IMG/VR virus record: IMGVR_UViG_3300031687_000066 | Location: 1-32,032 of that record | Length of the DNA: 32,032 bases | Reading direction: 5' to 3' (one strand) | From: a virus | Shown: positions 1-32,032 of the stretch, piece after piece | Numbering within the stretch: position 1 is the stretch's first letter | How the letters are laid out: each line of letters opens with the position of its first letter | The notes under the pieces: model-generated | Seen by the model: the letters and a program-made list of their open reading frames with translations, nothing else | The model's database searches: none | Told to the model about the DNA's origin: nothing | Translations under genes and position numbers: made by a program

Positions 1-315
1 TGTAAATTTTACATATCCGTTCTGTAAATCTTTCATATCGGGATTTACTGACATATGCAGCTTGTAACTATTGCTAGTTTTGATGCCGTTTCCCTTGGTT
101 CTTGCTGTCTTGGTTATCAAACCGGCGGCTTCTAATTTGTCCAAGTGCGTGTGGACCGACTTGTCGCTCATCTCGCAATCCTCTGCAAGCTTGGCTATGC
201 TGGGGAAACATCCGAAATCTGGATTAAATCGATCTGATAGGTAGATCAGCACAATTTTAGTAGCTGGCTTGAGGCCCTTGACAGTCAATGCCCAGTTTGT
301 TGCTTTAAATGACAT
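1..315 (-). CDS. Winged-helix replication-initiator-like protein, C-terminus cut by window edge
   Basis: An open frame of 105 codons starts at the ATG at 315 and runs off the left edge without a stop, so only the N-terminal part is seen. I translated it directly. It begins MSFKATNWAL, then has the segment KLAEDCEMSDKSVHTHLDKLEAAGLI at about residues 46-71. That is the layout of a helix-turn-helix followed by a wing helix, as in phage replication-initiator and helix-turn-helix_36 type proteins. Such proteins bind DNA at an origin or act as regulators. An AAAAGGG stretch lies just upstream of the ATG. It is the last gene of the short minus-strand group that also holds RusA and the RHH protein. 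The fold is clear from sequence; replication versus regulation cannot be settled without the missing C-terminus. Confidence 0.75.
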   Translation of the reverse strand, partial: MSFKATNWALTVKGLKPATKIVLIYLSDRFNPDFGCFPSIAKLAEDCEMSDKSVHTHLDKLEAAGLITKTARTKGNGIKTSNSYKLHMSVNPDMKDLQNGYVKFT

Positions 316-402
316 CGCTTTTACCCTTTTCTTTTGGGTGAGGTTGGATTAACTTAGCCCCACATTGGTTAGTCGCATTTTCAGTGTATCCCACACGATA
401 GG

Positions 403-438
403 CCCTTGCAAGATTTCCTGCTTGCAGGGGTCTTTTTT
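403..438 (+). terminator. Intrinsic terminator reading rightward, antisense to flanking genes
   Basis: A 10-bp stem (403-412 pairs with 421-430, one G-T wobble) with an 8-nt loop is followed by TCTTTTTTAT. This is a textbook rho-independent terminator on the plus strand. The hairpin starts next to the RusA stop codon, but on the minus strand no U-run follows it. It therefore does not look like a terminator for rusA. The genes on both sides are minus-strand, so its job is unclear: it could end a short plus-strand RNA or block antisense transcription. Confidence 0.7.
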
Positions 439-439
439 A

Positions 440-847
440 TTACCAAGTAACTTCAGTAACCAGGCACGGATCTCCATAAGTCTTTATCACTCGCAGATCG
501 TAGACCTGGGCGTCATCCTCGAACACCACGCCATTGAATGAATCCAAGACAATCTTGGCAATGTTGTCGATATCTGGCTTACCTGGATAGATCTCGTTTG
601 CATCTGCCTGGGCTTTCTTTGCTTTCGTCCAGCTCTTCGGTATCTCGAATTGCGCTCTGATAACTACCACGCAGGGTTTTGATGTTGGCTCTAGCTGGTG
701 CAGCAGCATGTAATTGGATGCAGTCGCAGCCAGGCGATGTTCAAACTTGCGCGTCTTCTCTGGCGTGTAGACCCTACCCATCCTGGTAAATCTGGGGCGG
801 CCCTTCCCGATCGGTTGACCTGGCAGCCAAATATAAGTTTTGGTCAT
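440..847 (-). CDS. rusA: RusA-family Holliday junction resolvase
   Basis: RusA is a dimeric, metal-dependent endonuclease that cuts four-way DNA junctions, in phages usually to clear branched DNA before packaging. The 135-aa product is slightly longer than E. coli RusA. It has the N-terminal GKGRPRF motif at about residues 14-20, the acidic motif PDIDN at 91-95 (Asp92 and Asp94) and EDDAQV at 110-115. These correspond to the family's catalytic aspartates, so it looks active. Its start overlaps the stop of the upstream RHH gene by 4 bases, so the two are probably translated together. A Gp157-family protein and a putative ssDNA-annealing protein on the opposite strand complete a typical phage recombination set. 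Confidence 0.93.
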   Translation of the reverse strand: MTKTYIWLPGQPIGKGRPRFTRMGRVYTPEKTRKFEHRLAATASNYMLLHQLEPTSKPCVVVIRAQFEIPKSWTKAKKAQADANEIYPGKPDIDNIAKIVLDSFNGVVFEDDAQVYDLRVIKTYGDPCLVTEVTW

Positions 848-1089
848 ATCCGATTCAGCCAGTTTTCAAGATCTACCTGACCTTCTGACCAGGCGGCTTC
901 CCTGGCATCATGCGCTTCAGTCGCTAGATGAACCACAGTTTGATCTAGTCCATTCGATATCAGCTCGGTTGCCAGGCGGCTTTGTGATATCCCCTGCAAG
1001 TTGCTTTCGATATCAAGTCGAGTCTTTAAATCAACCGGCAACCGCACGATGAGAGCTTTTTTAGTTGATCCCTTCGATTGATATTTCAT
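844..1089 (-). CDS. Ribbon-helix-helix (Arc/CopG-like) DNA-binding protein
   Basis: An 81-aa protein. I start it at the ATG at 1089 because an AAAGGA ribosome binding site lies 8 bases upstream; a longer reading from 1131 has no such site. The N-terminal half has the RHH pattern: a beta strand KALIVRLPVDL (about residues 11-21) followed by two helices with ISQSRLATELISNGL. RHH proteins bind operators as dimers through the beta strand. It is the first gene of the leftward group and sits next to the divergent intergenic region at 1132-1211, as expected for an autoregulated phage switch repressor or early regulator. The C-terminal half is acidic and Trp-containing and I do not recognise it. Confidence 0.8.
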   Translation of the reverse strand: MKYQSKGSTKKALIVRLPVDLKTRLDIESNLQGISQSRLATELISNGLDQTVVHLATEAHDAREAAWSEGQVDLENWLNRI

Positions 1090-1134
1090 TTTCTTTTCCT
1101 TTGTTTTCAGTAACTTGTAAAATAAATCCACATT

Positions 1135-1163
1135 TTGTTAATAATTGTATTGCTATCTATTGT
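1135..1163 (+). promoter_or_regulatory. Candidate sigma70-type promoter for the early rightward operon
   Basis: TTGTTA at 1135-1140, a 17-base spacer, then TATTGT at 1158-1163; each hexamer matches consensus at 4 of 6 positions. It lies about 50 bases before the first plus-strand gene, in the only sizeable gap between the divergent operons. The match is moderate and was read by eye. Confidence 0.4.
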
Positions 1164-1169
1164 GATATC
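1148..1169. promoter_or_regulatory. Candidate operator: tandem TATTG repeats one helical turn apart
   Basis: TATTGCTATC (1148-1157) is followed directly by TATTGTGATATC (1158-1169). The TATTG boxes are exactly 10 bp apart and the second overlaps the proposed -10 box of the rightward promoter. RHH repressors such as Arc and CopG bind short repeated half-sites about one turn apart, and an RHH gene starts next to this region. The link is inference. Confidence 0.35.
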
Positions 1170-1211
1170 GGTTTAAAGTAATTTCAACAACAACGCAACA
1201 GGAGAAACACA

Positions 1212-1484
1212 ATGCAAACAATTATCACAAAGTACCTAGGCCCAACTAATCACCGTGGCTCACGTTACAAAGCGACACACACCGGAAGTTATACCTCTGT
1301 AACTTTAGATTGTGATTATTCAATGAGCGCTGAAGCAAACCACACGGACGCGGCTATGGCTCTTGCAGAAAAACTGAATTGGGATGGTTATTACATAGGA
1401 GGCCACATTTCGGAAGGCATGGTTTTTGTAAACTCTGATCCAATGTATTGTTTCACAGCAAAACGCAAAGAGGCGGCGGCATAA
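1212..1484 (+). CDS. Conserved phage hypothetical protein, first gene of early operon
   Basis: A 90-aa product with a good ribosome binding site (CAGGAGA) 7-8 bases before the ATG. It begins MQTIITKYLGPTNHRGSRYK, a start seen in a small protein family found in many phages and plasmids. The family has no known function to me. The C-terminal half (NWDGYYIGGHISEGMVFV) looks like beta strands around a small core. As the first gene behind the divergent promoter it is probably expressed early. The next gene overlaps its stop by one base (TAATG). Confidence 0.8.
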   Translation: MQTIITKYLGPTNHRGSRYKATHTGSYTSVTLDCDYSMSAEANHTDAAMALAEKLNWDGYYIGGHISEGMVFVNSDPMYCFTAKRKEAAA

Positions 1485-1699
1485 TGCAAACTCTTTGGCA
1501 AACATCCACACATGAAGTTGACTACCACGCAGGATATCTTGTGATTGCAGAGAACGAAACACAACGCAATTATGTGGTGCAGTTGAAAGACAACAACGGG
1601 CGCAACGTAACGCGCAAACAATTTACAGACGCAGCCAGCACACACGGCATAGACCGCGCTTGCAGCACATTCAAAAAACTAGCGGGAAAAGTTCAATGA
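1484..1699 (+). CDS. Small hypothetical early protein
   Basis: A 71-aa protein. I use the ATG at 1484, which overlaps the previous stop as TAATG and has AGAGG upstream; a longer reading from 1448 would overlap the previous gene by 37 bases. The sequence has a short beta-rich first half (HAGYLVIAENETQRNYVVQL) and a basic helical second half. I do not recognise a family. It sits in a chain of overlapping early genes, so it is likely a real, translationally coupled product. Confidence 0.7.
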   Translation: MQTLWQTSTHEVDYHAGYLVIAENETQRNYVVQLKDNNGRNVTRKQFTDAASTHGIDRACSTFKKLAGKVQ

Positions 1700-1782
1700 A
1701 AGAATGGATCAAGGACGGTTTGGGGGTAATACTTATTTTCTTTACTCTCTATGTAATTTTATTTTTTGGAGGAGCTTTGTAA
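1696..1782 (+). CDS. 28-aa single-pass membrane micropeptide
   Basis: A very short frame with an ATGA overlap to the upstream stop (1696-1699) and a TAATG overlap to the downstream start (1780-1784). The product starts MKEWIKDGLG, followed by an unbroken hydrophobic stretch of about 16 residues ending in FFGGAL. This predicts one transmembrane helix with a charged N-terminus. The exact fit between two genes supports translation. Function unknown; small membrane peptides in early phage operons often target host membrane processes, but nothing here shows which. Confidence 0.6.
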   Translation: MKEWIKDGLGVILIFFTLYVILFFGGAL

Positions 1783-2015
1783 TGGCATTTTTGGAACCGT
1801 GGACAATGACAGACATAAAAGGAAGCCTAATTAATCTAGCCAAACATTGGGCAGAAAACAGCAACCAAGACAATTTTATCCAAATTATGGCAACCGCAAA
1901 CGACTTAGGCCGCCAAGAAATGTTTAATTTAATTTGCTTGGGAGTGGACTTAGATAGTGCAGATCAAGAAGGGGCCACGGCCAAACTTCCAATTACAGCA
2001 AGAGAAACACAATGA
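1782..2015 (+). CDS. Small hypothetical early protein
   Basis: A 77-aa protein starting at the ATG at 1782, which has a strong GGAGGA ribosome binding site and overlaps the upstream stop. A longer frame from 1704 would run across the membrane micropeptide and is unlikely. The product is mostly helical and acidic, with segments LINLAKHWAENSNQDNFIQI and LGRQEMFNLICLGVDLDSAD. No family recognised. The next gene overlaps its stop as ATGA. Confidence 0.7.
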   Translation: MAFLEPWTMTDIKGSLINLAKHWAENSNQDNFIQIMATANDLGRQEMFNLICLGVDLDSADQEGATAKLPITARETQ

Positions 2016-2113
2016 ATTTAACAGATTTTGCAGCGCTGATTGGTTTTGTATGCGGTCTGATTGTGGGCGGGGTTATTGTATTTTTAACATTTTCTTTCGT
2101 CTGGTGTTTTTAA
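2012..2113 (+). CDS. 33-aa single-pass membrane micropeptide
   Basis: Starts at 2012 in an ATGA overlap with the preceding stop and ends one base before the next gene. After MNLTDFAAL the chain is almost wholly hydrophobic (GFVCGLIVGGVIVFLTF), predicting one transmembrane helix with a glycine-rich face, and it ends WCF. It is the second membrane micropeptide in the operon after the one at 1696. Function unknown; the gene-to-gene fit is the main support. Confidence 0.6.
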   Translation: MNLTDFAALIGFVCGLIVGGVIVFLTFSFVWCF

Positions 2114-2114
2114 A

Positions 2115-2300
2115 ATGGAAATAAACAAAGAAAAACTCATTGTAGATGAAAACGCAATTTGCAGAAATTGTAACGGAAACGGATATTTAAGGGATCTTAA
2201 TTATAGAACCCAAATGACTGAGGCAATCGATTGTTTTTTTTGCAACAGCACTGGTCGAGAAACAGTTTTAGTTTTTAAAAAGGAGAGCATCAATGACTAA
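2115..2300 (+). CDS. DnaJ-like zinc-finger small protein
   Basis: A 61-aa protein with two cysteine pairs: CRNCNGNGY at about residues 16-24 and CFFCNSTGR at about 40-48. The CxxCxGxG pattern is that of the DnaJ cysteine-rich domain, here as a single stand-alone four-Cys zinc site. In phages such mini-proteins are common and mostly uncharacterised; they may bind protein or nucleic acid. No clear ribosome binding site precedes the ATG, so translation is probably coupled to the gene ending at 2113. The next gene overlaps its end by 8 bases. Confidence 0.75.
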   Translation: MEINKEKLIVDENAICRNCNGNGYLRDLNYRTQMTEAIDCFFCNSTGRETVLVFKKESIND

Positions 2301-2625
2301 TCAACTTTTGCAAGTAATAATAAAAAAGATGCACCACCGACTTGCGACAGGAGAAACGTCACAGGCGGCGGCGCATAAGGTGGCTCGGTCGGTCGTAGGC
2401 AGACGCCTCGAAACCCTGCAAGGGCTATACACGCTGGGAGGCAGCGCGTCAGGGGAGCAGATAGCCCGTGCGACCAAGCTATCTCTGTTTAGCATACGCC
2501 CACGCCTTTCGGAACTGTTAGAAATGGAAATGATTGAAGAAACAGAGGGGAGATTTAATAATTCATTTGGAAATAATGAAATCGTTTGGAAAATAACAAG
2601 AAAGGGGAAAACTTATGTACATTAA
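2293..2625 (+). CDS. Winged-helix DNA-binding protein
   Basis: A 110-aa product with an AGGAGAGC ribosome binding site. The segment LYTLGGSASGEQIARATKLSLFSIRPRLSELLEMEMIEE (about residues 46-84) has the helix-turn-helix plus wing layout of MarR/ArsR-like folds, with a beta wing ending IVWKITRKGKTY. It is a likely DNA-binding regulator or replication accessory protein. GC content is higher around 2340-2470 than in the AT-rich small genes upstream. It overlaps both neighbours and is part of the same operon. The DNA target is not evident. Confidence 0.65.
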   Translation: MTNQLLQVIIKKMHHRLATGETSQAAAHKVARSVVGRRLETLQGLYTLGGSASGEQIARATKLSLFSIRPRLSELLEMEMIEETEGRFNNSFGNNEIVWKITRKGKTYVH

Positions 2626-3100
2626 ATTTGAAGAAATTTCAGCTATGTCGGATCAAATCCGAATGATAACCGGCGATGACCAGGATACTTTTCTCGACAC
2701 ACTGGATGGCGAAACAGATGCTATGGAGATTATGGGCAAGCTAGTTGAGGAGCGCACTGAAGCGGCTGCCCACGAAATTGCGATGAGGGATCTCGCTGCA
2801 ACTTATTCAGCCAGAGCAAAGCGGTTATCCGCCAGGCAAAATGCAATTTCAATAACAATTGGACATCTTTTAGACGCTATGGGAGAAACAAAGATCAAGC
2901 ACCCGATAGCCACAATTAGCAGAACCAAAGCCAGATGGGGCGTTAAGATATTTGATGAGGCGGAAATTCCTTCGCAGCTAACAAAAGTTACAATCAAGCC
3001 CGACCTGGCAGCAATTAAAAAACAAATGGATCAGGGCGAAAGCGTTCCAGGATGCCAATTTCAAATGGGCCAACCATCAATCACAGTGAGGATAAAATGA
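2615..3100 (+). CDS. Gp157-family (Sipho_Gp157) protein
   Basis: A 161-aa product. The start at 2615 is supported by AAAGGGGA about 9 bases upstream; a later ATG at 2645 has a poorer site. The pattern fits the Sipho_Gp157 family: an N-terminal region rich in acidic helices, a central helix with KRLSARQNAISITIGHLLDAM, then a strand region (ATISRTKARWGVKIFDEAEIP) and a C-terminal KPDLAAIKKQMDQGESVPG motif. Members often sit beside phage ssDNA-annealing proteins; the molecular role is not firmly known, though a link to recombination or DNA protection has been proposed. Here it lies directly before a putative annealing protein, with an ATGA overlap. Confidence 0.8.
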   Translation: MYIKFEEISAMSDQIRMITGDDQDTFLDTLDGETDAMEIMGKLVEERTEAAAHEIAMRDLAATYSARAKRLSARQNAISITIGHLLDAMGETKIKHPIATISRTKARWGVKIFDEAEIPSQLTKVTIKPDLAAIKKQMDQGESVPGCQFQMGQPSITVRIK

Positions 3101-3819
3101 GCGATTTAAAAACAGCAATGGCCGAAGTGAACGATCTTAACAGTTCACACGGTGTCACGCAGCGAGGCGGCAAGAAATATACAGAAGTATTCGTGCGCGT
3201 TGAAGCATTCCGCAAAGCATTTTCACTAAATCACGGGATCAACACAGAGATCTTGCTGGATGATGGCAAGCGCGTGGTTATCAAAGCAACAGTTATAAAC
3301 GCAGCGGGTATGATCGTAGGGTCAGGAATGGCAGAGGAGATCCGTGGAAGCTCAAACGTAAATAAGACTTCAGCGTTAGAGAATTGCGAAACCAGCGCCA
3401 TAGGGCGCGCTCTGGCGTCTATAGGGCTACATGGCGGCACATATGCCAGCCTCAACGAGATCGATGCTGTACCACGCAAGGCAAAAGCCCAGGCACAGCA
3501 AGCAGCCGCGCCAGCAGCCGCTCCAGCCCCAGATGCCACCACGGTTCCACTACTAAGCCACACCGGCAAGGAGCTGAAGAAGCTAGAACACCAGGAGTTT
3601 TCTCAAAGCCTGATTAAGATGTTCGGTATTTATTCAACCACAACGCACGATAAAGATGGCAACGCGGTTGAGCCACGCAGGAGGATGACATTGCTGAAAG
3701 AGTTGAAAGAACACAATTCTGACACAATTACAGCAGTCGGAGAAGCTTTCGGGGATCAGATCGAAAAGGCTTACCTTAAAAGCTTGCGTAGCCTGGGCGC
3801 ACAAAACGGATCTGAATGA
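3097..3819 (+). CDS. Putative ssDNA-binding/annealing recombination protein
   Basis: A 240-aa product. I use the ATG at 3097, which overlaps the upstream stop as ATGA, instead of the longer frame from 3052. The first ~120 residues form a beta-rich domain with a conserved-looking motif SSNVNKTSALENCETSAIGR ending in RALASIGLHGG. A SALENxETSAIGRAL-type motif recurs in phage proteins labelled as recombination or single-strand-binding proteins. An Ala/Pro-rich linker (about residues 131-151) leads to a basic/acidic helical tail. The neighbours (Gp157 protein, RusA nearby) support a recombination role. The family call is from memory of the motif and not certain; an Erf/Rad52-type annealase is the best guess. 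Confidence 0.55.
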   Translation: MSDLKTAMAEVNDLNSSHGVTQRGGKKYTEVFVRVEAFRKAFSLNHGINTEILLDDGKRVVIKATVINAAGMIVGSGMAEEIRGSSNVNKTSALENCETSAIGRALASIGLHGGTYASLNEIDAVPRKAKAQAQQAAAPAAAPAPDATTVPLLSHTGKELKKLEHQEFSQSLIKMFGIYSTTTHDKDGNAVEPRRRMTLLKELKEHNSDTITAVGEAFGDQIEKAYLKSLRSLGAQNGSE

Positions 3820-4013
3820 TGGAAACCTGGGCAGATATGACAATACGTCACAAAAAAGAAAGGATTGAGCTGGTCGAAAGCTTGGCTCAATCCAGGTTTA
3901 CGCAAACGGAATCCGCAAGAATATTAGATACAACTCTTAATAATCTAAACACGTTTGTAAAAAGAAACGGCATTGACTGGCTGTACAAACGCCAGGGGAG
4001 AAAAACGAAATGA
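3816..4013 (+). CDS. Small Fis-type helix-turn-helix protein
   Basis: A 65-aa protein; the first ATG (3816) overlaps the preceding stop as ATGA, and a second in-frame ATG at 3819 is equally possible. The segment FTQTESARILDTTLNNLNTFVKRNGIDW has the spacing of a Fis/HTH_8-like helix-turn-helix, followed by a basic tail. It resembles the N-terminus of the next gene's product in length and arrangement, so the two may be distant paralogues. A likely DNA-binding accessory protein or regulator. The next gene overlaps its stop (ATGA at 4010). Confidence 0.65.
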   Translation: MMETWADMTIRHKKERIELVESLAQSRFTQTESARILDTTLNNLNTFVKRNGIDWLYKRQGRKTK

Positions 4014-4729
4014 AACCAGAAATATTAATTGCATTGGTGAGGGCCGCAGAGCAGGGCCTTAGTAAACGCCAAGCATCTCAAACTTTAGATATACCATATC
4101 AGACAGTTCTTAAATATTCTAAAAAATATGTGCTTAAATTTATTTGTGAAAGGAGAAGGATTAATGAAAAACGTAGAGAAGAAAGAATTGAACGAGAACG
4201 GGGTGGCAGCGATCCAAAGAATGTCGCGACTATTAAAGATAATGATCGATCAATCGGATCAGAGCCAGAGGCCAAATCTGAAACAGAACTTAGAAGAGCT
4301 GAATGCATTACTCCAAATAGTAGAGCGGCAATTGATAAAAAGCTAAAGCTGTTATTATCTCAGGCAAAATCTGTTTATGAAAAGGCTGAAGTTAAATATT
4401 GGTACAAATGGATCTGCTTTGAACATGATCTTATCAGGCGCAAGAAGCGCCCAGGGTTTCCTGTTCCTCGAGTTAAGGGCTGGCAACACGCTAACTTTGC
4501 AAAGCGAGAATCGCTAGATCGGCGTGGCAGAATATTGAACAGCTTACAAAAAATGCCAAGAACAACGTCACAGATTTCAGAAATTACCGGCTTTGATGTT
4601 AGGTCAACGGCTCTCTTCATGCACAATTTGTTTCGGGAAGGCAAAGTAGATCGAACCACTGTCATTCCGCCTGGCGGCAATAAGAAGAATAGGGTTTATC
4701 TGTATGCCCAGGCTCGTGAAATGCAATGA
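4010..4729 (+). CDS. Two-ended helix-turn-helix protein
   Basis: A 239-aa product. Residues 8-40 (VRAAEQGLSKRQASQTLDIPYQTVLKY) look like a Psq/Fis-type helix-turn-helix. Residues about 45-110 are highly charged and low in hydrophobics, likely a disordered or coiled linker. The C-terminal third (about 185-235, TTSQISEITGFDVRSTALFM then a basic wing) resembles a winged helix. The middle contains YWYKWICFEHDLIRRKKRPG, which I do not recognise. A second frame inside the linker (4164-4346) has its own strong ribosome binding site. The protein is probably a DNA-binding regulator or replication factor. It overlaps both neighbours by 4 bases. Confidence 0.65.
   Translation: MKPEILIALVRAAEQGLSKRQASQTLDIPYQTVLKYSKKYVLKFICERRRINEKRREERIERERGGSDPKNVATIKDNDRSIGSEPEAKSETELRRAECITPNSRAAIDKKLKLLLSQAKSVYEKAEVKYWYKWICFEHDLIRRKKRPGFPVPRVKGWQHANFAKRESLDRRGRILNSLQKMPRTTSQISEITGFDVRSTALFMHNLFREGKVDRTTVIPPGGNKKNRVYLYAQAREMQ
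4164..4346 (+). CDS. Candidate nested (overprinted) 60-aa gene
   Basis: Lies entirely inside the gene at 4010-4729 in a different frame. The ATG at 4164 is preceded by AAGGAG with an 8-base gap, one of the best ribosome binding sites in the early operon. The product begins MKNVEKKELN and then forms leucine- and isoleucine-spaced helices (MSRLLKIMI, LEELNALLQIVERQLI), like a small coiled-coil. The overlapped host region codes for a charged, low-complexity linker, where a second reading frame is easily tolerated. It could be a real overprinted gene or a chance frame; the ribosome binding site and the sensible helical pattern favour the former. Confidence 0.45.
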   Translation: MKNVEKKELNENGVAAIQRMSRLLKIMIDQSDQSQRPNLKQNLEELNALLQIVERQLIKS

Positions 4730-4956
4730 CCTATTGGTTTGCTCTGGTGCTTACATATGTTGTGACAAGCGGCGTAGAAGAATACAAAGCTAAGTCATTT
4801 ATATATTTTCCCAATCGGGATTTATGTTCCAGGGCGATCGATGCTATATATCCTATTATATACCATGAGTTTTCTCGCAATAGCATGGCGCAATGCATTG
4901 AAACGGATCTACCGTCAGGAAGTATGCGACCAAGAGCAAGACCTAAACTAAAGTAA
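4726..4956 (+). CDS. Small protein with N-terminal hydrophobic segment
   Basis: A 76-aa product starting in an ATGA overlap with the preceding stop. Residues 1-15 (MTYWFALVLTYVVTS) form a hydrophobic stretch that could be a signal peptide or membrane anchor. The remainder has two cysteines (LCSRA and QCIET) that could form a disulfide in the periplasm, and the C-terminus is basic (RPRARPKLK). Similar small anchored or secreted two-Cys proteins are frequent hypothetical phage genes. It is the last gene of the rightward operon. Confidence 0.6.
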   Translation: MTYWFALVLTYVVTSGVEEYKAKSFIYFPNRDLCSRAIDAIYPIIYHEFSRNSMAQCIETDLPSGSMRPRARPKLK

Positions 4957-5060
4957 TGGTGTGGGCGGCTGCGATAATGTTGGCACATTTGGTAGCACGA
5001 ACCAAAACAAACCTACCCCGTGGCAAAGACTGTTAAGATTGTACCGCCCACCTAATACTT
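4957..5060. other. Structured intergenic junction between convergent operons
   Basis: This gap separates the end of the rightward operon from the end of the leftward late operon. It holds an 8-bp perfect inverted repeat (4961-4968 with 5044-5051) enclosing about 75 bases. Inside is a 6-bp hairpin with a 7-base loop (TTTGGT at 4988-4993 with ACCAAA at 5001-5006). It may act as a bidirectional transcription block or encode a small structured RNA. There is no strong U-run on either strand, so it is not a standard intrinsic terminator, and it does not fold as a tRNA. Confidence 0.35.
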
Positions 5061-5582
5061 TTACGTTGGTTTATTTGCCATCACAAGAGCTGCCTCAAGA
5101 GTTTCTTTATTTCTTCTGGTCCAACCTTTTCCAAAGGTATCGAAAGTGCTGAGATTTTCATAGAATTTCTGTCGCGTGTGGTAAACGGCTTCAATAATCC
5201 GGTCTGGATCTAAATCAGCAACAGCTTGCAATGTCATAGGACCAATAGACCCATCTTGAGTTGACCCAACAGCCCTTTGGATTGCTTTGGCTGGGCGTTT
5301 GCTTCCAGAATTAACAGCCCAATCAAAGGCTGCCCAATCTAAGCCGCCAGGTAAATTGTCACCACAGACCTTATCCCAATAGTTTTTCTTGTATATCGGG
5401 GCAACATCGTCAGGCGTCAGCGCTTTCATGTCTTCCTCAGTGCTTACCTTTCCTGTCCATTCGTCATACACAGCCTTGGTCACGCCGAGATTTGTCATTC
5501 CGCCAGGATCTTTTGGATGATTTATAAAACCGCCTTCGTGTTTGAGTAACATTTCCAAGCATTTATTAAAGTTATCTTTCAT
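5061..5582 (-). CDS. Endolysin, glycoside hydrolase family 108 type
   Basis: A peptidoglycan muramidase that degrades the cell wall at the end of infection. The 173-aa product has the GH108 signature near its N-terminus: HEGGFINHPKDPGG (about residues 15-28) followed by MTNLGVT, with Glu16 as the expected catalytic acid. The C-terminal half (from about residue 95) matches the small peptidoglycan-binding region that follows in this family (GSIGPMTLQAV, then an FYENL segment). Length is typical for the family. No signal peptide is visible, so release should depend on the holin just upstream (5612-5989). It is the last gene of the late operon. Confidence 0.93.
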   Translation of the reverse strand: MKDNFNKCLEMLLKHEGGFINHPKDPGGMTNLGVTKAVYDEWTGKVSTEEDMKALTPDDVAPIYKKNYWDKVCGDNLPGGLDWAAFDWAVNSGSKRPAKAIQRAVGSTQDGSIGPMTLQAVADLDPDRIIEAVYHTRQKFYENLSTFDTFGKGWTRRNKETLEAALVMANKPT

Positions 5583-5611
5583 TTTTCTATCCTAACATTC
5601 CAGTACCCACA

Positions 5612-5989
5612 CTACTTACTAACTTTCTTAACCTTTTCAAAACTCCTCATTCCCGCAAGACCTAACATCCCCGTTAGTATAGGCATCATAACAGACATTT
5701 CAGCTTGCGGTATTATAAATCCAAAACCCGCACAGATCGGGGAGATAAGAAAGTTTACCATCAAACCCAAAACACACACATAGCCACAGAGAGGACGCCA
5801 AGACGCTTGGAACCAATTCCCTTTAGCTTCGGCGGTGTTAACTGCTATCTGCGCTAACATCGCTTCTTGCGCGTGTCTGTCGGCCATCGTGCCTAACTCA
5901 TGCGCCAGCTTTGCAGCTTGATCTTTATCCTGTATGAATTTGCCAGCAAGCTCAGTGGCTGGTCCGATCAGGGCGCTCAGTATACTCAT
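5612..5989 (-). CDS. Holin, three-TM gene-transfer-agent type
   Basis: A membrane protein that permeabilises the inner membrane so the endolysin can pass. The 125-aa product has a helical N-terminus, then WFQASWRPLCGYVCVLGLMV (about residues 58-78), a second hydrophobic segment and a third around PILTGMLGLAGMRSFEKVKK at the C-terminus. The GNW...WRP and LGLAGMRSFEKVK motifs match the GTA_holin_3TM family known from alphaproteobacterial gene transfer agents and phages. It lies directly upstream of the endolysin and overlaps the EF-hand gene by one base. Confidence 0.85.
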   Translation of the reverse strand: MSILSALIGPATELAGKFIQDKDQAAKLAHELGTMADRHAQEAMLAQIAVNTAEAKGNWFQASWRPLCGYVCVLGLMVNFLISPICAGFGFIIPQAEMSVMMPILTGMLGLAGMRSFEKVKKVSK

Positions 5990-6336
5990 TAGCCTTCACC
6001 TTTCTCGTAAGAAACAGATGTCTTGTTTGCCTTTGCTGACATCATGTTGAACCCCATAAACGATGCCACTACAGCAGAGGCACTTAGCACATAAACGGAT
6101 GCGACTTCAGTAATCAATGTGGCTGCCTTGTCGAAACCCAGAACTGAGGCAAGCAGAATAATAAACGGATAGACCAGCATACCAAAACAACACCAGACGA
6201 CCAGCATCCGCTCAGTATTTCTCTTCAGATCCTGATCGGCTACCTCTAGACGTTTGTCCTGGAGTGCCAAGGCGTTCCACTCATCGACACAAATGGACCC
6301 ATTGGAGTCCAGGTCTGCTGCTTTAAACTCAACCAT
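5989..6336 (-). CDS. EF-hand two-TM membrane protein in lysis cassette
   Basis: A 115-aa product. Residues 8-19 form a complete EF-hand loop (DLDSNGSICVDE): acidic or oxygen ligands at positions 1, 3 and 5, Gly at 6, Ile at 8 and Glu at 12. Two transmembrane helices follow, at about 45-66 and 72-97, then a polar tail. I recall similar proteins with one EF-hand and two TM helices as hypothetical proteins in other phages, often near lysis genes. It may be a calcium-responsive holin, antiholin or lysis timer, but that is inference. It overlaps both neighbours by one base, so it is expressed with them. Confidence 0.7.
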   Translation of the reverse strand: MVEFKAADLDSNGSICVDEWNALALQDKRLEVADQDLKRNTERMLVVWCCFGMLVYPFIILLASVLGFDKAATLITEVASVYVLSASAVVASFMGFNMMSAKANKTSVSYEKGEG

Positions 6337-6809
6337 TACTTTCGACTCTCTGCTAATAGGGCAGCACCCCAGATTAAACCACCAGTGCCAACAGCAACTA
6401 AGGCTACACCAAGGACCACTGAGATAAGCCAGAAGATCTTGTCTCTTTTCTCAGCCTGCTCCTCAAGAGCAATCTTGTGTCTCTTCCTAGCTGCAGCCTG
6501 CTCCGCAACAACCATGTCCCACATACCCGGCTCACCATAGAGCCTGCACATACTGCGCAATTCATCCATAGTAGTTTTGTGTTTCATCTTAGCTTGAGCA
6601 ATAGCAAAGCCTTCTTCTTCCGTAGAAGTAAGGCGACCAAGCGGACCTTTGTGCCGACCGCTTTCGGCAAGGTTGATTTCGCTTTCAATCTTTGCAAGCT
6701 GGCCAAAGGCTGGCATGATGCCGTTGATGTCCTTGCCTGCCTTGATAGCTGAGCTAATGCCGCCTGCTATTTTAGTGACTGCCCCAGCAAGGGCTAAGAC
6801 CTCAATCAT
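6336..6809 (-). CDS. Membrane-anchored hypothetical protein in lysis region
   Basis: A 157-aa product. A mildly hydrophobic N-terminus (MIEVLALAGAVTKIAGG) is followed by a long helical, charged region (residues about 40-120, with LRSMCRLYGEPGMWDMVVAE and Lys/Arg/Glu-rich AARKRHKIALEEQAEKR). A C-terminal transmembrane segment lies at about 124-150. Similar proteins occur in marine podoviruses between fibres and lysis genes, without known function. The long helix plus one TM could fit an inner-membrane spanin or a holin partner, but no Rz/Rz1 pair was recognised. It overlaps both neighbours by one base. Confidence 0.6.
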   Translation of the reverse strand: MIEVLALAGAVTKIAGGISSAIKAGKDINGIMPAFGQLAKIESEINLAESGRHKGPLGRLTSTEEEGFAIAQAKMKHKTTMDELRSMCRLYGEPGMWDMVVAEQAAARKRHKIALEEQAEKRDKIFWLISVVLGVALVAVGTGGLIWGAALLAESRK

Positions 6810-7003
6810 CAGCCCATCTTTGACAGTACGGTAATTAGCATAATGATAACCGCGCCAGTACCGCCGATAAAGATAGCTTCAATTCTTTTAACCCTGTTAA
6901 AGAGATCTTTAAACTGAATGCGTACCTCGGTTTTCAATTCAATTACCTCTTTTTCTACATTGTCAATTCTATCATGTGCTGACGATACTGTGCGTTTATC
7001 CAT
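6809..7003 (-). CDS. XhlA-like coiled-coil plus C-terminal TM protein
   Basis: A 64-aa product. I start at the ATG at 7003, 4 bases after the previous stop; a longer frame from 7048 would overlap that gene by 41 bases. The N-terminal part (RIDNVEKEVIELKTEVRIQF then LFNRVKRIEA) is a heptad-like coiled coil, followed by a C-terminal transmembrane helix (about residues 42-61). This is the XhlA/haemolysin-type layout found beside phage holins. It probably assists membrane lysis, by pattern and neighbourhood rather than close sequence match. Confidence 0.6.
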   Translation of the reverse strand: MDKRTVSSAHDRIDNVEKEVIELKTEVRIQFKDLFNRVKRIEAIFIGGTGAVIIMLITVLSKMG

Positions 7004-7007
7004 TAAT

Positions 7008-7256
7008 TTATGCAGCAATAAAGTTAGTGGCTGCTGTGATAGCTGCATTAATTGCAGTCATATCTTCGCTGCCCCAATCGTCTAGTGTCTTCATGTGTAC
7101 TAGATAACTGTTACTACGAGCTACACGCTCTTTCTTTCCTGCTAAGTCTAAGTCGTTACAGAAATCATTGTCATCATCAATCACGTTAGTAATTACTGAC
7201 ACGCTGCCCAGCATTGCTGAGTGGTCTTGTGCGATTTGTTCTGCTTCTCTTGCCAT
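7008..7256 (-). CDS. Hypothetical protein between fibre and lysis genes
   Basis: An 82-aa product, mostly helical and acidic, with the segments KKERVARSNSYLVHMK and DWGSEDMTAINAAITAA. I recall similar short proteins from marine phages placed just after the tail fibre genes, always without function. No membrane segment. It could be a fibre accessory or chaperone protein by position only. It ends 4 bases before the next gene's chosen start. Confidence 0.65.
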   Translation of the reverse strand: MAREAEQIAQDHSAMLGSVSVITNVIDDDNDFCNDLDLAGKKERVARSNSYLVHMKTLDDWGSEDMTAINAAITAATNFIAA

Positions 7257-7261
7257 TCTCT

Positions 7262-7903
7262 TTATCCTTGTAGTTGTGCAATATTAACATTGCCTGAAAT
7301 TGATATTCTTTCTCCATCATTCTCATAGAATGGGAAGACCTGATGGAGCATCTGCGAGGGAAACATAACCATGTAACCTTCTGCTTCTTTCTCCATGTTG
7401 TACGCAAAGGTAGATACTCTACCCATTGTATTAGTGTAACTAAATGCAAAGTTAGATATGTGGTTATCTGCATTTGACTCAGCACATACAGGCAGCTTGC
7501 GTTGCTCTGCGTAAGACGTAGGTATCTGCATCCATATAACAAAGCTAAACACGCCACTATGATCGTGAGGTGGGTTGAACTCATGCTTCTTCTGGAAGTT
7601 AACCCAGAGGCTTTCAAGGTTAAACCCTTCGCCCTCCTTCATAACTGCCCTCCACGGTGCGCCATAGTTCTGTATGTGGCTGTCCATGAACGAAGGTATT
7701 ACCTCACCGATAAACTTCTCAAGCAACGGGGAGCTAGAGTCCAGCCTGATGGATGAGCTTATGTTACCCGCAAGCTCACCCTTCATGTTATCAGGATTTT
7801 TCCGTGCCTTCTTGATAACTTTCCATATATCTTTCGTCACGTCTTCTGGTAGCTGGGCTTCAACTACACCTACGTTTGGAAAGTGGCGTGGTATAAGTTC
7901 CAT
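7262..7903 (-). CDS. 2OG-Fe(II) oxygenase family protein
   Basis: A 213-aa product with the double-stranded beta-helix pattern of iron/2-oxoglutarate oxygenases. NPPHDHSGVFSFVIWMQIP (about residues 110-128) carries the first metal site (His113-Asp114-His115). GYMVMFPSQMLHQVFPF (about 176-192) carries the distal His187, and GERISISGN (197-205) supplies Arg199 for 2-oxoglutarate. Relatives, often called putative prolyl hydroxylases, are common in cyanophages and other marine phages; their substrates are unknown. It sits directly after the S74 fibre gene (2-base gap), so it may hydroxylate the fibre or another late protein, which is inference. Confidence 0.82.
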   Translation of the reverse strand: MELIPRHFPNVGVVEAQLPEDVTKDIWKVIKKARKNPDNMKGELAGNISSSIRLDSSSPLLEKFIGEVIPSFMDSHIQNYGAPWRAVMKEGEGFNLESLWVNFQKKHEFNPPHDHSGVFSFVIWMQIPTSYAEQRKLPVCAESNADNHISNFAFSYTNTMGRVSTFAYNMEKEAEGYMVMFPSQMLHQVFPFYENDGERISISGNVNIAQLQG

Positions 7904-7905
7904 GC

Positions 7906-10422
7906 TTATCCTTCCAGTGTCGCTATACGAGCTTCAAGCTCTTGGATTGCTTTGACTAGCATTGGTACTAATGCTGATGGAGCAACCTGTTGCGTACCAT
8001 TGGGGTCTTCGCTCCACATAGTAAAACCATTTTTTATACCACTATGTGCATCAATAGCCGTTTTAACTTCTTGAGCCAGAAATCCATGTTGTATTTGTCC
8101 CGATCCATACACAGGGTCAGATGAGTCTGCATCGTATTGAGGTAGCGTATTTGCTACAGCATCCTTCGCGTTCCACTTAAATGTAATAGGGCGTAAATCT
8201 TTAATAAAGTCTAAGCCTACTGCACAGGTAGCAACATCTGTTTTAAGCCGTGAGTCTGATGAAGCTGACCATGAGGTGTCACTACCATCAAGTCCTAATG
8301 TTGCATTACCCGCAGCAGTACCTATTCTAACAGAATTTGCTCCCCCACCGTTGACATTAGATCCAATTATAATTTCTGCATTAATATTTGTAGCGCTCAT
8401 TCCAACATTGTAACCTAATGCAACATTATCTTGACCAGTGGCATGTCCATCAGCAGCTAGGGCACCAACAAATGTGTTTTGAATGCCGTTGGTGACTGAT
8501 TTGCCTGCTTCATAGCCCACTGCTACGTTGTAACTATTTGTAGCTGTAGTATAATTTTGAGTACTTAATGCTCCATTACCTATTGCAACTGCTCGTCTAC
8601 CTAAAGTGTCTGCTGTTTGAGCTTGGTATCCTATTGCAACATTCTCAAATGCAGCTGCTAAAGCATCACCTGCTAACGCACCTATGAGGGTGTTGCTTGT
8701 TCCCGTGGTGATTCCTTCGCCTGCGCTATAACCAACGGCTGTATTGTAAGTCTCAGTAGCAGTCGTAAAGTTCTGTATTTTTAATGCACCTCTACCAATA
8801 GCTGTAGACTTACTACCCATTGTATCACCGCTTAATGCTAATGCTCCTATTGCTGTGTTATCATCTGCATCAGTTAAAGAATCACCAGCTTCGCCCCCCA
8901 CAATGGCGTTTCTTATGCCCGTGGTGACTGCTTCACCAGCTTTAAAACCTACCGCTGTATTGAAACTATCTGTAGCAGTAGTAAAGTTTTGATTTTCTAA
9001 TGCACTGTAACCAACTGCAACACTATTAGAACCTACAGTATCAAACCTTAAAGAATATGCACCAACGGATACATTTTGACGCCCTTCGACTGTAGACGTG
9101 CCACAATTAGAGCCCATAAATGCATTATAACTAGCCGATGTAACAGCATCTCCAGCAAGACCACCAATGAATGTGTTTTCTACGCCAGTGGTGACTTTCA
9201 ATCCTGCTGCATAACCTACAGCGGTATTAAACGTATTTACAGCTGTATCGGGGTTTTGATCTCTTAACGTCCCAGCACCATATGCAACAGCTTTACTACC
9301 AAGAACATTTGTTCCAAGTGAATTATGCCCCATAGCAGTATTTTCAAAGCCTTCAGTTATTGCATCCCCTACTAATCCGCCTATTAGTATGTTTTTTACG
9401 CCCGTTGTGACTGCGGCTCCTGCATCAAAACCTATGGCTACGTTAAACATTTGAACGGCTGTAGCAGGGTTTTGGGAAAGCAAAGCAGATGAACCTAAAG
9501 CAACCGAATGACTTCCTAATACATTTGTACTTAAAGCCTGATAACCTACCGCAACATTATTATCTGCATCAGTAATTGCATCTCCAGCAAGAGAACCTAT
9601 GAGGGTGTTTTTTATGCCTGTGGTTAATACATTACCTGCACTAAATCCAACTGCTGTATTTAAACTATTTGTAGCTGTGGTAAAGTTTTGGACTGCTAAA
9701 GCTGAGTGTCCTATAGCAGTAGATGTGCTTCCTAGAGTATCTTGACCCAAAGCATCTTTACCTACTGCAACATTAAAGTCAGCGTCAGTTAAGGCGTCAC
9801 CTGCAAGGCTACCAATTAAAGTGTTCTGTACGCCCGTGGTGACTGCTGCTCCTGTGTCATAGCCTACAGCCGTGTTAAAACTATTTGTAGCAGTAGTGAA
9901 GTTTTGAGTAGCTAAAGCAGCAACGCCTACAGCAGTTGAGGTGCTACCTTTTGTATCATTTGTTAATGCTAAATATCCTACGGCTACGTTTTGAATACCA
10001 ACACTTAAAGCCTCACCAGTCGCATCACCCAGTAAAGTGTTTTCTCCACCAGTAAGTAGTAATGCTCCTGAATTAAAGCCAACTAATGTGTTATGGTCTG
10101 CCAAAGTAATCGTAGTACCTGCCTCATCGCCCACACAGACGTTGTAGTTACCGCCAGAGGCTATTGAGTTACCTGCGTTAACGCCTGCTCTGAAGTTGGA
10201 TGTACCTGCCGAAGCAGTGATAATATCTGCGCCGTTTGCAAAAGTGGTGTCACCTGTAATAGTACCACCAGTTGACGAAAGAAGAGGAAAGCCCCCTGCT
10301 GTAGATCCGTTATGTACTACCGCGACTTCCTTGTCTGTATCGATAGTTACCTCACCCTCCGCGCCGGTGAATGAAGAATGTTGAGAAGTCGTACCCCTCC
10401 GCATTTTAATTTGAGTGGCCAT
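7906..10422 (-). CDS. Tail fibre with Mtd-like N-terminus, head-type repeats and S74 intramolecular chaperone
   Basis: An 838-aa trimeric fibre candidate. Residues 1-50 (IKMRRGTTSQHSSFTGAEGE then VVHNGSTAGGFPLL) resemble the N-terminal domain of the phage major tropism determinant and of other phage fibres. Residues about 92-690 are tandem repeats of about 72 residues built from NxAVGxxAG / NTLIGxLAGD units, like the left-handed beta-roll of YadA-type heads. The C-terminus (about 722-838) is a Peptidase_S74 chaperone: SDSRLK at 722-727 with the expected self-cleavage at Ser722, then HGFLAQEV and a terminal coiled coil (LVKAIQELEARIATLEG). Cleavage should release the chaperone after folding. 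It overlaps the upstream adaptor-fibre gene by one base (TAATG). Likely the receptor-binding protein. Confidence 0.88.
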   Translation of the reverse strand: MATQIKMRRGTTSQHSSFTGAEGEVTIDTDKEVAVVHNGSTAGGFPLLSSTGGTITGDTTFANGADIITASAGTSNFRAGVNAGNSIASGGNYNVCVGDEAGTTITLADHNTLVGFNSGALLLTGGENTLLGDATGEALSVGIQNVAVGYLALTNDTKGSTSTAVGVAALATQNFTTATNSFNTAVGYDTGAAVTTGVQNTLIGSLAGDALTDADFNVAVGKDALGQDTLGSTSTAIGHSALAVQNFTTATNSLNTAVGFSAGNVLTTGIKNTLIGSLAGDAITDADNNVAVGYQALSTNVLGSHSVALGSSALLSQNPATAVQMFNVAIGFDAGAAVTTGVKNILIGGLVGDAITEGFENTAMGHNSLGTNVLGSKAVAYGAGTLRDQNPDTAVNTFNTAVGYAAGLKVTTGVENTFIGGLAGDAVTSASYNAFMGSNCGTSTVEGRQNVSVGAYSLRFDTVGSNSVAVGYSALENQNFTTATDSFNTAVGFKAGEAVTTGIRNAIVGGEAGDSLTDADDNTAIGALALSGDTMGSKSTAIGRGALKIQNFTTATETYNTAVGYSAGEGITTGTSNTLIGALAGDALAAAFENVAIGYQAQTADTLGRRAVAIGNGALSTQNYTTATNSYNVAVGYEAGKSVTNGIQNTFVGALAADGHATGQDNVALGYNVGMSATNINAEIIIGSNVNGGGANSVRIGTAAGNATLGLDGSDTSWSASSDSRLKTDVATCAVGLDFIKDLRPITFKWNAKDAVANTLPQYDADSSDPVYGSGQIQHGFLAQEVKTAIDAHSGIKNGFTMWSEDPNGTQQVAPSALVPMLVKAIQELEARIATLEG
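8530..9876 (-). repeat. 72-residue (216-bp) tandem repeats inside the S74 fibre gene
   Basis: Residues 183-631 hold six tandem units, five of 72 residues and one (the fourth) of about 89. Each begins N(T/V)AVGxxAG...TTG and ends QNFTTATxSF or a close variant. Diverged partial units flank the array on both sides. DNA copies are diverged but recognisable, so the array probably grew by unequal recombination and then drifted. Confidence 0.85.
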
Positions 10423-11987
10423 TATGCAATACTCCCGTAATCTTCTGTTGATCCGACTGACTGAGTGATTAAACCAAAGTCGGCTAAATATTCTAAAGTT
10501 AATAGTTCATCGACTTTGTTTGTTACAGATGTTGCTGTATTGGCCGCTGTACTAGCCGAGTTTGCTGCTGCTGTAGCCGAGTTAGCAGCATTGGTTGCAT
10601 TTTGCCCAGACGCAGCAATGGAAGAAGCAACAGCCGCAGTCGCCGTAATGTCTGAAGATATTGCAGCAAGCGTATTCATTGCAGATACATTGGATGAAGT
10701 ACCTAACGTATTCATGTCAGATACCACGTCAGATGTAGCGAGTACGTTCATATCCGTGACAACATCTGAAGTACCCAAAATAGCCATGTCTGCAACTAGA
10801 GCGTCGCTACCTAGTATGGCCATGTCAGCAACTAGAGCATCAGTACCTAATATCGCCAGGTCTGCAACGACCGTTGATGTACCGAGCAATGCCATCGCAG
10901 ATACGTTGGCGCTTGTACCGAGTATGCCCATATCTTCAACGATAGCGGCGGTTCCCAATATTCCCATGTCAGTTATAACGGCACTTGTTCCTAGTAAGGC
11001 CATAGCCGTTATGTTAGCTGAAGTACCAATGTTACCCATTGCGGCTACATTGGCGCTTGTACCAAGCAGATTCATGTCCTCAACAACAGCAGCGGTTGCT
11101 AAGACATTCATGTCAGTAACAACGTCTGAGGTTCCCAGGATAGCCATGTCAGCTACAAGGGCATCACTGCCTAAGATTGCCATATCAGCTACGATTGCAT
11201 CAGTACCGAGAATGGCCATGTCAGTTATAACAGCGTTAACGCCTAGATTTGCCATTGCAGATACATTGGCTGACGTGCCTAAAAGCCCCATATCTTCTAC
11301 GATAGCAGCCGTGCCTAAAATACCCATGTCAGTTATAACAGCACTAACCCCTAGCAATCCCATTGCAGTTACATTGCCACTTGTACCTAGCAAGCTCATG
11401 TCTTCTACAATGGCGGCTGTACCTAAGATTGACAGGTCTTCGACAGCAGCAGAAGTGCCGAGAAGGTTAATAGCCGCAGTAACATTAGCTAAAGATTGAA
11501 CGGCAGTAATATTTGGCCCGACCTGTGGGTCGCCAGATGTTTCATTGAAACCAAGGACAGTTCCCTTTCGGGCGTCCTTTAGTGGAAGCTTGAGGTTTGT
11601 AGAAACATCACCAGCGTCAAGAAATAAAGAACGATTAATTTTTTCATCAAGCTGTTGTGCCATGATAACATTGCTATCAAGCTGTTCATTCAGGCTAGAT
11701 GCCAACAAGTCACCGGCAGTAACAAAGTCTGTTGTTCGAGATAACTGACGACCACCAATGATTGTAAGAACATCTGAAGATTGCAAAGCAACTCCAAGGC
11801 TAATTGAACCAGTACCGTTTGAGCTAATTGAAACGCTATAGTCATTAGTTAAAGTTAATGTTGTTGCGTTTTTATGAACAGAAACATCGGTTGCTGCAAG
11901 TATGTTAAAGCTAAAGGCAAAAGGGCCAGTGCTGGTATTACCAGTAAACTGAACTCTCCTTACAACAGGGTTGATTGGGACATTCAT
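10422..11987 (-). CDS. Tail fibre with T7 gp17-like N-terminal anchor and 12-residue repeats
   Basis: A 521-aa product with AAAAGGAAACAG before the ATG. Residues about 8-125 match the phage T7 tail-fibre N-terminal domain (VQFTGNTSTGPFAFSFNIL..., TLTNDYSVS, LTIIGGRQLSRTTDF, LNEQLDSNVIMAQQLDEKI), which attaches fibres to the short tail. Residues 175-438 are 22 perfect-length units of 12 residues. Residues 440-500 are Ala/Ser-rich, probably a coiled coil, and the C-terminus is short (LADFGLITQSVGSTEDYGS). No receptor-binding tip domain is visible, so it probably serves as an adaptor that carries the 838-aa S74 fibre encoded next, with a one-base overlap. Marine podoviruses often carry similar 12-residue repeats. 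Confidence 0.85.
   Translation of the reverse strand: MNVPINPVVRRVQFTGNTSTGPFAFSFNILAATDVSVHKNATTLTLTNDYSVSISSNGTGSISLGVALQSSDVLTIIGGRQLSRTTDFVTAGDLLASSLNEQLDSNVIMAQQLDEKINRSLFLDAGDVSTNLKLPLKDARKGTVLGFNETSGDPQVGPNITAVQSLANVTAAINLLGTSAAVEDLSILGTAAIVEDMSLLGTSGNVTAMGLLGVSAVITDMGILGTAAIVEDMGLLGTSANVSAMANLGVNAVITDMAILGTDAIVADMAILGSDALVADMAILGTSDVVTDMNVLATAAVVEDMNLLGTSANVAAMGNIGTSANITAMALLGTSAVITDMGILGTAAIVEDMGILGTSANVSAMALLGTSTVVADLAILGTDALVADMAILGSDALVADMAILGTSDVVTDMNVLATSDVVSDMNTLGTSSNVSAMNTLAAISSDITATAAVASSIAASGQNATNAANSATAAANSASTAANTATSVTNKVDELLTLEYLADFGLITQSVGSTEDYGSIA
10674..11465 (-). repeat. Array of 22 tandem 12-residue (36-bp) repeats with a higher-order duplication
   Basis: Units follow the pattern (I/L)LGTSA-x-V-x-DM-x, for example ILGTAAIVEDMG. 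An eight-unit block (units 4-11) recurs as units 14-21 in nearly the same order, shifted by 10 units or 120 residues (360 bp). This points to a block duplication within the gene. The period suggests a regular fibrous or helical shaft. Confidence 0.9.
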
Positions 11988-12033
11988 ATCTGTTTCCTTT
12001 TTAATCGCTCAATTTATAACACGGTTATTCTAT

Positions 12034-14502
12034 TCAATCAAACAAGTTTGATAGATCTGGAGATCTTGAAGGTAAAGTGTCACCAGCAGACCACCAAAAT
12101 TTCTGACCGTATTGTTTGTTGTATCTCTTTTCTGTTCTTCTAAATTTTGATTTTGCTTTTGGATCAGCCCATAATTTTGCCTGGTCAAGTACAAGACGCT
12201 CCAGCGCAAGGCGAGAATACCAAAGAGATGATCCTGGTGTATATCTACCAGCGAAGCTAATAAACTCTGACGCCGCGTTTGTATCTTTGCCTTGTACTGT
12301 TTGCATAATATTGCCAACAGTAAGTTTCTGAAGGTCGCTTGCAAACCCAACCACAGGACCGGCAACTGTTTCTGCTAATCCACCGCCAAATCTGTTTACA
12401 TTTCCAAACATAAAATCGCCATAGATACCTAGACCACCGCCCTGCAACAGAGCAGCGCCCCAAAACTCAGGACTATCCATTGGCCTTGGATCTCGACCCT
12501 TGCTCATTTCTTTAAGCTGAATTGCTAAAGCGCCCATTAGTGTCGAGGTAATTAATAGATCTGCAAAGTAAGTGCCTTTGCCACGGGCCGTTGGTTGTGC
12601 CAGGCCACGCATAACATGCGTATTAATTAACGTAACCCCAAAGCCTTTATACATAGCAAAAGATCTGGTCAGCTCACCGGCCAGTGTCCCTGGCTTTGTG
12701 TCTCCAGTTAATGCAGTACGGCCCCTAATAGAAGTGCTTGGAACAGCAAAGTTAGTTTCTGTGTCTATCATAACCATTAAAGCGGTTGCCAAGTCTTGAG
12801 CGTCACCCGCGCTTATATCGGTACGATTTTCAATCATATCAGCAGTAAGGAATGTAGCGCCTTCGTGTTCATAAAGGGGCGTCTTCCTCATTACATCCCA
12901 TTTTTCCGCGCCAATATTGTAGTGGTTCATGCTTTTCTGCATATTTGCCGGTAGCTGATCGAAGGTCTTGCCAACATTATCACCTAGAAAGCCAAGGTAT
13001 TCCATGCCAAAGGCCCATCTTCCGGCCTGGGTCCAAGGGGAAAGCAATGAGGCCCTCATCACGAAATCACTTATTCGCCTGGTAACTTCTGGCCCTGACA
13101 TATCTCCAACATACCGCATTTGTCCGGCTGCAAGTGTTGACCAACCCTCAGCAGTTAGGCCAATTCTTATAGCCAGCTTGCCTTTTTCTTTAAGGGTTAG
13201 AGGGTTCATAAGCTTTAAGTAACTATTAAGAATTTTAGTTTGTGGAAGCCCGTTCATTCCCCTGGCTATTCTACCAAAATTCATATCCGTAACAGCAGCA
13301 ACGGCAGCAGATCCCAGTTGGGCCGCTTGCAGAGTTTGGCGAAGACCGGCAAATCCAGTAGCAAACACCCCGTCAACTGGAGCGTTATTAGTTCCAACAA
13401 TTACAGAATATAGATCATCCACAGCAGACCCTGCTTTTGTGGCCGCTCTCATTTGTTTTTCATCACCTGATAGGTCAGCTTCTTTTCTTAAAGTATCTTT
13501 AACAAATCTGACTGTTGCTTTTGGATCTGGCCCCAAGACCTCCATCATAGCAATGTCGCGTGACATTGTATCTATATGGCCCATCATAGCATCGAATGGG
13601 TTTGGATTACCGAACTTCTCCTGGTATTCCATCCAAGAATCGGCATCCTTAAATACAAAGAAACGATGGTCTTGGTTCCTAGAAGCAAGAGATTTATTGC
13701 CCGAATATTGACCTGGCTTTATTTTGTTAGACCCATCTGTTCTTATAGTTTCATAAGAATCTCGTAAGGCAATCTCAAGTTTTTGCGGAGAAAAAGCCAA
13801 GCCGGTTTGCTCGTCAACCATTTTGTTTAAATCTAAACGGCCACGAATAAAATTGCTCCACTCAGTAAATCCAGCAGCACGAACTTTAATAGAGGCGTGA
13901 AACTGAGGAAGACCCCAATCCATTCTATTAGCTATAGCTCCGCCAGCAGCATTAAACCTTTTGCGAAGATATTCAGCGGAAGCTTTCCAGCCCTCCATCA
14001 TCTGCCTGGCAGAAATATCTCCAGTATCTTCCCCAAAAATTTCACGAATTAAATTCTTTAACTTAGCTTTTTCCTGAGTTTCCCCAATAATATTTCTTTT
14101 AAACGTAGCCAGATATTCATCCATAGTTGTATTAGCTCTCTTTATTACTACGGATTGAATTTGAGCAACGCTTTGAAAGCTAGATGTTTGAGACTCCGAG
14201 AATAAATCTAATGCAGCTTTGTATTTGTTCTGAACGCCACTAACTGTCTTAAAGGTATCCAGATGTATTTTTATTTTCTGCCAGGTCTTAGCCTGGAGCA
14301 TAGCACGGCGCTTGCGCTCTAATATGAGCTTTTTGGTTGCAATGGTTGTTTCGCCAGCAGCTCTTGCTGTAGCAGCAGCCCCACCCATTTGCTTATTATA
14401 CTTAATTTCCAACTCATCAAAGAGGCTAAAAATTTCGTCAGCACTCTCTTGGTTGATTTCTCCAGCTTTAACGCCATCATCAATGCAATTTTTAAAAGTC
14501 AT
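12034..14502 (-). CDS. Internal virion (ejection) protein, T7 gp16 position
   Basis: An 822-aa product, the last of three very large proteins between tail tubular B and the fibres, where T7 carries gp15 and gp16. The N-terminal 300 residues are helical and charged. The C-terminal region has KGRDPRPMDSPEFWGAALLQ followed by a glycine-rich GGGLGIYGDF stretch, which I recall from the ends of podoviral ejection proteins. Such proteins are packed in the head and ejected into the envelope to extend the tail channel. I see no lytic transglycosylase motif like that of T7 gp16. It overlaps the preceding gene by 4 bases. Confidence 0.65.
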   Translation of the reverse strand: MTFKNCIDDGVKAGEINQESADEIFSLFDELEIKYNKQMGGAAATARAAGETTIATKKLILERKRRAMLQAKTWQKIKIHLDTFKTVSGVQNKYKAALDLFSESQTSSFQSVAQIQSVVIKRANTTMDEYLATFKRNIIGETQEKAKLKNLIREIFGEDTGDISARQMMEGWKASAEYLRKRFNAAGGAIANRMDWGLPQFHASIKVRAAGFTEWSNFIRGRLDLNKMVDEQTGLAFSPQKLEIALRDSYETIRTDGSNKIKPGQYSGNKSLASRNQDHRFFVFKDADSWMEYQEKFGNPNPFDAMMGHIDTMSRDIAMMEVLGPDPKATVRFVKDTLRKEADLSGDEKQMRAATKAGSAVDDLYSVIVGTNNAPVDGVFATGFAGLRQTLQAAQLGSAAVAAVTDMNFGRIARGMNGLPQTKILNSYLKLMNPLTLKEKGKLAIRIGLTAEGWSTLAAGQMRYVGDMSGPEVTRRISDFVMRASLLSPWTQAGRWAFGMEYLGFLGDNVGKTFDQLPANMQKSMNHYNIGAEKWDVMRKTPLYEHEGATFLTADMIENRTDISAGDAQDLATALMVMIDTETNFAVPSTSIRGRTALTGDTKPGTLAGELTRSFAMYKGFGVTLINTHVMRGLAQPTARGKGTYFADLLITSTLMGALAIQLKEMSKGRDPRPMDSPEFWGAALLQGGGLGIYGDFMFGNVNRFGGGLAETVAGPVVGFASDLQKLTVGNIMQTVQGKDTNAASEFISFAGRYTPGSSLWYSRLALERLVLDQAKLWADPKAKSKFRRTEKRYNKQYGQKFWWSAGDTLPSRSPDLSNLFD

Positions 14503-16958
14503 ATTGTGCAGAACTCCAAACGCTTAATCATTAATTCCTGCTGATCCAATTCTTTTTTCAAATTTGATAAGGTCATAGGTACAACTTCTAAATCATCTCC
14601 GTCAGCATTTATCTTTTGTCCCATAGGAAATTCAAGATCAAGGTTGACATCTGCCGAAGTGATATCTAAATTGAGGTCGGAGGTATCATCAACCGTTTCT
14701 ACCGGCTGACGCGCTTTTAGATCTGCCTCTATATCATTAGGACTTCTTGCGGAAACATCGGGTGTAACCTCTTCAACACGAAACATATCTTGCTCTAGCT
14801 GGTCGGCCTGGCGTTGCGCTGCTATGCCTGTTGGTTCGTCAAATCCGTCAAGAGCTGGTTCTTCAATCTCAGATCTCGCGATCGGCGCTGGATCATTGAT
14901 AGAGCGTCCAATGTCGCCAGTTCTGATGCTTTCGAAATCGCCTGAGTCAATTGATCGTCTGACAGCATCGACAAATCCGCTAGTTGGATCTGAGTAGTTT
15001 CCTGTAGATCTAGCTGTTTTGGCTGCATCGTTGAGGGCGTCTGAGAGGGGGCCTTTGCGGTTTGCAAGGGCTTGGAGGAGCGCGATCGTTTGGCCATCTG
15101 TTGCTGCCTTTCTTTCATTAGCTGATTTTGCTAAGACGTTGCCTTCTGCCTCTAGGCGGTCAGCGTTGCGAACTAAGGTTTCAAATGCCGCTTTGTCACG
15201 GCGTAACTCTTTATATGTTCGATCTAATATTTTTGCACGTTCAACATAAAAGCTTTCGGCAACCACTTCGTCACCGAACAATGATGTTTGCTCTATTGTT
15301 TCATACCCTGCTTCTCTTACCTGTCGAACAATTGCCTCTGCTTGGAACTGATTGCTTGGGCCAGCTTTAGCCAAAATATTAATTGCAGCAGTTTGTTGGG
15401 CAGGGTCACTAATTAAACGGCCAACAATAGCACCTTGGTTCGCTGGTATTACTCCATTAACTACCGCTTGAAACGGGCCATCTCCCAAAACTATCATGTC
15501 TCTTGCCTGGCGAACTAACTCAGATTTAGGCGGAAGCTCTGACAATCTGCTAGGATCTACCCTTAAAATCTTTGCAGCATCAATAGCCGTTCCAGTACCT
15601 TCTGCAATATTCTTCATTGCCGCTATTACACGAGCCTGTTCTGGCGTTATGCCATCAGCTTGTCGCAACTTGTAAGCGATTACCTTAACGTCTTGGGATG
15701 GATCTTGTGACATAATACGTTTGGCAAGGCCAAGACGCTGGTGGCCATCAGCAACAGCAAGTCTTCCATCAGCGTATTCATAGACAGTAATAACGCCAGC
15801 TTTGTATTTATCCCAAGTGTTAACGCCTTGAAGCCGATCAGTAACGCCAAATTCATCTCCACCCTCTTTGAATTGAAATGTTCTTGCGTCAATCTCAATT
15901 TCCATTGGGTCTAAGCTATAGAAAACACCATCAAGGTTTTCGCCTTCTGCATCTGCTCTGATTGGAAGCCCTGCGTCTTGAGGAATAATAACTGTTTCAG
16001 CATTAGCCGTGGCCGCGCTTGCTGCTTCTAACCGCTGGTTGTGAACTGATATCGCCTCATTCGGATCTGGCGTAACAAATGGGTTTGCCGCTTCAAGATC
16101 CGCCTGGTTTGTCATAGCATCGATTACCAGTTGATCCTCTGGGGTTACGTTCTTTGTACCATTTGCAGTTAAGGCTCTCCATCCCTTTTGGGCCTGGCCT
16201 ACAGTAAGTCTTAATCCAGAACCGGCAAGCGGAAGGGCTGCACCGAAAGCAGCGTTTGCTCCAACATTGTACACAAAATCCTTATATGTGTATTCAAGAC
16301 CTAGCTCTTCGTACCAATCTTTAACTGCTACTTCTGAAATAGCGCCGGTCCCACCGTTAATCAAAGCGTTTTGAGCCACTCTTTTCCAAAGGGATTTAGA
16401 CCATCCCCCGAAAGGCATTGTTGCCTGGGTAATTGGGTCAGCGCCAGTTGCGCCCATTGATCCTATAAACCTACCAATCGCACCGGCCATGCCTGGGTTG
16501 GTTTCGTAAAGCTCTTCAAGCTCGGCCCTTTGCCCCATAACAAAATCCTTTGTCATTTCGGCAAAGGTTTCTTCATTTACAGAAGCTAGATCTGACGGCA
16601 GCGTGGATTGATTATCACGGATAAAACTAAATATGTTTTCTGCTAATTGGTTATAGCCTCTTTGATCTCCACCAATATTACCAGCTAAAGGGGAGCTTAC
16701 TAAAAGCGTACCAGGGTTTATATATTCGTTTTGTCCATAATATTTTGATAAGCCAGGAACTTCAAAATCTTTCAAAGCATCCATAATGGGTTTCCAAGCT
16801 TCAAATTTTGCAAAACCTTCGCTATTAGAACCACTGTCACCATTAAACTTTCCAACGGTAAAGGCCGTTGTTACATTTTCCAACCAAGGCGCTGGGGGCT
16901 TGCTCCTATATTCGCTAGGATTTAAGGCTGGGTTTGCTTGGGAAGATCCAAAAATCAT
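14499..16958 (-). CDS. Internal virion protein with ParB-like (ddrB-type) domain
   Basis: An 819-aa product. Residues about 350-465 look like a ParB/sulfiredoxin-superfamily domain of the ddrB type: ITVYEYADGRLAVADGHQR (399-418, with the DGHQR box at 414-418), then VKVIAYKLRQADGITPEQAR and AAMKNIAEG. ddrB-like ParB domains are known from phage polyvalent proteins, large multidomain proteins thought to be injected with the DNA. The N-terminal 300 residues contain Gly/Ala-rich, possibly membrane-active helices. The C-terminal 270 are charged and probably disordered. Position in the gp15/gp16 block supports packaging in the head. It overlaps its neighbours by 4 bases on both sides. Whether the ParB fold keeps enzyme or DNA-binding activity is unknown. 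Confidence 0.7.
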   Translation of the reverse strand: MIFGSSQANPALNPSEYRSKPPAPWLENVTTAFTVGKFNGDSGSNSEGFAKFEAWKPIMDALKDFEVPGLSKYYGQNEYINPGTLLVSSPLAGNIGGDQRGYNQLAENIFSFIRDNQSTLPSDLASVNEETFAEMTKDFVMGQRAELEELYETNPGMAGAIGRFIGSMGATGADPITQATMPFGGWSKSLWKRVAQNALINGGTGAISEVAVKDWYEELGLEYTYKDFVYNVGANAAFGAALPLAGSGLRLTVGQAQKGWRALTANGTKNVTPEDQLVIDAMTNQADLEAANPFVTPDPNEAISVHNQRLEAASAATANAETVIIPQDAGLPIRADAEGENLDGVFYSLDPMEIEIDARTFQFKEGGDEFGVTDRLQGVNTWDKYKAGVITVYEYADGRLAVADGHQRLGLAKRIMSQDPSQDVKVIAYKLRQADGITPEQARVIAAMKNIAEGTGTAIDAAKILRVDPSRLSELPPKSELVRQARDMIVLGDGPFQAVVNGVIPANQGAIVGRLISDPAQQTAAINILAKAGPSNQFQAEAIVRQVREAGYETIEQTSLFGDEVVAESFYVERAKILDRTYKELRRDKAAFETLVRNADRLEAEGNVLAKSANERKAATDGQTIALLQALANRKGPLSDALNDAAKTARSTGNYSDPTSGFVDAVRRSIDSGDFESIRTGDIGRSINDPAPIARSEIEEPALDGFDEPTGIAAQRQADQLEQDMFRVEEVTPDVSARSPNDIEADLKARQPVETVDDTSDLNLDITSADVNLDLEFPMGQKINADGDDLEVVPMTLSNLKKELDQQELMIKRLEFCTI

Positions 16959-19579
16959 GGCAGGGTCATTTCTATAAGCTTTCGCATATCAATCAAAACA
17001 GCTTGGCCCTCAGTATCTAAAATTGTTTGTTGATTTTTATACTTTATAAAATAATTATTTCCTCCAGCATAAACCAGATTGTAATCATCATTTCCAGAAG
17101 TATAGGCATTTTGCCCAGGACGCACTACTCTTCTTTTAGATCCCCCCAAGGCTTCAAGCATTTCTGGATCTAAGGATGCACCATAAATGGATGCCAATAT
17201 ATCTTGTGGCATTGCAGTTTCTAAAGCGTTCTCATAATTATCCGAAGTAAATCCAGGGAATATATAAGTATTTAAATCTCTAACCTCTTGGACACCGCCA
17301 GTGCCAGCATTTATATCTGCGCCCATTGCGCGGTTTATAGAATCGACCCACTTGGCTTCGTTAAAATTTTCATCATGTTTGGCAGCATCAGCGTAAATTG
17401 CTTTTGCAGTTTCCATAACGCCTGGCATTCCCTCTGGAAGAAAATCAAGGGCTATAGAGGTTAACTTTCTAAATGGTCCGTCTGTATTTGTAGGTGTAAA
17501 TTCAGCAGGCCCTTGTTTGCTTTCTATAAGGACCATACCCTTTAACGCCGCCTCAGCAGTAGCAAGACCGTTGCCGGTTTGAGTTATTACGAGCGCACCG
17601 ACTTGAGCAAAAAACGGAGTTTCCTTAGATATTTCTTCTAAAAACTGTGGAGCATTTTGCCCAGAGCCTTCAACAATAATTCCAAGAACCATCATCTGAT
17701 CGGCCATAGTTCCGTTCTCAAGAAGATTTTTAACTGCTAATGTCTCTGGAACCGTAAGGAATTTTAAAGGAGATCCATACTTCCCAGATACTAACCTAGC
17801 ATCATTTATGCGCTGTGCAATTTGGTCGCTTGAGTTTTCAACATCCATGAAATTTATGGGCGTAATGTTAATACCAACACCTTGACCATTATTTAAGCCG
17901 ACTTTTGCAGCGAATGAAATTGGATCTGTTTTTAGCTCGGCGGTCATATTAGAAAGCATTTTTTGTGCAAGATCTCTAACTTCAAACTCGAAAGGAGTAT
18001 CAACGCCCTCTGCACCCGCAAAGGTATCTTCACCAAGGCTTCCGTCAAGTCCAGGCCCTTGGCGAATTGTAGAACCTGTTTCTAAATAATCTGATATAAA
18101 TTTTTCTATAACCGCAGGATTTGCCATAGATAAATCAGTGGCAATCTCGTTCTGGCCCTCAAGCCTCAATAAATCCTGGATTAATTCTGTCGTTAATCCT
18201 TCTGGAAGATTTCCGATTTTGCTCCTTAAATTATCAATAGATGCTTGGCTTAATGGCTCTCCCGAATCTAACTCTGATTTAAGAGCAGCTAATGATTCGG
18301 TTGCAAAATCAATAAGTGGTTGAGCTTCTTCTTTTTCTTGAGCCTCAAGCCCATCTACTTTTCTTTGAGCTGCACCTAAATAAGAAACAGCGGCGTTGTA
18401 GGTGTCTACTTCAATACGCAAATCACGGCCAACGCCGCCCTGGCCCTCCATTCCACCCTTCAAATTATCGACTTCAGCAGTAAGGTCCACCACTGACATC
18501 TGCCTATACAATGAAGCTTTTTCAGCATTAAACTCCAGCATCCTAACGGCTTCTTGTGCTGCTAGACCACTAGGCCCAAGATTTATAGCTTCCGTCTTTA
18601 GACGTTCTATTGTTGCTAGACTAGGCATCCCACTTTGGGAAAGGATATAGGTCTGTTCTCTAACATCAGCCACAACTCCAGCACTCCTTGAAGCCTGGGC
18701 ACTTAAATTATTGTTGTAAGTAGATTGGAGAGATTTTCTAAATGTTTGAGTTTTCTCCAATGACAAACCAGGAAGATTAGTGGTCATCAGCGTAGAAAGA
18801 ATTTCCTCCTGTTCTGAAACAGAAGATTGATTAAACTCAAATATTGTTTTTTCTTTATAGGCAGCATTGTTAGTGCCAATTTCAAACGCATCAAGCTGGG
18901 CTTCAGTAGCGCCCAACCCAGCAAGCAATGTCACAGCATCCGCCATAGAAACCGCTAATTGATCTTGTGAGTTGCTTCCAGCCGTAATTGCCTGCCCAAG
19001 TATTTCATTAACTTTTAGGTCAGCAGTGGCTGATAGTTTCTCTGCAGCTCTTGCCGCCTGGACGCCAACATAATAATTAGAATACCGCTCTTCAGCTTTG
19101 CCTATAGCCCCGCCAAGCCGTGATTGCAGAAGCATTGAAGCGCCTGGATCTACATCTGCTAGAGAAGATGAGTACCCATCGTTAAGATCTCTTAGTTGAG
19201 CTTGGATCTGAGTGAAGGATGTTTTGTTCTGCTCACCATCATTAAGGATACGCATAATATCAATTTCAGCATCGGCCTGTACCTGGGCAACAGCTACCTG
19301 GCTACCTAAAGCATACGCCGATTTTTCAGCAATACTTCTAGGACCACCTTTTGATTTAATATCTGCAAGAGTAGGCAAAGCCCCATCAGTACGAATAAGC
19401 TCTTCGCCCCTCATCGTAGCATCATCAGCGCCTTGCTTCATTGCAAAATCAGACATCCGATTAACTTGCTGAGAAATATTAAGACCAAGCTTGGCCGCTT
19501 CCCGCGTGTCAGCGAAATCTGTCTGCGTTGGCTGACGGTCAACAATGCCAAGTCGCTGATATCTAGGGAGAATTGCCAT
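16955..19579 (-). CDS. Large internal virion protein, T7 gp15 position
   Basis: An 874-aa product, somewhat longer than T7 gp15 (747 aa). It begins MAILPRYQRLGIVDRQ and then is mainly long alpha-helix, with Ala/Gln/Glu-rich coiled-coil-like segments through residues 60-450. The C-terminus becomes beta-rich with aromatic residues (NDDYNLVYAGGNNYFIKY). No enzyme motif recognised. By order (after a gp14-like gene, before the ParB-domain protein) it should be an inner-core protein ejected into the periplasm. It overlaps the next gene by 4 bases and follows the gp14-like gene after a 10-base gap. Confidence 0.65.
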   Translation of the reverse strand: MAILPRYQRLGIVDRQPTQTDFADTREAAKLGLNISQQVNRMSDFAMKQGADDATMRGEELIRTDGALPTLADIKSKGGPRSIAEKSAYALGSQVAVAQVQADAEIDIMRILNDGEQNKTSFTQIQAQLRDLNDGYSSSLADVDPGASMLLQSRLGGAIGKAEERYSNYYVGVQAARAAEKLSATADLKVNEILGQAITAGSNSQDQLAVSMADAVTLLAGLGATEAQLDAFEIGTNNAAYKEKTIFEFNQSSVSEQEEILSTLMTTNLPGLSLEKTQTFRKSLQSTYNNNLSAQASRSAGVVADVREQTYILSQSGMPSLATIERLKTEAINLGPSGLAAQEAVRMLEFNAEKASLYRQMSVVDLTAEVDNLKGGMEGQGGVGRDLRIEVDTYNAAVSYLGAAQRKVDGLEAQEKEEAQPLIDFATESLAALKSELDSGEPLSQASIDNLRSKIGNLPEGLTTELIQDLLRLEGQNEIATDLSMANPAVIEKFISDYLETGSTIRQGPGLDGSLGEDTFAGAEGVDTPFEFEVRDLAQKMLSNMTAELKTDPISFAAKVGLNNGQGVGINITPINFMDVENSSDQIAQRINDARLVSGKYGSPLKFLTVPETLAVKNLLENGTMADQMMVLGIIVEGSGQNAPQFLEEISKETPFFAQVGALVITQTGNGLATAEAALKGMVLIESKQGPAEFTPTNTDGPFRKLTSIALDFLPEGMPGVMETAKAIYADAAKHDENFNEAKWVDSINRAMGADINAGTGGVQEVRDLNTYIFPGFTSDNYENALETAMPQDILASIYGASLDPEMLEALGGSKRRVVRPGQNAYTSGNDDYNLVYAGGNNYFIKYKNQQTILDTEGQAVLIDMRKLIEMTLP

Positions 19580-19589
19580 GCTTATTTTC

Positions 19590-20087
19590 CTAACGTAATT
19601 GTCCGTATCGATATGCGCCCTGGCCTAAAGAACCGGCAGCAGAAACATACGAAGATAACATGGCAGACCGACCAGCAGATCTATAAATTCCCGCTTGGCT
19701 TTGAGCTTGACCTAGAGCCAATACCGCATTGTCGGCAGCTATTGATTGTTCTCTAACGCCTTCAGACATTGCATAACCTTGCAAGGTAGCCGCAGATCCA
19801 GATGTAGGGTCGACACCGCCAGCAGCAGATCTAGAAATAATTGCCGCTAGTGTTTCATTTAGGTTCCGCAAAGCATCAGCGCCTCTTTGCTTATAAGCAA
19901 TGGCCTCAGATCTACCACGGATTTCTGCTTGTAACGCTTGGGCATCATAGCCTCTTTGCTGGGATCTACCGGCTGACATCTGCCCCGCTGCTGAAATGGC
20001 AGACATGAATAGCTGACCACCTCCAGAAGATGCAAACGTCATGGCGGCTTTTCCCGCCGTTAAAAGTGCTGGTGCTAAAGCAACCAT
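19590..20087 (-). CDS. Internal virion protein, T7 gp14-like
   Basis: A 165-aa product, near T7 gp14 in size (196 aa). It starts with a hydrophobic, Ala/Gly-rich segment (residues 1-35), then a long helical stretch (SQQRGYDAQALQAEIRGRSE...) and Ala/Ser/Gly-rich helices to the end. This pattern, directly after tail tubular B, is typical of gp14-type ejection proteins that insert in the outer membrane. Assignment rests on order, size and composition. Confidence 0.7.
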   Translation of the reverse strand: MVALAPALLTAGKAAMTFASSGGGQLFMSAISAAGQMSAGRSQQRGYDAQALQAEIRGRSEAIAYKQRGADALRNLNETLAAIISRSAAGGVDPTSGSAATLQGYAMSEGVREQSIAADNAVLALGQAQSQAGIYRSAGRSAMLSSYVSAAGSLGQGAYRYGQLR

Positions 20088-20089
20088 AT

Positions 20090-22288
20090 CTAATTCCCCA
20101 CGCTTAAACGATAATCAAGACCAAGAACGGTCATGGCCAAAGGCACGGTTTGGCTTATTGTAATTTGTCCCGTTTGACTAAAGCCCAAAAATCCATGTGC
20201 TATTTTAGTGCCGGTAAATGGCTGAACTGCTATGTCAAGGACATCAACGCCCAGGTTTCTAAACGAAATTTCTTTTTCATTAATGGTCATGTCTTGAGTG
20301 TTGTTTACAATTGCATCAACTTGAATAATCCGCTTCTTAAATCCCTGCACAGATCCACCCGAAAGCACAGGCTCGGCTGGCATAGTTCTAACTGTAACAG
20401 GATAATCTAATCCGACTTGAAAACTAGATGTTGCCGGTGTTGTAAAAGTAATTGTGAATGGTGAGGCGGGAACCGTCTTAGAGGCCAGCACAACGCCATC
20501 ACGAATGATTGCTACTGTCTTTCCTTGGAGCTGTGTCATTGCCACTGAATTGGCAGCTCCGCCGGTCTTGGCGCTATCCAGCGTAAGACTAGAATCAAAC
20601 TTCTCCAGCATATACCTAACTTGGCTGTTTACTGTGCGTTTAACAATTACATAAACATCAGCAATTTCAACCGATACTGCAATAAAATCGCCATCTGTAG
20701 TAAACCGACTAGGAGCAATAACATTCTGCCCCACTAGAATAGAGTAAACGGCCATAGATCCGTCTGTTCCATTCACAATAAATATACGATCACTCTCATC
20801 AGTAGAGGCAGCGCGCCTAGCAGCTAGGTCAATTGGGTTCCTTAAAAGGTGAGAGCTAAGAGCAGAAAGAGGCTGTACCTGGTAAGACGCAGTTGTGTCA
20901 CCAAACTGGAAGGCGTTTAAAGATTTACCCTGCCTTTGAATAAACACGGTAGCACCGTTAAGATCTTCAATTGGAAGACCAGGCTTTGCTCCTAATCGTG
21001 TTTGTGGTCGAACAAAAAAAGTAGATGGAGTAATTGGATTATCGCCAGACTGAAGAACCGCAAACTCTGCGCCAGTAGTAAAGACGCGCAAGTCGTTTCC
21101 AGAAAACAAATTAACAATGCTGTTAAGCTGATTTGTGTTTATTGTTGCCTCAACGCTTTCATCATCAAGCCCACTTCCAGCGCCGAAGTCAAAGAAATTT
21201 ATAACTTGCGAACCCCATATTGTATTAACTCTTGATTTAGATCCACCAAAATATAGACGCCCCTCATGGAAAGCGGCAGACCTGGGCCAGCCACGGGCAT
21301 TAGACCAAACGTCTTCATATCCCTGTTCGCTTTCCCAGCTTCCACCGGCAACGAAATTTGTGTCAAAAAAACTAACTTCGGTAACAGCCTTCATTACCGT
21401 GTTAGAAACAAACTCAACATAACGAGCGCGGCCAAATGTGCTTGTTACTTGAGCAAATCCACCAACGGCAGAAGGTTCAAAGGGATGTACAGAATAGTTT
21501 GACGTTCCATTCGGCGCAGTATCCCAAGGAGGATATACTGTTAGTACCTTTGAAGAACCAACATAATCCTCAACCTGGCGCGTTTGACCTGATCCAGTAC
21601 CAGAAATAATTTTGATAAACATTCCGTTAGGTGCATCATCGGACGAATACGGAGTAAACGATTTTAACGTAATTGTGTTGGCTGAACCAGCTTGAGCATT
21701 TCCAGAATCCACCTGTGCACCAGTCGCCGTTATAGTAATATTTCCAGTAGACGCGCTGGGCGTAATTCTGAAATTTGGCACGTGCGTGCTTAATGCATAG
21801 GGGTATTGGGGCAAGTTTTTTAAAGGAAGGTTTTCTAAAGTCCAGCTTGTATCTGAATTTCTAACTAAACGCTTTGTTTGCAAGTCCTCATGGCAAAGTA
21901 TCAGTGTATCTACAGCTTGAGTGTAATTTATCTCATCAAGCATAGCAGCCGTAATAGGTGTAGCCGCTATGAAATCATTGCCAGTCCCATTAATATTTGC
22001 TTGAAGAACTCCAGCCTTAAAAACGTAAATTCTTTGATTAACAAAAACCAAAGAGTAACTATCAGTTACGCTAAACTCAAATGGAATTATCTTAAAATCA
22101 GTAAAACCTGTACCAAAGTCATAGACAAATCTTAAACCCTCACGGCGCTTAAAACCACCTTGCGGCTGAATGACTACATTCGTGGCTTCCTCAACAGCGT
22201 TTTGATATTGTGCCAAATCTGTCCGAGCGCGAAGAAGAGGATCAAGCTCACCAACAGAAAAATTTGTTTGGAACTGTACAACCCGCAT
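20090..22288 (-). CDS. Tail tubular protein B (tail nozzle), T7 gp12-like
   Basis: The nozzle of the short tail. The 732-aa product (T7 gp12 is 794) begins MRVVQFQTNFSVGELDPLL and continues with YQNAVEEATNVVIQPQGGFKRR..., a strongly typical start in podoviral nozzle proteins. It is beta-rich throughout, with PFEFSVTDSYSLVFVNQRIYVF and RGWPRSAAFHEGRLYFGGS as characteristic segments. It lies one base after tail tubular A and 2 bases before the gp14-like gene. No truncation seen. Confidence 0.9.
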   Translation of the reverse strand: MRVVQFQTNFSVGELDPLLRARTDLAQYQNAVEEATNVVIQPQGGFKRREGLRFVYDFGTGFTDFKIIPFEFSVTDSYSLVFVNQRIYVFKAGVLQANINGTGNDFIAATPITAAMLDEINYTQAVDTLILCHEDLQTKRLVRNSDTSWTLENLPLKNLPQYPYALSTHVPNFRITPSASTGNITITATGAQVDSGNAQAGSANTITLKSFTPYSSDDAPNGMFIKIISGTGSGQTRQVEDYVGSSKVLTVYPPWDTAPNGTSNYSVHPFEPSAVGGFAQVTSTFGRARYVEFVSNTVMKAVTEVSFFDTNFVAGGSWESEQGYEDVWSNARGWPRSAAFHEGRLYFGGSKSRVNTIWGSQVINFFDFGAGSGLDDESVEATINTNQLNSIVNLFSGNDLRVFTTGAEFAVLQSGDNPITPSTFFVRPQTRLGAKPGLPIEDLNGATVFIQRQGKSLNAFQFGDTTASYQVQPLSALSSHLLRNPIDLAARRAASTDESDRIFIVNGTDGSMAVYSILVGQNVIAPSRFTTDGDFIAVSVEIADVYVIVKRTVNSQVRYMLEKFDSSLTLDSAKTGGAANSVAMTQLQGKTVAIIRDGVVLASKTVPASPFTITFTTPATSSFQVGLDYPVTVRTMPAEPVLSGGSVQGFKKRIIQVDAIVNNTQDMTINEKEISFRNLGVDVLDIAVQPFTGTKIAHGFLGFSQTGQITISQTVPLAMTVLGLDYRLSVGN

Positions 22289-22289
22289 A

Positions 22290-22907
22290 TTAGTTTCTCA
22301 CATTAATTAAAGAATAATCCTCAATAACTTGTGGCAGCTTGCCACGGCTATCAACGTTTATTGCTTCTCGCATCAAACCACCACGATTAGAATCCGCTGG
22401 AGAGCCAAACGCCTGGGAGCGAAAATAGTCTGATTTAGCTAATTGGTCAGTAATTACAAAGCCAAGCTCTGCCGCTAATGCTGTACGAAGCAGTCTAACA
22501 AAATACACTGGCATTTTAGCCTCTGAAACTGTGCTTTGATAATCAATAAAAACCGTTTCAAAATTTGTAAATAATTGGTCGCCGTAAATATCCCATCCAT
22601 ACTTTGCAGAAGATTGATTAGTGCCGTTGCTGGGAAATAAAGCAATAACACCAGATAGCATATCGCCAGGTAGCTGATAGGCATACTTCCATTCATCAAG
22701 TGGGTTGGTAGATAAACGAGCAATCTGAACCTTCTTTACGCTCCAGCTCCACATATAGTTTGCAATGATGTTATCACGAAGATCAGGATATAGGCGATCA
22801 CAAGCTTGTGCGCCATCACTGCCCTCTGTGAAAGATGATATAGGAGCTGCGCCTAACAATATTAGAGCGTCCGAACATATTGAAAGCGAAGTGTCACCAG
22901 CGGCCAT
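22290..22907 (-). CDS. Tail tubular protein A (head-to-tail adaptor), T7 gp11-like
   Basis: Forms the ring between connector and nozzle. The 205-aa product (T7 gp11 is 196) begins MAAGDTSLSICSDALILLGA and has MWSWSVKKVQIARLSTNP and WKYAYQLPGDMLSGVIAL, all typical of gatekeeper/adaptor proteins of podoviruses. A GGAGA ribosome binding site precedes the ATG. It is the first gene after the terminator at 22923-22949, so it is presumably expressed at a lower level than the capsid gene. Confidence 0.88.
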   Translation of the reverse strand: MAAGDTSLSICSDALILLGAAPISSFTEGSDGAQACDRLYPDLRDNIIANYMWSWSVKKVQIARLSTNPLDEWKYAYQLPGDMLSGVIALFPSNGTNQSSAKYGWDIYGDQLFTNFETVFIDYQSTVSEAKMPVYFVRLLRTALAAELGFVITDQLAKSDYFRSQAFGSPADSNRGGLMREAINVDSRGKLPQVIEDYSLINVRN

Positions 22908-22922
22908 GAGCGTTCTCCAAGA

Positions 22923-22949
22923 GGTAAGAAAGGGGCGGCGAACCGCCCC
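22923..22949 (-). terminator. GC-rich intrinsic terminator behind capsid and decoration genes
   Basis: On the minus strand a perfect 7-bp stem GGGGCGG / CCGCCCC closes a UUCG loop and is followed by TTTCTT. It lies 6 bases after the decoration gene stop and before the tail tubular A start. It probably ends or attenuates transcription after the capsid genes so that they are made in excess over tail genes. Confidence 0.8.
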
Positions 22950-22955
22950 AGTCTT

Positions 22956-23219
22956 TTAGGTTACACCAATTGCTGTTCCAGCAGTAACATCGACAACTGT
23001 GCCGTTATTGCTAAGAACAATGCTAAGTGTTGCCGTTGGGGTGTTCGTATCATAATGATACAGAAGATCACCAACTGCGAGAGTGTCAGCCAAACTGTTA
23101 AAGTATCCAGCTCCAGTTACGGTAGCTTTTGCTTCAGCGCTAATATAGGAATACATACTAGGTGCATTTCCTTTCTTAGACGCAGCGATGGTTGCAAATC
23201 CTACTTGAGTAAATGCCAT
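22956..23219 (-). CDS. Putative head decoration/accessory protein
   Basis: An 87-aa product with an AAGGAG ribosome binding site. It is beta-rich, with no charge clusters and a repeated Thr/Val pattern (TATLSIVLSNNGTVVDVTAG). It follows the major capsid gene after 13 bases and is enclosed with it before the terminator, as expected for a high-copy head protein. I recall similar short proteins after capsid genes in marine podoviruses. A head fibre base or decoration role is inference. Confidence 0.6.
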   Translation of the reverse strand: MAFTQVGFATIAASKKGNAPSMYSYISAEAKATVTGAGYFNSLADTLAVGDLLYHYDTNTPTATLSIVLSNNGTVVDVTAGTAIGVT

Positions 23220-23232
23220 TTTTTAGTTCTCC

Positions 23233-24063
23233 TTATTCAGTGCATGAGACTTGTACTAAGCCCTCTGCATCAATGGTTACAGAACCGGCAGAGAACATTG
23301 AGCTAACCAAGAACGATGTCTTTTCTGGGACATAGTTAACTTCGGTTTTCTGAGACATTGACTCAGCATAGCCCATTGAATCTTTGTGCCAGGCGAAGCA
23401 ATTGCGGGTGCTAGGTTTTGGAATACCACCCTCATCACGATCACCCATAGTCAAGATCTGAAAGCCCATGAATGAATTAATTTCACCACGGACAAGAGCC
23501 TTTACAGAAGCAAAGTCTTGGCTTGTTACTTCAGCTTCACCCAAGAGTGCATCTAACTGACTTGCGTGCATCAAAAGGAAACGGCCTTCGGATGGAACAT
23601 TTTTAGTGTTCATTGCTTTCGCAGTAGCGCGAAGCTTTGCAATGTTCATGTTCGTTGCGTTGCCACCAATAGTTGTTGCAACAGTTGTACCAGCGTTTCC
23701 AATCATTGCATCAATGCAAAGCTGGTCCATGCGACGTGCGATGGATTTGGATACAACCTGTACCAACTCAGAACGCTCATCAAAGTTAATGTGCGACTGC
23801 TGGAAAATGTCAGAGTATTCGGCAGCAATGAAATCAGACATTGTTGCTGTTACTTGAGCATAGGTTACGTTTAATGGTGTCACGTCCGTTTGTGGAACGC
23901 GAATAGTAGCAACACCTTTGCCAATCTTTGGGAATTTGACAGTGTTACCGGCTACACCTGTGCGGGTACGCATTGTACCGCGAAGTAGTGATTCGGCTTG
24001 ATAAGCTTGCTTGACCTCTGAATCGAATAAGTCAACAAACGCCGTTGTGACGTTCTGCGCCAT
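23233..24063 (-). CDS. Major capsid protein
   Basis: Forms the icosahedral shell. The 276-aa product begins MAQNVTTAFVDLFDSEVKQAYQ; the FVDLFDSEVKQAY segment and the following KFPKIGKG...ATIRVPQTDVTPLN region are typical of a short HK97-fold capsid family common in marine and T7-like podoviruses. It is shorter than T7 gp10A (345 aa) and shows no long N-terminal delta region, in line with a separate scaffold gene. The ribosome binding site AGGAGGT with a 7-base gap is the best match to consensus that I noticed in the window. It has its own leader region (24064-24229) and a terminator two genes later, both consistent with high expression. Confidence 0.88.
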   Translation of the reverse strand: MAQNVTTAFVDLFDSEVKQAYQAESLLRGTMRTRTGVAGNTVKFPKIGKGVATIRVPQTDVTPLNVTYAQVTATMSDFIAAEYSDIFQQSHINFDERSELVQVVSKSIARRMDQLCIDAMIGNAGTTVATTIGGNATNMNIAKLRATAKAMNTKNVPSEGRFLLMHASQLDALLGEAEVTSQDFASVKALVRGEINSFMGFQILTMGDRDEGGIPKPSTRNCFAWHKDSMGYAESMSQKTEVNYVPEKTSFLVSSMFSAGSVTIDAEGLVQVSCTE

Positions 24064-24229
24064 GGCAGATACCTCCTAATGAGTTTCGACAAAACGTGAG
24101 CCGTTATCCGAAATTCGGGCGGTCGCTTGCGCGTTATGGCCGCGCCAACCAGTAGATTACTACATTTAACGGGCCGAATAGGTTATCCATTAAACACAAA
24201 ATACACGCAAGCGATATTTATTGCAAGTG
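24064..24229 (-). promoter_or_regulatory. Leader of the capsid gene with inverted repeats and a candidate promoter
   Basis: A 166-base gap, the longest in the late region. Minus-strand TTGCAA (24221-24226), 17 bases, then TATTTT (24198-24203) form a moderate sigma70-type promoter. CGCTTGCG (24124-24131) and CGCAAGCG (24206-24213) form an 8-bp inverted repeat. CCGAAATTCGG (about 24109-24119) is a short palindrome. The region may give the capsid mRNA its own promoter and a protected folded 5' end. No protein-coding frame with a ribosome binding site is present. Confidence 0.4.
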
Positions 24230-24988
24230 TTAAGCGTTTGCCTGCATCCACTGCTTTTCGATCTTGGTTCTCCAAGGTGCGTCAGTCTTCCAGCGAGGAT
24301 CTGCAATTGCTACCTCAAGATCAGCCCTGGTCATGTCCGGCTGGTTTACTGCTGGAGCTATCGGGATGTTCTCGTTTGTTAAAGATTGGTGGTATTTTAC
24401 AAAAGCATTTATTGAATCAGCGTTGTTTAAAGACTGCGCCAGTGAATCCCGCTCAGAATTTGTCAAAGAAGACTTCATCAAGCTACGCTCAACCATTTGG
24501 ATCTTTTCTTGAGCATTCTTGCCAAGCTTTTGGATCTCATTGCGTTGATCTATTTCTGCACTTTCTTGCTCTTGCTGAGATAATCCTAAAACACGCCCCG
24601 CCAAATCTTCGAAAGCATCCTGGCTAATCCCATTTTCTTTAGCCCAATCCTGATATACGGCAACAGTCGGATCGTCAGCATCCATACCCTGATCCGAAAG
24701 CCCAGAAACATCATACTGCTCCGGTGCTTTATGTTTGCCAGACTTAAATTTCTTTTCAAGCTCCGCATAACTTTTTGCCAGCTTCTCAACATCAGGTCCA
24801 TCATCATTCCAAAACTTTTCTGGGTAATAATCTGGCCGCTCAAGAGCTTCGGCCTCATCGGTAGCGGCCGTTTCTTCTTTTGGCTGCTCATGTATCGCAA
24901 TCGGAGCCTCTTGTGGGCTTTCTTCCTGCTCCTTGTTTACGTTAATTAGTGGTGCGTCAGCTTCGATTGTTGTTGTTTGCTCATCCAT
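24230..24988 (-). CDS. Capsid assembly scaffolding protein, T7 gp9-like
   Basis: Directs procapsid assembly and then leaves. The 252-aa product (T7 gp9 is 307) is acidic at the N-terminus, with many Glu/Pro residues in the first 50. It carries the typical PDYYPEKFWNDDGPDVEKLAKSY-type region at about residues 52-74, then KAPEQYDV, and a helical C-terminus ending with a basic segment (WKTDAPWRTKIEKQWM), the usual capsid-binding end. Directly upstream of the capsid gene and overlapped by the Bbp19-like gene by 8 bases. Confidence 0.88.
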   Translation of the reverse strand: MDEQTTTIEADAPLINVNKEQEESPQEAPIAIHEQPKEETAATDEAEALERPDYYPEKFWNDDGPDVEKLAKSYAELEKKFKSGKHKAPEQYDVSGLSDQGMDADDPTVAVYQDWAKENGISQDAFEDLAGRVLGLSQQEQESAEIDQRNEIQKLGKNAQEKIQMVERSLMKSSLTNSERDSLAQSLNNADSINAFVKYHQSLTNENIPIAPAVNQPDMTRADLEVAIADPRWKTDAPWRTKIEKQWMQANA

Positions 24989-25238
24989 TGTTTGATCTCT
25001 CTATTCTTTTTTCAATCATACGAACCGTTTCAGCCATGCCTGTCCTTACATAGCCAAAGCTGGAATCCTCCCCAGGGTTCCACGTTGGTCTTTCAATCGT
25101 AATGCTTCTTAAATGACTTAATACTTTTTGACCTTCAGCACTTTTAAACACCTTGCCATAGATCATATCTATATCTGCGGCTTTGGGTGCGGCTGCTTGT
25201 GCTTGCATTAAACCGTCCCAACCTTCGGGTGAACTCAT
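24981..25238 (-). CDS. Bbp19-like small head-region protein
   Basis: An 85-aa product. VFKSAEGQKVLSHLRSITIE (about residues 30-49), then a gap and TGMAETVRMIEKRI near the end, match the layout of the Bbp19-type phage family (F-x-S-x-x-G-x-x-V-L-x-x-L-R ... basic helix). That family sits in podovirus head clusters and has no firm function. Encoded between connector and scaffold with 4- and 8-base overlaps, so it is co-translated with head proteins. Confidence 0.6.
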   Translation of the reverse strand: MSSPEGWDGLMQAQAAAPKAADIDMIYGKVFKSAEGQKVLSHLRSITIERPTWNPGEDSSFGYVRTGMAETVRMIEKRIERSNNG

Positions 25239-26797
25239 TGCATTGCCTCCATTGTTGCTCCACCATCATCAGCAGCGGGTGGGCCTTGCTCGGCCATCTG
25301 TTGCTGCTGCATCTGTTGCATCATCATTTGTTGCTCTTCTGCTGTAGTGAGCAATTCTTGATTAATATTCATCTTCTCAGCAATATACTTTGCTATCCTT
25401 GGGATCGAAAGTGTTGCTTGTCCTTGTGGACCTAGAGCATTAGCGATCTGCATGAATTGAACAACATCGTTTACTTCTTGAAGCTTCTGAGCCTGGGCTA
25501 ATGGGGCCGCAGGCGTAACCTTAACCTCGACACCATTCACTTTTAACGGCAGATCTATGTATCCCTGTTGATCCATAATGTACAAAATGCGAGAAACAAG
25601 CGGAACCATAGTCTCATTAATCAAACGGCCAAATGCCGAACCTAGATTACTTGCCAGCTCCCGTGATCTTTCTGCTATCTCAGTTGCAGATCTCGCAGAC
25701 ATATTATCTGGCGGCAGCGTATCATCCATTAAGATCTTTTTAATATTCATACGCAGATCATTCATAACAATCTGGCTTACATTAAAGTCGCCGGTGCGTG
25801 GAAGTGGGGCTAATGATGCGCCTTGTGGGCCGCCATTTCGAGCAACACCGATAATAGCACCAGGCTGTATCTTAATGTTTTGCGGATTAAGAACACCATC
25901 ATCTGCTGCCGTATATACACCGGCAATAGCAAGTGACGCATTCTTTAGAACTAACTCAACAGTCTTATTAAGGGTCTTTATGTCAGCAATTGCAGTAACC
26001 AAGGGACCGCGACCATATACTTCACCGGCAACCTTCATGTAACGCGCAACAATAAAAGGTGAGCTGTTCATAGTTTTGTAAACAAGCTCTTGGCGTTTGC
26101 CTGGCCAGATCACATGATAGCAAAATATACCTTGCTCATAATCATATATTACAGCGTCAACCAAATCTATTTCTTTTGACGGAGAATTTGCTATCGCTTC
26201 GGCCAATTCTGCTGTCATTTCCAGGTCAGGAAACTCTTGCGGTATCGCCTCCGCCTTCATGCGTAATTTGCGATACACGTTGTCTATGTTGCCAAATGTA
26301 CCTTCTTCAATTGCAACCAGGTATTGCGGGATTGAAGTAAAGCGTATTGGTGTTGCTTCATCTCCAGCCGTAACCATCATAACAGCAGTGCCAACGCAGA
26401 GATCCAGTAAAAACTCGCCCATTGCCAGGTCAAAGTTAGTCTGGCGCATTACTTCAAACATACGCTTGGTGTAGGCATCTAACGCAGCTTGAGCCTGTGG
26501 CTTCTGTTCTTCTGGAATACCTGTGCCAGCTTCTAAGCGACACCAATCTTTTTGCGGTGGAAACAAACCAGCTTGGATTCGGTTGGCAAATCTTTGAGTT
26601 GCGGAGATAGCAGTCGAGTCAAAAACGCGAACCATCTTGCCTTTGCCGGCAACACCGCCTTCGTAATAGCCAGAATAAAGATTTCGTTGTGGAAGCGCAA
26701 ATTCGTAGCAATCTTCGTAAATAGACCGCCACTCATCCTTACGAGCTTGAGCCTTGGCCTCACGTTCCATTAATTCGTTTACATTTAGCCTGGCCAT
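25235..26797 (-). CDS. Head-to-tail connector (portal), T7 gp8-like
   Basis: The dodecameric ring at the packaging vertex. The 520-aa product (T7 gp8 is 536) has the family's typical start (EREAKAQARKDEWRSIYEDC), the ALPQRNLY and RVFDSTAISATQRFANRI segments (about residues 34-75), then QAGLFPPQKDW, and RSATEIAERSRELASNLG at about 374-391. The C-terminus is Gln/Met-rich (QQMMMQQMQQQQ) and disordered. It is one base after the DUF6321-like gene and overlaps the Bbp19-like gene by 4 bases. Confidence 0.93.
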   Translation of the reverse strand: MARLNVNELMEREAKAQARKDEWRSIYEDCYEFALPQRNLYSGYYEGGVAGKGKMVRVFDSTAISATQRFANRIQAGLFPPQKDWCRLEAGTGIPEEQKPQAQAALDAYTKRMFEVMRQTNFDLAMGEFLLDLCVGTAVMMVTAGDEATPIRFTSIPQYLVAIEEGTFGNIDNVYRKLRMKAEAIPQEFPDLEMTAELAEAIANSPSKEIDLVDAVIYDYEQGIFCYHVIWPGKRQELVYKTMNSSPFIVARYMKVAGEVYGRGPLVTAIADIKTLNKTVELVLKNASLAIAGVYTAADDGVLNPQNIKIQPGAIIGVARNGGPQGASLAPLPRTGDFNVSQIVMNDLRMNIKKILMDDTLPPDNMSARSATEIAERSRELASNLGSAFGRLINETMVPLVSRILYIMDQQGYIDLPLKVNGVEVKVTPAAPLAQAQKLQEVNDVVQFMQIANALGPQGQATLSIPRIAKYIAEKMNINQELLTTAEEQQMMMQQMQQQQMAEQGPPAADDGGATMEAMQ

Positions 26798-27073
26798 CTA
26801 ACTATCCTTTTTATGACGTGCTGCAAAATTACGAGCTGCGTCTACAGAACCAAACCCCCATGCCTTTAGGGCAAGTGCCTTGCGGGTGGGTTGTCCCTTT
26901 TCATCTTTCATCGGACCCTTCATCCCAGAGAACCTAGCAGCAAAGCTGACGCGCCGTGGATTAGTTCCAACCTTGACGGGGGGCTTTAAATTAGACCCAG
27001 TGGTCTTGTTAATGTGCCTGCGCCCATCTTCATTAAGGCCGCCCTTTGGGTTTTGAAATGCCTTCTTAACCAT
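26798..27073 (-). CDS. DUF6321-like basic protein
   Basis: A 91-aa strongly basic product. The pattern GGLNEDGRRHINKTTGSNLK, then NPRRVSFAARFSGMKGPMKD and PTRKALALKAWGFGS, is that of a small conserved phage protein I know as DUF6321, usually found near portal and terminase genes. Basic charge and position suggest a DNA- or capsid-binding role, but no function is established. It ends directly before the connector gene. Confidence 0.75.
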   Translation of the reverse strand: MVKKAFQNPKGGLNEDGRRHINKTTGSNLKPPVKVGTNPRRVSFAARFSGMKGPMKDEKGQPTRKALALKAWGFGSVDAARNFAARHKKDS

Positions 27074-27077
27074 AATA

Positions 27078-27269
27078 CTACTTTTTGGCTTTAGGCTTGG
27101 CTTTAGCTTTAACTGGCTTTTCTACCCAGGCTTCGTTTTCTGGGGTGCTTGGATCATCACTTACAAAGCTACCGCCTTCATCCCTAGCCCTAACTTTTTC
27201 GGTTTCTTCTTTAATGTGAGCAACAGCTTTTGCAAATTTATCTGATAAGAAAGACTTAATTTCTGTCAT
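27078..27269 (-). CDS. Small charged hypothetical protein with Lys/Ala/Pro tail
   Basis: A 63-aa product. The first half is a charged helix (LSDKFAKAVAHIKEETEKVR), the middle is acidic (DDPSTPENEAW) and the last 13 residues are a repeated Lys-Ala-Pro tail (VKAKAKPKAKK), similar to histone-like tails that bind DNA. No family recognised. It overlaps the upstream 22-aa frame by 4 bases and ends 4 bases before the DUF6321-like gene. Confidence 0.65.
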   Translation of the reverse strand: MTEIKSFLSDKFAKAVAHIKEETEKVRARDEGGSFVSDDPSTPENEAWVEKPVKAKAKPKAKK

Positions 27270-27334
27270 GATTTTTTATCCTTGTTAAACAAAATTGTAG
27301 TTTTTGCTATCGCAACAGGCGCACCTTTTATCAT
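27266..27334 (-). CDS. Candidate 22-aa micropeptide fitted between two head-region genes
   Basis: The ATG at 27334 shares a base with the stop of the preceding 78-aa gene (TAATG), and its TGA overlaps the start of the next gene (ATGA at 27266-27269). The product begins MIKGAPVAIAKTTILF and ends in a basic NKDKKS. No ribosome binding site of its own beyond a GGTGG stretch, so it would be made by reinitiation. It may exist only to carry ribosomes across the gap, or be a functional peptide. Confidence 0.4.
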   Translation of the reverse strand: MIKGAPVAIAKTTILFNKDKKS

Positions 27335-27570
27335 TAGTCACCACCGCCAAGCTTTGTGTTTTGGCCTGCTTGTGGGCCTTCTTGACGGGTAGGGGAGAAT
27401 AACAATCTCATTCCACCAGTTCGCCTTAGCCTACGGCGTGCTTGAACGCCTTGCATCTCAGTTTTCTCTTGAGATGTTGCGCGCTCCGCTGCCCTGGCCT
27501 GTGCTGCTGATACAGCAGGGGCCGCTACTGGGGCTGGTGCACGGCTTCCGCCGCCAAATAATCCACTCAT
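27334..27570 (-). CDS. Small Ala/Arg-rich head-region protein
   Basis: A 78-aa product: MSGLFGGGS start, then a Pro/Ala-rich linker, a basic helix (RAAERATSQEKTEMQGVQAR then RRLRRTGG) and MRLLFSPTRQEG near the end. The RTGGMRLLFSP segment recurs in small proteins beside terminase in podoviruses that I recall; no function known. It could bind DNA or help head completion. Starts 2 bases before the end of the gp13-like gene's spacer and overlaps the 22-aa frame. Confidence 0.65.
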   Translation of the reverse strand: MSGLFGGGSRAPAPVAAPAVSAAQARAAERATSQEKTEMQGVQARRRLRRTGGMRLLFSPTRQEGPQAGQNTKLGGGD

Positions 27571-27571
27571 A

Positions 27572-28051
27572 TTAAAACCTCGCCATCATGTAATAGTCAG
27601 CCCCCTCTGGGCCGAACCTCTTCATAATGCTTTCTACACCAAAACCTAACGACTTGGCAAACCTAAAGGCAGTATCGTTTTCAACTCTTACCGCAATTTG
27701 CAATCTTTTTAAATCATAATCTCGGATTGCGCTATCGGTTAGAACCTTTGCACCTCTTACAATTGATATCGTATGCCTACCAATATCCGTTCCTGGTATC
27801 ATCCACATTTCAGCCAAGCCATTCCAAATAGGCTTAATTCCAAAAGCAGCAACAACTTTACCGCGTCCGATACCAGCCCAGCTTGATCCAGCTTCAGCGT
27901 TAGCCCACAAATAATCTATGTAATTAGGGATGTTCTTAATATATTCTTTAGTATCTTCGTTATAATCTATCTTCATCAAATGATCGTGACGCAAAGAAAC
28001 TATACTTTCATCAGGACTCATTCTAATTTTTGGTATTTGTATGAGGCCCAT
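27572..28051 (-). CDS. T7 gp13-like GNAT-fold protein
   Basis: A 159-aa product resembling the T7 gp13/DUF2833 group, which has an acetyltransferase (GNAT) fold. AEAGSSWAGIGRGKVVAAFG (about residues 53-72), AEMWMIPGTDI and the C-terminal NDTAFRFAKSLGFGVES mark the fold; the last is the usual GNAT alpha4 motif. The acetyl-CoA loop (Q/RxxGxG/A) is not clear, so it may be a non-enzymatic relative. T7 gp13 is needed for virion morphogenesis and sits between gp12 and gp14; here the gene lies next to the large terminase, one base overlap. Confidence 0.72.
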   Translation of the reverse strand: MGLIQIPKIRMSPDESIVSLRHDHLMKIDYNEDTKEYIKNIPNYIDYLWANAEAGSSWAGIGRGKVVAAFGIKPIWNGLAEMWMIPGTDIGRHTISIVRGAKVLTDSAIRDYDLKRLQIAVRVENDTAFRFAKSLGFGVESIMKRFGPEGADYYMMARF

Positions 28052-29574
28052 TAGAATATATCAAAATCAAGAGTTGCGGAATAGGTTGTACCACCGGCAA
28101 AGGTAGTCCCATAAGATCCACGGCGCAATTTTCGTTGCTCACCGCCTCCAAGCATTAAGTATCCAAACGCATCACCACAGTGTGAGTGTTCATTTTTAAC
28201 CGGCATATCTTTAAACCTTTCCTGACCAGCCCCCATAGACTGCCGTTTGAAGAAGTACCCACCGCTCAAAGATTTGCGCAGGCGCAAACATTTTTTATTT
28301 ACTAAAAGCCCAGGTTTTCCACCAACAAGCCGGTTCATAGGAGACGCAGCGGCCTCACGTCTTACATTGAAAGCGTTGCTATCGGTAGGTTGGGCGCGAA
28401 ACCCAATAGTTTTAAGATGGTCAAATGCCGTAACTTCATAGATCTCATCCCGTTTGTTACCAGCGGGATCTCCCCAGATCATAACTTCTGCTTTATCAAA
28501 GCTTGCCGCAATCTTAGCTAGAAGTTCCTGACCAAATCTTTCCAGGCCCATATCAAAAGTAACAAGCTCATCTAAAATCTTCCATGCGCCACCAGATGTT
28601 CGCTGCCCAAAGATAGCTGCCGGTGTCAAACCAAAGTCAACGCCGATCTGAAGCGGATATTGCGGATCATACTGTACATCAGCAGACATTAGCTCATCAT
28701 CATACTCAGGCCACACTGGTCTGCCTTCTTGGACAAACGTGTACTTGCCTTCAGCGTAGCATCGAATCCAATCAGCATTCTTACCGCCAAGCATTTGCTG
28801 GTAATATCCATCAGGTAAATGTTTTTTATTTTCAGCAGAAGGGTTAACCATCCACCACTTGCCGCCAGAAAACATAAAGTCATTAGCCTCTGGGTTCTCA
28901 GGTAGATCTTTTGCAGAAACTTCTAACACTCCACCAGGTTGCCGGTGAAACGTCCAAGGAAACCGGCCACCAATAGGATTTTTCTCAGCCAGCTCATGCC
29001 ACCAGTGATCCGCGTCAGGCGGATTAGTGTCCATAATGATACCATACCAGGACGCACCACCATCTGATTTTGTGGGGTAACGGCCAACGCGGTGTGTCAA
29101 ACCATCGATCACAGCCTTCGGAAGCTCTCTAGCTTCGTTTACCCAGGCCCCAGTTAATTCAAGAGAAAGTAATTTTCGCACGTCTTGCGGCGTAGAAAGT
29201 GCCATGAATATAACTTCGCAATCGATACCAGGCGCATTATCCCTGGTTGGAAGCTTTAGGTGGTGGGTTATAGGCGGCTGCCAGCGCATAGGCCCCCAAA
29301 CATCTTCTGGAAATAATTCACCCCAGGTCTTAATAGTTGTTGTTCTCAGCTCTGGGTAAGTATTACGCACGATAACAAACCGCGAATACCTGATACCATC
29401 ACGCGGAGAAGGCTTTTGCTGGACTGCTTTGAGCATTATCTCAGCAGCACAACCGTAGGACTTACCAGATCCCACTGGACCCATCAGGCCGCGAACAAAA
29501 GATTTATCGTGTAGAAACTTCCAAACTGTAGCAGACTTAGAAAAGTCTAAATTCATGCTGGGAATATCAGCCAT
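28051..29574 (-). CDS. terL: Terminase large subunit
   Basis: The ATP-driven DNA packaging motor and nuclease. I start at the ATG at 29574 (GAGG upstream) rather than a frame 4 codons longer, giving 507 aa. Walker A GPVGSGKS is at about residues 32-39; the Walker B region LELTGAWVNEARE at about 138-150 provides the catalytic Glu; DTNPPD follows at about 182. The RNase H-like nuclease domain has IGVDFGLTP (Asp312), WGDPAG (Asp368) and HCGDAFGY (Asp467), so both activities appear intact. T7 gp19 is 586 aa. It overlaps TerS by 8 bases and the gp13-like gene by one base. Confidence 0.95.
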   Translation of the reverse strand: MADIPSMNLDFSKSATVWKFLHDKSFVRGLMGPVGSGKSYGCAAEIMLKAVQQKPSPRDGIRYSRFVIVRNTYPELRTTTIKTWGELFPEDVWGPMRWQPPITHHLKLPTRDNAPGIDCEVIFMALSTPQDVRKLLSLELTGAWVNEARELPKAVIDGLTHRVGRYPTKSDGGASWYGIIMDTNPPDADHWWHELAEKNPIGGRFPWTFHRQPGGVLEVSAKDLPENPEANDFMFSGGKWWMVNPSAENKKHLPDGYYQQMLGGKNADWIRCYAEGKYTFVQEGRPVWPEYDDELMSADVQYDPQYPLQIGVDFGLTPAAIFGQRTSGGAWKILDELVTFDMGLERFGQELLAKIAASFDKAEVMIWGDPAGNKRDEIYEVTAFDHLKTIGFRAQPTDSNAFNVRREAAASPMNRLVGGKPGLLVNKKCLRLRKSLSGGYFFKRQSMGAGQERFKDMPVKNEHSHCGDAFGYLMLGGGEQRKLRRGSYGTTFAGGTTYSATLDFDIF

Positions 29575-29986
29575 CGTCAGCCTCATAGGTTGTGGTTGCT
29601 TCTGGGCCTTTCATATTGATCCCAATGATCGAAGGCTTATCCACGTTGCTCTCGACATCCAGCAAGCCACTAGCTTTAGCCAGAACGCGCAGAACGCTCA
29701 CCTTGTCAAACATCTCAATCGTTGTGCCGTACTGACCAACCGTAACCTTCTTGATCGAAGCCAACGCTTCATCAGGTATATCCGCCATAGGACGGATTTC
29801 ACCAGTATGAAGATCAATTATGTCAGTAAGCCTGGCAGTTCCCATAGCAATCAGTTCAGTAGCAACAGCTTCTTTGTTTTGAGCAAGGGTTTCAGAACGG
29901 CCAATTCGGCGTTGCAACAATCGCGCACCGCCGAACCGACCAACTGGAGGGATAGGTTTAATCTTATCCTCTTTTTTTCTAGCCAT
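29567..29986 (-). CDS. terS: Terminase small subunit
   Basis: A 139-aa product. The start at 29986 (MARKKEDKIK) gives an 8-base overlap with the upstream gene; a longer frame from 30109 would run far into the methyltransferase gene. The C-terminal part (IPDEALASIKKVTVGQYGTT then DKVSVLRVLAKASGLLDVES) fits the small-terminase pattern in which the end of the protein contacts TerL. A basic N-terminus and a central helical region likely oligomerise and bind DNA. Directly upstream of terL with overlap, as usual. Confidence 0.8.
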   Translation of the reverse strand: MARKKEDKIKPIPPVGRFGGARLLQRRIGRSETLAQNKEAVATELIAMGTARLTDIIDLHTGEIRPMADIPDEALASIKKVTVGQYGTTIEMFDKVSVLRVLAKASGLLDVESNVDKPSIIGINMKGPEATTTYEADDG

Positions 29987-30542
29987 GAACGGGCCTCTTT
30001 TGAATGCAATAGTTTGTCTCAGGACTAGGAGCTTTGTCCCAAACGGTCCAACAAAAATCCATTGTAGCGCTCTTACCTCGCTCCGGTGACATTGCTGGAC
30101 GCCACGCAAGAGAAACTATTGCAAGCGGCCTAGTGTCATAAAATAAATCATAACGCTTTGCAGCATGCCAGTAAGTTGACTTGAGAAGCATTGCAAACGG
30201 GACGCCAAAACTTGCGGAGTGTCGGATAAATTCAGCCGCGAGATTGAAGGGGGGGTTTGTTATAATTGCGCCCCCCTTACAATCAGACTTCAAGAAATCA
30301 ATACCAGACATACCATAACCACGATCATGCAGATCAGAAGACCTAACAATAAAATGTTCGGATTCTAAAACTCTGGATATTGCACCATCACCACAAGCAG
30401 GCTCCCAAACGGTTTTCCCCAAGAACAAAGGCCGGAACGCTTTTAGAAGTGCATTAGTACACTCTGACGGAGTTGCATAGAAATCCGCTGACTGCCTTTT
30501 ATTCCTATCGGAAGAACCGCCTATGATAGTGGAAGACCGCAT
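29979..30542 (-). CDS. SAM-dependent DNA methyltransferase (N6-adenine type)
   Basis: A 187-aa class I methyltransferase. It has the S-adenosylmethionine-binding motif VWEPACGDG (about residues 45-53) and the catalytic NPPF motif (96-99) typical of amino-methyltransferases acting on DNA adenine. YATPSE near the N-terminus is also common in this phage group. No specificity domain is visible, so the target site cannot be read. No restriction partner lies nearby: it is a solitary enzyme, likely for protecting phage DNA or regulating late events. It lies directly before the terminase genes and overlaps TerS by 8 bases. Confidence 0.85.
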   Translation of the reverse strand: MRSSTIIGGSSDRNKRQSADFYATPSECTNALLKAFRPLFLGKTVWEPACGDGAISRVLESEHFIVRSSDLHDRGYGMSGIDFLKSDCKGGAIITNPPFNLAAEFIRHSASFGVPFAMLLKSTYWHAAKRYDLFYDTRPLAIVSLAWRPAMSPERGKSATMDFCWTVWDKAPSPETNYCIQKRPVHG

Positions 30543-30790
30543 TAAAACGGAATTTCATCATCTATTTTATCAGCAGGAGCAGCAGCCGGTGCAGCTTGTT
30601 GTGGTTGACGATTACCATCATCCTCAAACAGCTTCAGCCAAACCTCGCCCTCCTTATTCGGAAGCGGTAATCCCTCAAGCTTGATGCTAATTCCCTTGTC
30701 ATTCTGAAAGGCAATGCCATGACGTAACCAAACAGGCTTATCCCGACCAGGTACTTCCTTCGCTTGCACAACACTAAATCGCTTGTTCAT
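30542..30790 (-). CDS. Small beta-rich protein with SSB-type acidic tip
   Basis: An 82-aa product with an AGGAGA ribosome binding site. Residues 4-58 are a beta-strand pattern (FSVVQAKEV, WLRHGIAFQN, ISIKLEGLPL, VWLKLFED). An Ala/Pro/Gln linker (61-73) leads to the C-terminal hexapeptide DDEIPF (77-82). The same acidic tip ends bacterial SSB and recruits repair and replication proteins. The domain is shorter than an SSB OB-fold (about 110 residues). It may be a reduced SSB-like or SSB-tail-mimic protein; I have seen similar small proteins in alphaproteobacterial mobile DNA but know no function. It overlaps the methyltransferase gene by one base. Confidence 0.65.
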   Translation of the reverse strand: MNKRFSVVQAKEVPGRDKPVWLRHGIAFQNDKGISIKLEGLPLPNKEGEVWLKLFEDDGNRQPQQAAPAAAPADKIDDEIPF

Positions 30791-30859
30791 GTGTATCTCC
30801 TATACAACGTTACAGTATCATTACGATATCGCATAGAAAACGATATTACAACCAATGCG
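30791..30859 (-). promoter_or_regulatory. Short control region with palindrome and candidate promoter
   Basis: On the minus strand TTGTAA, 17 bases, then TATCGT form a weak promoter match. CGATATCG (30824-30831) is a perfect palindrome, and ACGATAT occurs twice (30823-30829 and 30840-30846), 17 bases apart. A 6-bp hairpin (GTCACA / TGTGAC, 30859-30875) with a 5-base loop lies at the end of the preceding gene. The elements may bind a regulator ahead of the methyltransferase and packaging genes. Confidence 0.35.
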
Positions 30860-31000
30860 TCACATTTTTTGTGACACTAAACCACGGGCTAAATCCTCAA
30901 TCATGTGAGAAAATAAACCGTGGTCAATAAGAGCAACAAGATCACCGTCACGCCAGACGTGCAAACCCTCAGGACGAACAGCCCAAGTCACAACCGTCAT
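30860..31000 (-). CDS. Small hypothetical protein
   Basis: A 46-aa product from the ATG at 31000. An alternative GTG at 31027, just after the previous stop and with AGAAGAGA nearby, would add 9 residues. A much longer reading from 31138 overlaps the real gene at 31029-31181 and is a shadow. The sequence VVTWAVRPEGLHVWRDGDLV continues into a helix (LFSHMIEDLARGL); it looks like a small beta-hairpin plus helix. No family recognised. Confidence 0.5.
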   Translation of the reverse strand: MTVVTWAVRPEGLHVWRDGDLVALIDHGLFSHMIEDLARGLVSQKM

Positions 31001-31028
31001 AGGGTCACGCACGCCAAGCACAGACACC

Positions 31029-31181
31029 CTATCTCTTCTTTGCAGTCTTAGCAGCAGCTTTAAACGCAGAAGCCTTAGGAGCCCCCTTAGAGCCAACCTT
31101 ACGCATCTTCTCCCCACTGCCAGAGGCAATACGATCACGTTTAGCTTTTATGTTCGAGTATAGTCCTGGTTTCTTAGCCAT
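31029..31181 (-). CDS. 50-aa conserved basic phage protein
   Basis: I found this frame by direct translation; it has AAGGAG with a 9-base gap. The product begins MAKKPGLYSNIKAKRDRIAS and continues SGEKMRKVGSKGAP, ending in a Lys/Ala helix (AAAKTAKKR). The KKPGLYxNIxAKRxRIxxGSGEKMRKxGSKGAP pattern is very common in tailed phages of marine and freshwater bacteria. Function is unknown; high basic charge suggests nucleic-acid binding. It starts one base after the stop of the preceding gene. Confidence 0.85.
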   Translation of the reverse strand: MAKKPGLYSNIKAKRDRIASGSGEKMRKVGSKGAPKASAFKAAAKTAKKR

Positions 31182-31182
31182 A

Positions 31183-31581
31183 TTAATATTCTCCTTCAGT
31201 TGCAGGCTCAGAAGACATTTCCGAGTCTTTCATCATACTACCATCAGGCATTTCGTGATAACCATCGCTCATTAAGGGTACATCAGTAGCACCACCCGCA
31301 TTACTACGCTCCTTGGCAGCAGCTACAGCGTCAGGTAAATTATTAAATCTAGGAAACATATTGCCAGTAGAAAGCTCATAAGCCCTGGATATCTCCCAAG
31401 CCTCATCAATATTCTCAAAATATACAGGCTCATTAGTCTCAGAGTTAAACCAAATCGTAGGTATATTCCAAACACCGTTGCTAGGAGCATACTCACTAGC
31501 AAGATACTCAGTCGATAATCCGCCAAGACCTAAGTCAACAGGCTCATGCTTACTAGGATCAAATGGTATAAGATTCGGCAT
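31183..31581 (-). CDS. Conserved phage hypothetical protein
   Basis: A 132-aa product from the ATG at 31581, with AAAGGA 8 bases upstream. It begins MPNLIPFDPSKHEPVDLGLG and includes NIPTIWFNSETNEPVYF and FPRFNNLPDAVAAAKERSNA. Proteins with this PTIWF ... FPRF ... A..AA..RS layout are widespread in marine phages, as separate small proteins or as ends of larger virion proteins. The acidic Met/Ser-rich C-terminus is probably disordered. No function known to me. Confidence 0.75.
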   Translation of the reverse strand: MPNLIPFDPSKHEPVDLGLGGLSTEYLASEYAPSNGVWNIPTIWFNSETNEPVYFENIDEAWEISRAYELSTGNMFPRFNNLPDAVAAAKERSNAGGATDVPLMSDGYHEMPDGSMMKDSEMSSEPATEGEY

Positions 31582-31825
31582 CAAAAAGTCCTTTCATGGT
31601 TTTTCCGAAAATAGCGCTGTGTGTACCCCATATGTAGTCGCGCGAGGGTGGGGGGGAAGGGGGTCGTTTTTGCGCTGAAATGTGGCATATGTGTGGCATA
31701 TCCGGCTTTATTTGGCTAAGTACCTGATGTGTAGGTACATTTAATTTAACATAATAGGGATTATGACATTTAGTTTCTTTATGTCCATACAGCACAGGTT
31801 CAATCGTTCTGGTATGTCCACTCAT
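31559..31825 (-). CDS. Doubtful hypothetical frame, first half plausible
   Basis: Starts at the ATG at 31825, which overlaps the preceding stop as TGATG, and would encode 88 aa. The first 45 residues (MSGHTRTIEPVLYGHKETKC..., NVPTHQVLSQIKP) look protein-like. The second half runs through a G-rich tract read as KRPPSPPPSRDY and overlaps the next gene's start by 23 bases, which is unusual here. It may be a true gene whose C-terminus is constrained by DNA signals, or the frame may be partly non-coding. Confidence 0.4.
   Translation of the reverse strand: MSGHTRTIEPVLYGHKETKCHNPYYVKLNVPTHQVLSQIKPDMPHICHISAQKRPPSPPPSRDYIWGTHSAIFGKTMKGLFDAESYTI
31646..31663 (+). other. G-quadruplex-capable G tract
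   Basis: GGG, T, seven Gs, AA, five Gs: four runs of at least three Gs with loops of 1-2 bases can be drawn, which fits the G4 pattern. It is on the strand complementary to the late transcripts and stands out against the AT-leaning surroundings. Confidence 0.6.
31681..31738. promoter_or_regulatory. Tandem 11-bp repeats and hairpin
   Basis: TGTGGCATAT occurs twice, starting at 31681 and 31692, exactly 11 bp apart, about one helical turn. Twenty bases on, GTACCT (31720-31725) and AGGTAC (31733-31738) form a perfect 6-bp inverted repeat with a 7-base spacer. Such clusters are typical of protein-binding sites in operators or origins. Two copies only, so this is a weak iteron case. Confidence 0.4.
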
Positions 31826-32031
31826 CACGCTGCTGTTTCCTCACTGTGCGGCTCTCTCAGTAGCTCTACGGCCTGATTGGCCAGCATCTTGGCCGCTCTT
31901 GCTGCAGTATCGTGTTTGATCCACCATCCCTGCGAAATTGCCCGTGTGAAGAAGTCTGCTGTGAGAGACTGAAAATCATCCATTAACATAGATAACCTTA
32001 GATCATCATCGGTGTTAGTCCCAGCCATCAT
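31825..32031 (-). CDS. Hypothetical protein at right window edge
   Basis: A 68-aa frame whose first codon touches the window edge, so the true start may lie outside or be one of two adjacent ATGs (32031 or 32028). The product is acidic and helical: DDDLRLSMLMDDFQSLTADF, then WWIKHDTAARAAKMLANQAV and a Glu-rich end. No family recognised. The following frame starts within its stop codon (TGATG), suggesting an operon continuing from beyond the window. Confidence 0.55.
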   Translation of the reverse strand: MMAGTNTDDDLRLSMLMDDFQSLTADFFTRAISQGWWIKHDTAARAAKMLANQAVELLREPHSEETAA

Positions 32032-32032
32032 C

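Follow-up and report, generated by a model that had tools for sequence, protein, structure and literature searches.

The presence of a ParB-like domain in a presumed ejection protein of a marine short-tailed phage raises the question of what such a domain would do if it were carried into the host cell along with the viral genome. The gene at issue lies in a stretch of 32,032 nt from an IMG/VR virus record (hereafter the window, meaning the whole stretch) and encodes 819 amino acids. The reading favored here, which is judged to be moderately probable, is that the product is a polyvalent-type ejection protein of a podovirus, in which a ParB-HTH module that binds DNA is combined with a slot for swappable payloads, the latter being empty in this copy.

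The gene and its virion gene block

The open reading frame, which the initial annotation had reported without its strand, runs on the minus strand from an ATG at 16958 to a stop codon at 14499-14501. It overlaps each of its two neighbors by 4 bases and thus belongs to one tight late operon. The following features define the gene and its surroundings.

14499-16958, minus strand: predicted ejection (internal virion) protein of 819 aa with a ParB-HTH module and an empty payload slot
15954-16958, minus strand: N-terminal helical region, residues 1-335, presumed to be the virion or ejection part
12034-14502, minus strand: neighboring virion structural protein (phrog_684, 1.2e-177)
16955-19579, minus strand: 874-aa protein at the T7 gp15 position, identified by position only
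19590-20087, minus strand: 165-aa internal virion protein at the T7 gp14 position (phrog_418, 1.8e-7)

This podoviral structural operon includes a large terminase-like gene, a head-tail connector or portal gene (PF12236, 2.7e-97), and a capsid gene (PF19821, 9e-68), and continues through tail proteins A/B (phrog_394, phrog_376), the phrog_418 protein, the 874-aa protein, the 819-aa gene, and the phrog_684 protein. Placement of the gene in an internal virion block, as originally claimed, is supported by the phrog_418 and phrog_684 matches of its neighbors. Dunaliella viridis virus SI2 (HQ332136 / NC_023841) shares the virion gene order of the window, and its counterpart of the 819-aa protein is 36.6% identical over residues 325-749. 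An algal host is on record for this virus, and its structural operon is that of a bacteriophage and is syntenic with the window.

Pfam and NCBIfam searches returned no significant match for the 819-aa protein, including none to a lytic transglycosylase or a metallopeptidase, and phrog_8824 matches its residues 142-243 (9.4e-7). Gene order and size class among the virion genes resemble those of the T7 gp14-gp15-gp16 ejection proteins, and position in the gene block agrees with gp16, but no sequence match to gp16 or to its lytic transglycosylase was found with Pfam or PHROG profiles. Neither a ParB-HTH module nor a payload is known among the parts of T7 gp16. Two sets of apparent similarities were discarded: matches of the single sequence to polyubiquitin structures in the PDB, which are sums of tiny repeats worth about 5 bits each, and HipA_2 and GNAT matches in Pfam, whose E values of about 0.1-0.3 are at chance level.

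Several other genes of the window deserve mention in their own right. The 874-aa neighbor, for which Pfam and PHROG searches gave no family match, is unusually divergent (67-91% DNA identity over window positions 17300-19300, compared with mostly 90-100% among relatives for the rest of the block) and may co-evolve with its partners. A 2OG-Fe(II) oxygenase-like protein (7262-7903; phrog_81, 2.2e-32) is encoded between the lysis and tail spike genes, and a Mu Gam-like DNA end-protection protein (phrog_253, 1.8e-18) is encoded at 2615-3100.

A predicted partition-type ParB fold

The central part of the protein was examined by alignment with 65 relatives and by AlphaFold2 modeling of the full-length protein with 65 sequences. 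These analyses delimit the features below.

15594-15923, minus strand: ParB-like N-terminal domain, residues 346-455 (about 345-455), from the model and structural matches
15309-15593, minus strand: HTH-like helical domain spanning residues 456-550, included in the ParB/Noc structural matches
14919-15308, minus strand: beta-hairpin (residues 552-569) followed by helices as far as about residue 680, with conserved LFG and E573, from the alignment and model
15867-15878, minus strand: FQFK (residues 361-364), unchanged in all 65 relatives
15735-15749, minus strand: DGHQR (residues 404-408), in the position of the ParB GERR box
15606-15614, minus strand: K-N-I (residues 449-451), in the position of the ParB EN(I/L) box

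The model is most confident over residues 380-600 (pLDDT about 80-93), with values of about 80-90 in the ParB-like core and about 81-93 in the HTH-like part. In the N-terminal domain it places strands at 346-349, 389-394, 400-404, and 426-432 and helices at 406-418 and 439-452. When the full-length model was compared with the PDB by Foldseek, the best 22 matches were all Noc, ParB, or Spo0J proteins, with the best at E 4.7e-4 (probability 1.00, 227 columns). These matches span about 160-227 columns and take in both the N-terminal ParB domain and the HTH domain. TM-scores for the 22 are modest (0.34-0.49 by target length), as is expected of long local alignments across two divergent domains. 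Among viral models, it matches polyvalent proteins, two 'DdrB-like' proteins (3e-5 and 1.6e-4), and phage ParB proteins. A ParB-superfamily (ParB/sulfiredoxin) fold with a predicted alpha+beta core, as the initial annotation had proposed, thus holds at the fold level. The modeled layout, an N-terminal domain followed by an HTH domain, is that of partition-type ParB/Noc proteins, so the bounds of about 350-465 first given for the DGHQR segment prove too narrow, even though the segment itself is real.

Residues invariant across the 65 aligned relatives include FQFK 361-364, G371, V372, E394, DGHQR 404-408, A412, N450, I451, D460, and LFG 560-562, although the invariance of DGHQR is partly due to ascertainment because DGHQR patterns helped to find the relatives added in the second and third collection rounds. 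A homolog from Prochlorococcus phage P-SCSP1g, found independently, has NGHNR instead. Judged from the alignment, the DGHQR segment is far from chance. FQFK appears by inspection to occupy the place of the ParB NPxQPR box, and in the K-N-I box the Asn and Ile are invariant and the Glu is replaced.

It is the fold, not the sequence, that ties the module to ParB. A profile-profile comparison with 22 ParB proteins is collinear, aligning GHQR with GERR and KNI with ENI, but its score of 20.8 was equaled by 2 of 200 column shuffles, and the signal was lost with alignment A1 or when only chromosomal ParBs were used. The canonical GERR and ENxxR boxes are not kept; they read GHQR and KNIAE, and only the G, the second R, and the N are retained. 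Nucleotide gating of the module is uncertain because the boxes are kept only in part. Also, the window holds no excess of parS-like palindromes, with one perfect 14-mer against about 2 expected.

Relation to DdrB

The domain had originally been called ddrB-type. DdrB-like domains are described as having an Arg in the pocket and an extra helix with a Tyr (PMC5512222), and DdrB relatives carry an SGNGR or GGNxR motif and an insert helix with a Tyr before the last strand. Neither hallmark is present in the window protein, which has DGHQR in place of the motif and in which helix 406-418 runs directly to strand 426-432 without an insert. The PF18763 profile search that the initial annotation proposed gave no match in the window and none in 23 relatives at E<=1, compared with 2.1e-39 for P1 DdrB as a control, and hhalign gave a probability of 0.4% for the module against the P1 DdrB family. 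Membership in the ddrB type was rejected on these grounds, and the domain is a ParB-superfamily domain of another kind.

Distribution and exchange of the module

The module is found in phage proteins of very different sizes. In relatives, its partner domains include LPD38, GNAT, methyltransferase, helicase, PBECR1, zeta, and synthetase domains, none of which occurs with it in the window. The kinship with polyvalent proteins that had been suggested finds support in a 3912-aa protein of Ruegeria phage 45A6, part of which is 44% identical to the ParB-like region, and in fold matches of the model to viral proteins that bear the name 'Large polyvalent protein associated domain-containing'. The Ruegeria phage protein (positions 9805-21543) is annotated as hypothetical and combines the module with helicase, methyltransferase, GNAT, and LPD38 domains, as is typical of a polyvalent protein. 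Furthermore, phrog_10691, a family of unannotated giant phage proteins, matches residues 328-654 (1.3e-62).

Other occurrences were noted along the way. Prochlorococcus phage P-SCSP1g (OM416768, positions 8621-16312) encodes an unannotated, presumed internal virion protein of 2563 aa with a ParB-HTH module that is 28% identical over about 300 aa; Pfam recognizes no payload domain in this protein. An earlier study was unable to annotate the genes of P-SCSP1 that are presumed to encode internal virion proteins (PMC9860041). The C-terminus of the long phrog_21 ('portal') family, profile positions 1017-1322, matches the module at 3e-24, which suggests that a portal is fused to the same ParB-like domain elsewhere. 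Relatives of the module are also found in alphaproteobacterial Aureimonas genomes (L175 and L183), probably in prophages, and the proteins concerned have a nuclease-like PBECR1 domain downstream of the module.

Comparison of the window with a near relative (L109/L108/L004) reveals a further property of the module, which involves the following segment.

14880-15930, minus strand: ParB-HTH-mid segment, exchanged cassette, 60-78% DNA identity to L109/L108/L004, with limits taken from 150-bp windows

DNA identity is 87-100% just before the cassette, falls to 60-66% from about 15930 to 15180, is 76-78% from there to about 14880, and returns to 91-99% thereafter. At the protein level, identity is 96% before the cassette and 61%, 54%, and 67% in the ParB, HTH, and mid parts, respectively. 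The segment thus behaves as an exchanged cassette. In dN/dS comparisons, the nearest relative shows almost no differences in the ParB part, and dS is saturated in the others.

These data bear on the possibility that the module has lost its nucleotide and DNA functions and serves as a structural scaffold, helping to assemble the internal core or a trans-envelope channel. The degenerate GERR and ENxxR boxes, the location of the gene among virion genes, and the lack of a parS-like site in the window are consistent with such a role. However, conservation is among the highest at pocket-like residues and in the region of the putative recognition helix, the module also occurs in long polyvalent proteins of a different architecture, and allele exchange at the ParB-HTH segment suggests a role in specificity. 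A scaffold is regarded as an unlikely explanation. The favored reading of a DNA-binding module draws on the partition-type ParB/Noc matches, including the HTH domain, which argue for DNA binding rather than the nuclease activity that the initial annotation had also entertained.

An exchangeable payload slot in relatives

Most relatives are longer than the window protein (1039-1313 aa), because one more domain lies after residue ~735, ahead of a conserved tail.

14502-14636, minus strand: conserved C-terminal tail, residues 775-819, ending in L-x-x-C-x-x, found behind every cargo type in relatives

An effector domain lies between the ParB module and this tail in 52 of 59 nonredundant full-length relatives. 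The payloads comprise 22 zeta-toxin-like kinases and 30 alarmone-synthetase-like domains (21 of type A and nine of type B), and the remaining seven copies, including that of the window, are empty. The zeta payloads match PF06414 (1.7e-38 to 2.4e-14) and a zeta toxin in the PDB (6.9e-9), and their Walker A and other residues are largely invariant. Type A synthetases match Tas1 by profile at 1.7e-18. In a model of the type A insert of one close relative (L070), pLDDT exceeds 90 across the greater part of residues 10-190, and Foldseek ranks Tas1 first (6e-7) and small alarmone synthetases next. Enzymatic activity of type A is plausible, since three invariant residues, D78, R81, and E133 (numbered along the L070 tail), correspond in the alignment to the D-x-x-R and GEIQ motifs of Tas1. 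Type B is related to type A even without the shared tail (score 42.6, compared with 24.6 for the best of 100 shuffles) and has no PDB match. Some type A copies hold a second ParB-like 'DGNST' segment ahead of the payload, and in three (L126, L140, and L097) an extra segment ahead of the synthetase matched no family.

Phages that otherwise resemble one another swap cargo types. On a tree built from residues 345-670, the distribution of payloads calls for at least 27 changes, against three possible, which is hardly below the mean of 29.4 obtained with shuffled labels; thinning of the census set at 92% identity favors pairs that differ in payload, but the pairs themselves stand. Three copies with ParB regions 98.8-99.7% identical (L121, L120, and L123) carry payloads A, B, and zeta. 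Likewise, two phages with 91-94% DNA identity over about 12 kb (L073 and L063) carry payloads B and A, and the same holds for another pair (L092/L091) over about 9 kb. The flanks around differing payloads retain 82-94% DNA identity.

This pattern is relevant to the proposal that the ParB-like domain is itself the injected effector, acting as an NTP-regulated DNase or degrading NTPs, and directed against host DNA or defenses. Invariant residues do cluster in a putative nucleotide pocket, and such activities have been proposed for the DdrB-like ParB domains of polyvalent proteins (PMC5512222). Yet the domain is not DdrB-like by profile, motif, or insert, its structural matches are partition-type ParB/Noc proteins including the HTH domain, and it is the constant part of proteins in which toxin-like enzymes are the changing part. 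An effector role for the ParB-like domain is rated as quite improbable.

The empty slot of the window copy

Under the favored reading of a ParB-HTH protein with a swappable payload, the window copy is notable for what it lacks.

14684-14690, minus strand: empty payload slot with a 7-bp overlap at the joint; 702 bp in L070/L002

The relative L070/L002 shares 92% DNA identity with the window over 14 kb and 98% protein identity over residues 1-758, and carries at the single point of the window gap an in-frame insert of 702 bp (234 codons) that is alarmone-synthetase-like. More distant relatives hold type A at the slot, so loss in the window lineage, probably by in-frame deletion, is the simplest reading of the sequences. 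An assembly artefact, with a true protein of about 1053 aa, would fit the insert in the sister contig and the overlap of only 7 bp, but is very improbable because a contig from another metagenome (3300031683; L071/L005) has the identical joint within 16 kb that are 99.98% identical to the window, and a payload is likewise missing from six other distinct relatives.

Comparison with known systems

ParB, RelA/SpoT, and zeta-like domains have already been described in phage polyvalent proteins (PMC5512222). Like these proteins, of which P1 DdrB (PF18763) is an example, the window protein is a large phage protein encoded in a late operon, is predicted to be injected, and has a ParB-superfamily domain, which in relatives is combined with alarmone-synthetase and zeta-like domains. 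Unlike them, it has a non-DdrB domain with a partition-type ParB + HTH fold and no metallopeptidase was found in it, and there is one payload region in a fixed slot with a constant tail behind it.

The MuF polymorphic toxins of temperate phages, including Apk2, also employ (p)ppApp synthetases (PMC5576092, PMC12226406). They share with the present family a virion-associated constant part, which is presumptive here, and exchangeable toxin domains that in relatives include putative (p)ppApp synthetases. They differ in that the constant part here is a podoviral ejection-type protein with a ParB-HTH module, no MuF domain being matched by Pfam, and in that the payload lies before a conserved tail rather than at the very end.

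ParB, Noc, and Spo0J structures (PDB 7nfu, 7bnk, 6t1f, 1vz0) share the predicted N-domain + HTH fold and recognizable positions of the GERR and EN boxes, but sequence similarity is weak, the boxes read GHQR and KNIAE, and there is no partition context. The payload domains of relatives find their best matches in the type VI effector Tas1 (PDB 6ox6), a (p)ppApp-making toxin and the best solved-structure match of type A, and in zeta toxins (PF06414); unlike those toxins, they ride on a phage virion-type protein, and they are absent from the copy in the window.

The literature searched yielded no paper on a podoviral ParB-HTH ejection protein with an exchangeable payload slot, none of relevance that links ParB to ejection or internal virion proteins, and none joining a zeta toxin with an ejection protein.

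Proposed function and implications

The favored explanation can be set out as a sequence of events. The protein would be packaged in the virion, with its N-terminal helical half as the virion or ejection part, and would leave together with the phage DNA. The ParB/Noc-like module would then enter the cell with the genome, where it most likely binds DNA, possibly gated by nucleotide, and might tether or guide the incoming genome or act on host DNA. The C-terminal payload slot would be closed by the conserved 45-residue tail. In relatives, the zeta-toxin-like kinase or Tas1-like alarmone synthetase held there would act on the host at entry, by phosphorylating cell-wall precursors or synthesizing (p)ppApp if the analogy to zeta toxins and Tas1/Apk applies. 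In the phage of the window, whose payload an in-frame deletion has presumably removed, the ParB-HTH module alone would reach the cell. A broader and more tentative view, which we hold to be possible but somewhat doubtful, is that podoviral ejection proteins constitute an unrecognized class of polymorphic injected toxins, each with a DNA-binding ParB-HTH clamp that enters together with the genome, one exchangeable host-directed enzyme (a zeta-like kinase or a Tas1-like (p)ppApp synthetase), and a ParB-HTH allele that is itself exchanged as a specificity cassette.

If the proposed explanation is true, the ejection apparatus of marine short-tailed phages would be a modular effector-delivery system. 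Internal virion genes of very large size that lack annotation, for instance one in the Prochlorococcus P-SCSP1 phages, would thereby be explained. Furthermore, near-identical phages with different payloads or none would offer a natural comparison for the role of injected enzymes during the first minutes of an infection. The exchange of ParB-HTH alleles would make the DNA specificity of the module testable.
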